Part shown: positions 1-64,000 of the stretch, piece after piece | How positions within the stretch are numbered: the stretch's first letter is position 1 | Layout: every line of letters begins with the position of its first letter | Source: Paraglaciecola sp. MB-3u-78 | GTDB taxonomy: Bacteria > Pseudomonadota > Gammaproteobacteria > Enterobacterales > Alteromonadaceae | Direction of reading: 5' to 3' | DNA: 64,000 nt | NCBI RefSeq assembly: GCF_002835935.1 | Contig: NZ_PJCF01000006.1 | Coordinates: 62,001-126,000, forward strand | Made by a program: the position numbers and the translations under genes | The notes under the pieces: generated by a model | The model's input: the letters and a program-made list of their open reading frames with translations, nothing else | Databases searched by the model: none | What the model was told of the DNA's origin: nothing

Positions 1-186
1 CAACCTTTGGGGGCAATGGCCGGTTTAGGTGCGGCTATTATCGGCTCTATCAGTAGTATGATTTCGGTACCTACTGCGGTTTTTGTAGGCAGTTTTATTG
101 ACTCTTCCATCACGCCAGTGGCAGTAGGTTTTTTAGGATTTGGTAGTGTGTCGTTTGTATTATATTGGAACGCAAATAAACCTTAG
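1..186 (+). CDS. MFS drug-resistance transporter, Bcr/CflA type (3' end only)
   Basis: Frame 1 is open from the first base to TAG at 184-186 and gives the last 61 residues of a membrane protein. The segment has two hydrophobic helices and begins PLGAMAGLGAAIIGS, which resembles the glycine-rich region near the end of Bcr/CflA multidrug exporters (P-x-G-x-x-AG-x-A/G). These are proton-driven inner-membrane drug efflux pumps. The 5' part lies outside the window, so neither the start nor the catalytic half can be checked. A rho-independent terminator follows at 314-365. Family assignment rests on the tail only; another MFS family is possible. Confidence 0.55.
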   Translation, partial: QPLGAMAGLGAAIIGSISSMISVPTAVFVGSFIDSSITPVAVGFLGFGSVSFVLYWNANKP

Positions 187-313
187 TCTTGCTTACCTAG
201 TTTTACATTCATAGGTTGTTCATCTTTTATTCAGTAAAATTTAGTTATGATGCAACTGAGTCTGTAGTTTGATTCTTATTCAATCCTTTCTGTTTGATTT
301 TTGTTCAATTTTG

Positions 314-365
314 AGCGCTGTGTATATGTTGTACCAAGTTTGGTGTATACATAGCGCTTTTTTAT
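314..365 (+). terminator. Rho-independent terminator
   Basis: Inverted repeat AGCGCT-n-TGTATA / TATACA-n-AGCGCT followed by a run of six T. It closes the transcription unit of the upstream transporter gene. The A-rich opposite side means it may also stop the minus-strand gene at 383-709. Confidence 0.75.
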
Positions 366-382
366 ATCCTGCGGTTGCCCAA

Positions 383-709
383 CTATTTTACTAAACGTAT
401 ATTGGGTTGTTGGTTTTCCGAAATGTCTATATGTTTTGATGTTCGAAAGCCATTTTTAATTCTGTCATAACTAATGCCCTTCATCCCCATTGTCTGACAA
501 AACTTGTAAATGGTCATAAAGTCATTTTTGCTGAGTTCTTCGTCTTTGACCGATAAATGAGAGTCTATGTGCATCTGCTCTCCACTGGCAGTCAGTTGTG
601 CGATGGCTGAGTAGGGGTCGCCATAGTTTTTTGATTTTATTGCTCTAACCATCTTAACTTCAAAAAACCAATCATCCATTTTGGCAATACGTGTTATTGA
701 TTTATTCAT
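383..709 (-). CDS. Hypothetical protein, 108 aa
   Basis: I do not recognise this protein. It is a small soluble protein with no signal peptide or membrane helix. The start is supported by AGGA six bases before ATG at 709. It ends just before the terminator at 314-365, which would serve it in the minus direction. The N-terminal half contains DDWFFEVKMVRAIKSKNYGDP; the C-terminal half is basic. It sits alone between the transporter gene and the first IS66 element. Coding status is supported by start signal, length and a bracketing terminator, but no function can be given. Confidence 0.5.
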   Translation of the reverse strand: MNKSITRIAKMDDWFFEVKMVRAIKSKNYGDPYSAIAQLTASGEQMHIDSHLSVKDEELSKNDFMTIYKFCQTMGMKGISYDRIKNGFRTSKHIDISENQQPNIRLVK

Positions 710-909
710 GCTTAATCCTGTTGTTCGTCTATTGGAATGAATGACAGTGTTGTTGATGCGGCGTTTTATTGTCTGAGTGGTTTTAGCAAGTCATAGGCCA
801 AGTCTGCCAGGTCTCTAAAATCAAGGGATCGCTACTTTTTTTTAGCTTGAAGTGTCTGTATTTGGCTACATAGAGGGGAGGTATTGCTGAAACATACTGA
901 TAAGAGTTT

Positions 910-917
910 GATTTTTG
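910..917. repeat. 8-bp target-site duplication, left (IS66 copy 1)
   Basis: GATTTTTG, identical to 2469-2476 on the other side of the element. Confidence 0.9.
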
Positions 918-2468
918 GTAACTATTCAGGTCGCGCAGATGAAAAGATGTCAGGAAGCCTGCCCTTGAACAATAGTCGCAACGCCTCACTTGCTGAAACA
1001 TCTTGCTTGCGACAACTGGATATGTAACTGCGAAGCAAACAAAACATATCCGCACCGTTTTGACTTCTGAAACATCCCGATATTTTTTGATGTACTTTTG
1101 TCATTCGAATATCGTTTTCCCCTTGATTGTTAGTAAAGGGGACATCTTTTATTTCGATAAATCTAAGCGCATCATTTTCAAATTCTCTGAGCCGTTCAAG
1201 CAAGGCGCGCGCTTTGGTTCGTTTTAAACGACCCCGTTGTCCTGCTGGTCGGTCCTCCTCATTTGGTGGCGGACACTCCTTATCACCCTCAAAGAGTATT
1301 TCACGGTACTGTTCTCTGGCGACGCGGGCAGACTCTGGCGTTAACTTACCGTCATTATCCTTCACGTCCTGACAAAGCTTGGTCAGCAGTGCACGCATTT
1401 CATTGGCCCATTTCTGCTTGTCTTGCTCCCACGCTCTTTCCAATTCTCTCAAATGATGGGCATTGCACAGAGAATGTTCACATAGGATATATTTGTAGTA
1501 AGGTTTCCAGTGGTCATGGCACAGAATGCCCGTAAAGCATGGCAGTATCTCGGCCGCATCCATGGCCTCTTTCCCACGTTTATCGTGGGCATGGAAATAC
1601 GTCCAGGTAAGTGATGAGGCACAATGTAACCAACGCCGCTTGCCGTTAATGTTGACGCCTGTTTCATCAACATGCAGCACGGGTGATGCTCGTAGTGCGG
1701 CTTTGATCCGATCCGCGGCACCTGTTTGCTCAATTAAATCTGACGCTTTTTGATTGAAGTTAAACAAGGTTCCCGCACTGATCGGAATATTGAGTTGATC
1801 GGAAAAATACTCTTCAATACGTTTATAAGGCAGCAATTGATATTGTGACAGGTAAACCGCGTGCGCTTTAATGCCATCGCCATATTGGATAGCACTGTTA
1901 ACACCTTGTGGAAACTCAGCTGTGAATTTCTTGCCTGTTTCGTTGAGCAGTATTTGCGCTCTGTATTCGGTGACCATGCGTGATATTTCTATGTCAACCA
2001 CTTGACGACACTGGACGCCAGCATCACGATACTTCCCAGGAGGCAATAGCGCCCTGTTTACGGGAATATCCTTGACTACATCGGGCTCTTCGAACGGGCT
2101 CAGCGTTTTACCCTCCCGCCCTTTCTGGCCGCCGGCCGGATTGTCAGATTTAGTCCTTGAATTCTTCTTTCTATCAAAATCTGTGGAGGGTGGTTTACTG
2201 CTGTTTTGGCTATTTAGTCCTAATCGATTAGCAAGCAAAGACACAACCAGCATGATCAATTCAATTGCCGCTCTTAAGGCCGGCGAAATTGATTTATCCT
2301 CTGTAAGCAACTTTTTTGTTGAATCGATCACACTGTCGATTTCAATGCCGTCAATCTTCATTGGTTAATAACTAAAGTGATATTAAGGCAAGTCTGACAT
2401 CCTAGCGGGATCAGTCAATACGATCGCTGGGATCGTCAAAATATATTTTCATGAGGCTGAATAGTTAC
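918..2468 (-). mobile_element. IS66-family insertion sequence, complete (1551 bp)
   Basis: Both ends are visible. The left end is GTAACTATTCAGG (918-930); the right end at 2456-2468 is GCTGAATAGTTAC, whose complement is GTAACTATTCAGC, so 12 of 13 bases match. The flanks carry an identical 8-bp duplication GATTTTTG (910-917 and 2469-2476), the target-site length known for IS66. The only gene is a TnpC-type transposase; the usual tnpA and tnpB accessory genes are absent. The transposase stop codon lies inside the left terminal repeat. The same organisation and nearly the same ends occur in the second element at 7155-8699. Confidence 0.93.
922..2361 (-). CDS. IS66-family transposase (TnpC type), 479 aa
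   Basis: Cut-and-paste DDE transposase of the IS66 family. An N-terminal leucine-rich coiled segment is followed by a Lys/Arg-rich linker (PPSTDFDRKKNSRTKS). Next comes a central IS66 catalytic core with HVDETGVNINGKRRWLH, the CHDHWKPYY block and the CNAHHLREL block. The conserved end is NNQGENDIRMTKVHQKISGCFRS plus a C-terminal tail domain. Length and domain order are full. The stop (TAG) overlaps the terminal inverted repeat. It is clearly diverged from the second transposase at 7159-8580, so the two elements are related but not recent copies of each other. No tnpA/tnpB partners are present. Confidence 0.93.
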   Translation of the reverse strand: MKIDGIEIDSVIDSTKKLLTEDKSISPALRAAIELIMLVVSLLANRLGLNSQNSSKPPSTDFDRKKNSRTKSDNPAGGQKGREGKTLSPFEEPDVVKDIPVNRALLPPGKYRDAGVQCRQVVDIEISRMVTEYRAQILLNETGKKFTAEFPQGVNSAIQYGDGIKAHAVYLSQYQLLPYKRIEEYFSDQLNIPISAGTLFNFNQKASDLIEQTGAADRIKAALRASPVLHVDETGVNINGKRRWLHCASSLTWTYFHAHDKRGKEAMDAAEILPCFTGILCHDHWKPYYKYILCEHSLCNAHHLRELERAWEQDKQKWANEMRALLTKLCQDVKDNDGKLTPESARVAREQYREILFEGDKECPPPNEEDRPAGQRGRLKRTKARALLERLREFENDALRFIEIKDVPFTNNQGENDIRMTKVHQKISGCFRSQNGADMFCLLRSYISSCRKQDVSASEALRLLFKGRLPDIFSSARPE

Positions 2469-2476
2469 GATTTTTG
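2469..2476. repeat. 8-bp target-site duplication, right (IS66 copy 1)
   Basis: GATTTTTG, identical to 910-917. Joining the flanks at one copy does not restore a gene that I can recognise. Confidence 0.9.
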
Positions 2477-2571
2477 TTGCTTTTCTAGTCATATCCCAAT
2501 GAAGTCTAATGAATTGCGGCTGTTAGGTTGTCTTCCATCACAGACACCCACAAAAAACCTTAAATTAAATA

Positions 2572-2599
2572 CAAAAAAGCCCAGCCAAATTGGCTGGGC
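2572..2599 (-). terminator. Rho-independent terminator of ilvC
   Basis: On the minus strand, GCCCAGCCAATTTGGCTGGGC is a near-perfect stem (2579-2599) followed by TTTTTTG. It lies 65 bases beyond the ilvC stop. The remaining 2477-2571 stretch holds no gene I can see. Confidence 0.9.
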
Positions 2600-2664
2600 A
2601 AGAGGGCTTTTATCAAGCACCTTACGACAGAAATCGTTTCAATATTTTTTTTTCAAAAAGGTAA

Positions 2665-4149
2665 TTAAGCTGTTTCGACTATGGCTTTCATATCTGTCAT
2701 ATAACCGCGCAGCTTAGCGCCTATGGTTTCTACACCGTGCTCTCTTATGGTTTTATTGATATCTACCAGCTTTTTGTTATCAACACTGTTAGAAGCGGTT
2801 GTGTACGCCTTACCGATAAGGTCAGTGCCAATGCTAGGCATCAGCTTTTCTGCTAATAAAGGAATAGCTGCATTAGCGAATAAGTAGTTACCGTATTCAG
2901 CTGTATCAGAAATAACGACGTTCATTTCATACAAACGCTTGCGAGCGATAGTGTTCGAGATAAGCGGCGTTTCATGCAATGACTCGTAGTAGGCTGATTC
3001 TGGTAAAATACCTGCTTCAACCATCACATCAAAGGCTAATTCAACGCCTGATTTTATCATGGCAACTAAAAAGACACCGTGGTCAAAATATTCTTGTTCG
3101 TCAATTAGACCTTCGAATACGGGTGCATTTTCAAAACCACTTTGGCCAGTTTCTTCACGCCACTTAAACAAATTCGCATCGCCATTTGCCCAGTCTTCCA
3201 TCATAGTGCGAGAAAATTCACCACTGATGATATCGTCTTGATGTTTGCCAAAAAGAGGGCGTAATAATTCAGTTAACTGCTCAGACAATTCAAAGGCTTT
3301 CACTTTGGCCGGGTTAGACAACCTATCCATCATATTGGTGACCCCACCAATTTTTAATGCTTCGGTGATCGTTTCTAAACCGTCCTGGATTAATTTACCT
3401 GCGTAGCCTGCATCAATGCCATTAGCAATCATTTTTTCATAACCTAATACCGCGGCGACTTGCTGCATACCACATAAAATAGTTTGCTCACCCATCAGGT
3501 CAGATTTTACTTCCGCAACAAAAGAAGACTCGAGTACACCGGCGCGATCGCCGCCTGTAGCCGATGCTAATGCTTTAGCGATATCCCAGCCTTGAGCTTG
3601 AGGATCGTTTTCTGGATGTACGGCAATAAGAGTAGGGACGCCGAATCCACGTTTGTATTCTTCACGTACTTCCGTGCCAGGACATTTAGGTGCACACATA
3701 ACAACCGTAATATCAGAACGAATTTGCTGACCTTCTTCAACAATGTTGAAGCCGTGAGAGTAGCCAAGGGTTGCACCTTTTTGCATAAGAGGCATAACAG
3801 CCTCTACTACACTTGAGTGTTGCTTGTCTGGAGTCAGGTTATAAACCAAATCCGCGGTCGGGATAAGCTCTTTGTAAGTACCCACTATAAAGCCATTACC
3901 ATCTGCGCGTTGGAATGAATCACGCTTTTCGTCAATTGCAGCTTGGCGCAATGCATAGGATATGTTTAAGCCTGAGTCACGCATGTTCAAACCTTGGTTT
4001 AAACCTTGTGCACCACAGCCAACGATGACAATTTTTTTGCCTTTAAGAAAATCACAACCAGTAGAAAACTCTGCACGTTGCATAAAACGACAACGACCAA
4101 TTTGGTCCAATTGCTGACGTAAAGATAATGTATTGAAATAATTTGCCAT
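2665..4149 (-). CDS. ilvC: Ketol-acid reductoisomerase (acetohydroxyacid isomeroreductase), 494 aa
   Basis: Second enzyme of the shared isoleucine/valine pathway. It isomerises and reduces acetolactate or acetohydroxybutyrate with NADPH and Mg2+. The sequence starts [22 protein letters not shown] and follows the enterobacterial long (class II) IlvC almost along its whole length: Rossmann [17 protein letters not shown], metal-site region [18 protein letters not shown], and the duplicated C-terminal knotted domain ending [11 protein letters not shown]. The ATG at 4149 is chosen over an upstream in-frame start because AGAGGA lies eight bases before it and the family begins MANYF. It is divergent from ilvY, which in enterobacteria activates ilvC when substrate is bound. 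A strong terminator follows. Confidence 0.97.
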
Positions 4150-4245
4150 GTTTAAAATCCTCTTCATTTTTCGGTGCAAGTTAGTGATCCACTTGCGATA
4201 ACCGGATAATAGAGGTAAATCAATGTTGTTTAAAATGATATATTT

Positions 4246-4260
4246 GCAATATAGTATTGC
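4246..4260. promoter_or_regulatory. Candidate IlvY operator in the ilvC-ilvY intergenic region
   Basis: GCAATA-TAG-TATTGC is a perfect 6-bp dyad with a 3-bp spacer and fits a LysR T-N11-A type box. It lies between the divergent starts of ilvC (4149) and ilvY (4294). A second half-site-like TTGCGATA is at 4193-4200, nearer ilvC. In E. coli, IlvY binds tandem operators in this same intergenic region. Function is inferred from position and symmetry. Confidence 0.55.
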
Positions 4261-4293
4261 GTAATTCGGAACGTGGGTGAGGTTAGGACATTT

Positions 4294-5148
4294 ATGGATA
4301 TTCGAAGCTTAGAACTGTTTCAGCATTTAGCCAGCAATCTACATTTTGCTAAAACTGCAGAATCGATGTTTGTTAGCCCTTCTACCTTGAGCCGTTCCAT
4401 TCAAAGGCTTGAAGATGAGTGCGGTACTACTTTGTTTGTGCGGGATAATCGTAAGGTTAAACTCACTGCTGCAGGTTCAAAACTTCTGGGATTTTCCCAA
4501 CAAATTTTGACTGAGTGGAAAAAAGTAAAGTGGGAGCTGCAACATGAGCATCAGCAACTTCAAGGAGAACTCAGTCTTTTTTGTTCAGTCACCGCCAGCC
4601 AAAGTCATTTGCCTAGACTCTTAGATAACTTTAGGCACAAATATCCCCAAGTGGAAATAAAATTGAGTACTGGCGATCCCGCTTTGTCGGTCAGCAAAGT
4701 TATGCAGCAAGAGGTGGATGCGGCTATTGCTATTCACACGCCTGACTTTCCTGCAGAGCTAGAGTTCTTATCCCTAGGTGAAATTCCACTGTTGCTTATT
4801 GCGCCCAAAGACACCTTGTTAAATCGATTAGAACAAGTGGACTGGCGTCAACACTCTTTCATTTTGCCCGAGTCGGGCCCTTCCAAACGTATAGTGCATC
4901 ATTGGTTTGCTGAACAAGGCATAAGGCCGCGTATCTATGCCACAGTGGCTGGAAATGAGGCCATAGTGAGTATGGTGGCGTTAGGCTGTGGTTTGGGCAT
5001 AGTGCCCGAGGTGGTGCTTGATTATTCCACCATAGGTCAAAAAGTGAATCGTATTGCTTTGGATGATATTGAGCCTTATCAGTTGGGCTTGTGCTGTTTA
5101 CAAAAAAGAGCCGATGAACCTGCTATTCAAGCTTTGTTTAATTGTTAA
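4294..5148 (+). CDS. ilvY: LysR-family activator of ilvC, 284 aa
   Basis: LysR-type transcriptional regulator with an N-terminal winged helix-turn-helix (residues about 1-60, [40 protein letters not shown]) and a periplasmic-binding-like effector domain. Residues [20 protein letters not shown] match the IlvY DNA-binding helix pattern. IlvY senses acetolactate/acetohydroxybutyrate and activates ilvC. The ATG at 4294 is preferred to an upstream in-frame start because AGGA lies five bases before it. Divergent neighbourhood with ilvC is the classical arrangement and supports the specific name over a generic LysR call. Confidence 0.92.
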
Positions 5149-5223
5149 GTGCTATGTTCGTACTAACCGTTCCCGTCGGTGCTTCACTAAACTACTCTGT
5201 CGATAACTACTCATTGCGTTATT

Positions 5224-5613
5224 TTACCTTCCTCCGTCGATATCCAGTATGTGATAGTAACCTTTACGGTTTTGTTCGATAGCGCTACTGAGTGAATAAA
5301 AACGGACGCTACAGTTTTCGCTTTGTGCCAAAGCGCGATCAGTTAGAGCTCGTGCTATGCGGCCATTACCATCTTCAAAAGGATGCAGGGTGATAAACCA
5401 CAAATGTGCGAAGGCCGCACGTATAATGCCTTGAGCAAGGGAATGTTCACTTTGTTCTGAGTCGGCGTTAAACCAAATAATAAAACGTGCAAGTTGCTGC
5501 TCTAAATCTGTCTCTGGAGGCGCTTCAAAATGCACAATTTCTCGGCCACTACTTTGTGACACCACTTGCATTGGCTGTCTAGCTAAATTAGGTGAAAAAT
5601 CCCCGCAATCCAT
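5224..5613 (-). pseudogene. Fic-domain protein, internal fragment
   Basis: The 129-residue frame contains a complete Fic core, HPFEDGNGRIARAL, preceded by a helix-rich segment and followed by YSLSSAIEQNRKGYYHIL. Fic enzymes transfer AMP or related groups to target proteins. Family members with this core are usually about 330-380 residues. Here the N-terminal inhibitory/helical region and the C-terminal winged-helix part are both missing, and after YYHIL the sequence degenerates to a stop. The frame starts 18 bases after the S10 peptidase stop codon on the same strand. I read it as a decayed remnant, although a short expressed Fic core cannot be excluded. Confidence 0.65.
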
Positions 5614-5630
5614 GGAACGCGGAGCTTAAC

Positions 5631-7196
5631 TTAATTTTGACTAGTTTGTTGTTGTATAAATGCTCGGGTGTCTTTGAGTAAATCTACCCTTGCTGTCTCG
5701 TTCACATACATCGCATGACCACCGTGATAATAGTGGTATTGGATTTGCTCTGCCTTAATTCCATGACGGTTCAATGTATATTCAGCATCAAAAAAAGGCG
5801 TCACCAAATCATAATATCCCGAGGCAACCATCACTTTAAGTGCAGGGTTAATACGTAAAGCCTTTGATAAGTCATGAGCTGTATTGACGTAAGTTGGCTC
5901 CCAAGCTTTATTTTCTGGTGCGGTACGCCAACTCCATTGATCAGACAATTCATCATCTGCAGGTGCTAAATAAGTGCGATCCCAATTCACCCCTAAATCA
6001 CTGCTAATATAACTCATCAGTGCCGAATTAAAGGCCGATTTAATAGCAAGACCTGCGTCATAATCGGACGTGGCTTTTAAATCGTCAACTTCATCAACAG
6101 TGTAACGTGCGTCTAACAATCCGATGGATAAGCCTTTATCCCGTAAAAGTTCTTTTGCAAAATGAAACCCTTGGATGCGTAATTGGGCCCTATCTATGTA
6201 CGAAGGTGTCAGCCCCGTAAAATAGGCTAATCTATCGCGAATATGATTATGCGTTTTTGTGTCTATGGTGTTGCCTTTAAATAATGCAGGCATTAACTCA
6301 TCAGTTGCAAATGTCCGTGCTTGTGCAAGAAAACTTTCTAAATTTTTAGGTTTTGGCTTGATTTTTCCATGATAAATTGCAGCCGCAGCCATTGTCGGCA
6401 AATAGGTAATATGGGAAATGATATTATCTTTTACGTAGGGAGTTGAGCCTTGATAATCCAAGGCTTGGGAGATAAAAACAATACCATTTAAGCTAATAGA
6501 TAAATCTTTTTCTAAAATTTTAGCCACGGCTGCAGCACGAGTAGTTCCGTAACTTTCGCCCAATAAAAAACGCGGTGAATTCCAACGACCATTAGCTGTT
6601 ATCCAAGTTCTGATGAATTCAGCCATCGAAGTGGCATCTTGTTGTAATCCCCAAAATTCCTTACTTTTATGCTCACCCAGTGCCCGAGAAAACCCAGTGC
6701 CAACGGGATCAATAAATACCAGGTCTGTAACATCGAGTATGGATTCAGATGTATCCAATATGGGATAAGGAGGCGTTCCCGGAAATTGTGCGTCACTAGG
6801 TACTTTGACTCTTTTTGGACCAAAAGCCCCCATATGTAACCATGTCGACGCTGAACCTGGGCCTCCATTCCAAATAAAAGTAACAGGACGAGACTGGCCC
6901 TTCTTTTCATTTTTGGTGTAGGCGAAGGTGAAAATACTGGCTGTTTCTTGGCCGTTTTTGTCCCTCAGATAAGTTTCCCCCGCAGTCACTGTATAATTAA
7001 TGTTCTGACCGTTGAAGCGTCCTTTGTGCTCGCTTACAAATTGCTGAGCTTCAGGTATGGGGTTTGTTTCTGGTTTCGTTTCGGCATTGTCGGCGGCATA
7101 AGCAACACCACTAAACAAAATAATAATACCTAAAAAAATGCATGTAAAAAAAATGTAACTACTCAGCGGGTATAAAGATATTAGGCAGCATGCCAT
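5631..7196 (-). pseudogene. Secreted S10-family serine carboxypeptidase, 5' end displaced by IS66
   Basis: Alpha/beta-hydrolase of the S10 (carboxypeptidase Y-like) family. The oxyanion region is WNGGPGSASTW (about 109-119), the nucleophile is in GESYG (S215), followed by D463 in YYDLVTP and H494 in YHGGH. The body is therefore intact. The first 15 residues of the present frame (MACCLISLYPLSSYI) are IS66 sequence read across the terminal repeat, with only the Ile codon shared. Removing the element and one target duplication restores MQFKIFFTCIFLGIIILFSGVAYAAD, a normal signal peptide, with the native ATG at 8717-8719. The chimeric frame keeps a hydrophobic segment and AYAA cleavage-like site, so export and activity may survive if transcription enters from the IS. 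Native length would be about 511 aa. Confidence 0.8.
7147..7154. repeat. 8-bp target-site duplication, left (IS66 copy 2)
   Basis: AAAAAAAT, identical to 8700-8707. It corresponds to ATTTTTTT within the signal-peptide codons of the S10 peptidase. Confidence 0.9.
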
Positions 7197-8699
7197 TTAA
7201 TAATAACGTTAATGCCGTGGACCCACTGATCCCTTGTTTTTTGCAGCTCGACAGATAGCTACGTAATCCAAAAAACATTTTGGCTCCGTTAGCACTTCTA
7301 AAACATCCCGATATCTTTTGTTGAACCTTTGCCATCCTCAAATCATTTTCGCCCTGATTATTAGTGAATGGCACTGCCTCATCCGTCATGAATCTAAGTA
7401 CATCGCTTTCATAGTTTTGTAATCGCTCAAGTAGGTTACGTGATTGAGTTCTTTTAGGCCGTCCTCGCTTACCTTTCACTGGTATCGGCGCAGGACTTTC
7501 TTTTTCTCCTGCCTTTAAAATCGCTTGATAGTGACGTCGCAAGGTGTCTTGTCTTTCAACACTGAGTAACCCGCCAGCCTTATCTACCTCTTGATTGAGC
7601 TTAACTAAAAACACCCGTATTTCCTCAGCCCAAGCTTGATTATCTTGCTCATACGCTCGAGTTAATTCTCGCAGGTGATGCGCATTGCATAATGAATGTA
7701 GGCACTCATAACGATAATAAGGTTTCCAATGGTCATGGCACATCACACCGTTGAACTGGGGTAATATGTCAATCTCATCCATGGCATCATGGCCTCGTTT
7801 TTCATGGGCTGATAAATACGTCCAATCCAGAGACGAAGCGTTATGTAGCCATTGTCTTTTTCCGTTGATATTGATGCCAGTTTCATCGGTATGTAATGTC
7901 TTTTCTTTTCTCAAGTTCGCTTTGATAATATCTAATGCTTGCGTCTCTTCCAGTTTGGTAAAAGCGGTATTGATAAAGTTGAAAAGACTGCCGCTGCTCA
8001 AAGGTATATTAAGCTGGTCAGTGAAATACTCACGAATGCGCTCATAAGGCAGTAATTGATATTGGGACAGGTAAACCGCATGAGCTTTTAACCCAATACC
8101 ATATTGAATACGGCTATTAACGTCTTGGGGAAATGGGGCAACGAAGCGTTGACCTAACTCATTCTCAAGTATTTGTGCGCGATATTCAGTGACGACACGC
8201 TTAAACTCAATATCGACCACTTGCCGCACCTCTTCACCCATATCAGTATAGTTACCGGGCGGTAAAAGTGTGCTATCAACGATTAATTTATGTGTGATGT
8301 CAGGGTTGTCATCAAGTGGTAGCGTTGTGCCTTTATGCCCCTTTTGTCCACCTGATTTTTTAGTACTGTTGCCTTTTGAATTTTTCTTTCTATTTTGATC
8401 GGACGAGGGCGGTATACTGCTGTTATTACTGTTAAGCCCAAGCCGTTGACAGAGTAACGTGACAATAAGAAGCAATAAATCCATAGCAGTACGCATTGAA
8501 GGTGACAATGTATTGTCCGCTTCAATTTGTGCTTTAATGTTATTGATATTCGACTCAATATCAATGCCGCTTACTTTCATTTAGCCACGTAATTATCGAA
8601 ATAAAACAGTATAATAACGCTTAGAAATGATCAAGCAAGTCGATCATTTTTTAATTTTTGATCGTTAAAAATAAACTAGATTATGTGCTGAGTAGTTAC
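7155..8699 (-). mobile_element. IS66-family insertion sequence, complete (1545 bp), inside a peptidase gene
   Basis: Terminal repeats are GTAACTACTCAGC at 7155-7167 and its exact complement at 8687-8699. The flanks have an identical 8-bp duplication AAAAAAAT (7147-7154 and 8700-8707). The element contains one TnpC-type transposase gene on the minus strand, in the same direction as the interrupted S10 peptidase, so read-through from the IS could transcribe the peptidase body. The ends differ from the first element by C/T at one position (GTAACTAyTCAG), placing both in one IS66 subgroup. Confidence 0.95.
7159..8580 (-). CDS. IS66-family transposase (TnpC type), 473 aa
   Basis: Full-length IS66 DDE transposase. 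It has an N-terminal helical segment, the linker PPSSDQNRKKNSKGNSTKKSGGQKGHKG, and a catalytic core with LHTDETGININGKRQWLHN and MCHDHWKPYYRY-CLHSLCNAHHLREL. The family C-terminal signature is NNQGENDLRMAKVQQKISGCFRS. The protein aligns along its whole length with the transposase at 922-2361 but is clearly diverged from it. The TAG stop at 7159-7161 is embedded in the terminal repeat, as in the first element. The start codon of the chimeric peptidase frame (7196) lies inside this gene, 37 bases before its stop. Confidence 0.94.
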   Translation of the reverse strand: MKVSGIDIESNINNIKAQIEADNTLSPSMRTAMDLLLLIVTLLCQRLGLNSNNSSIPPSSDQNRKKNSKGNSTKKSGGQKGHKGTTLPLDDNPDITHKLIVDSTLLPPGNYTDMGEEVRQVVDIEFKRVVTEYRAQILENELGQRFVAPFPQDVNSRIQYGIGLKAHAVYLSQYQLLPYERIREYFTDQLNIPLSSGSLFNFINTAFTKLEETQALDIIKANLRKEKTLHTDETGININGKRQWLHNASSLDWTYLSAHEKRGHDAMDEIDILPQFNGVMCHDHWKPYYRYECLHSLCNAHHLRELTRAYEQDNQAWAEEIRVFLVKLNQEVDKAGGLLSVERQDTLRRHYQAILKAGEKESPAPIPVKGKRGRPKRTQSRNLLERLQNYESDVLRFMTDEAVPFTNNQGENDLRMAKVQQKISGCFRSANGAKMFFGLRSYLSSCKKQGISGSTALTLLLNGMLPNIFIPAE

Positions 8700-8719
8700 A
8701 AAAAAATTTTAAACTGCAT
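8700..8719 (-). pseudogene. Detached 5' end of the S10 carboxypeptidase gene
   Basis: On the minus strand the native ATG (8719-8717) starts MQFKIFF and runs into the IS66 target duplication at 8707-8700. These codons are in frame with the peptidase body at 7146 and below once the IS and one duplication are removed. The 340 bases between this start and the comM remnant (8720-9059) should hold the native promoter; I see no gene in them. Confidence 0.8.
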
Positions 8720-9059
8720 GGTAGTGAACTCAATGGAGTAAGGTGGACAATTATAGTAGCACGTTGCAAATTTAATGAGGTCGTAGTCAATTTAAACCTT
8801 TAAACGAACAAGATCAGGAGCCTGATACTTAATGTGACAACGACATCGTTTATCCTATTTGGAGTTAACCGGAATAGGGATACTTGCTCAAAGGCTAGGT
8901 ATTGTGATTCTTAGTTGGCAAAGCCGATGCTTTTGATTTTCTCTCTCCTTCGGCTGAATGCTCGCCGCTTATTTGTTAATTTTTGCAGAGTAATCGTCAT
9001 ACGAACGCTGCGCGGGATGACAATAAGCACAGCGCATATTCCTTTGCTTGTAAAAAACA
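8720..9059. other. Intergenic region, no gene seen
   Basis: This lies between the native start of the S10 peptidase and the 3' remnant of comM. No credible open frame with a start signal is visible on either strand, and I see no strong terminator for comM. Confidence 0.5.
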
Positions 9060-9559
9060 TCAAACATTAGATAACTGTGCCAACATTCGATCAAACGCAC
9101 GATAATTAAGCGCCTCTGCCAAGTGTTTACGACTAATAGTAGGTGCCTGATCCAAATCAGCAATAGTCCGCGATACTTTCAATACTCTATGATAAGTACG
9201 CAGTGACAACCCTAGTTTTTCCACTGCTTGTTGCAAGAATAACTGATCTTCTTTGATTAAGACACATTGTACCTCAACCTCTTTGCTACCGAGTTGCGAA
9301 TTGGTTTTACCGCAGCGATTTAGCTGTAATTGGTGGGCTTGAATAACTCTTTTACGCACCACTTGACTGCTTTCACCGCGACTTTTCACCTGTTCAGAAA
9401 AGTCATTGCTAGGTAGTTTTGGTACATCAACTTGCAAATCAATACGATCTAAAAATGGGCCAGAGATACGATTTAGATAGCGTAGAATTTGTTCGCAGCT
9501 GCTACGGCCATCATTTAAACTCCCCGTGGGACTGGGATTCATAGCCGCGACTAATTGAA
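9060..9559 (-). pseudogene. comM: ComM/YifB Mg-chelatase-like helicase, C-terminal part (split by island)
   Basis: Reading from the junction, the codons give QLVAAMNPSPTGS, then YLNRISGPFLDRIDLQVDVP and the C-terminal Mg-chelatase helical domain (SLRTYHRVLKVSRTIADLD...HLAEALNYRAFDRML). This continues directly from the N-terminal part that stops at 17191. Joining the two at the shared TGAA gives a 504-residue protein, the usual ComM length (E. coli about 506). ComM is a hexameric helicase that drives branch migration during natural transformation. The fragment alone lacks the Walker motifs and cannot function. An internal ATG at 9542 could start a stub. Confidence 0.93.
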
Positions 9560-9582
9560 TGGAATCTGTTTAGTATGAATAA
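9556..9582. other. Left attachment junction of the comM island
   Basis: Core TGAA (9556-9559) joined to comM 3' sequence on the left. Eleven bases further inside is TAGTATGAATAA (9571-9582), exactly the complement of 17166-17177 at the other end. In the excised circle these two arms are separated by 28 bp, and the centre of the dyad falls on the T|G step of the TGAA core. Confidence 0.8.
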
Positions 9583-9772
9583 TAAGAATGGGTTTATTAC
9601 AATAAAGAGGTCAAAACAACTCTGCCATTATAAATGCTCGATAGGGCTTATCTGGTAAGCACCTGTATAAAGTTCTCTACTACATAATATCTTAGTAAAT
9701 AGAGTCTCTATAAACAAAATAGGCTTTATTTCATGATAATATGTTTACTAAATTCATATTAAAAGGAATTGC

Positions 9773-10681
9773 ATGAGTAAAAAATTCAGTAAAATAGCTA
9801 AGTTATCTGCGCCTGAGATAAGACTAACTAAGCCTCATGATTTTGATATCTCACATGAAGAAGAATATAAAGGTTTTAAAGTTACACTTCCTGATGAAGG
9901 TAGATTCAAACGCGATGGTATTTATATAGTTCAGATTATGGATAAGCTACTTAGCTTCTTGATGTGGTTATGCGCAAGGCACAACGAAGTTTTAATCATT
10001 AGATATGACTTGTATTTGAGTAACTCTAAAATAGAATTGAAGGACTTAAACACTGACCTATTTAAAAAGCTTAGGAAGGTTAAAAATCCAGATACTAAAG
10101 AACTTATCTTCCAAGACATTCAATATGTATGGGCTAGAGAGTTAGGCACCCACGAAGCCAATATGGGTATACATTATCACTTTACCTGTGGGTTCAGAAT
10201 GCCTAATAGACTTAAGGTGAAGCAAATAACTGATAGATACCAAGAAATAGCAACTAAAGTATTAGAAGATAAAACTAAAGTTACTTTGTCTGATGAACTA
10301 AAGCCTTACATTAAAGTGAATGGTTATTTTCTATTAAAGCGAGAAATGTTATCTAAGGAAATGGCTGAACAGCAAGCTAAGGATATGGTTCAACAAATAG
10401 CGACTGGGGAAGGCTATAGGTACTTAAGAACCAACATTATTGAGACAAGGAAGAAAAATGAAGGCAAGCCTATTGGAGGCGTACTAGAAGAGTGTGTCTA
10501 TGCTCTGAGCTATCTGGCCAAATACGTGACTAAAGACTATATGCGCAAAGGCCTTAAAGTATATGGCTCATCTAGCTTTAGGGATAAATCAAATATGCTC
10601 CCAACTAGAAAAGACCAGATAGACGAATTCACAGTGAAAATTGAGAAGCTCTTTTCAGAATATAATACAAAGCAAGAATGA
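9773..10681 (+). CDS. HUH-type rolling-circle replication initiator, Inovirus Gp2 (YagK/YfjJ)-like, 302 aa
   Basis: Probable replication initiator that nicks one strand and stays linked to the 5' end. The HUH metal motif is HYH at residues 134-136 in GIHYHFTCGF. The catalytic tyrosine motif is YLAKY (Y247, Y251) followed by VTKD, the same spacing as the paired tyrosines YxxxY of the phiX174 gene A superfamily. The overall pattern resembles YagK/YfjJ-type Inovirus Gp2 proteins found in cryptic prophages. The start is supported by AAAGGA seven bases upstream. It is the first gene of the island. A replication role for the excised circle is inferred; a mobilisation relaxase role is the alternative. 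Confidence 0.7.
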   Translation: MSKKFSKIAKLSAPEIRLTKPHDFDISHEEEYKGFKVTLPDEGRFKRDGIYIVQIMDKLLSFLMWLCARHNEVLIIRYDLYLSNSKIELKDLNTDLFKKLRKVKNPDTKELIFQDIQYVWARELGTHEANMGIHYHFTCGFRMPNRLKVKQITDRYQEIATKVLEDKTKVTLSDELKPYIKVNGYFLLKREMLSKEMAEQQAKDMVQQIATGEGYRYLRTNIIETRKKNEGKPIGGVLEECVYALSYLAKYVTKDYMRKGLKVYGSSSFRDKSNMLPTRKDQIDEFTVKIEKLFSEYNTKQE

Positions 10682-11161
10682 GGGGGGGTCTAGGGTAACT
10701 CAAGTGCTTAACCACCTCTCGCATATACACTAAAAAAGTAAATTCTTTAAAAATACAATCAACAACAGTGTATCAATACCTAGCAATGCCCTTCAGAAGC
10801 CCTCAAAAGCCCGTGACAGCGTTATTAATCATAATACATGCCAATGCCTAGGTTTATAGTTAAAATTGCTTAGAGGCACTGTTAGTTGACTGTTAAGTTT
10901 TTTAATAAGCCCTGTTGAAATATACTTCCTCAATAGATTAAGCTTCAGTCAAGGTTTGGCCTTGCATCATCAAATTACTGCTAAATAACTAATCTAGCTA
11001 TAGTGGCGTTAACAATCACAGTCACGCAAAGCGTTTATGCAAATCCAACTATAAGGCCAGTGAGAGTAGCGTAAATAAAGATAAGTCGAGCCGGATAAAA
11101 AACTATACAGTAGAAGTCAGTAAGGCTTTTGAGTTACACAATTAAAGAATAAGGAAATGAC
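10682..11161. other. Intergenic region of the island holding repeat copy 1
   Basis: 480 bases without a credible gene. It holds repeat copy 1, the 10-bp inverted element CTTAACCACC, and the promoter/ribosome-binding region of the next gene (AAGGA before ATG 11162). It is a candidate origin region for the replication protein just upstream. Confidence 0.5.
10796..10897. repeat. Long direct repeat, copy 1 (about 102 bp)
   Basis: GAAGCCCTC...GTTAAG. It matches 12571-12671 with about a dozen differences and one 1-base gap. The copies stand on either side of the zinc-ribbon gene. No open frame is shared, so a structural or origin role is more likely than coding. CTTAACCACC at 10707-10716 upstream is the complement of GGTGGTTAAG at 12511-12520. 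Confidence 0.85.
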
Positions 11162-12499
11162 ATGGCACTATTTGACTGCCCAGAATGCAATGCCAATATA
11201 AGCGATAAGGCCATAGCCTGCCCTAAGTGTGGCTGCCCAGTAGAGCAAAAAATCCAAAGGTTAGAGGATGCATTTACTAAGCCCGCTCTAGCCAAAAACC
11301 TAACTGTTGTAACGGCGCATTTCCAGAAAAGCTCACGCCCTTTAAATAATCAGGTGAATGGGTGCTTTATTGGTGAGGCGAATCCTGATATTTATGTTGA
11401 GGATGGGGATTTAAGCATTACTATGAATGAGCTGGGCCTAGTCATTAGTAGTGGCCCACTAATTGCTTATACAATCCACTTTTCGCAACTCGTAGACATT
11501 TCAATTGAGAATCAAAAATCAATTATTAATAAAGAGCGGGCGACTTTGGGGCGCGCAGCTATTGGTGGGGTGTTGTTTGCTGGAGTGGGTGCGATTGCAG
11601 ATGCAGTTACAGGTCAAGGGCAGTTTAAGTCGAAACTCTATGATGGAGTGCTCATTTTAACTTACCTTGAACCCAGCGAAAATAAGTTGATACAGCTGAT
11701 ATTAGTGATTGAATTATCCACCAATAATGCAGTCATAGAGCTTATTAAGTCACTCCTTAACAAGTACCATACTGACAAACACCTAGCTCTTGACAAACAC
11801 CAAGCTGCTGAGGAAAACGGGGCGCTTTGGTTTCAGTTTAAGGAAGATGCAAAGAGCACTAAGGAAGATGCAAAGGGTATCTTAGGCGCCATTTCGCCAG
11901 TCATGGCCTCTATTAAAGCTTACTTTAAAAAAATCCACGCCAATAAAAAAACAACAATTGAAAAAACTACTACTGACAAAAAATCCACAGATTTAGAATA
12001 CTCGTGGCATATCGAGAAGGCCATAGATAAGCAATTACCACTACCAGTTGATAATAGTGCAGATGATAAGGCAGCCCTTGAAAGCAGTAGCGAGAGCAAG
12101 CTAAATATTTGGGGCGATATTAAGGCTCATCCTTTTGTTTGGGTTTTTGTTGTTGTTGTCTTCTTTGCTATATTTGGAGGTCAGTCTGGGTATGACGACC
12201 AAGACCTTTCCAGAAGCACTAAAATTGACTTATGTAAAAAGTACATAGCCTCAGAATTTGGAAGACCCCTATCTTCTATGCGTAGCGGCTCTGTAACTCA
12301 AGACTCCGGCTTCTTTGTCGAGATTAGTTATACGCGCCGAAGCGATAATTCCAACTGGAAGAATGTGTGTCACATATCCAATAACGAGATATTATGGGCG
12401 TCAGTTGACAGTTATGGCAATACGGGGCGGTGGAGATACGAGGACACTAAGAATCTAAAATACAAAAAGAATGGAGAGGACTTTACAGTTTCATTTTAA
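11162..12499 (+). CDS. Zinc-ribbon membrane protein of unknown function, 445 aa
   Basis: Not a family I can name. An N-terminal zinc ribbon (C6, C9, C20, C23: CPECNANISDKAIACPKCGCP) is followed by a region resembling a bacterial PH-like fold, with GRAAIGGVLFAGVGAIADAVTG inside it. A Lys/Thr-rich linker (about 235-290) leads to one strongly hydrophobic helix, HPFVWVFVVVVFFAIFGG (about 322-340). A C-terminal domain of about 100 residues follows (DLCKKYIASEFGRPLSS...). This suggests a single-pass membrane protein, possibly a sensor or surface-exclusion factor of the island. AAGGA lies eight bases before the ATG. It is flanked by the two 102-bp repeats, which could make it a separately gained cargo cassette. 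Confidence 0.6.
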   Translation: MALFDCPECNANISDKAIACPKCGCPVEQKIQRLEDAFTKPALAKNLTVVTAHFQKSSRPLNNQVNGCFIGEANPDIYVEDGDLSITMNELGLVISSGPLIAYTIHFSQLVDISIENQKSIINKERATLGRAAIGGVLFAGVGAIADAVTGQGQFKSKLYDGVLILTYLEPSENKLIQLILVIELSTNNAVIELIKSLLNKYHTDKHLALDKHQAAEENGALWFQFKEDAKSTKEDAKGILGAISPVMASIKAYFKKIHANKKTTIEKTTTDKKSTDLEYSWHIEKAIDKQLPLPVDNSADDKAALESSSESKLNIWGDIKAHPFVWVFVVVVFFAIFGGQSGYDDQDLSRSTKIDLCKKYIASEFGRPLSSMRSGSVTQDSGFFVEISYTRRSDNSNWKNVCHISNNEILWASVDSYGNTGRWRYEDTKNLKYKKNGEDFTVSF

Positions 12500-12570
12500 C
12501 AATAAACTAAGGTGGTTAAGTCTGGCGTAATAATCGAAATGTATCAAAAACAACATAGAAATAGGCGCAG

Positions 12571-12671
12571 GAAGCCCTCAGAAGCCCGTGACAGCCTTAT
12601 TATGCATAATACATACCAATCTTAGGTTTACAGTTAAAACCTCTTAGAGGCACTGTTAGTTGATTGTTAAG
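12571..12671. repeat. Long direct repeat, copy 2 (about 101 bp)
   Basis: Same orientation as 10796-10897. Conserved blocks include AAGCCCGTGACAG, CATAATACAT and TTAGAGGCACTGTTAGTTGA. It contains the palindrome TTATGCATAA. Its end abuts the stop codon of the small minus-strand ORF at 12674-12853. Confidence 0.85.
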
Positions 12672-12673
12672 CT

Positions 12674-12853
12674 TCAGTCTATTCTATTGAATAACTCAAC
12701 TATTGATTCTATTAACAAAGTTTGTTTATGGGTTAGATTAAGTAAATCCCCACCAGTATCAGAACTACACACTAGCTCTTCTATCTGCTTCTGAGCTAAA
12801 TTAGCATCCTCTAACGCTAGCCGTATCACTTCCATCCCAATATTATTAGACAT
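12674..12853 (-). CDS. Small hypothetical protein, 59 aa
   Basis: Unrecognised. The frame MSNNIGMEVIRLALEDANLAQKQIEELV...ESIVELFNRID is acidic and predicted helical, without membrane segment or cysteine motif. AGGGA lies seven bases before the ATG at 12853, a good ribosome-binding site. It is divergent from the resolvase gene and ends three bases after repeat copy 2. Amphipathic-helix content would suit a small regulator or antitoxin-like partner, but there is no toxin-like neighbour to confirm that. Confidence 0.5.
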   Translation of the reverse strand: MSNNIGMEVIRLALEDANLAQKQIEELVCSSDTGGDLLNLTHKQTLLIESIVELFNRID

Positions 12854-13046
12854 AATTAATTCCCTGTAATCACTGTAAGCACTGCTTGAAGTTTAGGTGC
12901 CTTATCTCGTATTTCCAATAAATAACATTCTGCCCTCATTCCTGCCTGTCAGGACTAGCCCAACCCTCTTGGCATAAAGTGTCAGATATTAACCATAAAT
13001 ACTAAGCATTTATCATGTGTACGTTCATAATATACATGGCAGATAA

Positions 13047-13086
13047 GGACATGCTCAAATATCCTTTGATATATGATTTGGACATG
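13047..13086. promoter_or_regulatory. Candidate resolvase binding (res-like) site
   Basis: Two direct GGACATG motifs (13047-13053 and 13080-13086) flank a short dyad ATATC-CTTT-GATAT (13059-13072), ending about 50 bases before the resolvase start. Small serine recombinases of the Tn3/Hin type commonly act at sites beside their own gene and repress it. The assignment is by position and repeat structure only. Confidence 0.35.
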
Positions 13087-13134
13087 TTATATTAACCCTG
13101 TCCATAACTTTTAACTTTTGAGCGGGGGTGTAAC

Positions 13135-13692
13135 ATGGCGCTAGTCGGTTTTGCAAGGGTATCAACAAGAGAGCAGGATTTAGAAATACAGCTTGAAGCA
13201 TTGAGCGCTATAGGTTGTGATAAAATCTTTCATGGTAAGCAGTCTGGTGTATCTAAGCAGAATACAATTAAGCTAGCTGAGCTGGTGGAGTATGTCAGAG
13301 CGGGGGATATAGTAGTAACAACTAAGCTAGACCGTCTAGGGCGCTCTCTCAAGGCTATATTAGAGGTCTTGCAGCAACTTAGGGATAAGGGTGTTCAGTT
13401 TAAAACGTTAGACAATGCCATCGACACCACTAATGAAAGTCCTTTTGCTCAAGCTCAAATTTCAATGATAGCTACATTTGCGCAGTTAGAGCGTGATTTG
13501 ATAGCTCAGAGAACTGGAGAGGGAAGAGAAGCTGCTAAAGCTAATGGCGTAAAGTTTGGGCGTAAGTCAATATTGAGTGATGACAAGAAGCAAGAGATTA
13601 AAGGGAAGCTTAAGAAGGGCGCAACGGTTTACAGGTTGGCTATTGATTATGATGTTAGTAGGCAGACGATTATGAGGGTTAGGGATAATTAA
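13135..13692 (+). CDS. Small serine recombinase, resolvase/invertase type, 185 aa
   Basis: Site-specific recombinase of the Tn3 resolvase/Hin family. The catalytic domain starts MALVGFARVSTREQDLEIQ with the nucleophile at Ser10, followed by KLDRLGRS and AQLERDLIAQRTGEGREAAKANGVKFGRK. The C-terminal helix-turn-helix is YRLAIDYDVSRQTIMRVR. Length is normal for the family. GGGGGTG lies about five bases before the ATG. It could resolve multimers of the circular form of the element or invert a segment. It is too short to be the integrase, and the large recombinase at 15491 fills that role. Confidence 0.92.
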   Translation: MALVGFARVSTREQDLEIQLEALSAIGCDKIFHGKQSGVSKQNTIKLAELVEYVRAGDIVVTTKLDRLGRSLKAILEVLQQLRDKGVQFKTLDNAIDTTNESPFAQAQISMIATFAQLERDLIAQRTGEGREAAKANGVKFGRKSILSDDKKQEIKGKLKKGATVYRLAIDYDVSRQTIMRVRDN

Positions 13693-14064
13693 GAGCTACT
13701 GTTTATAGATAGACCAGATATTTGAAATTTCTAAAAGGTTTGATATTTGGCACTGGGTTTGGTGTTAAGCGCTCATGTATGTAGCTGTAGGGATATAGTA
13801 ATTTACTCACTCAATCACCATTTACACAAGTCTCATAGGCAGCTAAGTGCCAAAAGCCGTCATTCGCCATTGATTTTGTAATCACAATAAGTTTCAATAA
13901 AGCTGACTGTGAATTAACTGGCTTGCTAAATAGTTTCTACTTAAATTGACTGTATACAAAATCAGGTATAATGAAATTTATTGAATAATGTCTATTTCGC
14001 TTACTATTGTGTAATTTTGTCTGTTGTTTAGTATGCTGCAGTGGCTATTTTAAGAGGGTTGTAT
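13693..14064. other. Intergenic region of the island, no gene seen
   Basis: AT-rich stretch between the resolvase and the split zinc-ribbon peptide. No open frame with a convincing start, no repeat and no terminator that I can identify. Confidence 0.4.
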
Positions 14065-14226
14065 ATGTCAGTATTATCTTGTCCAAAATGTGAAAGCTTA
14101 GCTAATGGAAGTCGGGGGTTCATAATGTGGTTTTTTGTGGTTGTGCTTTTCCCTATTGGTCTTTTGCTTTTGTTGTTAAAACCAAAATATACATGCACTA
14201 AATGTGGGTTTATGTTTAAACAGTAA
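14065..14226 (+). CDS. Split zinc-ribbon membrane peptide (LITAF-like), 53 aa
   Basis: The frame reads MSVLSCPKCESLAN, then a long hydrophobic stretch (FIMWFFVVVLFPIGLLLLLL), then KYTCTKCGFMFK. Two CxxC knuckles separated by a membrane-inserting hydrophobic segment form the LITAF-like arrangement, in which the two halves make one zinc ribbon at the membrane face. AGAGGG lies eight bases before this ATG, so it is preferred to the in-frame GTG at 14041. Function is unknown. It is the second zinc-ribbon membrane protein in the island. Confidence 0.6.
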   Translation: MSVLSCPKCESLANGSRGFIMWFFVVVLFPIGLLLLLLKPKYTCTKCGFMFKQ

Positions 14227-14344
14227 TGTTTGGTTTGAAGCATGTTATCGTTTGATAAAATAAAATCTATTACAGGCAATAATCACACAAGGCCTAGGAG
14301 CTGAGATTAAGAAAGAGTTGTTATTTGAATTTTTCGTTTTTCTT

Positions 14345-15157
14345 CTAATAGTGGAAAGTTTCGACAACACAATCTACTTCAGCATTCAAAGATGTTTGAG
14401 TCATAGTTTCAATGTCGTAGACCAATATTTTTGAGCGTCTACCTACATCAATGCGCGCTCCTATGTCGTCTCTCAAATTTACTCTTGTTTTAAATGCAGC
14501 CCAATTGTCTTTCATTCTTAGGGGGTCATGAAGATTTGCCGAACTGCTTATATCTTTACTCTCCGACAAGCAATCTTCAACCTGTTTTTTTAGCTCTGAA
14601 AGTGAGGCTGGTACTGAGCTCATGATAAAAAGCCCAGATTGCTTATTTGCTTTGAGTTCTAAGTCCAGTTTGACAGAAGCAATTAGGAACTTCACCTTAG
14701 GCAATAACAGGTCTATCGTTTCAGTTATATTAAGCAGCCTAGGCAAAGTATCGCTGCCTAATCCAGTGCCGCTCATCGTTAACAGGTTCTTTAGTCGCTC
14801 GTGACGATATGTGGTATTTTTTAGCATTGATTCAGCCTTTAGCGGATGGTCTGTGGTGATTGCCACACTCACGGCAGTGAAAACCCAGTTGTAAACTGAT
14901 GCACAGTCCTCAAGAGTTTTGGTTTTAATGCCACTCCACTTCTTCTTTTCTCTCCAGCTCAAGTAAGTTGCGATTATTCCATAAGTCATTAAGGCATCTA
15001 AAAGCAGAGGTAAAGCATACTTAATTAGTAAACCAACGGTTGTCTCTGCTTCTTTACTGTCTGATACCCAACTTATCACCCAGAATGAGCTAATAAGCAG
15101 TCCCAAAAATAAGCCCATAAAAAGCGCAACTACTTCACTCTTGTTTATCCCTTTCAT
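14345..15157 (-). CDS. Hypothetical membrane protein, 270 aa
   Basis: Unrecognised. Two N-terminal hydrophobic helices (about 8-32 and 42-66) are followed by WREKKKW and a soluble, mostly helical domain of about 200 residues containing LLPKVKFLIASVKLDLELKAN and VPASLSELKKQVEDCLSES. The arrangement is that of a two-pass anchor with a cytoplasmic domain. The ribosome-binding site (GGAAAATA) is weak. It lies between the zinc-ribbon peptide and the integrase, convergent with the former. It may be an accessory or defence-like cargo gene, but nothing in the sequence identifies a catalytic site. Confidence 0.5.
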   Translation of the reverse strand: MKGINKSEVVALFMGLFLGLLISSFWVISWVSDSKEAETTVGLLIKYALPLLLDALMTYGIIATYLSWREKKKWSGIKTKTLEDCASVYNWVFTAVSVAITTDHPLKAESMLKNTTYRHERLKNLLTMSGTGLGSDTLPRLLNITETIDLLLPKVKFLIASVKLDLELKANKQSGLFIMSSVPASLSELKKQVEDCLSESKDISSSANLHDPLRMKDNWAAFKTRVNLRDDIGARIDVGRRSKILVYDIETMTQTSLNAEVDCVVETFHY

Positions 15158-15490
15158 TTTATATTTTCCATAGTGTTACACCTCATGGCGAATAAAGTTT
15201 GCTCCGAATCATTGGCAGTAAATTCGCCACGCTCAAAGGTAGCACATTGACTTTAATTGGTAATTAAATAAAACCAGATATGATTACTTTCAAGCAGTCA
15301 GCTTCATGAATTGAAGTTACTTAAGCGTGAAGTGCTTATGTAGCAAAAAATAGGTGATATTGACTGCTACAAAAAGTGCTACACATTTTGCTCTCAAATG
15401 CCTTAGAGTAGCTGTCTAGCTAACAAATTGAATGAACAAGATTAGTTGGAGTAGGCTTATCGGCTGACTGCTGCTAGTTCCTTCTCTGAG
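15158..15490. other. Intergenic region of the island, no gene seen
   Basis: About 330 bases between the hypothetical membrane protein and the integrase stop. It is AT-rich with several short CTACAAAAAGTGCTACA-like repeats near 15365-15385 but no convincing frame. Confidence 0.4.
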
Positions 15491-17134
15491 TTACGCTCCG
15501 TCTAATCCTGATGGTGGGAGTTCACCTTCTTCGAGTAATTCGGCAGCAAAAAAGTCCTTCAAATTGCTTGAGAAGTCCTCCCAAGTCACGAAATCTAAAC
15601 TGGTCTTTGCGCATAGACCGTCCCTATTTATTGCTATCTTTTCAATCCTCTTTTTTCCAGAGAATGACCTCTCAATAAAGTAGCATTTGTTTGAAGTTGA
15701 CCTCTTTAATAGTTTTATAAAACAAGTCTCATCCTTTAAATTTGTAACTGACAATTCATCACCTAATACAATCATTTTGTAGCCTAACTTTATTAAGCTC
15801 TCCCGTCTGAGTGTCGGGTCCCTAACGACGGATTCGTACTTGCTTATCACTTCATCAACTCCATGCTCACTAGAGAGCTCCTCTTGCTTTAAAGATGCAA
15901 TCTGCTGCTCTATACGACGTCTTTCAAGGCCGTATTCTCTGATAGAGTTTGTTATCTCAACTATTTCCAAGTCTTTACCTAAAGTCTCTGCTACTTTCTT
16001 TAATTTATTAATCTTCGGAGAAATCGCATCCAACTCATCTTTTAAATTGGTAATTTTAATTGTATTAGAGTGGAAGTCTTTTCTTGATGCTAGAGATAAT
16101 ATGTAGCTTGAATAGGTCTCTCTGTAAACAAAAGAAAGCACCTCGTATGGCCAAGTTTTATTATTGTCGCAGTAGATTTTACCCCTCTTAAGATAGGTGC
16201 TGCAGTTTGCGTATGTAATTGTATAGTCGTTGTGTTTCTTTCGTCTATAATGAAATCTACGACCGCATTTCCCGCAAATTAATATGCCAGATAAATCATA
16301 AGTTTTGGGTGGGCTTGGAGTCAGTTTTCTATGTTTGATTTCGCGTTGTAAAGTAAAGTATTCGTCATTACTTATTAGCGCTTCAAAAACATTGCTGATG
16401 GCGTGCTCCTTCGTATGCCACTCGCCAATAATAGCAGGGTTAGAGAACCATCGATTCAAAGTTGTTGGGTGTACGCCTTCTAAGTGTTTAAATTGTCTTT
16501 GAAGCTTTAAAATAATTGCTCTAGCACCTAAGCCATTTAGGTATTCTGCTATGCAAGCCTTAACCATAGTTGCATGTTCCGAGATTAGTTTTCCATCACT
16601 GGTTAGCCATACAGGGTTTAGTTTTTTAACAGGCCCACCAGCTAGGGCTATACTCCTCTTGTTTTTATGGGCTTCAATCAACCTGCCTGATAGTCTATTT
16701 GAGTATTCATATGCTTGTTGTACTTTCCCTGCCAAGATAAAAAGAGCAGAGCCGCCACCATTTAATGCTGCTGTTGAGTACTCCTGATTATCTTCTAATG
16801 TAACAATAATGATTCCTGCCTTACATATTGGTATTAAAAGTGTAATCATATCCATAGGAGGTAATCTGCCAAGTCTATCAATAGCCTCCACCAGTAAATA
16901 ATCACCAGCTTGAATTTCCCCAGTTTCAATAGCTCTTAATATTGCGCCAAACCCTTGTTCCAAATGCTCGCCTTTATAACCACTTGCAGCTTTGTCTATC
17001 CTAGACAAGTGAGATTCTTCAATTTCAGGGTGGCCAACCAGCCATCTGTTAATTCTTTCTTGTTGGCGCTCTATTGTTGAGCCTTTTTCTTGGTGAGATG
17101 CTGAGAATCTCATGTAGCTTATCGCTTTAGACAT
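15491..17134 (-). CDS. Large serine recombinase (integrase of the island), 547 aa
   Basis: Integrase/excisionase of the element. The N-terminal resolvase domain starts MSKAISYMRFSASHQEKGSTIERQQ with nucleophile Ser11 and contains EAIDRLGRLPPMDM. A recombinase domain follows (about 165-275: NPVWLTSDG..HPTTLNRWFSNPAIIGEW). The zinc ribbon has C287, C290, C311 and C322. A long coiled-coil region lies at about 350-430, as in phage-type serine integrases. It sits at the right end of the island, its start 56 bases from the TGAA core at the comM junction. Serine integrases need no host factor, but excision normally needs a separate directionality factor; none is evident unless one of the small genes serves. 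Confidence 0.95.
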   Translation of the reverse strand: MSKAISYMRFSASHQEKGSTIERQQERINRWLVGHPEIEESHLSRIDKAASGYKGEHLEQGFGAILRAIETGEIQAGDYLLVEAIDRLGRLPPMDMITLLIPICKAGIIIVTLEDNQEYSTAALNGGGSALFILAGKVQQAYEYSNRLSGRLIEAHKNKRSIALAGGPVKKLNPVWLTSDGKLISEHATMVKACIAEYLNGLGARAIILKLQRQFKHLEGVHPTTLNRWFSNPAIIGEWHTKEHAISNVFEALISNDEYFTLQREIKHRKLTPSPPKTYDLSGILICGKCGRRFHYRRKKHNDYTITYANCSTYLKRGKIYCDNNKTWPYEVLSFVYRETYSSYILSLASRKDFHSNTIKITNLKDELDAISPKINKLKKVAETLGKDLEIVEITNSIREYGLERRRIEQQIASLKQEELSSEHGVDEVISKYESVVRDPTLRRESLIKLGYKMIVLGDELSVTNLKDETCFIKLLKRSTSNKCYFIERSFSGKKRIEKIAINRDGLCAKTSLDFVTWEDFSSNLKDFFAAELLEEGELPPSGLDGA

Positions 17135-17165
17135 ATATAATTATTAGCTTTTACTAATTTATAAG

Positions 17166-17194
17166 TTATTCATACTATCATGATTGTATCTGAA
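17166..17194. other. Right attachment junction of the comM island
   Basis: TTATTCATACTA (17166-17177), then 13 bases, then core TGAA (17191-17194) joined to the comM 5' part. The arm is the exact complement of 9571-9582. Reconstructed attB in comM codes for PARFQLVAAMNPSP, the conserved segment of Mg-chelatase AAA proteins. Confidence 0.8.
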
Positions 17195-18209
17195 ATCTTG
17201 CAGGAAATTGTGCTTGCCTCGCGGCTCTGGAAATACTCACCGTGCCTGATTCTAAAGGCTCTCGCAATACATCCAATACTTTGCGGTCAAACTCCGGTAA
17301 TTCGTCAAGAAATAGCACGCCATTGTGGGCCAGCGAAATTTCACCCGGCCTAGGTATGCTTCCCCCTCCAACTAAAGCTACCGCAGAACTGGTGTGGTGT
17401 GGATGGCGAAAAGCCCGTTGCTTCCAAGTGGCAGGGTCAACAGGTTTACCCACAATCGAATGAATCGCCGCTGAGGCTAAGGCTTCTTCATCTGTCATTG
17501 GAGGCAAAATCGTAATGAGGCGACTTGCCAACATAGTTTTACCTGTGCCAGGCGGGCCGGTAAATAACAAATTGTGTCCACCCGCGGCGGCAATCTCCAA
17601 GGCACGTTTGCCGGCTGCCTGACCAACCACGTCTTGCAGGTCATTTTCATAAGATGCTTGTTCTTCTAGGGATTGTGCTTGGTATAGATCAAGGACGCGT
17701 TGCCCGGCTATATGATGAAATACATCTAATAATTGGCTAGCAGGTAAAATTTTTGCATCTTTAATCAACGATGCCTCAGCCGCATTTTCGACGGGCAATA
17801 TCGCTATACGATTGGCTTGTGAGCACGCGTAGGTAAAAGGTAAGGCACCAGTTATGGAGCGAATCTCTCCAGATAAAGCCAGCTCCCCCACTAGCTCGAT
17901 ATTGCCTAGCTGGTTGTCGGTTAGTTGGTTACTTGCTGCGATAATGCCTATGGCAATGGCTAAATCAAAACGCCCGCCTTCTTTGGGTAAGTCCGCAGGC
18001 GCTAAATTAACTGTGATACGTTTAGCGGGGAATTCAAAGCCAGAATTAATTAATGCACTGCGGACTCGGTCTTTTGCCTCTCGTACAGATGCTTCTGGCA
18101 ACCCGACTAAGTTAAAGCAGGGTAGGCCGTTGGATAGGTGCACTTCAACGGTAATAAGGGGGGCGTCAATGCCTACGCTTGCTCTTGAATAAACAACGGC
18201 TAATGACAT
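17191..18209 (-). pseudogene. comM: ComM/YifB Mg-chelatase-like helicase, N-terminal part (split by island)
   Basis: Starts [30 protein letters not shown] and includes the N-terminal Lon-like fold ([23 protein letters not shown]). The AAA+ core has Walker A GPPGTGKT, Walker [11 protein letters not shown] and FRHPHHTSS. It reads to PARFQ, where the island begins; the frame then closes after three foreign codons (IQS) at 17178. The sensor/arginine-finger and C-terminal domain are on the distant fragment at 9060-9559. The loss predicts reduced natural transformation and branch migration while the island is integrated, reversible by precise excision. ATG 18209 is preferred over an adjoining TTG because the family begins MSL. 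Confidence 0.94.
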
Positions 18210-18272
18210 CAAGCAACTCCATTTGCGAACAGGGTGAGTCTTAAGGCTAGCTAATCATCATAAAATTGCGAG

Positions 18273-18902
18273 TTATTCATCCTTCACTGAATCGTGAGGG
18301 TTAAAGACAGGAAGATGCCAGTTCCACTTCATCGCGCAGAGACGACAGGCTAAGGTGATGCAGAAGGTTATTATCATGCAACTGACGGTACTCAAACCTA
18401 ATTGAAAACCTAAGATGTAACTCGCCCCGCCTAAAACACAAGCGGTAGCATATAGTTCACCTTTTAAAACCATTGGAATTTCTCGGCAAATTACATCGCG
18501 GATCAATCCCCCAAAGACTGCTGTCATAGTGCCTAATGCAATCGCTACAAGAGGAGAGGCGCCGTAAGTCATTGCTTTTTGTAAGCCCATCACATTAAAA
18601 AACGCTAAACCAAAAGCATCGGCGAAAAACAGGTAACGCAGTGGGAACGTGTCTTTGCTACGTAACCATATGATTGTGGAAAAGGCTGCGAGGATAATCA
18701 CATAGAAAAAACTAGGATCTTGTACCCAAAAAACCGGTAAGTCTAAAATCATATCCCTTAGGGTGCCACCGCCAATGGCAGTAACCGACGCAAGTACCAC
18801 CACACCAAAGCCATCCATGTGTTTTTTATATGCCATCAGTGTACCTGCGATAGCAAACACCGCGACACCCGCTAAATCCACCCAATGTAACCAAGTTTCC
18901 AT
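18273..18902 (-). CDS. Trimeric intracellular cation (TRIC) channel family protein (YicG/YadS-like), 209 aa
   Basis: Inner-membrane protein with about seven hydrophobic helices and the internal repeat typical of this family. The first repeat has GVAVFAIAGTLMAYKKHMDGFGVVVLASVTAIGGGTLRDMIL, and the second has LGTMTAVFGGLIRDVICREIPMVL. The GGG(T/L)xRD motifs are the family signature. Bacterial relatives are trimeric monovalent-cation channels related to animal TRIC. Length is normal. It lies 63 bases downstream of the comM start on the same strand and is transcribed towards it, so the two may share an operon. Confidence 0.9.
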   Translation of the reverse strand: METWLHWVDLAGVAVFAIAGTLMAYKKHMDGFGVVVLASVTAIGGGTLRDMILDLPVFWVQDPSFFYVIILAAFSTIIWLRSKDTFPLRYLFFADAFGLAFFNVMGLQKAMTYGASPLVAIALGTMTAVFGGLIRDVICREIPMVLKGELYATACVLGGASYILGFQLGLSTVSCMIITFCITLACRLCAMKWNWHLPVFNPHDSVKDE

Positions 18903-19109
18903 ATTTTCCTAATGTGTAAGTTTGTTTATTTAAGAATGATAAAGTTAAAATGTATAGGTATATAACCCTCTAAAAAGGCATATAGCAATGCTTGATCAAA
19001 ATATCAGCTTCATGCTATTTCTATATCCAGTGATGATAAATAAAATGTTTGATGTAATGCCCTATTCTTTTTGCGCAATGCAGTGACAACATCCCTAGTA
19101 TAAAGGTAT

Positions 19110-19133
19110 GTGATTATTTTATTGTGGGAATAG
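19110..19133 (+). CDS. Possible ilv leader peptide (short, Ile/Leu-rich)
   Basis: GTG-ATT-ATT-TTA-TTG-TGG-GAA-TAG codes for MIILLWE. It stands 33 bases before an attenuator-type terminator and carries two Ile and two Leu codons, as expected for translational attenuation of branched-chain amino-acid operons. AAAGG lies close upstream, at unusually short spacing. It is shorter than enterobacterial ilv leaders, so this reading is tentative. Confidence 0.3.
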   Translation: MIILLWE

Positions 19134-19166
19134 TGTTAACGTCTTGTAAGAATATTAGAATACACA

Positions 19167-19197
19167 CCCCCTCGCACGAAAGTTCGAGGGGGTTTTT
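19167..19197 (+). terminator. ilv operon attenuator terminator
   Basis: CCCCCTCG (19167-19174) pairs with CGAGGGGG (19185-19192), followed by TTTTT. It lies immediately upstream of branched-chain biosynthesis sequence and downstream of a possible Ile/Leu leader, the position of the attenuator in ilvGMEDA-type operons. Because the first genes of the operon are missing, it now stands directly in front of the ilvD remnant and ilvA. Confidence 0.7.
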
Positions 19198-19200
19198 GTT

Positions 19201-20224
19201 AATGGCACTGCCATGGGTCACTCGACTAATACAATCTTGCATTTGTTGGCAGCAGCGGTTGAAGGAGATATACCTTTTACTTTGGATGATATTGATAGGT
19301 TGTCTCGTAATGTACCGCATCTATGTAAAGTCGTGCCTGCTACACCACAATATCATATGGAAGACATGCACCGAGCGGGTGGCGTGTTAGTTATTTTAGC
19401 TGAGATAAATCGAGCCGGACTGTTACATGCAGATTCGCCACACGTATTAGATAAAACCATAGGTGAAGTCATAGCACAGTGGGATATTACTAATCCTGCC
19501 AATGAGCACGCATTGCAATTTTATAAAGCAGGACCTGCTGGAATTCGCACCACTAAAGCTTTTAGCCAAAATTGTCGCTATCCTACAGCCGATACAGATC
19601 GTGAAAATGGTTGTATCCGAAATCGCGCCAATACATTCAGCGAAGAAGGCGGCCTAGCTGTGTTATTTGGCAATAATGCTTTAAATGGTTGTATTGTAAA
19701 AACCGCTGTGTGGACGAGTCTATCCATAAGTTTACTGGCAGAGCGCATATATTTGAAAGCCAAGATGAGGCAGTAAAAGCTATTTTGGCTGATAAAGTGG
19801 TCGCTGGCGACGTGGTTATCATTCGGTATGAAGGCCCAAAAGGTGGCCCTAGTATGCAAAAAATGTTATACCCCACCTATCTTAAAGCCAAAGGTTTAGG
19901 TAAAAAGTGCGCATTGATTACTGATGGTCGTTTTTCTGGTGGTACATCAGGTTTGTCTATCGGCGATTGTGCGCCAGAAACAGCCAGTGGCGGCATTGGT
20001 TTGGTTGAAGAAGGCGACATTATTATTATCGATATTTCAGCACGTAAAATTGATATTAGCGACCAAGCCTTACAAATACGCCGCGAAACAATGGATGTCA
20101 GTGAAAAACCATGGAAACTGTATCTCGTGTGCGTAAAGTCTCACTTGCCCTTAAAGCTTATGCCTTGTTAGCCACCAGTGCTGATAAAGGTGCGGTGCGT
20201 GATGCATCAAAATTGGAAGATTAA
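19201..20224 (+). pseudogene. ilvD: Dihydroxy-acid dehydratase, 3' half with frameshifts
   Basis: Corresponds to roughly the second half of IlvD (about E. coli residue 273 onward). Recognisable blocks are [91 protein letters not shown] and [15 protein letters not shown]. At least three frame breaks are visible: a missing G near 19208, a missing G near 19707 (GCTGGTGTGGAC expected), and a further small lesion near 20113. Single-codon losses also occur (LYPT-YLK, SGG-IGL). The 5' half and the rest of the upstream operon are gone. The enzyme would have needed an Fe-S cluster and is certainly inactive. The stop is directly followed by the ilvA start. Confidence 0.93.
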
Positions 20225-21775
20225 ATGACCCGTTCAGCGAATGATTATCTAAAGAGAATATTGTTAGCGCCCGTTTATGACGTGGCGGTGAATTCTGATT
20301 TACAAAAACTAGATAAGCTTTCTGCTTCTTTAGGTAACGAAATTTGGTTAAAGCGAGAAGATCAACAGCCTGTTAAGTCTTTTAAATTGCGGGGCGCTTA
20401 TAACAAAATATGCCAGCTTTCTGATGAACAATTGGCAAAAGGTTTGGTGGCTTCCTCTGCAGGTAACCACGCTCAAGGCGTGGCTTACTCGGCAAAAAAG
20501 AAAGGGGTCAAAGCTACGATTGTTATGCCCGCTACTGCACCGGATATTAAAGTCGAAGCGGTGCGCAATTTTGGTGGAGAGTTCGTGGATGTGGTATTGC
20601 ATGGCACCAGTTTTGAACAAGCAAAAGAAGAAGCACTACGGCTGTCTAAAAAGCATGGTTACACTATGGTTGCTCCTTTCGATGATGAAGACGTCATCGT
20701 TGGTCAAGGAACCATAGCCCGTGAATTACTTGAACAAAATCCGGATTTAGATACCTTATTCATCGCCGTTGGTGGCGGGGGATTGATATCTGGCATTTCG
20801 GTATTTCTCAAACAGCTTAAGCCTGAATTGAAGATTATCGCCGTGGAGTCTGATGAGTCAGCGTGTTTACAAGCCGCTATGGAGGCAGGAAAACCTGTAC
20901 CTCTTGATCATGTGGGCATTTTTGCTGATGGTGTTGCGGTAAAAATTATTGGTGAAGAACCTTTTCGTTTATGCCAAAAATATGTAGATGAAGTGATAAC
21001 GGTCAACACTGATGAAATCTGTGCGGCGATCAAAGACATATTTGATGATACTCGCGTTATTGCGGAACCAGCAGGTGCCTTGTCGATTGCGGGTATACGT
21101 AAGTATCTCAGAAAAAATCCGATGCAAGGTAAAAAGTTTGGTGGCATTTTATGTGGTGCTAATATCAACTTCCATACATTGCGATATGTCTCTGAACGTT
21201 GCGAATTAGGTGAACAAAAAGAAGCCGTCATAGCCGTTAAAATTCCTGAGCATAAAGGCGCATTTAGAGCGTTTTGTGAGCTTTTGGGTGGGCGCGCTAT
21301 TACCGAATTTAATTACCGTTATTCCACAGACCGTGAAGCTCATATTTTTGTTGGCATCAGGTTAAGAGAAGGTCGTCAAGAATTAGCAAAACTCACGGAC
21401 TCACTTAGCAGCAATGGTTATAATAGTTTTGATTTATCCGAAAACGAAATGGCCAAGTTGCATGTGCGTTATATGGTCGGAGGCAGACCCCCTAGCCTTC
21501 TCAACGAAAAGTTATTTTCCTTTGAATTCCCAGAGTACCCCGGTGCACTGATGAAGTTTCTGGATACCTTGGGCGAAAGATGGAATATCACTTTATTCCA
21601 CTATCGCAATCACGGTGCGGCTGAAGGTTTGGTATTGGCTGGTTTTGATATTATAGATGCTGAGCGTGGCGAATTTGATAAACACTTAGCTAAGTTAGGG
21701 TATTTATACCAAGAACAAACAGACAACCCTGCCTACAAGTTTTTCTTGTCTGATTTGAATGGTGTATTTGAGTAA
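20225..21775 (+). CDS. ilvA: Biosynthetic threonine deaminase, 516 aa
   Basis: PLP enzyme that converts threonine to 2-oxobutanoate, the committed step to isoleucine. The PLP lysine is K54 in [11 protein letters not shown]. The catalytic domain includes [46 protein letters not shown] and [18 protein letters not shown]. Two ACT-like regulatory modules follow ([28 protein letters not shown] and [32 protein letters not shown]), giving the long isoleucine-inhibited form like E. coli IlvA. ATG 20225 directly follows the TAA of the ilvD remnant, indicating a former ilvD-ilvA operon. It is now probably expressed from the ilv leader promoter through the attenuator. Confidence 0.96.
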
Positions 21776-21791
21776 TAGGCGCTTGTTAAAG

Positions 21792-22712
21792 ATGCAAAAA
21801 ATAGTGGATGATATTGCGGCGCAGATGGCTTCAAGAACTGAAAAAGGCACTGTTGCTAGTTATATTCCTCAATTAGCATGTGTTAACCCCGACCAGTTTT
21901 CCATCAGTGTTGCTTTAGCCGATGGTTCGGTCTTTAGTGCTGGCTGCGCACAAACCTTATTCTCAATCCAGAGCATTTCAAAAGTCTTTACCTTGACTTT
22001 AGCCTTGGGAAAACTAGGTGAGCGAGTGTGGAATAGAGTGGGCCGAGAACCCTCAGGTGACCCGTTTAATTCTATTGTTCAGCTTGAACACGAGCAAGGA
22101 AAACCCCGCAACCCTTTTGTAAACGCTGGAGCTATTGCTATAGCCGATGCCATTATTCAAGGTCATCAGCCCAAAGAAATATTGGCTGAAATTCTTCAGT
22201 TTATGCGATTTTTAGCCAATGATGAAAGCATAGTCATAGATGAAAAAGTGGCTCGTTCAGAGGAACTGACTGGCGAGAGGAATGCATCTTTGGCGCATTT
22301 TATGGCATCCTTTGGGCATTTTGAAAACCCTGTAGATATTGTTTTGGGGACTTATTTCCATCATTGTTCTATCGCAATGAACACAGTTCAGTTGGCAACT
22401 GCGGGGCTGTTTTTAGCTAACAGCGGTGTCAATCCCATCACAGGTTATCGGGTTGTGTCATCAGATAGAGCAAAACGCATTAATTCTCTAATGTTGATGT
22501 GTGGCCATTATGATGGTTCAGGGGAATTTGCATATCGAGTCGGGTTACCGGGTAAAAGTGGTGTAGGTGGCGGCATACTCGCGATTGCGCCTTGCAATGC
22601 TTCAATCGCCGTATGGTCCCCAGGATTGGATACTATTGGCAATAGCAAACTTGGAACCGAAGCGCTGGAGTTACTCACTCAAAAAACGGACTGGTCGGTT
22701 TTTGGTAAATAG
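21792..22712 (+). CDS. glsA: Glutaminase, 306 aa
   Basis: Hydrolyses glutamine to glutamate and ammonia. It has the serine-dependent beta-lactamase-like fold with S61-x-x-K64 in [20 protein letters not shown]. Family blocks are [30 protein letters not shown], the ARSEE-type segment, [42 protein letters not shown] and [15 protein letters not shown] 21792 is chosen because relatives start close to this point; a longer in-frame start at 21759 would overlap the ilvA stop. The ribosome-binding site is weak. It probably follows ilvA as a co-transcribed gene. Confidence 0.92.
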
Positions 22713-22847
22713 CTTAGGTTAAATACCAAATCTGGCAGATGAGGCAGTTTATTTGCTGGTTGTTTTAGCCTAGTCATTTCTATCTTTTAAAGCGTTTTTT
22801 AAGTAGCCTTACCCGGCTTGTTTTAGCCTTATTATGGACTCTCTATT

Positions 22848-24086
22848 TTGCATACACTTGCTCAGCTAAAGTCTGGCCAATTGACGGGTATTTCGCGCCT
22901 CACATTGTCAGAAAATTTAACCTCATTTCCAACTGAAATTTTATCACTAGCTGATACGTTAGAAATTCTAGATTTATCCAATAACCAACTATCCGCATTG
23001 CCTAATTCGTTAAAGCAGCTTAAAAAAATGAAGATTATTTTTGCCTCAAACAATCATTTTGAAACCTTGCCTGAGAGTCTGGGCCAATGTGAAAGTCTTG
23101 AGATGGTGGGTTTTAAGTCCAATAAAATCAAACATGTACCAGATGAATCTTTGCCTGCGAAGTTGCGCTGGTTAATTTTAACCGATAACCAGTTAACCCG
23201 ATTACCCGACACCCTAGGTGAACGTCCAAGGTTACAAAAATTAGCCTTGGCGGGTAATCAACTTACGCAGTTACCAGCAAACTTAACACAATTGACTAAC
23301 CTTGAACTGGTGCGTATTTCGGCCAATCAATTAACCGAATGTCCCGACCAGTTGTTGGTATTACCCAAACTCGCTTGGTTGGCGTTTTCTGGTAATCCGT
23401 TTAGTTGTAGTGACATAGATATTCAATCAGTCCCTGTTGTGCCTTTTTCAAGCTTTTCCTTACAAAACGTATTGGGGCAAGGGGCATCCGGTGTTATTTC
23501 AAAAGCGGTTTGGAATACAGCAACTGATGCTTTCCCGGATGAAATCGCCGTTAAAGTGTTCAAAGGCGAATTAACAAGTGACGGTTACCCAGAGGATGAA
23601 CTGCAGGCGTGCTTAAAAGTCGGAGATCATGCAAGTTTAGTGAAGTCTTTAGCTCAGGTAAATGAACAAGACTGTTTAGCTTTAGTGATGCAACTTATTC
23701 CTGAACACTATAACAATCTTGGTTTGCCACCGGATTTTGATACTTGTACTCGCGATACATTTAAAGTGGGTTTCACATTGCCCATTGAGCAAATAAGCAA
23801 GGTAGTTAAACAAATGCAATCAGTTTTTGCCCACTTACATGAAAATCAGGTAAGCCACGGTGACTTGTATGCACATAATACTTTATTCGATCAAGATGCC
23901 AACATCATTTTCGGTGATTTTGGTGCGGCCACTATGTATCATATGTTAAATGAAACACAGCAGGCACAAGTTCAACAAATTGAGCATAGGGCGCTGAATT
24001 ACTTTATCGAAGATTTATTGAGTGTTTGTGCTGAAGAAGATAAAACCAGTGATGAATATCAAACCCTAGTTGAGCGGATTAACTAA
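22848..24086 (+). CDS. Leucine-rich-repeat protein with a C-terminal protein kinase domain, 412 aa
   Basis: The N-terminal half (about 15-190) holds about seven leucine-rich repeats (LEILDLSNNQLSALPNSL, LRWLILTDNQLTRLPDTL, LQKLALAGNQLTQLPANL). The C-terminal half is a small kinase fold: glycine loop LGQGASGV (about 207-214), catalytic Lys in AVKVF (about 236), HGDLYAHN (about 337-344, HRD replaced by HGD) and DFGA (about 356). It resembles a group of proteobacterial LRR-kinases of unknown substrate. No signal peptide or membrane helix is present, so it is probably cytoplasmic. No ATG fits; TTG at 22848 with GGACT about ten bases upstream is the best start. Confidence 0.8.
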   Translation: MHTLAQLKSGQLTGISRLTLSENLTSFPTEILSLADTLEILDLSNNQLSALPNSLKQLKKMKIIFASNNHFETLPESLGQCESLEMVGFKSNKIKHVPDESLPAKLRWLILTDNQLTRLPDTLGERPRLQKLALAGNQLTQLPANLTQLTNLELVRISANQLTECPDQLLVLPKLAWLAFSGNPFSCSDIDIQSVPVVPFSSFSLQNVLGQGASGVISKAVWNTATDAFPDEIAVKVFKGELTSDGYPEDELQACLKVGDHASLVKSLAQVNEQDCLALVMQLIPEHYNNLGLPPDFDTCTRDTFKVGFTLPIEQISKVVKQMQSVFAHLHENQVSHGDLYAHNTLFDQDANIIFGDFGAATMYHMLNETQQAQVQQIEHRALNYFIEDLLSVCAEEDKTSDEYQTLVERIN

Positions 24087-24183
24087 AAATATTCAGGATG
24101 GACTGGTTATTCATAGATACCCCAACTACTAGGCGCGGTATTCCCACTATTGATAAAATCGCAGTTTTTTGCCTTAAGTAAGC

Positions 24184-25140
24184 TCAAGAACACAGCGTAT
24201 TATAATATAAATTCAACAAAGCTTGGCTGTCTACATCAACACATATTTGTTGTTTGGGTTGCTGCTGCCAGCCATCTACTGGAAAAGCTTTTTCGGTTGT
24301 TTTGCACAATGCCATACCAATGGCTGGGCCTTCGCATACTACCCGTATCGGCCCTTGTTTTACTTTAAATAGTTCTGGCGCTAATACATAGGCTACTGCC
24401 GATGAGTCGTGTACATAAAACCCATCTAACCCAGCGCTTTGTTTATGAAAGTCGCTGTAAAAGCGACTGATCTGATAGATAAATTCACCGTACTTAGCGG
24501 ACTGTTCTCTGAGAGTTTGTATGTAGGCATTACTCATAATGCTTTGTTGGGTGACATCTAGCCCTACTACTGTGACTGGCCATTTTTGAGTAAATACAAT
24601 ATCGGCCGCATGAGGGTCGCCTATGATATTGGCTTCTGCATAGGGGCTAACGTTACCTGTGTGTCCGTTATGGCCAAAGGCGCCCCCCATCACGACTACT
24701 TCTTTCACTAAGTCTGCTATGTCGGGTGCTTTTTGTATGGCTAAGGCTAGATTAGTTAAGCGTCCTACTGCCACAAGTGTGACTTCGTTTGGGTTGTTAC
24801 GTACAGTTTCGATTATAAAATCGCAGGCTGAGCGTGAGTCGGCTTTTATAGGCAATGTATCGGGTAAGTCGATATCCCCTAGACCGTTTTGGCCATGTAC
24901 AAAAGTGGTTGGCTCACCAGCAGGAACCACTAATGGGGTGTCAGCTCCTACACAAACAGTTGTGGCAATTGCAAAGCGCTGTTTTAGATACAAGGCGTTG
25001 CGGGTGGCGTTTTCAATGCTGGCGTTGCCAAACACTGTGGTGATCCCTAATAGGTCTATTTTACCACTGGCATGGGCAAATAGTATGGCCATGGCGTCGT
25101 CGATACCCGGATCAGTATCAAAAATGACTTTGTTTTTCAT
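24184..25140 (-). CDS. Inosine/uridine-preferring nucleoside hydrolase, 318 aa
   Basis: Cleaves the N-glycosidic bond of ribonucleosides. The N-terminal calcium/ribose motif is clear: IFDTDPGIDDAMAILFA. It is followed by TTVFGNASIENATRNAL, VHGQNGLGD, VVVMGGAFG, EANIIGDPHAADIVF, and FYVHDSSAVAYVLAP with the C-terminal active-site histidine. Length is normal. ATG 25140 overlaps the TGA of the upstream transporter gene (ATGA), which implies translational coupling, and AGGGA lies nine bases before it. It is the last gene of the four-gene purine/nucleoside operon. Confidence 0.93.
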   Translation of the reverse strand: MKNKVIFDTDPGIDDAMAILFAHASGKIDLLGITTVFGNASIENATRNALYLKQRFAIATTVCVGADTPLVVPAGEPTTFVHGQNGLGDIDLPDTLPIKADSRSACDFIIETVRNNPNEVTLVAVGRLTNLALAIQKAPDIADLVKEVVVMGGAFGHNGHTGNVSPYAEANIIGDPHAADIVFTQKWPVTVVGLDVTQQSIMSNAYIQTLREQSAKYGEFIYQISRFYSDFHKQSAGLDGFYVHDSSAVAYVLAPELFKVKQGPIRVVCEGPAIGMALCKTTEKAFPVDGWQQQPKQQICVDVDSQALLNLYYNTLCS

Positions 25141-26348
25141 AAGGTTTGTCCCTGTACTTCTATAGTTGAACGGGCTTTTTGTTCTAGCAGTAAACATGTG
25201 GATATTAAGATTGCCACTAGTACAAACCCAATCACTGTCATCAACATGGCACTACTCACACCAAAGTTTGCTACCACTAGGGCCGAGAGTGCCGGTGCCA
25301 CTGTGCTACCCACAGTAGCTGAACACAGTAAAAAAGTGACTAATATGGGTGGGGCGTTTTTTATTTGCTGAGAGCCTACGGATATACCTAATTTAAAGAT
25401 ACAGGAGGTCATAAACCCTAAGCCTAAGGTAATAGTTAAAAACCAATCTGGATCTTCAGTGGCATACAACAAGCTAGCTAATATAATCGCGACGGCTATT
25501 ACAGTAAGCAATAAAGGTCGAGTCGGCACTTTTATGACCAATAGGGTAACAATAAGCAAGCCAAATATAGATGGCCCCCAGTAGTTACCAACGGCGCCAG
25601 CGGCTTGGTTGGCATCTAGGTCAAGTGCTTGCTGTAAATAGCTTGGCGCCCAGATTAAAAATGTGGTTTGTGTGGTTAAGTAGCAACATAAGGCCAAGGC
25701 AACAATAAAGACTCTCGGGGTCCATATGTTGGCTTTAGGTGCCGATCCGTTTGACTGAGTTTCTTGTTTATCGGCTGTGCTTTGATCTGGAAATTTTAAG
25801 GTGAAGCAAGCTAATAATATGAGTATTGCCAATACCCCAACTGCTGCGTAGCTCACTGTCCACAGTTGGTTTGCTGACAGCAGCACAACCGCTAAAGATG
25901 GAAACACAAAACCCGCTAAACTAAAGGAGCAATCTGTGGCTAAGAATGCAGAAGCTCTTTTTTGTTCGTTGTATAAATTAGCAATTAATACTGCGCCGCC
26001 GGCTAGGCCTACACCGCAACATATGCCCAGTGTAAATAAGTAAAATGACACCACCCATTGTAAGCGACTATCTATTGTCACCATTAATATGAGTAACCCA
26101 ATAAAAGCAAGATAATTCACCTGCAAAATCCGCTTTATAGGAAAACGTCCATACACCAACATGGCTATAAAGGTCCCAGCAAAGGTGCCGCCTGTTAGCA
26201 ATGAAAACATTGAGGCTGCATGGGTAATACTTATTTCAAGGTAATCAGCTACAGGAGAAATCAATACGCCTATTTGCGTTAAAAGGCCCGACATTACCAT
26301 GTAGGTCATAAAAGCCACTATAGTTAATAACGCTTTGTTCATCCCCAT
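25137..26348 (-). CDS. Major facilitator superfamily transporter (TsgA-like), 403 aa
   Basis: Twelve-helix MFS permease starting MGMNKALLTIVAFMTYMVMSGLLTQIGVLISPVADYL, related in pattern to TsgA/FucP-type transporters. The MFS loop between helices 2 and 3 is present in modified form (LVYGRFPIKRILQVNY), and a hydrophilic central loop of about 25 residues (PDQSTADKQETQSNGSAPK) separates the halves. TAGGA lies before ATG 26348, so this start is preferred to the upstream in-frame start at 26405. It sits between an amidohydrolase and a nucleoside hydrolase gene and overlaps the latter by four bases. Nucleoside or nucleobase uptake is the likely role by context, but the substrate is not determined by sequence. 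Confidence 0.8.
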   Translation of the reverse strand: MGMNKALLTIVAFMTYMVMSGLLTQIGVLISPVADYLEISITHAASMFSLLTGGTFAGTFIAMLVYGRFPIKRILQVNYLAFIGLLILMVTIDSRLQWVVSFYLFTLGICCGVGLAGGAVLIANLYNEQKRASAFLATDCSFSLAGFVFPSLAVVLLSANQLWTVSYAAVGVLAILILLACFTLKFPDQSTADKQETQSNGSAPKANIWTPRVFIVALALCCYLTTQTTFLIWAPSYLQQALDLDANQAAGAVGNYWGPSIFGLLIVTLLVIKVPTRPLLLTVIAVAIILASLLYATEDPDWFLTITLGLGFMTSCIFKLGISVGSQQIKNAPPILVTFLLCSATVGSTVAPALSALVVANFGVSSAMLMTVIGFVLVAILISTCLLLEQKARSTIEVQGQTL

Positions 26349-26376
26349 TTTGTTTCCTACTATTTTTGTTGTTTTG

Positions 26377-27750
26377 TTAGGGTTGATAGAGTGCGTTTTT
26401 GCCACCGCCAGTGCTGTCTAACCAAGCTTGGCGGCGGTTAAATAAGGCTGGTGCGGCTTGATTAACCTGTTCGATAAGATGCTGTATATCATGTTCTAGT
26501 AATCGGCCGTTATCTACCAATACTTTTCCTGCGACCATAGTCATATCTACATCTTGTCCCTGTACCGCATGTACCAAGTTGTAATGAATATTCATCAATG
26601 GGCCTGAATCGATAAGTGGAGTCATGCGAGGGGTGTCACACCTGATGGCAATCATGTCTGCGGATTTCCCCACTTCAAGTGAGCCTGTTACATGGTCGAG
26701 CCCTAGCGCCTTTGCACCACCAATTGTCGCCATACGGCATATATCCCAAGCATCAAGGGCGGCAGCATCTAAACTAGAAAATTTGGCGAGTAATGACGAT
26801 ACTTTCATTTCTTCAAACATGTCTAGGTTGTTGTTTTCTTTTTCGCCGTCTGTTCCTAGCCCCACGTTTACGCCTGCCTTCAACATGGCAACTACAGGTG
26901 CGGCACCCGAGGCAAGTTTCATATTACTGATAGGGTTGTGGGCAACACCAATATTACCCTGAGCCATAAGGGCTATTTCATTGTCATCAGCCCACACACA
27001 ATGAGCTAAGAGTGTTTTAGGGGCTTTGAGTAAGCCAAATTTTTCGAGGGCTTGAATAGGTCTTATTTTGTAGCGTTCAAGGGTTTGCCCTACGTCAAAT
27101 TGACTTTCGTTGCTATGGGTGTGAAAGCCAACTTGGTAGTCTTGGCATAGGTCAGCGATACGCTTTAATGCAGGTGGTACGGCATAAAACAAATGCTCAA
27201 GGCCCACCCATACTTGTATTCGCCCATCCGCTTCTTGATGCCATTGATTGATCAAAGCTTCGTTACTGTCTAGGGTTTCAAAGTAGTCATGCTCGGGATG
27301 TTCGGCTACATAGGGTACTAAGCAAGCTCTAATGCCTAGCTGTTTGGCCGCCTCGGCACTGCCTTCCATGTAACGCCACATATCTACTATACAAGTAGTG
27401 CCTGATAATAAGGCTTCGGCATAACATAACCATGACGATAAACTGGCATCTTTGGGGGTTAACACCCTATGCATGGGATCAATATATTGTTGCAACCAAT
27501 CCCATACTGGCAAGCCTTCAGCCGTGCCGCGCAACATGCCCGAGTGGCAATGTGTATTGATTAAACCCGGCATTAATATGCGATTAGCATAGGTTTTAAC
27601 GGTTACATTGGGATGTTGGGAGCGTAGCTCACTCGCTTTACCTAGCTGTTTGATTTTACCTTGCTCTACCAGTACCGCACCTTGTTTGATTATGCTGTTG
27701 TTACTGTCCATGGTGAGTATGTAGTCTGCTTGGTAAAGTGTTGCTGTCAT
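26377..27750 (-). CDS. Amidohydrolase-superfamily deaminase (TRZ/ATZ, nucleobase deaminase-like), 457 aa
   Basis: Zinc-dependent hydrolase. Metal ligands are visible: HCHSGMLRG (N-terminal HxH), HTHSNESQFDVGQTLERY, LAHCVWADDNE with HNPISNMKLASGAAP, and GLGTDGEKENNNLDMFEEMK (metal Asp). This is the cytosine/guanine/S-adenosylhomocysteine deaminase group; relatives include 8-oxoguanine and chlorohydrolase-type deaminases. In this purine-like operon, deamination of a purine base or nucleoside is the likely reaction. It is seven bases downstream of the permease gene. The stop is 28 bases before the MFS transporter start. The specific substrate cannot be decided. Confidence 0.85.
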   Translation of the reverse strand: MTATLYQADYILTMDSNNSIIKQGAVLVEQGKIKQLGKASELRSQHPNVTVKTYANRILMPGLINTHCHSGMLRGTAEGLPVWDWLQQYIDPMHRVLTPKDASLSSWLCYAEALLSGTTCIVDMWRYMEGSAEAAKQLGIRACLVPYVAEHPEHDYFETLDSNEALINQWHQEADGRIQVWVGLEHLFYAVPPALKRIADLCQDYQVGFHTHSNESQFDVGQTLERYKIRPIQALEKFGLLKAPKTLLAHCVWADDNEIALMAQGNIGVAHNPISNMKLASGAAPVVAMLKAGVNVGLGTDGEKENNNLDMFEEMKVSSLLAKFSSLDAAALDAWDICRMATIGGAKALGLDHVTGSLEVGKSADMIAIRCDTPRMTPLIDSGPLMNIHYNLVHAVQGQDVDMTMVAGKVLVDNGRLLEHDIQHLIEQVNQAAPALFNRRQAWLDSTGGGKNALYQP

Positions 27751-27756
27751 GGTGGA

Positions 27757-29124
27757 TTAACCTTTGTTCGTTTGTTCAGGGGAGGGGCTAAAAATGGCAT
27801 TAAGCAGAATAGCGGTACATACGCTTAAGATGATGCCACTGTCGGTAAAGATGTGGCTCCATTGTGGTAAATGTTGGAAGTAGCTTGGGGCTATCATAGG
27901 GATTAAACCAATGCCTAAGCTTGCGGATACCACCAATAAAGTAGAACGGGACTCAGTAAAGTCTACCTCACTTAAAATGCGCACCCCCATTAAGGCAACA
28001 GTTCCAAACATCACCATGGCCGCAGCGCCTAAGGCATATTGCGGTATTGAAGCAATAATAAATGCCATTTTAGGAAGGCAACCTAAGGCAATTAAAATAA
28101 AGGCTCCGGCGGCAGCTACGTAGCGGCTTTTGACTCCACTTATGGTGACTAAACCTATGTTCTGTGAAAAAGAGGTGTAAGGAAAAGCGTTAAATAAACC
28201 GCCTAATAAGGTCCCTAGTCCGTCGGAGCGTAAGCCTCTTACTAGTTGTTTTTGGTCTACTTCTTTATCTACTAATTTACCTAAAGCTAAAAACATCCCT
28301 GTGGATTCAACCATAGTTACCAACATCACTAGGGACATGGAGCAAATGGCTAAAAAATCGAAGGTGGGCATTCCTAAACTTAAGGGTTTGATGAGGGCAA
28401 CCCAAGGTTCGTCATTTAAGCCTTTAAGTGAAATATCTCCCAGTAACCAAGCAGCAATAAACCCAGCGATCATGGCTATCAGCACTGATACATTACTCAA
28501 AAAGCCTTTAGCAAAACGGTTGATAAGTAGAATTAAGCTAAGCTGGAGTAGACTAACCAGTAAATAAATAGGTTTACCAAAATCAGGGTTAGTTGAACCA
28601 TCGGCAAGAGTAGGGCTTCCACCTGCAGACCATTCAATGCCCACTTTCATTAAACTAATGCCAATAACCAGCAATACCGAACCTGTTACCACAGGCGGGA
28701 AAAACCGCAATAAACGGCCCATTATTGGCGCAAAGAGTATGCCGAATATGCCTGAAACAATAATCGCCCCGTAAATCCCTGGTAAGCCTAGTTCTGGGTT
28801 AACACCAATTGCAATCATAGGGGCGATTGAAGTAAAGGTCACGCCCATCATTATGGGTAACTTAATGCCAAAATAACGGTTGCCAAAACACTGTACTAAG
28901 GTAGCCAATCCCGCTGCAAATAAATCGGCATTAATGATTAAAGACAAGGTTTCTTTAGGTAGTTGTAGAGCAGCACCTAAGATTAAGGGCACTATTATGC
29001 AGGCTGAGTACATCACTAGTACATGTTGCAAACCAAGCAACGCTGTAGGGGCGATTGGCAAACGTTGATCAACTGGGTGAATGCCACTGCTTTTTGTTTC
29101 TGTAGGTGTATCACTAGGAGGCAT
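27757..29124 (-). CDS. NCS2-family nucleobase:cation symporter (uracil/xanthine permease type), 455 aa
   Basis: Inner-membrane permease with about 14 helices, starting after a short soluble tail. NCS2 features are TALLGLQHVLVMYSACIIVPLILG, PIMMGVTFTSIAPMIAIG (with the QxG-like substrate helix) and the signature near MVESTGMFLALGKLV, then GLLNAFPYTSFSQNIGLV-like sequence (GGLFNAFPYTSFSQNIGL). The NAFPxxxFxQN motif is that of the xanthine/uric-acid branch (UacT/XanP) more than of UraA. First gene of the operon, divergent from a LysR regulator. Purine-base uptake is inferred. Confidence 0.88.
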   Translation of the reverse strand: MPPSDTPTETKSSGIHPVDQRLPIAPTALLGLQHVLVMYSACIIVPLILGAALQLPKETLSLIINADLFAAGLATLVQCFGNRYFGIKLPIMMGVTFTSIAPMIAIGVNPELGLPGIYGAIIVSGIFGILFAPIMGRLLRFFPPVVTGSVLLVIGISLMKVGIEWSAGGSPTLADGSTNPDFGKPIYLLVSLLQLSLILLINRFAKGFLSNVSVLIAMIAGFIAAWLLGDISLKGLNDEPWVALIKPLSLGMPTFDFLAICSMSLVMLVTMVESTGMFLALGKLVDKEVDQKQLVRGLRSDGLGTLLGGLFNAFPYTSFSQNIGLVTISGVKSRYVAAAGAFILIALGCLPKMAFIIASIPQYALGAAAMVMFGTVALMGVRILSEVDFTESRSTLLVVSASLGIGLIPMIAPSYFQHLPQWSHIFTDSGIILSVCTAILLNAIFSPSPEQTNKG

Positions 29125-29225
29125 AAACTTTCAATTAACAAGCAAGACAATAAGACTAATGTACTCTGCTGGCTTTAGTGTGCAAAATGGGAACTATTAA
29201 AATTTTTAATAGAACTTAGGCATTC

Positions 29226-30140
29226 ATGCGTTTATCCCTAGAACAATTAACTGCTTTTTGCGCGGTGGCAAGTGAGAAGTCATTTTCAGCTGCAGCCCGT
29301 AAGTTGGGTAAGTCTCAATCTGCACTTAGCATTGCAGTGGCAAACTTGGAGATTGATTTTGGAGTGAGTTTGTTTGATCGTACTGGGCGTTATCCCATTA
29401 TAACCGGTCATGGGCAGTCTTTACTTAGGGATGCAGAAGCCATATTGCACCAGTGTTCGTCGATGGAGAATCGTGCTAACAGTTTGGCTGCAGAACTGGA
29501 AAGCCAAGTCACTATCGCTATCGACGAAACTATTCCTTTTCAAATATTGAACCATAATCTTGCCGGCTTCGCAGAATATTTTCCACCTGTGGATTTAAAT
29601 ATATTACACCCGTCTTCTCAGTATATTCAGCAGTTGATCGAACAAGGCGACGCATCTTTAGGGATAATGTGTGCAGGTGCCCACTATCCAAAAAACATAC
29701 ATTTTAAAAGGCTTGGTAATATAGCATTCGCCAATGTAGTGCACCGAGATCATCCTTTAGCCAATTTACCTCAAGTTAATTTCGAGCAGTTAAATCAGCA
29801 TAGACAGCTGGTTTATATGCCCTTACTGGATAAATTGCCTACCAGTGAATATCTAAGCGGCACCAATCAATGGCGAATGGCCAGTTATTTAACCTTGATG
29901 AACACCCTATGTGCCGGCATGGGATGGGCAACGGTACCCAAACAATTGGTTTTGGACTTGCAGTTGCAAGAGCAGTTATGCGAATTGCAGTTAACTTCAT
30001 ATCCTCATACTGAATGGGAGGTGGGTGTTGATTTGATTTGGTCTTCCAGTGAACGATTAGGTAAGGCAGGCAGCTGGCTTAGAGATGCATTTGGTTTGAC
30101 ACCGATTGAAAGGGTATTTCGAGATATGCCCTTTAGTTAG
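29226..30140 (+). CDS. LysR-family transcriptional regulator, 304 aa
   Basis: N-terminal winged helix-turn-helix (MRLSLEQLTAFCAVASEKSFSAAARKLGKSQSALSIAVANLEIDFGVSLFDRTGR) with a C-terminal substrate-binding-like domain. It is divergent from the purine/nucleoside operon, with about 100 bases between the starts, so it very probably controls that operon and itself from the shared intergenic region. The effector is unknown; a purine or purine degradation product is likely. Confidence 0.88.
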   Translation: MRLSLEQLTAFCAVASEKSFSAAARKLGKSQSALSIAVANLEIDFGVSLFDRTGRYPIITGHGQSLLRDAEAILHQCSSMENRANSLAAELESQVTIAIDETIPFQILNHNLAGFAEYFPPVDLNILHPSSQYIQQLIEQGDASLGIMCAGAHYPKNIHFKRLGNIAFANVVHRDHPLANLPQVNFEQLNQHRQLVYMPLLDKLPTSEYLSGTNQWRMASYLTLMNTLCAGMGWATVPKQLVLDLQLQEQLCELQLTSYPHTEWEVGVDLIWSSSERLGKAGSWLRDAFGLTPIERVFRDMPFS

Positions 30141-30199
30141 TTAAAATTAGTGTGTTAACTAACTGCTCTTAATGTACTAAAATTCTATAACACCAAGAT

Positions 30200-32635
30200 T
30201 TATATCTGTTGCAAACGTTGCGCTATCTCAGGTGAAATAAGGTTAATCACCTCTATTTTTAAAGCCTCGCTGAGTGCTGAATGGCGCAATTGGCCATCCT
30301 TATCTGCTTCAATCAAGGCGTTTTCTTTTAATGCTTGAATAAATGTAGCCAGAACCTTCTTATCAAAAAACTCTGGTGAGTTTATGCCATGCAGCGCCGC
30401 TAATCTCTCGGCAAATTGAGCACTTTTCTTTTCCAGTACAGAGCGGCTGACTTTTTCTTGCTTCGACAATAACGTTAACACTACCGCATAGCGATGTAAG
30501 GTTTCTTGAATGCTACGGTTAAGCAACCATGCCGAATAGAACTCTTCACTATCAGCGGCTGGTGTTTGAATTTCAGTGTCATGAGTCTCGAGCAAACCCA
30601 TTGCCAACATCTTGGTAAGTAGTAATTCAGTATAAGATGCCGCTTGTTCTATGCTCATATAGATAAATAATTCGCGCTTGAGTAAGGGGTAGAGCTTAGC
30701 TACCAACAGCAATATTTTTTGTTTCGATAAACTTTTATTGGCAAACACAATGGCGGCGATAAGACCTGGTAGGGCGAATAAGTGCAGAATATTGTTGCGG
30801 TAATAGGTTAGAGCGACTGCATTTTGACTTTTGAGTGAAATTATTTTACCAAAACTATCTTCGGACACATTAAATTTATTCAGTTTGAGGGTGTTGCCTA
30901 ATAACTTTTTACCGGATATTTTCGGCAGGGTGGCAAGCTCGCTGTAAGGAGCATCAGACAACAATTCTAAAAAATGGTCAATGGCTAACTCTAATTCAGA
31001 CTGAGCCATAGCGTGCTTTTCAGCCGATAACAAACAGGTGGCACAAATTGACATACCGCTAACTGCTGCCGTTTGGTTTATTCTGCCCATCACATCTGAA
31101 GCAAGTTCATTTACAACTGGTGTCAGCCATTGTGGCTTCTTGTCGCTACTATTTTCTTGTTTATCACGCCAATTTGGCACTTGCCGGTCAAGGTAATTAG
31201 TCAAATTGATGGGTTCACCAAAATTCAGAAAGCCGTAGCCGTAATTTTTGAGTTTTTTAATGGCTGAAAATATTTGTAAAAAAGATTCTTTTTTCTTGCC
31301 TGTGCCGTTTAGTTCTTTTAGGTAACTGGACACTTCCATTACATGTTCGTAACCAATATAAACCGGCACTATGCTCACTGGACGATTAACACCTTTAATT
31401 AGCGCCTGTAATGTCATCGCCAACATGCCCGTTTTAGGGGGCAATAAACGGCCCGTTCTGCTGCGCCCACCTTCGGGGAAATACTTCACAGAATAACCTT
31501 TGTTAAATAACAATTCTAAGTACTCACGAAACACGGCTGTGTAGAGTTTGTTGCCTGCGAAGCTGCGACGTAGATAAAACGCGCCAGCTTTTCGCAATAT
31601 TCCGCCAACAGGACGAAAATTAAGATTAATACCAGCGGCTATGTGTGGGGTGACTAACCCTTCATGGTAAATAACATAGGTGAGCAATAAGTAATCCATA
31701 TGGCTACGGTGACAAGGTACATAGATAATTTCGTGGCCATTTTGTGCCAAAGCTCTTACTTTATCGGCATGTCGAACTTCAATACCGTTATAAATTTTAT
31801 TCCAAATTTTAGTTAAAATTTTCTCGACCAATCTGATCATGCCTGGTCGGTAATCGGCAGCAATTTCATTGACGTATTTTTTTGCTTGTTGTTTGGCTTG
31901 TTGATGACTTAATTTTTTGCTACGAGCTTCTTCAACAATAGCTCTACGTACCGATTTTGCACCTAGTACACTATTATATAATTGATGGCGCTCAAGGATG
32001 TTGGGACCTGTTAATGTTTGATGGCGACGGTAAAAATGTGTACCCGCAACGCGGATAAGTTTGTGGGCGATTTCTTCATCACTGCCTTTTAATTCCAGCA
32101 TTTTTCTTGAAGATACGGCTTTGCTATAACAGACAAAATTATCTCTGCCTAAAAATAATACAATAAAAAATTTACGGAGCCAGCTAGGAGAAACTTGGTT
32201 GGCGATGACATCTGACCAACCTGAGGTGTTTTTATCCGGTGCTCTACCCCAAAGTATAGAAACGGGTACTATCTGAATATCCAGATCTGGATTTTCTCGG
32301 TGCAGACTAAATAGTTTGGCCGCATCTTCTTGAATCGAAGTACCTGTTGTTTTGCGGTTTAGCACTGATTTGGGTTTCTGTAAAAACAAGCACGAAGAAT
32401 GGCGTTGATCACCAATAATAATATTTAGTGTGGGTTTAGGTAAGCCTAAAGCAACAGCAGACATTTTTAGTGCTAATTGATCTGTGATCGAACGGGTGCG
32501 CAATAAATAAACAATGGGGCGGGTTTTATCTATGCCCAGTTCAGCCTCAAGATCACTTGGAGTGCTGTTTACTTTTATTAGCCATTTGACCGGTACCGTC
32601 ACTATCGCTAACAGTAATTTATGCAGCCACAACAT
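30200..32635 (-). CDS. plsB: Glycerol-3-phosphate 1-O-acyltransferase, 811 aa
   Basis: Inner-membrane enzyme that acylates position 1 of glycerol-3-phosphate, the first step of phospholipid synthesis. Acyltransferase blocks in order: PCHRSHMDYLLLTY (HX4D catalytic motif), GAFYLRRSF, KYFPEGGRSRTGRLLPPKTGML and VSIVPVYIGYEHV. Full length compared with E. coli PlsB (about 807). The gene is divergent from lexA, an arrangement conserved in many gammaproteobacteria. The 60 bases between its stop and the LysR gene contain a weak TTAGTTAA/TTAACTAA dyad without a T-run. Confidence 0.96.
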   Translation of the reverse strand: MLWLHKLLLAIVTVPVKWLIKVNSTPSDLEAELGIDKTRPIVYLLRTRSITDQLALKMSAVALGLPKPTLNIIIGDQRHSSCLFLQKPKSVLNRKTTGTSIQEDAAKLFSLHRENPDLDIQIVPVSILWGRAPDKNTSGWSDVIANQVSPSWLRKFFIVLFLGRDNFVCYSKAVSSRKMLELKGSDEEIAHKLIRVAGTHFYRRHQTLTGPNILERHQLYNSVLGAKSVRRAIVEEARSKKLSHQQAKQQAKKYVNEIAADYRPGMIRLVEKILTKIWNKIYNGIEVRHADKVRALAQNGHEIIYVPCHRSHMDYLLLTYVIYHEGLVTPHIAAGINLNFRPVGGILRKAGAFYLRRSFAGNKLYTAVFREYLELLFNKGYSVKYFPEGGRSRTGRLLPPKTGMLAMTLQALIKGVNRPVSIVPVYIGYEHVMEVSSYLKELNGTGKKKESFLQIFSAIKKLKNYGYGFLNFGEPINLTNYLDRQVPNWRDKQENSSDKKPQWLTPVVNELASDVMGRINQTAAVSGMSICATCLLSAEKHAMAQSELELAIDHFLELLSDAPYSELATLPKISGKKLLGNTLKLNKFNVSEDSFGKIISLKSQNAVALTYYRNNILHLFALPGLIAAIVFANKSLSKQKILLLVAKLYPLLKRELFIYMSIEQAASYTELLLTKMLAMGLLETHDTEIQTPAADSEEFYSAWLLNRSIQETLHRYAVVLTLLSKQEKVSRSVLEKKSAQFAERLAALHGINSPEFFDKKVLATFIQALKENALIEADKDGQLRHSALSEALKIEVINLISPEIAQRLQQI

Positions 32636-32783
32636 ACTTTTTTCTCGTAAATTTAAAACTTGTAAAGGATAGCACAGACATACCTAGCAGTTTATGTTGG
32701 ATAATTGGTGTTTGAATTTTGTTTGTGGTTTTATTTTAGTCATTCCACAGTACATAAAAAACAAATTTGAGATTTAACTATAA

Positions 32784-32818
32784 CTGTATATACTCACACT
32801 AACTGTATAGAAAAACAG
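32784..32818. promoter_or_regulatory. Two SOS (LexA) boxes upstream of lexA
   Basis: CTGTATAGAAAAACAG (32803-32818) matches CTGT-N8-ACAG exactly. CTGTATATACTCACAC (32784-32799) is a near-match with one altered base at the end. The tandem arrangement mirrors the double LexA operator of E. coli lexA and indicates autoregulation. The second box ends seven bases before the start codon. Confidence 0.9.
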
Positions 32819-32825
32819 GCTGTTT

Positions 32826-33449
32826 ATGCGTCCACTAACTGCACGACAAGAAGAAGTACTTCAACTGATTAAAAATACTATGTTGAATACTGGTATGCCG
32901 CCTACCCGAGCAGAAATTGCACGGGAATTAGGTTTTAAATCTGCTAATGCGGCGGAAGAACATTTAAAAGCCCTAGCCCGTAAAGGGGTTATAGAAATCT
33001 TACCCGGCACGTCCCGTGGCATTAAGTTAAATACCCCCCTTGAAGACCAAATCGAAGAGCTTGGCTTGCCTTTGATTGGGCGGGTTGCTGCGGGTGAGCC
33101 TATTTTGGCTCAAGAACATATTGAGGGCCATTATCGAGTGGATCCTAATTTGTTCAAACCTAGTGCCGATTTTTTGCTTCGAGTGAACGGTATGAGTATG
33201 AAAGATATCGGTATTTTGGATGGCGATTTGTTAGCTGTGCATCGCACTACGGACGTACATAATGGCCAAGTCGTCGTCGCTAGAGTAGATGACGACGTGA
33301 CAGTAAAGCGACTCGAGAAAAAAGGCAGGCAGGTTTTGTTACATGCTGAAAACGAGGCGTTTTCTCCGATTAAGGTCGATTTGGCGACTCAACCGTTTAA
33401 TATTGAAGGCATAGCAGTGGGGGTTATTCGTAACGCCGATTGGATGTAA
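32826..33449 (+). CDS. lexA: SOS regulon repressor and self-cleaving protease, 207 aa
   Basis: Starts [58 protein letters not shown], the winged-helix DNA-binding domain. The cleavage site is in RVAAGEPI (Ala-Gly). Catalytic Ser lies in [17 protein letters not shown] and Lys in [18 protein letters not shown]. Length and order match E. coli LexA. It represses SOS genes and is cleaved when RecA filaments form. Two SOS boxes lie just upstream. Confidence 0.98.
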
Positions 33450-34152
33450 TATAAGCTGTTGATGCGTATTTCAATAATCAATTAAAATTCCTTATTAAGC
33501 CATATAACGAGTTCTGATAAAGATACTTTACTTAGGTCCCCAGTCTTAATCCATTACTCTCTTTTGAGAGTATTGGATATATCCACATTCTTAGTTACCC
33601 TGAGCTCTCGATAAGCCATAGCGTCCAGCAACTTTATTATCACGCCTATCTTCTTTGAACTTGCTGGCAATAGCTGGCTATTCCTCCACAAACTCGCCTC
33701 GATAAACGTAATAATAGCAGCACTCAATGTCTTCAATGCCTTAGTCAATCAGTTATATTTATCTATGCGCAAGGGTATAACAGACTGTGTTTGTTATAAT
33801 TACTTTTAGGGTGGCGGCAAGTCTTATCGAGAGTTCAGGTTGGTTACCTTGTGTCGCAAACCGGTCAAGACTCTAATCTGCTTTTATTAATCCAAATGTT
33901 AATCAACTCAACGTAAAAAATTGACGCTAAGAACGTAAAAAATTGATGAATTAACATGTTTATGTTTAAAAAATAAGCAAACTAAATAAAAAAGCTAGAC
34001 TAGTCGCTATTAAATGAGCGACCCTTAACATCCCAGCAGTAAAAAATAACAATAAATTAACTAAGCGTTAACTAAAATAGTGATTGCTTCTATTTTGAAG
34101 TTTGTGTTTCAGTGAAAAATAAGAAGTACGTTTAACGTATATGAGGTGCCAT
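33450..34152. other. Intergenic region between lexA and the cytochrome oxidase operon
   Basis: About 700 bases with no gene I trust. A 64-codon minus-strand frame (33554-33748) starts with TTG and lacks a ribosome-binding site. The stretch 33810-33870 has nested complementary segments (AGTCTT/AAGACT, GGTT/AACC) that could fold. A 15-bp direct repeat lies at 33910-33946. The region must hold the coxB promoter. Confidence 0.5.
33910..33946. repeat. 15-bp direct repeat with 22-bp period upstream of coxB
   Basis: AACGTAAAAAATTGA occurs at 33910-33924 and again identically at 33932-33946. The 22-bp spacing places both copies on about the same face of the helix, two turns apart. It lies about 210 bases before the coxB start. 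A tandem regulator-binding site is plausible. Confidence 0.6.
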
Positions 34153-35307
34153 GTGAAGAGAATTTTGTTCAAGGTTGGAACTATGCTATCTGCATTGATG
34201 ACAACGCCGGTGTTTGCAGAATCGAAAGATCATATTGAGCAATACCAGCTAAACATGACCAAAGGCGTGACAGACATCAGTGCTGGTGTTTATGACATGC
34301 ATATGTTGATGTTTATAATCTGTGTTGTGATTGGCGCTGCCGTATTTATCGCCATGTTTATCTCTATGTATTTCCATAGAAAATCTAGGGGTGCTAAGCC
34401 TGCTAATTTCCATGAAAGCGTAAAAGTTGAAATTGCTTGGACAGTGATTCCTTTTGTTATCTTGGTTGTTATGGCTGTCCCCGCTATGAATCTCCTAATT
34501 GATATGGAAGATGCCAGTGAGCCTGATGTGTCCATTTTGGTGACGGGTTCACAGTGGAAGTGGCATTATAAATATATGGATAATGACGTTGAATATTATT
34601 CAAAACTGGCAACTCAAGCTGATCAAATCTCTGGAAAACTGCCTAAAGGTGAAAACTACTTACTTGAAGTAGACAGACCGCTCGTTATTCCTACAGGTCA
34701 AAAAGTGCGATTTCTTATTACATCTGACGATGTTATCCATTCTTGGTGGGTGCCAGATTTTGGGTTCAAACAAGATGCTAACCCCGGCTTTATCAATGAT
34801 GCTTGGACTAATGTGAATGAGCCTGGCGTTTATCGAGGCCAATGTGCTGAGCTTTGTGGTAAAGACCACGGATTCATGCCCATTGTAGTGATTGCCAAAG
34901 AGCCTGCTGAATATTCTAAGTGGATTTCAGAACAAGAAGCGGTTCAGCAACAAGCCAAAGCAGAAGAACAAAGGTTGTTATCTATGAATATGACAATGGA
35001 TGAAGCTATGGAGCAAGGCGAAAATGTCTACAACGCTAACTGTGCTGCTTGTCATATGCCAAATGGCGAAGGGTTACCAGGTGTTTTTCCCGCATTAAAA
35101 GGCAGTCAAATCGCTGTTGCAGATCAGCCTAAACACATCGATATATTGATAAATGGTGTCACAGGCAGTGCTATGCAATCTTATGCGAAACAATTAACTA
35201 TGTCTGAAATTGCTGCTGTTGTGACTTACGAGCGTAATGCTTGGGGTAACGATACTGGTGACTTGGTTCAAGCCAAAGACATCAATTCAGCAATGAACGG
35301 ACAATAG
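34153..35307 (+). CDS. coxB: Cytochrome c oxidase subunit II with fused cytochrome c domain, 384 aa
   Basis: Electron-entry subunit of an aa3-type oxidase. A signal peptide (MKRILFKVGTMLSALMTTPVFA) is followed by two membrane helices. The cupredoxin domain carries the CuA site (C231, C235 in CAELCGKDHGFM, with H239 and M242). A C-terminal cytochrome c domain has CAACH (C297, C300, H301), making this the caa3-like fused form. GTG 34153 is preferred over an upstream ATG at 34141 because GAGGTG lies just before it. First gene of coxB-coxA-ctaG-coxC. Confidence 0.95.
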   Translation: MKRILFKVGTMLSALMTTPVFAESKDHIEQYQLNMTKGVTDISAGVYDMHMLMFIICVVIGAAVFIAMFISMYFHRKSRGAKPANFHESVKVEIAWTVIPFVILVVMAVPAMNLLIDMEDASEPDVSILVTGSQWKWHYKYMDNDVEYYSKLATQADQISGKLPKGENYLLEVDRPLVIPTGQKVRFLITSDDVIHSWWVPDFGFKQDANPGFINDAWTNVNEPGVYRGQCAELCGKDHGFMPIVVIAKEPAEYSKWISEQEAVQQQAKAEEQRLLSMNMTMDEAMEQGENVYNANCAACHMPNGEGLPGVFPALKGSQIAVADQPKHIDILINGVTGSAMQSYAKQLTMSEIAAVVTYERNAWGNDTGDLVQAKDINSAMNGQ

Positions 35308-35319
35308 GAGAAGGTGACC

Positions 35320-36924
35320 ATGACAACAACAACTGATGACACTCAGCATGACTCTCATGCAGATGATCACCATGAACATCATATTCCATACGGTATAACA
35401 CGTTGGCTATATACCACCAACCATAAAGATATCGGTACTCTATATTTGTGGTTTGCTTTCATCATGTTTTTAATTGGTGGCGCAATGGCTATGGTAATAA
35501 GAGCTGAATTGTTTCAACCGGGATTACAAATAGTAGAGCCTCACTTCTTTAATCAAATGACCACTGTGCACGGCCTTATCATGGTATTTGGTGCGGTTAT
35601 GCCTGCCTTTACGGGGCTGGCCAACTGGTTAATACCTATGATGATAGGCGCGCCAGATATGGCTCTGCCTAGAATGAATAACTGGAGCTTTTGGATATTA
35701 CCTTTTGCTTTTTTAATTCTTTTGTCTTCATTATTTCTAGAAGGTGGCGGTCCTGCTTTTGGTTGGACCTTCTACGCACCTCTGTCAACGACCTACAGTG
35801 CCGACAGTACGGCATTGTTTGTGTTTGCTGTGCACATCATGGGTGCTTCATCCATCATGGGGGCAATTAACGTCATCGTGACTATTTTCAACATGCGTGC
35901 CCCAGGTATGACTTGGATGAAGATGCCTTTGTTCGTCTGGACATGGCTAATTACTGCGTTCTTGTTGATTGCTGTTATGCCTGTACTGGCTGGTGCGGTA
36001 ACGATGGTGCTGACCGACAAATTCTTCGGTACCAGTTTCTTTGATGCCGCTGGTGGTGGTGACCCGGTCATGTTCCAACATATATTTTGGTTCTTCGGGC
36101 ATCCCGAGGTGTACATTATGATATTGCCTGCATTTGGTATTATCTCAGCGATTATCCCTACCTTTGCCCGTAAACGATTATTTGGTTATGCCTCTATGGT
36201 ATACGCTACAGCATCCATTGCCTTACTGTCGTTTATTGTATGGGCACACCATATGTTTACTACAGGCATGCCAGTGGCAGCAGAGCTGTTTTTCATGTTC
36301 GCTACTATGCTGATATCTGTGCCCACAGGTGTGAAGATATTCAACTGGGTAGCGACAATGTGGCGCGGCTCTATGACTTTTGAAGTCCCTATGTTGTTTG
36401 CAATAGCCTTTATAGTGTTATTTACCATTGGTGGCTTGTCAGGATTAATGTTGGCAATAGTGCCAGTGGATTTCCAATACCATGATACTTACTTCGTAGT
36501 TGCACATTTCCATTATGTGTTAGTCACAGGAGCTATATTCTCGATTATGGCGGCTGTGTATTACTGGTTGCCTAAGTGGACCGGAAAGATGTTCCATATT
36601 GGTTTGGCCAAATGGCACTTCTGGTGTTCATTGATATCGGTTAACGTGTTGTTCTTCCCTATGCATTTTGTTGGCTTAGCTGGAATGCCGCGTCGTATTC
36701 CAGACTATGCATTACAGTTTGCAGACTTTAACAAGTGGATCAGTATTGGTGGTTTTGCCTTTGGTTTATCTCAACTTATTTTCTTAGTCTTGTTGATCAA
36801 GGCTTGTAAAAAACAAGGCGAACCAGTATCTGCCCAAGTGTGGGAAGGAGCTGAAGGTTTAGAGTGGGAAATTCCTTCTCCAGCGCCTTATCACACATTT
36901 GAAACACCGCCTGTTGTAAAATAA
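35320..36924 (+). CDS. coxA: Cytochrome c oxidase subunit I, 534 aa
   Basis: Catalytic subunit with heme a and the heme a3-CuB centre. A His-rich start (HDSHADDHHEHH) precedes about 12 membrane helices. HGLIMVFGAVMP holds a heme a ligand region; WFFGHPEVYIMILPAFG holds the cross-linked His-Tyr and CuB ligand; WAHHMFTTGM gives further CuB ligands; and HDTYFVVAHFHYVL holds the heme ligands. ATG 35320 has AAGG a few bases upstream and is preferred to GTG 35314. It is 12 bases after coxB. Confidence 0.97.
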   Translation: MTTTTDDTQHDSHADDHHEHHIPYGITRWLYTTNHKDIGTLYLWFAFIMFLIGGAMAMVIRAELFQPGLQIVEPHFFNQMTTVHGLIMVFGAVMPAFTGLANWLIPMMIGAPDMALPRMNNWSFWILPFAFLILLSSLFLEGGGPAFGWTFYAPLSTTYSADSTALFVFAVHIMGASSIMGAINVIVTIFNMRAPGMTWMKMPLFVWTWLITAFLLIAVMPVLAGAVTMVLTDKFFGTSFFDAAGGGDPVMFQHIFWFFGHPEVYIMILPAFGIISAIIPTFARKRLFGYASMVYATASIALLSFIVWAHHMFTTGMPVAAELFFMFATMLISVPTGVKIFNWVATMWRGSMTFEVPMLFAIAFIVLFTIGGLSGLMLAIVPVDFQYHDTYFVVAHFHYVLVTGAIFSIMAAVYYWLPKWTGKMFHIGLAKWHFWCSLISVNVLFFPMHFVGLAGMPRRIPDYALQFADFNKWISIGGFAFGLSQLIFLVLLIKACKKQGEPVSAQVWEGAEGLEWEIPSPAPYHTFETPPVVK

Positions 36925-36944
36925 CCTAATAGGAATTAACACTT

Positions 36945-37514
36945 ATGAGCGCTAACCCAAATCAAACAAAAAACAATAAATTGGTGCTGAAACTGGCTGC
37001 AATTGTGATTGGTATGTTTGGTTTTGGTTTTGCGCTGGTGCCTCTTTATGACGTACTTTGTGATGCATTGGGTATCAATGGCAAACCATCAGATACAGCG
37101 TCAGTTTACGAGGCCGTTGAAATTGATGAGAGTCGGTTGATCACAGTGGATTTTATTACGCGGACAAACACCGGTATGCCATGGGAATTTAGGTCTGAAA
37201 CCAGACAGGTTAAAGTACATCCTGGGCAACTCAATCAAGTCAATTTTTACGTGAAAAACCCTGCCAAGACTGCCATTGTCGGTCAAGCTGTGCCATCAAT
37301 ATCTCCTGGCCCAGCGGCGTTATATATGAATAAAACTGAATGTTTTTGTTTTGAACAACAAACATTAAAAGCAGGGGAGGAATTGTTGATGCCTATGCAA
37401 TTTTATGTCGACCCTCAACTCCCTGAAGATATTACTTATTTTACTTTGCAATATACTCTTTATAACGTCACTTCTAACGTCACTGCTTCGGCAGATGTTG
37501 TGGCAATGAATTAG
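36945..37514 (+). CDS. ctaG: Cytochrome c oxidase assembly protein CtaG/Cox11, 189 aa
   Basis: Copper chaperone that inserts CuB into subunit I. One N-terminal membrane anchor (LVLKLAAIVIGMFGFGFALVPLYDVLCDALGING) precedes a beta-rich periplasmic domain with the copper motif ECFCFEQQTL. Length matches Cox11. It lies between coxA and coxC, the standard position in proteobacterial aa3 operons. Confidence 0.95.
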   Translation: MSANPNQTKNNKLVLKLAAIVIGMFGFGFALVPLYDVLCDALGINGKPSDTASVYEAVEIDESRLITVDFITRTNTGMPWEFRSETRQVKVHPGQLNQVNFYVKNPAKTAIVGQAVPSISPGPAALYMNKTECFCFEQQTLKAGEELLMPMQFYVDPQLPEDITYFTLQYTLYNVTSNVTASADVVAMN

Positions 37515-37530
37515 GGTAAAGGAGAACACA

Positions 37531-38412
37531 ATGTCAGAAAAAGAATACGAAAAGTACTATGTTCCCGCAGAAAGCCCATGGCCCTTTATGGGGGCTGTCG
37601 CGTTATTTTTAATGGCTGTTGGGGCCGGCAATTTTGTGATTGAAAGCACTCGAGATAAGGAGGGCTACGGCGCTTACATTTTGGGCGCAGGTTTTTTAGT
37701 TTTGGTAGTGATGTTGTTTGGGTGGTTTAGAAACCAAATACATGAGTCTATGAGTGGGTTGTATAGCGCACAGTTGGGCCGCTCTTATCGTCAAGGTATG
37801 TCATGGTTCATATTTTCTGAAGTCATGTTCTTTGGCGCCTTTTTTGGTGCTTTGTTCTACGCCAGATTTATTTCAGTGCCTTGGTTAGGCGGTGCTTCAA
37901 ATAACGATATGACAGGTGAAGTATTATGGCCTGCATTTGAAGCTATCTGGCCTTTGGTTGTAACTCCAGGCGGGGCAACGACAGAAGCTATGCCTTGGAC
38001 TGGTCTGCCCTTGATTAATACGTTTATACTGCTTACCTCGTCAGTCACTTGTCACTTTGCCCATGTAGCACTCGAGCAAAACAATCGTGGCAAACTTAAA
38101 CTGATGCTTGGTTTAACTGTGTTGCTTGGCGCCATATTTATGGTGATGCAGGTTGAAGAATATATTCATGCATACACTGAAATGAACTTAACCTTACAAT
38201 CTGGCGTGTATGGAAATACTTTCTTTTTATTGACTGGGTTTCATGGCTTTCACGTTACGCTAGGTGCGATAATTTTATTTATTATGTTACTTAGAGTTAT
38301 GAAGGGGCATTTTACGCCAGACAATCACTTCGCATTTATGGCCGCTAGCTGGTATTGGCATTTTGTAGATGTAGTTTGGGTAATACTCTTCGCTGTTGTT
38401 TATATTTTTTAG
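37531..38412 (+). CDS. coxC: Cytochrome c oxidase subunit III, 293 aa
   Basis: Seven-helix membrane subunit: SPWPFMGAVALFLMAVGAGNF, EVMFFGAFFGALFYARF, INTFILLTSSVTCHFAHVALEQ, GNTFFLLTGFHGFHVTLGAIILFIMLLR and WYWHFVDVVWVILFAVVYIF. The last two blocks are the family signatures. It ends the coxBA-ctaG-coxC unit and is followed by a strong hairpin terminator. Confidence 0.96.
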   Translation: MSEKEYEKYYVPAESPWPFMGAVALFLMAVGAGNFVIESTRDKEGYGAYILGAGFLVLVVMLFGWFRNQIHESMSGLYSAQLGRSYRQGMSWFIFSEVMFFGAFFGALFYARFISVPWLGGASNNDMTGEVLWPAFEAIWPLVVTPGGATTEAMPWTGLPLINTFILLTSSVTCHFAHVALEQNNRGKLKLMLGLTVLLGAIFMVMQVEEYIHAYTEMNLTLQSGVYGNTFFLLTGFHGFHVTLGAIILFIMLLRVMKGHFTPDNHFAFMAASWYWHFVDVVWVILFAVVYIF

Positions 38413-38431
38413 CTAGGTCATTTGTTAGATG

Positions 38432-38460
38432 AAAGAGCCACTGCAATGCAGCGGCTCTTT
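38432..38460. terminator. Bidirectional terminator between coxC and the DUF2909 gene
   Basis: AAAGAGCC-n-CTGC...GCAG-n-GGCTCTTT forms a long hairpin with one mismatch. A-rich and T-rich ends can serve both converging genes. Confidence 0.8.
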
Positions 38461-38467
38461 GCATTGG

Positions 38468-38677
38468 TTAGTGTGGTGTAGGATTTGGAACGATGAGTCC
38501 AGTTGCTACAGCGAGCAGTATCAGGCCAACAATAATGGCTGATGTTAAAACCCTTCGTCCAATAAATTTACTCATGGGGGGACTATTGGGGTCGTCTTTA
38601 AGCATAATCATCATGGCTTTAAATAAATTGAACACCATAAATAATAGTAACCCGCCAACAAGTATTTTGATTAACAT
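38468..38677 (-). CDS. DUF2909-family two-helix membrane protein, 69 aa
   Basis: Small membrane protein: MLIKILVGGLLLFMVFNLFKAMMIML, a short polar loop with DPNSPPMSKFIGRRV, then a second helix LTSAIIVGLILLAVATGLIVPN. The pattern and position inside cytochrome oxidase loci match the DUF2909 family, whose function is unknown. It is convergent with coxC and divergent from surf1, about 30 bases apart. Confidence 0.8.
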   Translation of the reverse strand: MLIKILVGGLLLFMVFNLFKAMMIMLKDDPNSPPMSKFIGRRVLTSAIIVGLILLAVATGLIVPNPTPH

Positions 38678-38708
38678 CTATTTACTCCTAAAGACATTTT
38701 GAGCTGTT

Positions 38709-39431
38709 ATGTGGAATTTTATATCACGTTTACCCTTTGTAGCTACCTTAGTAACTTTTGTGTGCGTTGTCATTATGTTTGCTTTGGGTAATTGGCAATT
38801 ACAACGGGCTGAACAAAAAACAGCACGTTTATTCGCTATAGAAGTTGCTGCCCAAACGGCGCAAGTCGATTTACAACAGGTTTTACATAGCAACATAAAT
38901 GACATGTTAGATATGCCGGTTAATTTTGAAGGTACAGGGGATGCAGCACGTTATTTTTTATTGGATAATAAGATCCATAAAGGGCGAGTCGGATACCAAG
39001 TATTAGTGCCCACGCAAACATATTTAGGTACAGTGATTGTCAATTTTGGTTGGGTAGCCGCGACTAATAGCCGAGAAATTTTGCCTAGTATCAAGATTGA
39101 TACTGAAAAATCACGTTTTGGGGGAGTGATATCCTTACCGTTAAATAATGCCATGATTAAAGAAACGGCTCTGGTTGATGGTGATTGGCCAAAAGTTCTG
39201 CAGCAAACGGATCTCAAGGTTATTCAACAGCACTATAAGCAACAGATATTACCTTTTGTGGTGTTATTAAATTCCCAGGAAACTTCAATCTTCGTAAGAG
39301 ATTGGCAACCTGTGGTAATGGCACCAGAAAAACATTTGGCCTATGCCGTACAATGGTTTTTGCTGGCATTTGCTGCGTTAGCAATATTTGTTATCGCCCA
39401 GAGAAATAAGTTAAAAAGGAACATAAAGTGA
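38709..39431 (+). CDS. SURF1-family cytochrome oxidase biogenesis protein, 240 aa
   Basis: Two membrane helices bracket a periplasmic domain: FVATLVTFVCVVIMFALGNWQLQRAEQK at the start and AYAVQWFLLAFAALAIFVIAQR at the end, with GWVAA and KHLAYAVQWF as SURF1 hallmarks. SURF1 helps insert heme a into subunit I. Its stop overlaps the start of the next gene by four bases (GTGA), so the two are translationally coupled. Confidence 0.93.
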   Translation: MWNFISRLPFVATLVTFVCVVIMFALGNWQLQRAEQKTARLFAIEVAAQTAQVDLQQVLHSNINDMLDMPVNFEGTGDAARYFLLDNKIHKGRVGYQVLVPTQTYLGTVIVNFGWVAATNSREILPSIKIDTEKSRFGGVISLPLNNAMIKETALVDGDWPKVLQQTDLKVIQQHYKQQILPFVVLLNSQETSIFVRDWQPVVMAPEKHLAYAVQWFLLAFAALAIFVIAQRNKLKRNIK

Positions 39432-39991
39432 GTACCACAAAAAAAAATAAATTAATGATGTTGCTACTAGCTTCGGTTTTTATACTTCCTGTATTACTGG
39501 CTAAACTTGCTTTAGATAATGGCTGGTTTAATCAAGCCGCGACAAATAAGGGAGAACTGCTTTCCCCAATCGTCGATATGAGTGGATTGCGAACCTCTGA
39601 CCAAGAGCCCAAGTGGAAGTTACTTTATGTTTTGCCAGAAGTGTGCACTGTTGAATGTGAAAACGCGTTATATAGCATTGCTCAAGTTCGCAGTGCGTTA
39701 GGTAAGGAAAGTGATCGTGCCGAAGTGGTGGTTATTGCCCATGAAAAAAGTAATATAGCACAGCTTGCATTGCTCAAAGAAAAACAAAACATTCGTTTGT
39801 TAAATACTAGTTTAATCAGTCTGCAACAAATGTTTAAAGATGAGAGTACAGATGCTATTTTTATCGTCGATACTCTGGATAACATAATTTTACGTTATCC
39901 ATTACAACTCGATAAGAAACAGGCTGTACTGCATAGTCGTGATATTTTGTCAGATATGCGCAAGGTACTTAAACTGTCGCGTATCGGCTAG
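39428..39991 (+). CDS. Sco-like thioredoxin-fold membrane protein of the oxidase locus, 187 aa
   Basis: One N-terminal membrane helix (LMMLLLASVFILPVLLAKLAL) and a periplasmic domain containing PEVCTVECENALYSI, a CxxxC pair placed like the copper site of Sco proteins. The usual downstream Sco histidine is not evident, so copper binding may be altered or the role may be thiol-disulfide. GTG 39428 has AAGGA seven bases upstream. Proteins like this are common between surf1 and ctaA in gammaproteobacterial oxidase loci. A true Sco gene is also present at 41907. Confidence 0.7.
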   Translation: MSTTKKNKLMMLLLASVFILPVLLAKLALDNGWFNQAATNKGELLSPIVDMSGLRTSDQEPKWKLLYVLPEVCTVECENALYSIAQVRSALGKESDRAEVVVIAHEKSNIAQLALLKEKQNIRLLNTSLISLQQMFKDESTDAIFIVDTLDNIILRYPLQLDKKQAVLHSRDILSDMRKVLKLSRIG

Positions 39992-40002
39992 AGGATACTT
40001 AA

Positions 40003-40983
40003 ATGATGAAGAAGTTGGTGTTGCTAAGTATTCTATTGGCCATGGTGGTAATAGTACTGGGTGCTTACGCTCGCCTGACTGATGCCGGATTAGGTTGTCC
40101 TGATTGGCCTGGTTGTTATGGTCATTTGAGTTTTTCTAAAACCACAGAAAATATTGAAATAGCACAGCAGGCTTTTCCGGAACGTCCATTTGAAGAGCAT
40201 AAAGCTTGGAACGAGATGATTCACCGTTATTTTGCCAGTGCTTTAGGTTTTTTAATACTGGTGATCTTTATTAATAGCCTATTCAGCAAAGCTTATAACA
40301 AGCCAGTAAAACTGCCAATTTTCCTGGTGTTTTTAGTCTGTTTTCAAGGCGCTCTAGGCATGTGGACTGTGACTCTCAATTTATTACCTGCGGTGGTGAT
40401 GGGGCACTTATTAGGTGGTTTTACTGTTTTATCCAGTCTGTTTTTATTGTATTTAAGGTTGATCCATTACCGTATTCCAGGCGGTGATGCTGGGATGCGT
40501 CAGTTTGGGAAATATTCAATTTTAGGGATTATTGTTTTGACGGGACAAATTGCTCTTGGTGGCTGGACGTCTGCAAATTATGCTGCACTAGCTTGCACCG
40601 AATTACCTATATGTGAAGGTGCTTGGTACCAGCGTTTAGACTTTGCGGGTGCTTTTAGTATTCCAGAAGCAGAAAATTATGAGTTTGGTGCCCATGACTA
40701 TGCCCAGCGTATGACTATGCATATTGTGCACAGAATAGGTGCGTTGATTACCTTTTTGTATTTATGTTGGTTTGGTATTAGATTGTATGCTGCAGCCCAC
40801 TCAAGCTTAATTAAAAAGTTATCTATCTTAATGGTAGTAGTTATGGGTGTTCAAATTGCTTTAGGCGTAAGCAATGTAGTGTTCAGTTTACCTGTTGCTG
40901 TTGCCGTGATGCATAACGCAGTAGCCGCGTGTTTGATGTTGGTGTTAGTTACCATTAGTTACACATTGTATCGCAAAACTTAG
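40003..40983 (+). CDS. ctaA: Heme A synthase, 326 aa
   Basis: Converts heme O to heme A for the aa3 oxidase. Eight-helix membrane protein in two repeats. First-repeat blocks are LGAYARLTDAGLGCPDWPGCYG and HKAWNEMIHRYFASALG; the second repeat has LGGWTSANYAALACTELPICEG, MHIVHRIGALIT and the later HNAVAACLML. The conserved histidines for both hemes are visible. The N-terminal Cys pairs present in some CtaA are here as LGCPDWPGCYG. It lies 11 bases after the Sco-like gene and 9 before ctaB. Confidence 0.95.
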   Translation: MMKKLVLLSILLAMVVIVLGAYARLTDAGLGCPDWPGCYGHLSFSKTTENIEIAQQAFPERPFEEHKAWNEMIHRYFASALGFLILVIFINSLFSKAYNKPVKLPIFLVFLVCFQGALGMWTVTLNLLPAVVMGHLLGGFTVLSSLFLLYLRLIHYRIPGGDAGMRQFGKYSILGIIVLTGQIALGGWTSANYAALACTELPICEGAWYQRLDFAGAFSIPEAENYEFGAHDYAQRMTMHIVHRIGALITFLYLCWFGIRLYAAAHSSLIKKLSILMVVVMGVQIALGVSNVVFSLPVAVAVMHNAVAACLMLVLVTISYTLYRKT

Positions 40984-40992
40984 GAGAATCAG

Positions 40993-41904
40993 GTGAGTAA
41001 GGTCGTAGCCGTAGGACAACAAAGTAATCAATTTAATTTATGGTCTACTTGCCAAGATTATTATGAATTAACTAAACCAAAAGTAGTGTTATTACTATTG
41101 TTAACCGCATTGGTTGGCATGTGTTTAGCCAGTGATAGTTGGATTAGTTGGCAAATTTTAACTGCTGGATTAATAGGTATTGGTTTTTTGTCTTCTGCAG
41201 CAGCTGTCGTTAATCATGTTGTTGATAGAAAGATAGACGGCAAAATGGCACGTACTTTTAATCGCCCAGTAGCGAAAGGTAAAGTAACCCCACAAAAAGC
41301 ACTGATTTTTGCGGCAGTATTAACCATTGTTGGATATGCGATCCTCGAACTATGGGTGAATCGTTTAACTGCTGTGTTAACCCTTGCTGGGTTATTGGGA
41401 TATGCGGTGGTATACACCATGTATTTAAAACGAGCAACACCACAAAATATTGTGATTGGAGGTTTAGCGGGTGCCATTCCTCCATTGCTTGGCTGGACTT
41501 CAGTTACAGGTGAAATTCACGCCCATGCATTGTTATTGGTACTGATTGTGTTTACCTGGACGCCACCCCATTTTTGGGCATTAGCCATTCATCGCGAAAA
41601 AGACTATGCCAAAGCAAAAGTGCCTATGTTACCTGTAACCCACGGCATTGAATTTACCAAAACCTCTATCTTGTTATATACAGTTTTACTCTGTGTAGTG
41701 TGTTTTCTGCCTTATTTAGTGGGTATGTCTGGTCTTATATACCTGATTGGTTCCACGTTATTAAATGCGGGTTTTTTATATTACGCATGGAAATTGAAAT
41801 TTACCTCGACCGAACAAACCGCTATGGAGACCTTTAAATTTTCAATTATTCATCTGATGGTTCTGTTTGTGGTGCTTTTGGTTGATCATTATATGTGGTT
41901 TTAG
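40993..41904 (+). CDS. ctaB: Protoheme IX farnesyltransferase (heme O synthase), 303 aa
   Basis: Adds farnesyl to heme B to make heme O, the substrate of ctaA. UbiA-type polytopic membrane enzyme with the prenyl-binding motif [21 protein letters not shown] and the second motif [29 protein letters not shown] start with AGGAGAAT just upstream. This is the same family as cyoE; the name ctaB is used because it sits with ctaA and cox genes. Confidence 0.95.
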
Positions 41905-41906
41905 AC

Positions 41907-42545
41907 ATGAGTAGATTACAAGCGGGCCTGATTGCGTTTGTTGCATTGGTTATTGGGGTTGTGTTGGCAATAAACATCGCACCGCCCAGCGAAAACAATA
42001 AAACTCAACATGTTAATTTATATCCTCAGGTTAGAGCATTGCCTGATTTTCAGTTAGTCGATCATAATAATCAATCCTTCACATCTGAGAATTTGAAAGG
42101 GTATTGGAGTCTGGTTTTTGTTGGTTATACTTATTGCCCTGATATTTGCCCGACTACCTTGGCAGAGTTAAACAATGTTTATCCAGAACTACAAAAAATA
42201 CCCACAGATTTTCCTGTTCAAGTCGTGCTGTTGTCTGTTGATCCTAAGCGCGATACTCCTGAACGATTAAACGAATATATTAATTTTTTCCACCCTGACT
42301 TTATTGCGGTTAGTGGAGAACATTCTCAATTATTTCCTTTAGTCAGAGCTATGGGCATGATGTATTCCATGTCTGAAAGCACCGACAACCCTAACTATTT
42401 AGTCGATCACAGTTCATCTGTGGTGGTAGTGAATCCAAATGCCCAAGTGGTAGGACGTTTTAAGCCTGAATTTGTTGTAGGCAAATTGCCTATTAGTGAA
42501 GGACAAAAGATACTGGCAGATATGCCGGCTATTATGTCCCAATAA
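41907..42545 (+). CDS. Sco1/SenC copper chaperone, 212 aa
   Basis: Delivers copper to the CuA site of subunit II. An N-terminal membrane anchor (LIAFVALVIGVVLAINIA) is followed by a thioredoxin fold with the copper motif YTYCPDICPTTLAEL (CxxxC) and the later VDHSSSVVVVNP histidine. ATG 41907 is preferred to the upstream in-frame start at 41895, which overlaps ctaB. Last gene of the oxidase biogenesis set. Confidence 0.93.
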   Translation: MSRLQAGLIAFVALVIGVVLAINIAPPSENNKTQHVNLYPQVRALPDFQLVDHNNQSFTSENLKGYWSLVFVGYTYCPDICPTTLAELNNVYPELQKIPTDFPVQVVLLSVDPKRDTPERLNEYINFFHPDFIAVSGEHSQLFPLVRAMGMMYSMSESTDNPNYLVDHSSSVVVVNPNAQVVGRFKPEFVVGKLPISEGQKILADMPAIMSQ

Positions 42546-42555
42546 ACTGCGGACA

Positions 42556-43173
42556 ATGCCTAGCAGACAAGCTAATCAGGGCGATGCAGCCATCTTAGCT
42601 CAATTGATTTTTAGTTCCGCACCTGTTGCCCTAGCTGCGACCTTTGATATTAACGATGAGTTGTCGGCGTTAAATTTTCTGTATTCGAACCTGTTAACTG
42701 CAGATGGCCAATACGGTTTTGAAAATCACTGGGTCGCAGAAATCGACAATCAAGTCGCCGGCAGTTTAAGCATATGGCATAGCGATTTGCCAGATTCCTT
42801 CCATCAAGCTACTTTAATCAAGTTAACCCGTTTTTACGGTGTTGCTCATGCATTATCTGTCGTGCAGGCTAGCCAAGCTTTGCAAGATTGTATTCCTACA
42901 CCTAAAAAGCATGAATTGTGTATCGGACATTTTGCTGTGCTTGCAAAGTATCAAAGGCAAGGTGTAGCCACTAATTTACTAAGATTTGCACAACAACAAG
43001 CTTTAGTCTATGGCAAGTCTGTTTTATGCCTCGACGTTGAAAGTACTAATTCACAAGCAATAGACTTTTATCTAGGACGGGGATTTACTCAGCAAAGTGA
43101 ATCAGATGTTAGTCAAAGAATGGAAACATTAGGTATTGGTTCGCATCTTCATTTCAGCAAAAAGTTAATCTAA
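42556..43173 (+). CDS. GNAT-family N-acetyltransferase, 205 aa
   Basis: Acetyl-CoA-dependent acetyltransferase fold: MPSRQANQGDAAILAQLIFSSAP at the start, and the acetyl-CoA motif A LAKYQRQGVATNLLRFAQQQA followed by LDVESTNSQAIDFYLGRGF. The substrate is unknown; amino-acid or small-molecule acetylation are both possible. ATG 42556 fits the family start better than the upstream frame inside sco. It overlaps the convergent polysaccharide deacetylase gene by nine bases. Confidence 0.82.
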   Translation: MPSRQANQGDAAILAQLIFSSAPVALAATFDINDELSALNFLYSNLLTADGQYGFENHWVAEIDNQVAGSLSIWHSDLPDSFHQATLIKLTRFYGVAHALSVVQASQALQDCIPTPKKHELCIGHFAVLAKYQRQGVATNLLRFAQQQALVYGKSVLCLDVESTNSQAIDFYLGRGFTQQSESDVSQRMETLGIGSHLHFSKKLI

Positions 43174-44220
43174 CCACTTCCCTTCAACTGTTGGCATAAA
43201 AAAGGGTTGTGAAAACCAATAAAACCTACCTTTTTCGCTAATACTGGGTGCAGTACAATTCACTCTGTGCCTGCCGGGCTTAGTGATTGGGTGTATTTCC
43301 ACGGTAACCGTATTTCCTTCTAGGGACTTGTTCAAAGCCTGACCATTTTGAAAGCAGTTTATTTGTTGCGCTGTTAAGTCTTCAGTTTTGACAGTAAATG
43401 AAAGATCTTCACTGTAAGAAGGTAAGTCGACCTTAGGATCGGAAACGGACACGCTATCTACTGGCATCGCCAAACTATTTAATTTGACCTTCAAGCTTTG
43501 AATATTACTGTATACACCTGCAGACGGGTAACGAGGTAAGGCCGAAAAGTCACTGTAGGACGCAATAGCACCGCTATGTTGGGCAAAACTAATGTAGCCA
43601 TTTGCCCTAAGTCGAGCTTTTAGTTTTGAATCAAATTCTCCATAAGGGTAAGCAAAATATTTCCAGCTGTAACCTAGGTTGTCTTTGAGAATCGTTTCAG
43701 CGGCGTCTATTTCTTGCATGCTGCGATTCAACCAACCTTCTTCCGACTCACTGTCATTTTTCGTTAACATATGGATATGTTGGCTACCATGGTTAGCAAA
43801 GCTTGCGCCTTCATTTGCCATCATTTTAACTTGTTGCCAATCAAGTTGATAACTCACATTACCAATAAGCGGTGGGTTAATAAAAATGGTGTAAGGGAAT
43901 GAAAATTCTTTAAGAATAGGGTGAGCATTTTCATAAATGTTTTCATAACCGTCATCAAATGTGATCACCACGGCTTTGTCGGGCAATGGTTGTTTGTTTT
44001 GCAGCGTTTCTATTACCTCTTTGAGGGGTAATACCTGATGATGTTCAGTTAAGTATTGCATGTGTTCACGAAAAGTCTCGGGTGATACTGAGGTTACCTT
44101 GGGAGTACTATTACTGACGTGGTGATATAATAAAATAACCGCATTGTCTTTTGCCCAAGTGTTTATGCTCAGTAGCGCACATGTTAAGGTCAGTACCAAA
44201 ATACCCCAGGTTTTTCTCAT
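43165..44220 (-). CDS. Secreted polysaccharide deacetylase (CE4, PgaB-like), 351 aa
   Basis: Signal peptide MRKTWGILVLTLTCALLSINTWA, then the NodB fold with VILLYHHVS, the metal-binding TFDDGYEN (about 89-96), FANHGSQHIHM (second metal site) and YFAYPYGEFD. A C-terminal extension of about 100 residues looks beta-rich. CE4 enzymes remove N-acetyl groups from chitin, peptidoglycan or poly-GlcNAc. The domain order resembles the deacetylase half of PgaB. No exopolysaccharide operon is next to it, so the substrate is open. Confidence 0.88.
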   Translation of the reverse strand: MRKTWGILVLTLTCALLSINTWAKDNAVILLYHHVSNSTPKVTSVSPETFREHMQYLTEHHQVLPLKEVIETLQNKQPLPDKAVVITFDDGYENIYENAHPILKEFSFPYTIFINPPLIGNVSYQLDWQQVKMMANEGASFANHGSQHIHMLTKNDSESEEGWLNRSMQEIDAAETILKDNLGYSWKYFAYPYGEFDSKLKARLRANGYISFAQHSGAIASYSDFSALPRYPSAGVYSNIQSLKVKLNSLAMPVDSVSVSDPKVDLPSYSEDLSFTVKTEDLTAQQINCFQNGQALNKSLEGNTVTVEIHPITKPGRHRVNCTAPSISEKGRFYWFSQPFFMPTVEGKWLD

Positions 44221-44246
44221 GTCTTTCCTTCATAAATGAAAATAAA

Positions 44247-45584
44247 ATGACTAATAATAATACTCTATCAAACATCTTTCAGATTAGTCTGCACCAAAAA
44301 ATTATTGTTATTGCGATTCCGATGATCTTAAGTAATGTCACGACTCCCTTAATGGGATTAGTCGACACTGCTGTGTTAGGCCATATGCAGGAAATGTATT
44401 TTCTTGCTGGGGCCTCCGTAGCCGCATTGATTATCACTCAATTGTATTGGTTATGCGGCTTTTTAAGAATGACCAGTACAGGTCTTAGTGCGCAGGCAAA
44501 AGGCAGTAAAGATAATAACCAGCTTAATCAAAGCCTGTTTCAGGGGATATTGATTGGCTTTTTGTTAGGCTGCATGCTGTTGTTAGTACAAGATGGCATT
44601 TTGGCTTTGGGTTTATACTTTGCCAATGCTACCCCAGTTATTGAAGGGGTTATCTCGGAATATTTCTCCACACGGATCTGGGGCGCGCCTGCTGCGATAG
44701 TTAATCTAGCCTTGGTGGGTTGGCTAATAGGCCAGCAAAAAGCCAAACAGGTGTTGCTTATTCAGGTGTTCGCAAACGTATTGAACTTGGTTCTTAACCT
44801 TTGGTTTGTGTTTGGCTTAGGGTTGGAGGTGTTTGGTGTGGCGCTGGCCAGCGTCGTAGCTGAATATTCCATCACTATCATGAGTATGATTGTGGCGTTA
44901 AAGATTATTGGTAAGCCAAAAATACTAAAAAAATGGTTTTCAGGTGTGTATTTACGTCCTTTACTATCCCTTAACGGCAACACGTTTTTTCGAAACCTTA
45001 TCTTACAAGGCTGTATCGCTTTTCTTATTTTTAAAGGGGTAGGGTTTGGCTCTATGTCAGCGGCTATCAACGCAATTTTGATGCAGTTCTTTACCTTAAT
45101 TGCCCTTGGATTAGACGGTGTTGCTTATGCAGCAGAAGCATTAGTAGGTGAACAAAAAGGACAAAAAAATGCGAAGGGCATCATACATGTCACTTTACAT
45201 GGGCTGGTATGGTCAATCACAGTTGCAATAATTTACTCATTGATTTTTATTGTATGGGGCACTGAGATCATTTCTACAATAACGAACCAAGCAGCCCTAC
45301 AAATAGAAATGCAAGACTACCTAATCTTTGTGTATTGTTTACCCTTAATCGCTCACTGGTGTTTCTTTTTTGATGGTGTTTTTGTGGGTTTGACACGTGC
45401 TCGTGCCATGCGAGATAGTATGTTGTTGTGTGGGTTAGCTGTTTACTTTCCTGCTTTTTGGGTGTTTTCATCTTATGCAAATCAAGGTTTATGGATCGCG
45501 ATGTTACTTTTTTTACTGTCGCGCGGAATAAGCTTGGGAGGTTACTTTATTTATCTTTGTCGAACTGGGAGGGTGGCGGTTTAA
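44247..45584 (+). CDS. MATE-family efflux transporter (DinF-like), 445 aa
   Basis: Twelve-helix multidrug and toxin extrusion transporter. Its N-terminal repeat is IVIAIPMILSNVTTPLMGLVDTAVLGHM, with the DinF-type LVDTAVLGH signature, and the second repeat is GCIAFLIFKGVGFGSMSAAINAILMQFFTLIALGLDGVAYAAEALVGEQKG. ATG 44247 is taken because homologues begin near here; the longer frame from 44151 overlaps the divergent deacetylase gene. It probably exports cationic or oxidant-related compounds using Na+ or H+. The 3' end overlaps the convergent small gene at 45547-45801. Confidence 0.9.
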   Translation: MTNNNTLSNIFQISLHQKIIVIAIPMILSNVTTPLMGLVDTAVLGHMQEMYFLAGASVAALIITQLYWLCGFLRMTSTGLSAQAKGSKDNNQLNQSLFQGILIGFLLGCMLLLVQDGILALGLYFANATPVIEGVISEYFSTRIWGAPAAIVNLALVGWLIGQQKAKQVLLIQVFANVLNLVLNLWFVFGLGLEVFGVALASVVAEYSITIMSMIVALKIIGKPKILKKWFSGVYLRPLLSLNGNTFFRNLILQGCIAFLIFKGVGFGSMSAAINAILMQFFTLIALGLDGVAYAAEALVGEQKGQKNAKGIIHVTLHGLVWSITVAIIYSLIFIVWGTEIISTITNQAALQIEMQDYLIFVYCLPLIAHWCFFFDGVFVGLTRARAMRDSMLLCGLAVYFPAFWVFSSYANQGLWIAMLLFLLSRGISLGGYFIYLCRTGRVAV

Positions 45585-45801
45585 AACTGGCTGTCATGCG
45601 GTGTGCCAGAATGCCTAAGTAGCCTCTAAAAGAATATAAGCTACCCACAGCTAATAAAATCAGACCAGGAATTTGAATAATAGGCGCATACTTTGCGCCT
45701 ATTAATACGGCTACTGCGCCTAAGCAAAATATACCTAGGCCACGTTTGAAAAAAGCCCAACTTTTACTTGGGTCGTTTGCTAAACGTTTTAACCAGTTAA
45801 T
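45547..45801 (-). CDS. Two-helix membrane protein with apparent ATT start, 84 aa
   Basis: The frame reads (I/M)NWLKRLANDPSKSWAFFKRGLGIFCLGAVAVLIG...IIQIPGLILLAVGSLYSFRGYLGILAHRMTASFKPPPSQFDKDK: two membrane helices with charged ends. No ATG, GTG or TTG occurs in the first half of the frame. A stop (TGA) lies four codons upstream, leaving ATT at 45801 with AGGA six bases before it as the only plausible start. The protein looks real: balanced charges, two clean helices and a position just upstream of nfuA stop. ATT starts are rare (infC is the known example). Function is unknown. Confidence 0.65.
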   Translation of the reverse strand: MNWLKRLANDPSKSWAFFKRGLGIFCLGAVAVLIGAKYAPIIQIPGLILLAVGSLYSFRGYLGILAHRMTASFKPPPSQFDKDK

Positions 45802-45837
45802 ATTGTATCCTCACTGAGATGGTATTGGACCGTAACT

Positions 45838-46416
45838 CTAGTAGTAAGAGTGCTCGCCGGCTTCATGTTCAGTGGCATCTTTAACTGCTAATAATTCACC
45901 AGGAAACTGATCAAGCATTTGTTTTTCGACGCCTTCTTTCAAGGTGAGATCCACTTGTGAACAACCGTTACAGCCACCACCGAATCGTAATACCGCTTCT
46001 TTTTCTCCTGTGATTTCAACTAATGTCACGTTACCACCGTGGCTAGCAAGTTGCGGATTGATTTCTGCTTCAATCATGTAACTCACTCGTTCGGCTAAAG
46101 GTGCGTCGCTATCAACCTTGCGTGCTTTTGCGTTTGGCGCTTTAAGCGTTAGTTGTGAGCCCATTTGGTCAGTCACAAAATCAATTTCGGCTTCTTGAAG
46201 GAAAGGTGCGCTTTCTAAATCAACAACTGCATCAAAACCATTAAATTCTAGCACCGTGTCTGATTTTTCTATCGCGTCTGGTGGACAATAAGATACGCCA
46301 CATTCTGCACTGGGTGTGCCGGGGCTAACCACAAACACTCTGATATTGGTATCAGGCTCTTGGTTTGCCAGCAGCTTACAGAAATGTGCTTGCGCTGTTT
46401 CTGAAATGTTAATCAT
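45838..46416 (-). CDS. nfuA: Fe-S cluster carrier/biogenesis protein NfuA, 192 aa
   Basis: N-terminal degenerate A-type carrier domain ([30 protein letters not shown]) joined to a C-terminal Nfu domain with [12 protein letters not shown]149 and C152 are the cluster ligands. Length and cysteine positions match E. coli NfuA. It delivers 4Fe-4S clusters under stress. AGGAAG lies eight bases before the ATG. In many gammaproteobacteria nfuA follows comF and bioH; here an M14 peptidase gene lies between. Confidence 0.96.
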
Positions 46417-46560
46417 GGGCTATCTTCCTCTAAAATATGTCTATTTACATAATAACAAAATTACTTGACTAAAACACTCAAGTAATCGTTCTTCCTTATA
46501 TATATTTTGGCTAAAACGTGCGAACATTTTTTAAAATGCTGACCGATTGGATTGATTTTT

Positions 46561-49107
46561 ATGGATTTGTTGTTTCGAATTTTTGCTTTTTTGTTGTGGT
46601 TCATAAGTGCACAAGCTTTAGCTATTGCCGATACTGCGTACTTACCAACAGGTACTCAATATAAAGCAGACATTACCACACCCACTCAAGCTTTAGGTGC
46701 GTCAGTAGGTGAATGGCACGTGCGTCATGATCAGATAGCGAACTATATGCAACTGTTGGCTTCACAGTCAGACCGCGTCAGTTTAGTCGAAACTGGTCGT
46801 ACTCACGAAAACCGTCCTCTTTACCTGTTGGCTTTTAGTTCTCCTGAAAATCAGCAAAATTTAGCTGCAATCCAAGCTAAGCATATTCGAAACTTAGGTC
46901 AATCTACTGATAAAAACGACCCATTAATTATTTGGATGGGGTACAGCGTTCATGGCGACGAACCATCAGGTTCGAATGCTGCCCTTTTAATCGCTTATTA
47001 TCTCGCTGCAGGTCAAAATGAAAAGATAGATCAGTTACTTAACGACAATATTGTGTTGCTCGATCCAAGTGTCAATCCTGATGGTCTATCTCGATTTGCG
47101 CAGTGGGCAAATATGCATAAAAGTAAGAACTTGGTATCTGATCCTAATCACCGAGAGCATCAGCAAGCTTGGCCTTCAGGACGAACTAATCATTATTGGT
47201 TCGATTTAAATCGCGACTGGTTGTTGTTGACCCATCCAGAGTCACGAGCTCGGGTTAATCAATTCCATCAATGGCGTCCTCACGTGTTAACCGATTTTCA
47301 TGAAATGGGCACGAATAGCACCTACTTCTTTCAACCCGGTATTTCTTCTAGAAAAAATCCATGGACACCGTTTAAAAATGTTGAATTGACTGCAGCGCTG
47401 GGTGATTTTCATGCTGCAGCATTAGACAAAACTAAGCAACTGTATTTTACACAAGAAAGTTTTGACGATTTTTATTATGGTAAAGGTTCAACCTATCCAG
47501 ATGCCCACGGTAGTCTGGGTATTTTGTTTGAGCAAGCCAGTAGCAGAGGGCATCTGCAAGACTCTGATCACGGCTTATTAAGGTTTTCCGATACCATTCA
47601 AAATCAAGTGACGACTTCTCTTTCGACTTTTGCTGGTGCTTTAGCCAATAAACAAGCCATTCTTGATTATCAAATAGATTTTGCAGAGCAAACTAAAGAC
47701 TTAATCAAGGATGATGATTTAGCTGGCTATATTTTAAATGAGAAATTTGACCAAACCCGCTTCTCAAAAATGCTAGAGATATTCTCAGCTCATCAGATTC
47801 AATACTTTCCTTTGAGCAAGGATGTCAAAGTAGATGGACAAATATTCGATACAATAAACAGTATGTTTGTGCCACTGGACCAGCCTCAGTATCGACTGAT
47901 AAAGTCTCTTTTCTCGACCCGTAAATCATTTGATGACAATACCTTTTATGACGTGTCGAACTGGAATCTACCCCTAGCGTTTAATATCCAGTATCAAGCC
48001 GTTGAGCGGCAACCAAAACTGGATACACAGTCTATTAAAGCGCCTAAAACTGTTATCCCAGAATTATTGCCTGGCGCTTACGCCTATGCTTTTTCTTGGC
48101 AAGATTATCAAGCACCTAAACTTTTACAGCGTTTATTGGCCAATAAAGTAAAGGTAAAACTTGCTGGTGAGGCATTTTTTGCTCAAACCTCTCAAGGTGG
48201 TATGAGCTTTTCTGCCGGTGCGGTAATTGTTCCAATCGCGCTAGCACAACCTAAAAATTTGTTAGGCATCATTGATGCGCAGAATAATGGGCTGGATATT
48301 CCTATTCATTCGGTAACCTCTGGATTAACCCGCCAAGGTATTGATTTAGGTAGTCGTAAAATGCTGAATATTGCCCTGCCCAAAGTATTGTTGGTTGGCG
48401 GGCGCGGTACTTCCCAATATGAATTGGGTGAAGTGTGGCACTACTTAGATCAGCATGTTGATATGCCTGTTTCAATCACAGACCTAGAACAACTGGGTAC
48501 ATTTTCTTTGGACAGCTATACCCATATGATATGGGTTGAGGGCACGTATAAAGATGTGCCTGAAAAAACCGTCCACAAAATTGAAGGCTGGTTGAATTCA
48601 GGCGGCGTACTCATAGGTCAAAAATCTGCGGCTAATTGGTTCTCTGATAAAAAATGGCTTAAGGCTGGCTTCAAAAGTAGCAATGAGATTAAGTTAGCGT
48701 TTGACACCACAGGTATGACTTATCAAGATCAGGAAGCACTTAAAGCTAAGCAAAGAATAGCCGGTGCTGTATTTGAGACTCAGTTGGACCTAAGCCATAC
48801 ACTCGCCTTCGGTTATACTTCTACTACATTGCCAATGTTTAGAAACAGTGCATTGGTGATGCGTCAACCCGACAAGCCCTTTATTACAGTAGCGAGTTAC
48901 GTTAAATCGCCACTTATGGCTGGCTATAGTGCTGAAGAGTTACAGCAACTTATCGGCGGGAGCGCTGCAGTAGTGTCTCACAATTTTGGTAAGGGTAAGG
49001 TGATTGGTTTTGCGACAAACGTTAATTTCAGAGGCGTTTGGTATGGTACTAGTCGCTTGATGAGCAACGCCATTTTTATGGCTGGTTTTATTAACGCACC
49101 AGGTTAA
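46561..49107 (+). CDS. Secreted M14-family zinc carboxypeptidase, 848 aa
   Basis: Signal peptide MDLLFRIFAFLLWFISAQALA. The peptidase domain has zinc ligands H131 and E134 in YSVHGDEPSGSNAA and H247 in DFHEMGTN, plus the later LFEQASSRG glutamate region. The long C-terminal part includes a class-I-glutaminase-like segment (PKVLLVGGRGTSQYELGEVWHYLD ... NSGGVLIGQKSAANWF), common in large marine M14 enzymes. It is probably periplasmic or secreted and active on peptides. ATG 46561 is preferred to the in-frame upstream start. Its stop overlaps the convergent comF by four bases. Confidence 0.9.
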   Translation: MDLLFRIFAFLLWFISAQALAIADTAYLPTGTQYKADITTPTQALGASVGEWHVRHDQIANYMQLLASQSDRVSLVETGRTHENRPLYLLAFSSPENQQNLAAIQAKHIRNLGQSTDKNDPLIIWMGYSVHGDEPSGSNAALLIAYYLAAGQNEKIDQLLNDNIVLLDPSVNPDGLSRFAQWANMHKSKNLVSDPNHREHQQAWPSGRTNHYWFDLNRDWLLLTHPESRARVNQFHQWRPHVLTDFHEMGTNSTYFFQPGISSRKNPWTPFKNVELTAALGDFHAAALDKTKQLYFTQESFDDFYYGKGSTYPDAHGSLGILFEQASSRGHLQDSDHGLLRFSDTIQNQVTTSLSTFAGALANKQAILDYQIDFAEQTKDLIKDDDLAGYILNEKFDQTRFSKMLEIFSAHQIQYFPLSKDVKVDGQIFDTINSMFVPLDQPQYRLIKSLFSTRKSFDDNTFYDVSNWNLPLAFNIQYQAVERQPKLDTQSIKAPKTVIPELLPGAYAYAFSWQDYQAPKLLQRLLANKVKVKLAGEAFFAQTSQGGMSFSAGAVIVPIALAQPKNLLGIIDAQNNGLDIPIHSVTSGLTRQGIDLGSRKMLNIALPKVLLVGGRGTSQYELGEVWHYLDQHVDMPVSITDLEQLGTFSLDSYTHMIWVEGTYKDVPEKTVHKIEGWLNSGGVLIGQKSAANWFSDKKWLKAGFKSSNEIKLAFDTTGMTYQDQEALKAKQRIAGAVFETQLDLSHTLAFGYTSTTLPMFRNSALVMRQPDKPFITVASYVKSPLMAGYSAEELQQLIGGSAAVVSHNFGKGKVIGFATNVNFRGVWYGTSRLMSNAIFMAGFINAPG

Positions 49108-49781
49108 CCCGTAAGGGTGAGGCAAATACTCCAGACATCAATTTTCAAATCAGGATTGTGCTTTCGTAAACTGCGATAAGCACAGTTCATTGTGCTTCCA
49201 GTGGTGATGACATCATCGAATAAGGCAATATGCTGATAGTTTTTTAATCGCTGCTTGGCTGCTTCATTAATTTCAAAGGCATTACGTAAATTTTTACGTC
49301 TTTGGGCCGCCGATAAGTCAGTTTGAGGTGGAGTCGATTTGCATCTGTTAATGATAGATGTATCCATATCTAATTTACTTAAGTTACAAATATGCTTAGC
49401 CAACTCTATGCTTTGATTGAATTTTCTGAATAAATACCGGTTTTTGTGTAACGGCATTGGAATAATCAGTTGCGGTAAAATAGGAATGGAACTTAAGCAG
49501 TGTTTTACAAAAAGCGCTGCCAATGCATGGGCATTTGGCACTTGTTTTGAAAATTTTAATCCCGTCAATAATTTTGACAATGGCCATTGGTAATCTGCCA
49601 GTGCCAACACTTGGGGAAAATCTACTTTTGGCAAACCCAAGTTCACTTTCGGCGATAACATCAAGTTGTGTTGGTATCGGTCAATATCAAATAGTGTAAG
49701 ATCATCACAGCAGTATTGGCATATTGCAGTGTTGCTGGATTGTTTGCAGACTAAACAACTTTGACTCAGCCCTGTTTGCAT
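49104..49781 (-). CDS. comF: ComF/GntX-family phosphoribosyltransferase-like protein, 225 aa
   Basis: An N-terminal zinc finger (CLVCKQ ... CQYCCDDL) precedes a PRTase fold with the PRPP-binding motif HIALFDDVITTGSTM. The segment IIPMPLHKNRYLFRKFNQSIELAKHI is the family hallmark. ComF proteins act in DNA uptake during natural transformation; in E. coli the orthologue is GntX. It is divergent from bioH with about 60 bases between. Confidence 0.9.
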   Translation of the reverse strand: MQTGLSQSCLVCKQSSNTAICQYCCDDLTLFDIDRYQHNLMLSPKVNLGLPKVDFPQVLALADYQWPLSKLLTGLKFSKQVPNAHALAALFVKHCLSSIPILPQLIIPMPLHKNRYLFRKFNQSIELAKHICNLSKLDMDTSIINRCKSTPPQTDLSAAQRRKNLRNAFEINEAAKQRLKNYQHIALFDDVITTGSTMNCAYRSLRKHNPDLKIDVWSICLTLTG

Positions 49782-49838
49782 TAGGTGTCATCCCTGTTCT
49801 CAATATGAAATCAGTCTTTCGAAGTAAGTGTAGAAGAA

Positions 49839-50609
49839 ATGCCAGTAAAATTAAAAGTATCAACGGTTGGCACGGGTAAGCCCCTTGTTTTTTTGCACGG
49901 CTGGGGTGTAAATAGTGGCGTTTGGCAGTCTTTGATAGACCTTATTAAGGATGAATTTTGCATCACTACTATTGATTTACCTGGGTATGGGCTAAATCAT
50001 CAACAGTTGCCCATTCCGTATAATTTGCAGAACGTGGCAACCACAGTGGCGCAATATCTTCCGGCAAACTGCGTCTTAATTGGTTGGTCGTTAGGTGGCT
50101 TAGTCGCCCAGCAAATCGCTGACTCATATCCCGAAAAACTTAAACAAATGGTATTGATTTGTTCTAGTCCAAAATTTTCTAAAAGTAGCGATTGGCCTGG
50201 AATTGAGCCCAAGGTTCTGAACTTCTTTTCTCAGAAATTAAATGTAGATATTTCTAAAACACTGGAGCGCTTTCTTGCCATACAAGCCATGGGGAGTGTA
50301 AATGCCAGGCACGATGCTAAAACAATCAAACAGGCGGTGCAGCAATACCCTTTACCTTCACTCGTCGCCTTAGCTGCAGGGTTAAACATGTTACAAAGTA
50401 TTGATTTACGTGAACAATTTAAAACACTGTGTATACCTTGTCATATTTTTTTAGGTGGATTGGATACTTTAGTACCCGACAAAGTAGCCCCGCTTGCAAA
50501 GCAACTTAATTCCAAGGTAACAATAGACGTTATCACTAATGCGTCCCACGCCCCTTTTATTTCAAACCCGGAACAATTTGTAAAACGTCTGGTGAAAGCA
50601 CTTGTTTAA
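49839..50609 (+). CDS. bioH: Pimeloyl-[acyl-carrier protein] methyl ester esterase, 256 aa
   Basis: Alpha/beta-hydrolase that removes the methyl group from pimeloyl-ACP methyl ester to end fatty-acid-type elongation in biotin synthesis. Oxyanion region FLHGWGVNSGVW, nucleophile S84 in GWSLGG, acid in GGLDTLVPD and His in NASHAPFIS. Length equals E. coli BioH (256). The bioH-comF pairing is conserved and supports the specific name. Confidence 0.92.
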   Translation: MPVKLKVSTVGTGKPLVFLHGWGVNSGVWQSLIDLIKDEFCITTIDLPGYGLNHQQLPIPYNLQNVATTVAQYLPANCVLIGWSLGGLVAQQIADSYPEKLKQMVLICSSPKFSKSSDWPGIEPKVLNFFSQKLNVDISKTLERFLAIQAMGSVNARHDAKTIKQAVQQYPLPSLVALAAGLNMLQSIDLREQFKTLCIPCHIFLGGLDTLVPDKVAPLAKQLNSKVTIDVITNASHAPFISNPEQFVKRLVKALV

Positions 50610-50693
50610 GGCCAATACCAAGGTAAAGCTTTAAAAAAACCTAAAAATGGTTAATAATTGAACACGAGAGGTTAAGTAGTAGAGGTAAGGCAA

Positions 50694-51023
50694 ATGGACA
50701 TTAGTAACAAAATTAACATAAACTCTGCCATTGTCAGTGGCACTATAGGCATTCAGCGTGCATCCAATGGGATCACTCAAAATGCGTCGAATTTGGCCAG
50801 CTTGTCAGCTTTTTCTGTAGCATCTAGCGACCCTCAAGAGTTTTTAGCAAACGCTACGCTTAAACAGCTCAACTCAATCAAACAATTGCTTCCAGAAGCT
50901 AGCGATGGGATTACATCTAATCTAGTCGGGCTGTCAATCAATCTGACCAATGCGCAAGCTTCTACCAAAGTAGTAGACACTGCTAGCGACACCGTAGGTA
51001 CTATCTTGGATATTCTGGCCTAG
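50694..51023 (+). CDS. Hypothetical protein with rod-like motif, 109 aa
   Basis: Not assigned to a named family. The N-terminal third (INSAIVSGTIGIQRASNGITQNASNLASL) resembles the first helix of flagellar rod/hook proteins, where SGLxAxxxxxxxxANNxAN occurs, but no other flagellar gene is here. The rest is Ala/Ser/Thr-rich, without a signal peptide. AAGG lies just before the ATG. It is 18 bases from the next gene, so the pair is probably an operon. Confidence 0.6.
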   Translation: MDISNKININSAIVSGTIGIQRASNGITQNASNLASLSAFSVASSDPQEFLANATLKQLNSIKQLLPEASDGITSNLVGLSINLTNAQASTKVVDTASDTVGTILDILA

Positions 51024-51041
51024 TTTTAGGCAACTGATATT

Positions 51042-52022
51042 ATGAATATTCTGCCACCGGTTCCCACTCCAACAGTATTTAACGTCGGCACCGTTAATAC
51101 TGAGGCTGTGCGCAGAGATAATACTCAGCGTGAGGCGGTGCCGCAATTAGCGGCTAATGAAAAGTCAGCCGCTGAAACAGGTCTTGGTTCTGAAGCTGAT
51201 AAGGCTAAAGCGCCTGGACAAGCTCCGCCGCCACTCACTTATGAAAAACCGCTTCCTCAGACAGGTCAACAACTCAATACACAAAACGATGCCGCAAAAG
51301 ACAATGGGCAAGATGCCAGTGCAGGAAAAGAAAATGCTGAGGATCAGCAGCAGCAACAACAGCAACAACAAGCCGAACAACAACTTACAGAGCTGAAACA
51401 ACGAGATGCTGAAGTTAGGGCCCATGAGCAAGCTCACGCCTCTTTAGGTGGCCAATATGCGGGCTCACCTGAATATGAATATGAAACAGGGCCTGATGGC
51501 AAGAGATATGCCGTAGGTGGTGAAGTTTCAATAGATATATCTGAAGCTTCTACACCTGAGGAAACCATTCGTAAGGCACAACAAGTTAAAGCCGCAGCCT
51601 TAGCTCCCGCAGAGCCAAGCGCACAAGATTTAAGAGTCGCAACTGAAGCCACTCAAATAGCCCTTGAAGCGCGTTCTGACATAGCCAGAACAAAAGCTGA
51701 AGAAGCGCAAGAGTCAACTAATCAAGCTATTCCAGGTGCCCAGCAAAATAAAGAACAACCACAAAACTCAGTTATTGGAGAGATACCCTCACTTGATGAC
51801 ATTGTTGATGCTTTAGATGTGGGAATACCCACTCGTTCACTGGATATCAGTCAGTCAGAGGTGGATGAGCAAAGTGTGACTGAATCTGAGTTTGATTTGG
51901 AAGCTGCGAGTCAATTTCTTGTAAACAGAGACTTAGAGATGACTCGCAGAGTGTCAGTGATAGAGCATTTTTATCAACAAGTGACTACTCCCCGTTCTCA
52001 AGGGGTACAGCAATCAGCTTAA
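51042..52022 (+). CDS. SprA-related putative metalloprotease (CJM1_0395-like), 326 aa
   Basis: A disordered Gln/Asn-rich N-terminal half with a run of eight glutamines (near residue 104) leads to the conserved core RAHEQAHASLGGQYAGSPEYEYETGPDGKRYAVGGEVSIDISEASTPEETIRKAQQVKAAALAPAEPSAQDLRVA. HEQAH is an HExxH zinc-protease motif, and the core matches the SprA-related family (putative metalloproteases). No classical signal peptide is visible. Function in the cell is unknown; it is paired with the 109-residue protein upstream. A group II intron lies just after its stop. Confidence 0.8.
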   Translation: MNILPPVPTPTVFNVGTVNTEAVRRDNTQREAVPQLAANEKSAAETGLGSEADKAKAPGQAPPPLTYEKPLPQTGQQLNTQNDAAKDNGQDASAGKENAEDQQQQQQQQQAEQQLTELKQRDAEVRAHEQAHASLGGQYAGSPEYEYETGPDGKRYAVGGEVSIDISEASTPEETIRKAQQVKAAALAPAEPSAQDLRVATEATQIALEARSDIARTKAEEAQESTNQAIPGAQQNKEQPQNSVIGEIPSLDDIVDALDVGIPTRSLDISQSEVDEQSVTESEFDLEAASQFLVNRDLEMTRRVSVIEHFYQQVTTPRSQGVQQSA

Positions 52023-52061
52023 GTCAGCAGTGAAAAGTGCGTTACACCATATCGAGTAGGG

Positions 52062-52119
52062 TGAGGCTTATGCCTCATCCCTCTCACAGAACCGTACGTA
52101 CGGGCCTCGTATACGGCTC
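52062..52119 (-). ncRNA. Group II intron catalytic domains V and VI
   Basis: On the minus strand GAGCCGTATACGAGG pairs with CGTACGTACGGTTC (domain V, 52089-52119). Then GAGGCATAAGCCTC (domain VI) carries the branch-point region, ending near CTCGAT. The AGC catalytic triad and the GAGCCGTA/TACGGTTC stem ends are conserved. Confidence 0.88.
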
Positions 52120-52154
52120 ATGCGTACTATAAAACCACCAAGGGTGATAACAAG

Positions 52155-53396
52155 TTAGTCATAGAATACCCTATCAATGTGATAAAGCCCTATTTCATCG
52201 AACCAGCTATTCTTCATGGCAATAGTCGCCATTGGACAATTCGCATTGCGCCATGACGCCATTTTTATGAAGACACACTTTCCTTTGAAGCCAAGTTGCC
52301 TTAGTCGTCTATGAAGACGAGCTGGGCGTTTCCACAACTTCAATTGAATAGCGCGCATGCGTCTTCTTATCCATTTCATCAAGCTCACAAACTCTCGCTT
52401 GCAATTGGCTATCTTAAAATAATGTGCGAACCCTCTTAGCACAGGGGTTAACCGTTTAATGATATCTATCAGCGGTTTCCCTGTATTACGCTTAGTGAGC
52501 TGCTTCACTCGCTGCTTGAAGTTAACCAGTTTCTTAGGTTGAATTCGGGTATATTGTGTCCCAATTTCGACTCCGAGGAACTTAACACCATCATCACTGT
52601 GCGTGATATGGGTTTTGGTCTTATTCACAACAAGTTGTAAATCATCCTCTAAAATAGTCGTGGCAATGTTCAAGGCATGCTCTGCGCCTACTCGGCTGAT
52701 GCATAACACTAAAATATCATCCGCATAACGCACTATTCGGTGCCCTCTGCGTTTCATTTCTTGGTCGAATGCATCAAGGTAAATGTTCGATAACAACGGA
52801 CTGATTACCCCGCCTTGCGGACTGCCTTTGATAGTCGGTATCACTTCGTTACCTTCCATCACACCACTGGATAAAAACTGTTGGATTAATTTCAGCACAC
52901 TGCCATCTGTGACTTTGCACTTAACGCCTTTGAGTATTAACTCATGGGATAAACGGTCAAAGCACTTTGACAAGTCCATATCCACGACCCAACGCCGACC
53001 ATATTGCCTTATAAACAATGTGGCCTTGTTAATCGCATCATGGCAACTTCGCTTCGGGCGATATCCATAGCTAGATGGATGAAAATCCTTATCGAAGATG
53101 GGCTGCAATATCGTTAATAACGCTTGTTGGACGATGCGGTCTCGCACTGTCGGTATCCCAAGCAATCGCATACTGCCATCTTCTTTGGGTATTTCTACCC
53201 GACGTACAGGCTGCGCTTGGTAGGTTTTACCTTTCAGTTCGAGCAGTAAAATATGAAGATTGCTCTGCAAGTCAGCTGCAAAATCGCTTAGGCTCTGCCC
53301 ATCTATTCCGGCCGCACCTTTCGCCCTTGCCACTTGTTTATAAGCCGCTTCTAATGCTTGCGCATGTAACAATCGACCATAAAGACTGTAGAACAT
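52155..53396 (-). CDS. ltrA: Group II intron reverse transcriptase/maturase, 413 aa
   Basis: Reverse transcriptase blocks RT0-RT7 are present: GIDGQSLSDF, RRVEIPKEDGSMRLLGIPTVRDRIVQQAL, SSYGYRPKRSCHDAI, DMDLSKCFD, GSPQGGVISPLLSNIYL, YADDILVL (catalytic YADD) and FLGVEIG. A maturase (X) domain ends with GFAHYFKIANCKREF and W-rich residues. No HNH endonuclease domain follows, so mobility would use other primers. ATG 53396 has GGGTGGAA just upstream and is preferred to GTG 53408. Confidence 0.93.
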   Translation of the reverse strand: MFYSLYGRLLHAQALEAAYKQVARAKGAAGIDGQSLSDFAADLQSNLHILLLELKGKTYQAQPVRRVEIPKEDGSMRLLGIPTVRDRIVQQALLTILQPIFDKDFHPSSYGYRPKRSCHDAINKATLFIRQYGRRWVVDMDLSKCFDRLSHELILKGVKCKVTDGSVLKLIQQFLSSGVMEGNEVIPTIKGSPQGGVISPLLSNIYLDAFDQEMKRRGHRIVRYADDILVLCISRVGAEHALNIATTILEDDLQLVVNKTKTHITHSDDGVKFLGVEIGTQYTRIQPKKLVNFKQRVKQLTKRNTGKPLIDIIKRLTPVLRGFAHYFKIANCKREFVSLMKWIRRRMRAIQLKLWKRPARLHRRLRQLGFKGKCVFIKMASWRNANCPMATIAMKNSWFDEIGLYHIDRVFYD

Positions 53397-54150
53397 TTCC
53401 ACCCTCACCTTTAACTTGTGGTCGTTGTCTTGGCTTTATCATCATTGTGGCTGACAACTTCACTTGTTTCTCAAACGTGCTAGCCCCTTAATCGGGGCAA
53501 TCTACTTGAGCGTTAACAAGCTAATCCAATACTCGGCTCTTCACCACAGTCCACTTATTCCTAAGCAACCATTAGCAAGATGTCTGTGCCCGTCGGCACA
53601 CTTATGAGTCCACAACACTTCAAAAAAAAAGAACAACAGACACTTATAGTACACTTCCCCCCTTCGCAACAGACAACACCTTTTGAGTATTGCCTGCTCT
53701 GTTGAACACACTGCCAACAGTCGGTCTGGTTTTATCCTCCACACCATTACTGGCTTTCACAGGCCTGACCTTACTCACTACTACGGGTTCATCTGCCACC
53801 TCCCACCAATCTGTACCTTGAATCACTTCTTGGATACAAACTTCCAGTTACACTGGAAATGATGTCAGGCTTCCCCAGTTACTGCACTGGCTCCCTATTA
53901 GCTATTCCACCCTCAAACACGTAATGGGTCTGATTGAGTATTGGGCGTTGCGCTATTTTGCACGCTTACCCACCCACCACGCCGAAACAGGTTCGCTTAC
54001 GCTGTGTATCGCTAACTTCCTATGGCTTCCTTCACACCCCACCGTTAGCCAGTGACGCACTTACCATTCGGATTATCTTCCCCTCAATCGGGGTGATTCA
54101 GGTTTCTTTCAACCTGACGGGTTTGCCAGCTTCGCTGGGCAAACAATGAA
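53397..54150. other. Intron domains I-III region and possible 5' exon boundary
   Basis: About 750 bases with no gene. It contains many short complementary segments (CCCC-GATTGA-GGGG, AGGTT-GAAAG-AACCT, TTTGCC-AGC/GCT-GGCAAA read on the minus strand) typical of group II domain I folding, and stretches such as GAACCCGTAGTAGTGAG. Small open frames here are shadows. Confidence 0.6.
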
Positions 54151-54174
54151 ACAAGCCCTCAATAGAGGGCTTGT
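54151..54174. terminator. Terminator hairpin downstream of tex
   Basis: ACAAGCCCTC-AAT-AGAGGGCTTGT forms a perfect stem. On the plus side it is followed by GTGAGTTTTT. It lies between the tex stop and the group II intron and would serve tex on the minus strand and possibly sprA-like on the plus strand. Confidence 0.75.
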
Positions 54175-54215
54175 GAGTTTTTAGGGATAAGTAATACCAT
54201 AATCCATAATCGTCA

Positions 54216-56543
54216 TTATTTTTTTGCTTTGGCAAAAGCATCAGCAAAAGCGTTACCCATCATTTGATTCGACTGTTTAGGTTGAGTCTGCTGCTGCTTG
54301 GTTTTAGCCGCTGGGTTGTGGGGTTTTTTGTCTGTATTGGGTTTTTGCCCTGATGGTTTTGCTGCCTGATTAGGTGTATCGCCCATTCGCATAGTGAATG
54401 ACACACGCTTTCTTTCGACATCCACTTCCATCACTTTTACTTTGACAATATCGCCTGTTTTGACAATATCTCTAGGGTCAGAAATAAATTTATCGGTCAT
54501 AGCGCTAATATGTACAAGTCCATCCTGATGCACACCTACATCGACAAAAGCTCCAAAGTTGGCAACATTGCTAACGACACCTTCTAAAATCATACCGACT
54601 TTTAGATCTTTCAAAGATTGCACATCATCTTTAAAGTTAGCCGTTTTAAATTCTGGTCGAGGATCTCGTCCAGGTTTATCAAGCTCGCTAATAATATCTG
54701 TCACTGTTGGTAAGCCAAACAGATCAGTGACAAAGTCTTCTGGTTTGAGTTTTTTCAGCACTTCAGTATTACCCACAATGTCGTTCATCGCGATAGAAGC
54801 ATATTCGACAATCGAATTCACTATTGGGTAGGCCTCAGGGTGCACAGCTGAGGCATCAAGGGGGTCGTCTCCGCCCATAATTCGCAAAAATCCTGCTGCT
54901 TGCTCATAGGCTTTTGGTCCTAGGCGTTCAACATCAAGCAAGGCTTTACGACGCTTAAATGCCCCGTGCCGGTCACGATAATTGACGATATTACTGGCCA
55001 AGGTTCGATTCAGGCCAGACACATGACTCAGTAATGCACCTGATGCTGTGTTGATATCCACACCTACCGCATTCACACAATCTTCAATCACGGTGCTCAG
55101 TGATTTTCCTAGGTTGCTCTGGCTAACATCGTGTTGATATTGGCCTACACCTATGGCTTTGGGTTCAATTTTGACTAATTCTGCCAATGGATCTTGTAAT
55201 CGTCTTGCGATAGACACCGCACCACGTAAAGAAACATCCATATCAGGCAGTTCATTTGATGCAAGTTCTGAAGCAGAATAAACAGAGGCCCCTGCTTCAC
55301 TGACAATAATTTTGCTCACTGCCAAATCAGGATTTGCTTTGATCATTTCGGCCGCGAGCTTATCCGTTTCTCTTGAGCCGGTGCCATTGCCAATACTGAG
55401 TAGCTGTACTTTGTGTTGCTTACACAAAGTTGCAATAGTGCGTAGCGACTTATCCCACTGATTCTGCGGCACATGAGGAAAAATAGTAGAGGTAGCTAAT
55501 ACCTTGCCAGTTGGGTCTACAATGGCTATTTTTACCCCTGTCCGTAGACCTGGATCTAACCCCATAGTGACTTTAGGGCCCGCCGGTGCTGCCATTAATA
55601 AATCATTTAGATTCTTGGCAAATACGTTAATCGCGTCTTGTTCTGCTTGTTCACGCACCGCGCCAAATAACTCATTCTCCATATGGAGCAGTGTTTTGAC
55701 TCGCCATGTCCATTGCACCACTGTGGCTAACCAAGCGTCTGCTGGTCTGTTGGCAAATTTAAGATTGAAGTGTTCGGCGATGATTTGTTCACAATATGAG
55801 CTTTTATCTGCTTCATTCTTCTCCGGATCAGCATCTAGACTCACTTGCAGAAATTTTTCGTTTCTGCCTCTAAACATTGCTAGTGACCTGTGGGATGGGA
55901 CTTTTTTCAAGAATTCGGTATGTGAAAAATAATCTTTGTATTTACTGCCTTCTGATTCTTTACCCGCTATGACTTGGCTTTTTATATGGGCATTTTTATA
56001 TAAATACTGACGCACTTTTTGTAATAATTTTGCGTCTTCAGCAAATCGCTCCATTAAAATATACTTTGCGCCATCTAAAGCGGCTTTAGTGTCGGGTACA
56101 TCACCATTTTCTGTTACAAATGCTAGCGCTTCAGACTCAGGTGTGAGCTGCGGGTTATTAAATAAAGCATTGGCTAAAGGTTCAAGCCCCCACTCAATGG
56201 CAATTTGTCCTTTGGTGCGACGCTTAGGTTTGAAGGGTAGGTATATATCTTCTAATTCAGTTTTGTTTTCTGCATCAAGTAAGCTGGCCTTCAATTGCGG
56301 AGTCATTTTTTGTTGCTCTTCAATCGACTTAATAATGACTTTTCGTCTGTCTTCTAAATCGCGCAAATAAGTTAAGCGCTGCTCCAACTTTCTCAGGGCT
56401 ATATCATCTAGACCATTGGTGGCTTCTTTTCGATAACGGGCTATAAAAGGAACAGTTGACCCTTCATCTAGTAATTTTACCGCAGCTTGTACCTGTTGCG
56501 CTTGTACTTGTAACTCATGCGCAATTTTTTCCACTATTATCAT
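54216..56543 (-). CDS. tex: RNA-binding transcription accessory protein Tex (YhgF), 775 aa
   Basis: Large nucleic-acid-binding protein. In order: an N-terminal helical region ([38 protein letters not shown]), a YqgF/RNase H-like fold ([22 protein letters not shown]), helix-hairpin-helix motifs ([45 protein letters not shown]), and a C-terminal S1 RNA-binding domain ([34 protein letters not shown]). A basic Lys/Gln-rich tail follows. Length is normal. Tex affects transcription of selected genes and stress survival. Confidence 0.95.
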
Positions 56544-56671
56544 CGAAGACCCTGTTTGTCATTCATTTTCATCTAGGCTCTATATAGGGGTGCGAGTGAG
56601 AAATTACCAGCGATAGATGAATAAAAGTGGCAATATTTAGCGAATCATAAATTTAACTCGCCATTAAAATG

Positions 56672-56703
56672 AAAAAAGATAGGAAAACTTGAGTTTTCCT
56701 ATC
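56672..56703 (-). terminator. Terminator of the rimK operon
   Basis: GATAGGAAAAC / GTTTTCCTATC stem at 56678-56703; on the minus strand it is followed by TTTTTTC. It lies just past the stop of the M14-type gene and between it and tex. Confidence 0.85.
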
Positions 56704-56734
56704 TAATAGTTGATTTTCTTATTATTATTTTTTG

Positions 56735-57769
56735 CTAATCTGCTAGAGATATTTCCTCTAATTTTTTGGCCATATCATCATTCATCATATCTATGTTAGT
56801 GGCGACTTCATCGGGCGCTTCGAAGTTTGCCACATGAAACATAGCATCACCTTCCTGTACCAAAGGAATATTCTGCTTACCAATAATAATCCCCGCTTTA
56901 GGTGCTGTTACAATTTCAATAAAGCTACCTGTTGGGCTGCATATCTGAGCCAAGGCATCGCCTTTTTCTACATGATCACCAAGGTGTTTTTTGTCTAACA
57001 CCATACCGCTAGCAGTCGCTCGAACCCAAGCGCTATTGTTGGCAACAAATGGCAATGTTTTCTTCTTAGAACTGGTTCGGCGTCTGACCATGCCTAGCTG
57101 TGACATGACATTGAAAATACCTCTTAATCCAACCCGAATAGACAGTTCGTCAAATCGTAGTGCTTCTCCCGCTTCATAAAGAAGAATTTTCGTCCCGTTT
57201 TCTGAAGCCGATTGTCGTAATGACCCATCTCGCAAGTCTGAATTGAGTAACACAGGGACACCAAAAGCATGAGCTAATGATAAGGTTTCTTCATCCTTAA
57301 GATTTGCTCTAATTTGAGGTAAGTTACCGCGATTAATGGCCCCTGTATGCAGGTCAATCCCGTAATCACATTTACTCGCTACTTCTGTTAAAAAAAGATG
57401 GGCAAGTCGACCAGCCAGTGAGCCTTTTGCAGATCCCGGGAAACATCTATTTAAGTCCCGTCTATCTGGCATATAACGGCTCTGGTTTAACATTCCATAT
57501 ACGTTAACTATTGGCACAGCAATGAGTGTGCCTCTTGATAGTTTAAGTGATTTTGATATAAGTAAACGCCGAATAATCTCAATTCCATTTAGTTCATCAC
57601 CATGAATTGCTGCGCTGACGAACATTGTAGGACCAGGCTTTTTGGCGCGTATAACATCCACAGAAACTGACATCTGAGAGTCTGTATATAACTTTGCCAC
57701 TGGGAGTTCGAGCTGTACTCGCTTCCCTAAACCAATATGGTTTCCACCAATAGAAAAACTATCTGCCAC
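56735..57769 (-). CDS. Succinylglutamate desuccinylase/aspartoacylase-family (M14) protein, RimB-like, 344 aa
   Basis: Zinc hydrolase fold: AAIHGDELNGIEIIRRLL (metal HxxE), RRDLNRCFPG and GIDLHTGAINRG (third ligand). The C-terminal half has a beta-barrel biotinyl-like segment (ASGMVLDKKHLGDHVEKGDALAQIC). In many proteobacteria this type of gene partners rimK, which adds glutamate residues to ribosomal protein S6; the partner trims or controls poly-glutamate tails. GTG 57769 with AAGGG upstream and four bases after the rimK stop is the likely start; longer frames from 57823 overlap rimK. Confidence 0.82.
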   Translation of the reverse strand: MADSFSIGGNHIGLGKRVQLELPVAKLYTDSQMSVSVDVIRAKKPGPTMFVSAAIHGDELNGIEIIRRLLISKSLKLSRGTLIAVPIVNVYGMLNQSRYMPDRRDLNRCFPGSAKGSLAGRLAHLFLTEVASKCDYGIDLHTGAINRGNLPQIRANLKDEETLSLAHAFGVPVLLNSDLRDGSLRQSASENGTKILLYEAGEALRFDELSIRVGLRGIFNVMSQLGMVRRRTSSKKKTLPFVANNSAWVRATASGMVLDKKHLGDHVEKGDALAQICSPTGSFIEIVTAPKAGIIIGKQNIPLVQEGDAMFHVANFEAPDEVATNIDMMNDDMAKKLEEISLAD

Positions 57770-57773
57770 AGAC

Positions 57774-58679
57774 TTAACCCTTACCTTGTGTACGATTTTT
57801 ATGAGGTTTGGCATATTTTTCAATATGCTTGAAAATCAAAGTGGCGACGTCTTTTTTAGTCGCAGCTTCGATGCCTTCTAAGCCTGGTGATGAATTTACT
57901 TCCATCACAACTGGACCACGTTCGGCACGGAGTAAATCAACACCACATACGTTTAGTCCCATGATATTTGCCGCCGAAACCGCTGTTGCCCTTTCTTCTG
58001 GTGTAAGTTTTATCAAAACTGCCGAACCACCTCGGTGTAGGTTTGATCTAAATTCACCTTCAGCACCTTGACGTTTCATCGCTGCCACAACGCGGTCGCC
58101 TACAACGAAACAACGGATATCCGCACCGCCAGCTTCTTTGATAAATTCTTGTATCAAGATATCGGCATTTAAACCCATAAATGCTTCAACAATTGCCTCT
58201 GCTGTTTTGGTTGTTTCAGCAAGTACCACACCTATGCCTTGAGTACCTTCAAGTAGTTTAATAACACAAGGTGCGCCACCAACGTTTTTAATTAAATCTT
58301 TAATATTGTCAGGACGGTTAGCAAACCCCGTTCTTGGTAGGCCGATACCTTTTCTTGATAATAATTGCATGGAACGCAACTTATCTCTGGAGCGACTAAT
58401 AGCAACGGATTCATTTACACAGAAGGCTCCAGTCATTTCAAATTGACGAACAACGGCGGTACCATAAAAAGAAATAGAGGCTCCAATACGTGGTATTACC
58501 GCATCATATTGCGGAAGTTCTTCGCCTTTGTAACGAACAACAGGTCTATTGCTTGTGATATCCATGTAACAGTGGAGTGTATCGATAATGTCAATTTGAT
58601 GACCAAGGGCTTCACCGGCCTCTTTCAAACGGCGAGTAGAATATAACTTTTTGTTTCGAGATAAGATTGCTACTTTCAT
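57774..58679 (-). CDS. rimK: Ribosomal protein S6-L-glutamate ligase, 301 aa
   Basis: ATP-grasp ligase that adds glutamates to the C terminus of S6 and can make poly-glutamate. Blocks: [62 protein letters not shown] (ATP loop), [19 protein letters not shown], and [36 protein letters not shown] (Mg site and signature). ATG 58679 has AAGG eight bases upstream and matches the family start MKVAILSR. It is immediately upstream of the RimB-like gene on the same strand. Confidence 0.95.
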
Positions 58680-59435
58680 TTTGATTACCTTTTTTATAAA
58701 TAACAAGCTCATAGACTAGCCTGTTGCACAAATAGTCACAAAGTAATAAAAATATTTTAGCTAGTGTTGGTCATGGAGGGGGATTTTTATAGAAAGTAAA
58801 TTTTAGGACTATGTGACTTTTGCATGCTTCGACACGTCTTATTTTTTATGACCGTTATGGATATGATTTAAATGAATGAGATCCAACCCAAAACCATTTT
58901 CAAACAGTAGTTATTTCAAACTGTATCGACCTTTAAAATTTTTCTATAGATTGGTTAATAGTTAGCAAGTCAGTCATTAGAAATGACTGACTTGCTACAA
59001 ATGAAATGTAAAGCAAAGGGTGCCCTTTTTGTATTTAAGCTCAGAGTTATTGTCATCTAGGCTCTCGACATAAAAATACATTATGTGAATACTTAAATAG
59101 AGAGTAAAATATTCGTTCTAATAACTGTCTGATTGTAAACATAAATATTGTAGTATTCAGCTATCTTAAGTGTCATATATTGAGATAGATGATGGTTATC
59201 TCACTATTTCTGATATCGGGTGCCGTCATCTGCAAGCTAAGGATTTTTAAGCTTGTCGCTACATACACCTTTGTATCTATTAAGAATTGAGTGAAACAGA
59301 AATACACCTCTTTCTAGAGAGCTGTTATCTGAGTAAGAGAGTCACTAAGTTAAACATAAGCGATATTATTGTAAGTTTTACCCTACTAAATACGCCAAAG
59401 CCCTTTTGGAAATATGCACACTTGAGGATATTTTT
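58680..59435. other. Intergenic region between rimK and the Mrp operon
   Basis: About 750 bases with no gene I trust on either strand. It must hold the rimK promoter and the mrp promoter. One long perfect hairpin lies at 58964-58996. Confidence 0.5.
58964..58996. repeat. Perfect 15-bp inverted repeat with 3-bp loop
   Basis: AGCAAGTCAGTCATT at 58964-58978, loop AGA, complement AATGACTGACTTGCT at 58982-58996. No T-run follows on either strand, so it is not a standard terminator. It is in the divergent intergenic region between rimK and mrpE; a regulator-binding palindrome or RNA structure is possible. Confidence 0.7.
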
Positions 59436-59972
59436 TTGTCTAAACGTTTTTTTTTCAAAGATCTGAAAGTACTGGTTTTTACCGCATTATTACTTGCCTT
59501 CATTTGGTTGGTATTAGTCGAATTTGACTATAGGTCATTTATTGTTGGTGCCTTCTTTATATTGATAGCGACGAGCCTGAGTTATTGTTTACGAGTAGTT
59601 CAGGACAAAAAGGTAGAAGTGAAATCGTCAATCCGTCTATTATTGTTGCCTAAATTCGTCTTCTTTTTTGTGACGCAATCTATAGTTGGTGGTTTCGATA
59701 CAGCTAAGCGCGCTTTTTCACCTGCATTGAACATCAAGCCTGGTTTTATCAAATATCAAATGCGTTTTCTCACTATGGGTGTGAACAGTAATCTTTTTAC
59801 TAATTTAGTGAGTTTATTACCCGGATCGCTCATCGTGATGCAGGAGCCTGATGGCATCATTGTTCATGTGTTATCACTTAATACCGCTTCACAGAACGAT
59901 TTAGCTAAATGCGAAAGTATCGTTGCCAATCTTTATGGAATAGATATCTGTGCAGCTAAGGCGACGCCATGA
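59436..59972 (+). CDS. mrpE: Mrp/Mnh Na+/H+ antiporter subunit E, 178 aa
   Basis: Small membrane subunit of a multi-subunit cation/proton antiporter. Two N-terminal helices (LKVLVFTALLLAFIWLVLVEF and RSFIVGAFFILIATSLSYCLRVV) precede a soluble-leaning C-terminal domain with NLVSLLPGSLIV, the MrpE hallmark. TTG 59436 has GAGGA about eight bases upstream and is preferred to TTG 59406. The stop overlaps mrpF (ATGA). First gene of an eight-gene run that goes past the window end. Confidence 0.85.
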   Translation: MSKRFFFKDLKVLVFTALLLAFIWLVLVEFDYRSFIVGAFFILIATSLSYCLRVVQDKKVEVKSSIRLLLLPKFVFFFVTQSIVGGFDTAKRAFSPALNIKPGFIKYQMRFLTMGVNSNLFTNLVSLLPGSLIVMQEPDGIIVHVLSLNTASQNDLAKCESIVANLYGIDICAAKATP

Positions 59973-60226
59973 GCATGATATATGCGTTTCTTTCTATTAC
60001 TTTGCTTGTCTCTTTGCTGGTTGGCGTTTTAAGAATTTTTTTAGGCCCTACCAAAGCTGATCGTATGTTAGCAGCACAGTTATTTGGTTCAGTTGGCGTT
60101 GCCATTTTACTGTTGCAGAGCGCCTTTACCCATAATTGGGTGTTGATGGATGTTGCGTTGTTTCTATCGCTTCTTGCATCGATAACTGTCATTGCATTCG
60201 TTAAATTGGGTGAAGTTAAGACATGA
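59969..60226 (+). CDS. mrpF: Mrp/Mnh antiporter subunit F, 85 aa
   Basis: Three-helix protein with LVGVLRIFLGPTKADRMLAAQLFGSVGVAILLL and ASITVIAFVKLGE, matching MrpF (GPTxxDRxxA motif). Overlaps mrpE by four bases and mrpG by four bases, so the genes are translationally coupled. AAGG lies eight bases before the start. Confidence 0.92.
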   Translation: MSMIYAFLSITLLVSLLVGVLRIFLGPTKADRMLAAQLFGSVGVAILLLQSAFTHNWVLMDVALFLSLLASITVIAFVKLGEVKT

Positions 60227-60540
60227 ATTTATGGGATGTGTTTACTGCTTCTTTTTGTGTGTTTGGGGCCTTTTTTTTTATAGCCGGAACCGTCGGTTTA
60301 TTGCGTTTTCCTGATGTGTATTGTCGCCTTCATGCCTTAACAAAAGCAGATAATTTAGGGTTAGGGTTAATTGTGATTGGTTTGATGCCGCAGACTACTG
60401 ATATGTATCAGATGTTTAAATTGCTAGTTATTTGGATGTTGGTGTTATTTGCCAGTGCCACCAGTTGCCACCTTATTGCTCGTCACGAGTTTAGAAAACG
60501 CCCTGTGGAATACGAAGGGGAACACACTGATGCCGATTAA
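60223..60540 (+). CDS. mrpG: Mrp/Mnh antiporter subunit G, 105 aa
   Basis: Three-helix protein: FFFIAGTVGLLRFPDVYCRLHALTKADNLGLGLIVIGLM, with the GxxRFPDxYxRxHAxTKADTLG-type signature of MrpG. The C-terminal tail is charged. It overlaps mrpF by four bases and the next gene by 11 bases. Confidence 0.93.
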   Translation: MNLWDVFTASFCVFGAFFFIAGTVGLLRFPDVYCRLHALTKADNLGLGLIVIGLMPQTTDMYQMFKLLVIWMLVLFASATSCHLIARHEFRKRPVEYEGEHTDAD

Positions 60541-60817
60541 CTTGATGTTTGATGGCTTGCTTGTGGTGCTTATTTTAGTGCTGGCATCAGGTGCACTTTT
60601 TAGTACGAATATTTTTAAGAGCATAGTCTTATTCATTAGTTTAGGACTGGCTGTCACTATTGCTTGGATCCGGCTTAATGCAATTGACGTTGCTATTGCT
60701 GAAGTGACAATCGGTGCGGGGTTAACAGGTGCCTTATTATTAGGTGCTTGGAAGCGGCTTGAAATTAAAAAAAGACTCCAGAATCCAATCAACATTACAG
60801 AGACTGAAAATGATTGA
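60530..60817 (+). CDS. DUF4040 / MbhD-like membrane subunit of the Mrp complex, 95 aa
   Basis: Three helices: MFDGLLVVLILVLASGALFSTNIFKSIVLFISLGLAVTIAWIRLNAIDVAIAEVTIGAGLTGALLLGAW. The DVAIAEVTIGAGLTGALL pattern is that of the MbhD/DUF4040 domain, which in canonical Mrp is part of the long MrpA C-terminal region. Here it is a free subunit, as in group-2-like Mrp and membrane hydrogenase operons. ATG 60530 has AAGGGG about nine bases upstream and is preferred to frames inside mrpG. Confidence 0.85.
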   Translation: MPINLMFDGLLVVLILVLASGALFSTNIFKSIVLFISLGLAVTIAWIRLNAIDVAIAEVTIGAGLTGALLLGAWKRLEIKKRLQNPINITETEND

Positions 60818-61499
60818 TGCACATGACAATACCTCTCTTAAAAACAGATATGTGTTTATCATTATTATGGCTATTTCAATGCTTGCAGGATGGGTGATTT
60901 ACGCGTTATTACAAACGCCAGCACCTCAAAATATTATGTATGATTTGGTGCAAGCAAATATTCAGCAAAGTGGTGTCACTAATCCTGTTACTGCCGTCTT
61001 ACTCAATTTTAGAGCTTATGACACACTAATAGAATTTGCGGTATTTTTCTGCGTAAGTATTGCAAGCCTGCCTTATATTGACGCCGGTGTCAGTGATCAC
61101 TCTCACTTAGAGACCCAAGATGGTCCACTTTTTAGTTTAGTAAAAGTATTGGCTCCTCTTACTATTTTATTGGCTGGCTATACGTTATGGGTTGGCTCAT
61201 TTAAACCAGGGGGAGCTTTTCAGGCTGGAGCATTACTTGCAGGATGTGGCCTATTGTTATCCCTATCAAACGTCGGTGTAACCAGAATGAATGGGTTTTG
61301 GTGGCGGTCGATTTTTTCGATGAGCTTAATCTTTTTCATTCTGGTGATTGGCTTTTCTTATATTCACTCTCATACATTTTTAATGTACCCAACTAAACTT
61401 TCTGGACGTCTTATTTTGTTTATTGAGTTTGCAGCCACTTTCTCTGTTGCTGCAACACTGTACCTTTGTTACTTGTCAGTTAGAGGCAAAGTCTCTTGA
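60810..61499 (+). CDS. mrpB: Mrp/Mnh antiporter subunit B-related protein, 229 aa
   Basis: Multi-helix protein. A first helix (YVFIIIMAISMLAGWVIYALL) and VTAVLLNFRAYDTLIEFAVFFCVSIASL are followed by the MnhB block LAPLTILLAGYTLWVGSFKPGGAFQAGALLAGCGLLL. The FKPGGAFQAG segment is the MnhB signature (usually GHxxPGGGFQGG). The N-terminal part corresponds to the MbhE-like segment that joins MrpA to MrpB in other layouts. ATG 60810 overlaps the previous stop by eight bases. Confidence 0.87.
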   Translation: MIDAHDNTSLKNRYVFIIIMAISMLAGWVIYALLQTPAPQNIMYDLVQANIQQSGVTNPVTAVLLNFRAYDTLIEFAVFFCVSIASLPYIDAGVSDHSHLETQDGPLFSLVKVLAPLTILLAGYTLWVGSFKPGGAFQAGALLAGCGLLLSLSNVGVTRMNGFWWRSIFSMSLIFFILVIGFSYIHSHTFLMYPTKLSGRLILFIEFAATFSVAATLYLCYLSVRGKVS

Positions 61500-61509
61500 G
61501 GTTCACATA

Positions 61510-61815
61510 GTGCAAGCTGAGTTATATAGCGTATGCGCCGTGATTTTGTTCGCATTAGGACTGATTGCTTTTTTAGTGAAATCTGGCGTATTTCATAAGG
61601 TTTTAGCAATAAATGTCATGGGAATAGGTGTGTTTATGTTGCTATTGGCAACATCCGCATTCTATCCAAACGCCATTGATCCATTAACTCACGGTATGGT
61701 GTTAACCGGTATAGTTGTTGCGGTTGCAGGGAGCGCATTGGCGCTTAATTTGGCCACACAAATAGATTTGCCATCACAATCAGATGAAATGGCTCGCCAT
61801 GATAAACCTGATTGA
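61510..61815 (+). CDS. mrpC: Mrp/Mnh antiporter subunit C (NuoK-like), 101 aa
   Basis: Three-helix protein like NuoK: AELYSVCAVILFALGLIAFLVKSGVFHKVLAINVMGIGVFMLLLATS and DPLTHGMVLTGIVVAVAGSALALNLA (DPxxxAxVLTxIVIxxA pattern). GTG 61510 has GAGG eight bases upstream and is the likely start, rather than the long frame from 61423 that lies inside mrpB. It overlaps the next gene by 17 bases. Confidence 0.9.
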   Translation: MQAELYSVCAVILFALGLIAFLVKSGVFHKVLAINVMGIGVFMLLLATSAFYPNAIDPLTHGMVLTGIVVAVAGSALALNLATQIDLPSQSDEMARHDKPD

Positions 61816-63298
61816 TTTACCGCTGGCAACTGCCAGCCAGATTTTACCTCTGCATATTTTATTACCGCTATTATTGGCCATCATTTGTTTTCTGGTAAAA
61901 AGTAGCAGTATCTCGAGGTGGCTCAGTATCGTAACAGCCATTATTCATCTTTTGTTTGCTGTGCTGTTGGTGTCTCTTGCTGTATCCCAAAATGGTGCCG
62001 TCATCAGCTATGCCATTGGTGGATGGGAAGCGCCATTAGGTATTTCCCTTACCTTAAATACCTTTTCTGCCATCATGCTTATTATGTCTGCGACCATTTC
62101 ATTGGCGATTACTATCTATAGCGGACATTATTTTAAGGATGTCGACCAAGCAAGGCGTTTTTGGCCGCTGTGGTGGCTACTGAATACAGCCCTGTGCGGG
62201 ATCTTCTTATCAGGCGATCTGTTTAATCTTTATGTGATGCTTGAGCTGATGGGATTATCAGGTGTTAGCCTTATTGCGATTAACAAGAGTCAATCAGCCA
62301 TTAAAGCGGCATATCAATATTTGTTAGTGGGGTTATTTGGTTCACTGCTGTTTTTGTTTGGGGTGGCGCTGATTTACCGTGAGTACGGTGTGTTGGATTT
62401 GATAATGCTGGCGGCTACTGTGCAAGGTACCTTGTTGACCAAATGTGCCTTAGGGTTTATGTCCCTAGGATTAATATTAAAAACAGCACTCTATCCGCTA
62501 CATTTTTGGTTACCTGACGCTCATGCTAGCGCACCTGCTCCAGTGAGTGCGGCTTTATCAGCGTTGGTACTAAAAGGCACATTTTATATCTTATTTATGC
62601 TTTGGTTTAGTGTACTCACACCCGCGACCACTTTTATAGGCGCCAGTATTATCGGGGCATTTGGCGCCTTAGCCATTTTATGGGGGTCGGTTAAGGCATT
62701 CACAACGGATAAGTTAAAACTACTTGTGGCCTATTCCACAGTGGCTCAAGTGGGGTATTTGTTTATTTTATTTCCCTTGATGTACCAATATCCCACTAAG
62801 ACATTAGGTGCTGCTGCTTATTTTATTGTGGCACATGCGTGTGCAAAAGCTGTGATGTTTATGGCAGTAGGTAATATTCAGAAAATTGCGGGGCATGACG
62901 AAATAAAACGTTTATCAGGCATTGCTTCACATATGCCCCTTAGTATTTTTATTTTTGGTATTGCCGGCATTAGCTTAATGGGGCTTCCTCCAACCGGTGG
63001 CTTTATCGCGAAGTGGATCATGTTTGATAGTGCATTAGAAAGTAAGCAGTGGTGGTGGATCATCTTCTTGGTTGTAGGAGGGTTGTTATCTGCTAGCTAC
63101 CTATTTCGTGTTTTAAACTTGGCTTTTACCACTCCAACAATAGAGCAAGAGGTGTATGTCTCATCTTCTGCAGAAGTCGGTTTGTTAAGTGCACTCGTGC
63201 TTGCTGTTATCACGATTGTTATAGGCCTGAATGCCATGTGGATCCTTGATGTTATCGATATAGGGCTCGCCACTGCGACTTTAGGAACGGGAAAGTGA
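61799..63298 (+). CDS. mrpD: Mrp/Mnh antiporter subunit D (proton-conducting, NuoN/L-like), 499 aa
   Basis: Fourteen-helix proton-translocating subunit: LLNTALCGIFLSGDLFNLYVMLELMGLSGVSLIA (functional Glu on helix 5), YQYLLVGLFGSLLFLFG, LKTALYPLHFWLPDAHASAPAPVSAALSALVLKG (Lys on helix 7 and the HxWLPDAHxxAPxPVSA motif), and TDKLKLLVAYSTVAQVGY. ATG 61799 overlaps mrpC. The stop overlaps the next start (GTGA). Confidence 0.93.
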   Translation: MINLIDLPLATASQILPLHILLPLLLAIICFLVKSSSISRWLSIVTAIIHLLFAVLLVSLAVSQNGAVISYAIGGWEAPLGISLTLNTFSAIMLIMSATISLAITIYSGHYFKDVDQARRFWPLWWLLNTALCGIFLSGDLFNLYVMLELMGLSGVSLIAINKSQSAIKAAYQYLLVGLFGSLLFLFGVALIYREYGVLDLIMLAATVQGTLLTKCALGFMSLGLILKTALYPLHFWLPDAHASAPAPVSAALSALVLKGTFYILFMLWFSVLTPATTFIGASIIGAFGALAILWGSVKAFTTDKLKLLVAYSTVAQVGYLFILFPLMYQYPTKTLGAAAYFIVAHACAKAVMFMAVGNIQKIAGHDEIKRLSGIASHMPLSIFIFGIAGISLMGLPPTGGFIAKWIMFDSALESKQWWWIIFLVVGGLLSASYLFRVLNLAFTTPTIEQEVYVSSSAEVGLLSALVLAVITIVIGLNAMWILDVIDIGLATATLGTGK

Positions 63299-64000
63299 GT
63301 TGGTCTAGTATGTTGCCTCTGTTCATTCTGGTTACCGCATTTGTAACGGGGATAGTGTTACTTATTATCCCAGAAAATAAACAAAAGATACGCACCACCA
63401 TCAATCTAGTGAACGCTTTCTTAACTATTCTTATGATTGTCGTTTTGATAATAGGCATTAACTCTGGGCAAGAATTTAGGTTGGTTTTTCCTTTACTACC
63501 CAATATCAACTTAGTGTTGCATGCCGATCCTCTGTCTTTGATGTTTGTGGGATTATCGGGTGTGCTTTGGTTTGTGACTACCATTTACGCTATAGGTTAT
63601 TTACGAAAAGCTAAACATCAAAGCCGTTTTTTTGGTTTCTTCAGCTTATGCGTATTTGCGACGCTGGGTATCGCAATGGCTGGGAACCTGATTACATTCC
63701 TCATTTTTTATGAGTTATTAACATTAGCGGCCTATCCATTAATTGTACACAAAGGTAACGAGGCATCACTGCGTGCTGGAAGAATTTATCTTCGATACAC
63801 TATGATTGGCGGTGCAGTGTTACTTGTTGCTGTGGTGTGGTTAAAGTCACTGGCTGGGGCTCTTGATTTTTCAGCTGCTGGTGATTTGGCGAATATGACG
63901 CATCTGCCAACCACTGAACTGACTATTATCTTTGTGCTTCTTATCGTGGGTTTGGGTGTCAAAGCCGCTTTAGTGCCTTTACATGGGTGGCTACCCGAAG
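63295..64000 (+). CDS. Second proton-conducting Mrp/NuoL-type antiporter subunit (5' part, truncated by window end)
   Basis: Open from GTG 63295 (overlapping the mrpD stop) to the window end, 235 complete codons plus one base. Helix blocks include NLVLHADPLSLMFVGLSGVLWFVTTIYAIGYLRKAKHQSRFFGFFSLCVFATLGIAMAGNLITFLIFYELLTLAAYPLIVHKG and, at the edge, LIVGLGVKAALVPLHGWLPE. The helix-5 Glu (FYELLTLAAYPL) and the helix-7 Lys (GVKAALVPLHGWLPE) are present. It is a MrpA N-terminal/MrpD/NuoL-type subunit without the usual first position in the operon. Confidence 0.88.
   Translation, partial: MSWSSMLPLFILVTAFVTGIVLLIIPENKQKIRTTINLVNAFLTILMIVVLIIGINSGQEFRLVFPLLPNINLVLHADPLSLMFVGLSGVLWFVTTIYAIGYLRKAKHQSRFFGFFSLCVFATLGIAMAGNLITFLIFYELLTLAAYPLIVHKGNEASLRAGRIYLRYTMIGGAVLLVAVVWLKSLAGALDFSAAGDLANMTHLPTTELTIIFVLLIVGLGVKAALVPLHGWLPE

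What the first reader, a model, noticed from the sequence alone, without database searches (positions are those of the whole stretch)
9556..17194. Serine-integrase island in comM with a reconstructable symmetric attP
The two comM halves join at TGAA to give a 504-residue ComM with conserved PARFQLVAAMNPSP. Joining the two island ends gives an attP with perfect 12-bp inverted arms (TAGTATGAATAA and complement) separated by 28 bp; the dyad centre falls on the TG step of the same TGAA core. This is strong internal evidence for the exact integration point. comM is a known target for Tn7-like islands in Acinetobacter, but targeting of this conserved AAA+ codon block by a large serine integrase appears unusual. 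The insertion should switch off a transformation helicase and be reversible.
Basis: partly seen in the sequence, partly recalled or inferred. Interest (0 to 1): 0.8.

Follow-up and report, generated by a model that had tools for sequence, protein, structure and literature searches.

The report
Integrase-carried mobile island inside comM gene
A 7.6 kb mobile DNA element in a marine Paraglaciecola-like bacterium has inserted itself at one exact spot in comM, a gene for taking up foreign DNA; comM is already known as a favourite target of this integrase class, so this is an ordinary example, though at a spot within the gene not met elsewhere in this survey.

Summary
A 7,635-bp island with an apparently complete large serine integrase splits comM at a shared TGAA. 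Joining the flanks restores an in-frame ComM, and the 21 other genomes of the genus searched carry comM uninterrupted there. Joining the island ends gives an attP whose perfect 12-bp arms lie at positions 15-26 from a dyad on the TG step. The zinc-ribbon domain of the A118/LI integrase reads positions 16-24 of its attP (PMC3783163).

The judgement 'unusual' is wrong. A published survey reports that genes annotated magnesium chelatase/ATP-dependent protease (the annotation class ComM/YifB falls in) are hit by 12.4% of predicted site-specific integrases of this class (PMC10083194). Here, 10 of 45 integrase relatives in other genomes lie beside a comM piece, broken at two other codon blocks (about residues 66 and 214). 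The island's site (about residue 341) was seen only in the window, and its integrase is divergent.

Loss of ComM function is likely but inferred. Reversibility is untested, and no excision factor was recognised. Verdict: new member of a known kind.

The parts
17191..18212 (-). 5' part of comM (residues 1 to about 341); its open frame runs 13 bp into the island and stops, giving a 344-aa remnant (17178-18212)
9060..9559 (-). 3' part of comM (about residue 340 to the end), Mg_chelatase_C domain
9556..9559 (.). TGAA crossover core at the left junction
17191..17194 (.). TGAA crossover core at the right junction
9571..9582 (.). attP arm TAGTATGAATAA (positions 15-26 from the dyad)
17166..17177 (.). 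attP arm TTATTCATACTA, perfect reverse complement of the other arm
9537..9543 (.). ATTCATA (reverse complement TATGAAT) in the attB-derived flank: seven bases of the attP arm, 4 bp nearer the core; they lie in codons of the AAMNP block
15491..17134 (-). large serine integrase, 547 aa: Resolvase N-terminal domain, Recombinase domain, zinc ribbon; 56 bp between its start codon and the right core
9773..10681 (+). 302-aa probable HUH (rolling-circle type) replication protein: HYH at 134-136, YLAKY at 247-251; weak matches to REP_ORF2-G2P and YagK_YfjJ_C, both under Pfam's cut-offs
11162..12499 (+). 445-aa protein, N-terminal zinc-ribbon-like segment (under Pfam's cut-offs) and a hydrophobic stretch; phage family of unknown function phrog_17658 (5.4e-12)
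12674..12853 (-). 59-aa open frame, no PHROGs or PADLOC match; an unproven candidate for a small accessory or excision factor
13135..13692 (+). 185-aa small serine resolvase/invertase (the HTH_7 match is just under its cut-off)
14041..14226 (+). small CxxC..CxxC membrane-like protein (61 aa from GTG); no reliable family
14345..15157 (-). 270-aa protein with N-terminal hydrophobic segments, no family match
10796..10900 (.). 105-bp direct repeat, copy 1
12571..12674 (.). direct repeat, copy 2 (88% identical)

Best explanation
A small integrative element (7,635 bp) entered comM by conservative attP x attB recombination catalysed by its own large serine integrase. The half-sites meet at TGAA with the TG step as the probable exchange dinucleotide. 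On attP the integrase dimer would read the two identical arms at positions 15-26 with its zinc-ribbon domains. On attB it would use comM codons, with TATGAAT of the AAMNP block as a possible motif on one side. Insertion cuts ComM at about residue 341 and should abolish its helicase, lowering transformation with divergent DNA and so the chance that the element is replaced by homologous recombination. Shown: junction, in-frame empty site, attP symmetry, integrase domains. Inferred: catalysis, loss of ComM function, benefit to the element, ability to excise.
For: Junction and restored reading frame; intact comM in 21 of 21 other genomes of the genus searched; attP arms at 6.5e-6 by chance, covering the positions that the zinc-ribbon domain of LI integrase reads, 16-24 (PMC3783163 passages); three Pfam domains of a large serine integrase over their cut-offs, phrog_95 integrase 6.5e-47, PDB matches at E 0.01 only to A118 integrase fragments; integrase start 56 bp from the junction; 8 other integrases at a second comM site and 2 at a third; one of them, G128, gives a 13-bp perfect arm pair at positions 13-25 of a dyad near its junction, although its core is not settled. 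ComM loss lowers transformation by two orders of magnitude for a non-homologous insert (PMC11472951 passages, citing other work). The genome keeps a ComEC.
Against: The attB motif shift is 4 bp, not the 5 bp of the LI model (score at 5 bp is 2 of 12), and only one half-site shows it. The other comM elements did not give clean cores and arms by script: of 8 tested, G128 and less clearly G403 gave longer arms, 6 did not, and the script also chose a wrong core for the window itself, which was solved by direct inspection. No excision factor recognised. Integrase activity, excision and competence of the host are untested; ComEC also rings in 10 of 14 control genomes, E. coli among them, so it does not show competence.
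Confidence: 0.9

Rival explanations
1. A regulated switch: the element leaves comM under some conditions and restores it, as comK prophages are known to do (recalled), so comM is held off reversibly.
For: Both att sites, the coding frame and the integrase are intact.
Against: No excision factor identified; no read data. Intact sites with a short core follow from any recent integration, regulated or not.
Confidence: 0.12
2. An immobile remnant: integrated by the serine integrase, but unable to leave now.
For: No recognised excision factor; no relative of the island DNA in the plasmid collection and none of the replication protein in the 393 other genomes of the order sampled.
Against: Integrase frame and domains complete, both att sites intact, arms perfect.
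Confidence: 0.3
3. A Tn7-like comM insertion of the AbaR kind.
For: Such elements do sit in comM in this order: TnsA, TniB, TniQ and rve/Mu-type transposase genes beside comM breaks at about residues 284 (L138) and 305 (L141).
Against: None of those families was found in the island's proteins; different site; integrase-type att symmetry.
Confidence: 0.01
4. The exchange dinucleotide is GA or AA within TGAA rather than TG.
For: The four shared bases cannot separate these.
Against: attP symmetry is 18 of 30 at T/G against 8 and 10 of 30 at G/A and A/A.
Confidence: 0.08

Closest known systems
Large serine integrases that target the Mg-chelatase/ATP-dependent protease gene (survey in PMC10083194)
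   Same: Same enzyme class; target gene annotated as the family that ComM/YifB belongs to; there 12.4% of predicted site-specific integrases (passage).
   Different: Whether any of them uses the codons found here was not seen: the survey's att tables were not available to me. The integrase here has a highest identity of 27% to the 45 others in the alignment of the tree (short local matches reach 37%) and 33% to the best plasmid-collection hit.
Wolbachia phage WO, sr1WO group (PMC9203015; also PMC5447182)
   Same: Serine recombinase, insertion in or beside the Mg-chelatase gene (passages).
   Different: A tailed prophage; no structural genes were recognised in this island.
Serine-integrase elements at comM sites I and II in this order (L048, L050, L054, L056, L058, L060, L101, L104, L107) and class (L145)
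   Same: Integrase beside a comM break.
   Different: Break at about residue 66 (2) or 214, just before Walker A (8), not 341; none is the sister of the window's integrase in the tree (L145 was not in it).
Tn7-like comM islands (AbaR and relatives)
   Same: Break comM.
   Different: Tn7-type transposition genes; sites at about 284 and 305 in the two confirmed here.

Membership tests
Large serine integrase | Resolvase catalytic domain, Recombinase domain and zinc ribbon in one protein of about 450-650 aa | tested here: met
   547 aa; PF00239, PF07508, PF13408 all over cut-off
Large serine integrase | attP about 50 bp, pseudo-palindromic, attB sharing only a short core | tested here: met
   52 bp between outer arm ends, TGAA core
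Large serine integrase | attB zinc-ribbon motif displaced 5 bp inward from its attP position (LI model) | tested here: inconclusive
   7 of 7 bases at 4 bp inward on one half only, nothing at 5 bp; chance of such a run per half 0.0009 for shifts 4-5 and 0.0039 for shifts 0-8
Large serine integrase | Catalyses attP x attB recombination | not testable with these tools
   needs an assay
comM-targeting serine-integrase elements | Element bounded by attL/attR within comM, empty site in relatives | tested here: met
Tn7-like comM island | TnsA/TniA/TniB/TniQ genes | tested here: not met
   six island proteins scanned; compare
Inovirus prophage | Replication protein plus Zot-type ATPase and coat proteins | tested here: not met
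   Only a weak G2P-like replication protein; no Zot or coat family among the proteins scanned; frames under 59 aa were not scanned
Integrated rolling-circle plasmid | HUH replication protein | tested here: inconclusive
   HYH and YxxxY motifs, Pfam matches under cut-off; fold prediction failed (pLDDT 36)
Regulated gene switch (comK type) | Conditional precise excision | not testable with these tools
   no reads or cultures

The most novel reading that the evidence does not exclude
comM is a gene with several independent serine-integrase docking sites, each on a conserved codon block, and this lineage has independently evolved attP arms that match the Met-Asn codons of the AAMNP (sensor-1) block, so that the target cannot easily mutate away without loss of ComM; the element gains by blocking the recombination that would remove it.
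Probability: 0.25. Interest if true: 0.5.

Novelty: new member of a known kind. Interest (0 to 1): 0.27.

Why it matters
It adds an integrase, divergent from those in this survey, with a predicted attP/attB pair (useful as a recombination tool if active), and a third serine-integrase site in comM beside the two met in the same survey. That at least two recombinase classes break comM at five positions (about 66, 214, 284, 305, 341) fits the published idea that mobile elements gain by disabling transformation (PMC4774983 and PMC11472951, passages).

Tried and rejected
Rejected: 'unusual target'. Rejected: Tn7-like origin. Rejected: inovirus prophage. Rejected: defence island; PADLOC gave only weak matches (CasR 0.0041, LmuB 0.0021). 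No Rfam match in 9000-18300, no tRNA and no tandem repeat in the window.

Led nowhere: close integrase relatives in genome contigs and viral contigs: none. Replication protein in viral contigs, phages, plasmids and the 393 other genomes of the order sampled: none. Island DNA in plasmids: none. Fold of the replication protein: mean pLDDT 36, not used. Automatic core finder for the other comM elements: unreliable, also wrong for the window. Short C-terminal comM frames, whose match list was cut: of 8 followed up, 2 were frameshifts (L134, L140) and 6 break at about residue 284 or 305; for 4 of these 6 the 5' piece was not in the fetched stretch; Tn7-like genes were confirmed by Pfam for 2 of them (L138, L141).

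Sampling limits: the 45 integrases in other genomes were found by similarity to the window's integrase, not drawn at random. About 10 kb on either side, less at contig ends, was fetched for 44 of them and about 1.5 kb for L145. So 10 of 45 is a lower bound for that set and not a rate for all integrases.

Literature limits: searches. I found no mention of a serine-integrase attB at these comM codons, but I saw only passages (PMC9203015, PMC5447182, PMC4774983, PMC10083194, PMC3783163, PMC11472951; a term search of PMC8649781 for comM/yifB found nothing) and no supplement.
Full report
WHAT IS THERE. The island runs from TGAA at 9556-9559 to TGAA at 17191-17194 (7,635 bp). comM is on the minus strand, its 5' part at 17191-18212 and its 3' part at 9060-9559. 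Joined, they encode a continuous ComM of 505 aa from TTG, 504 from the next Met. The host is Paraglaciecola-like: ComM of the same-genus genome G019 (L023) is 93% identical to the window's joined ComM and 100% identical to that of Paraglaciecola arctica BSs20135.

EMPTY SITE. Of 22 genomes of the genus searched, own included, 22 have the 5' part. In the 21 others ComM is continuous over the whole length (81-93% identity) and all 21 carry F-Q-L-V/I-A-A-M-N-P at the junction. No second comM was seen in the genome.

attP. The joined island ends give 12-bp perfect arms at positions 15-26 on either side of T/G; 18 of 30 positions are symmetric at that centre against 6 to 13 at the seven neighbouring centres tried. 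A perfect run of 12 or more arose in 13 of 2,000,000 random sequences of island composition; the test was designed after seeing the arms. In the A118/LI integrase structure the zinc-ribbon domain reads positions 16-24 of attP (PMC3783163, passages), so the arms lie where an integrase needs them. The same paper predicts the motif 5 bp further in on attB. Here TATGAAT, seven bases of the arm, occurs 4 bp further in on the left attB half. The chance of such a run per half-site is 0.0009 for shifts 4-5 and 0.0039 for shifts 0-8, measured on 42,400 half-sites from the window. The right half shows no run over 3 bases at any shift from 0 to 9, and at exactly 5 bp the left half scores 2 of 12, so this is suggestive only. 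TATGAAT lies in the codons for A-M-N-P; 12 of 21 relatives have ATGAAT and 3 of 21 TATGAAT.

INTEGRASE. 547 aa with Resolvase (1.8e-13), Recombinase (1.1e-5) and zinc-ribbon (9.3e-11) domains, all over Pfam's cut-offs; phrog_95 integrase 6.5e-47. By sequence the only solved relatives at E 0.01 are A118 integrase fragments. It is divergent: best identity 27% in the alignment of the tree (up to 37% over short local matches), 33% over 84% of its length to an integrase beside phage genes in a Pseudomonas aeruginosa record labelled plasmid. Genomes with a match, own included each time: 13 of 118 relatives at 1e-5, 33 of 394 of the order at 1e-8, 2 of 369 of the class at 1e-20.

comM AS A TARGET. 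I took all 44 integrase places in other genomes that searches listed, with about 10 kb on either side or less at contig ends, plus the one (L145, about 1.5 kb on either side). Nine of the 44 and the one more lie beside a comM piece: 10 of 45. The second Recombinase-domain protein of the window's own genome (L044) does not. For the nine, breaks are at about residue 66 in two genomes (G031, G073) and about 214, just before the Walker A motif, in seven (G035, G071, G099, G080, G403, G395, G128); L145 has a comM piece from residue 212. Both pieces were found in eight of the nine, in G403 and G128 on different contigs; in G395 only the 5' piece was found, and the other piece was not sought for L145. 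None is at the window's site, about residue 341. In a tree of 46 integrases (L145 not included) the window's falls with four from the same family (support 100/98) that have no comM in the fetched stretch; two of these (L084, L085) share neighbours, a PurF-like gene and a membrane gene (names recalled from sequence, no family search). The window's branch is long (2.1), so its place is not firm. Site II integrases are not shown to be one clade or several. That targeting of site III arose separately is the simplest reading but was not tested formally.

TN7-LIKE ELEMENTS. Eight short C-terminal comM frames from the listed part were followed up: two are frameshifts; five in one family break at about 284 (in L136 the pieces overlap at 271-284) and one, from the window's family, at about 305. 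L138 and L141 carry TnsA, TniB, TniQ and an rve/Mu-type transposase; L136 has frames alike in size and sequence; L135, L137 and L139 were not examined for these genes. So at least two recombinase classes break comM.

WHAT IS IN PRINT. [quoted passage not shown] PMC9203015 (passages): most sr1WO recombinases integrate in the magnesium chelatase gene. PMC4774983 (passages): elements in comM in Aggregatibacter, Acinetobacter, Mannheimia, Francisella and Pseudomonas, explained as avoidance of removal by recombination. PMC11472951 (passages): comM inactivated in 22% of the A. baumannii strains studied; its loss lowers transformation by two orders of magnitude for a non-homologous segment and has a very minor role with identical DNA in V. 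cholerae. That the first two papers' annotations mean the YifB/ComM family is an inference here, supported by the NCBIfam name of the window's gene.

CARGO. A probable HUH replication protein (weak matches, HYH and YxxxY motifs); a small resolvase (42-46% to Pasteurellaceae and Arcobacter plasmid resolvases in the 10 rows listed of 227 records, most of which are Staphylococcus); a zinc-ribbon-like protein between two 105-bp direct repeats that were found nowhere else in the genome at E 0.01; and unknown, partly membrane-type proteins. No virion, conjugation, resistance or reliable defence gene was recognised among the proteins scanned. The likeliest type is an integrative plasmid-like element; that part is inference. 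G+C is 38.0% against 41.8% for the rest of the window.

VERDICT. The surprise it claimed is not: this gene is among the best-known targets of the class. What remains of interest is a divergent integrase with a clean predicted att pair at a comM site not met elsewhere in this survey.

Noticed in passing
window 10796-10900 and 12571-12674: Two 105-bp direct repeats (88%) flank the 445-aa zinc-ribbon gene; only these two copies were found in the genome. They could be origins, recombination sites or the scar of a cassette duplication.
   Followed up: partly
window 7159-8580: IS66-family transposase gene about 480 bp downstream of the comM 3' end.
   Followed up: no
L048 (G035), L060 (G071), L101 (G403), L104 (G395), L107 (G128), L054 (G099), L058 (G080), L145 (G680): Serine integrases beside comM broken at codons just before the Walker A motif (about residue 214), in several families of the order and one further genome of the class; G128 gives 13-bp perfect arms about a dyad near its junction.
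   Followed up: partly
L050 (G031), L056 (G073): Serine integrases beside comM broken at about residue 66.
   Followed up: partly
L141 (G022, same family): Tn7-like element (TnsA, TniB, TniQ) beside comM at about residue 305, with what looks by eye like a DNA methyltransferase gene and other cargo.
   Followed up: partly
L144 (Pseudomonas aeruginosa record NZ_CP137508.1): The closest integrase in the plasmid collection (33%) sits at the start of a run of phage genes (baseplate, tape measure) with chromosomal-type neighbours, in a record labelled plasmid.
   Followed up: partly
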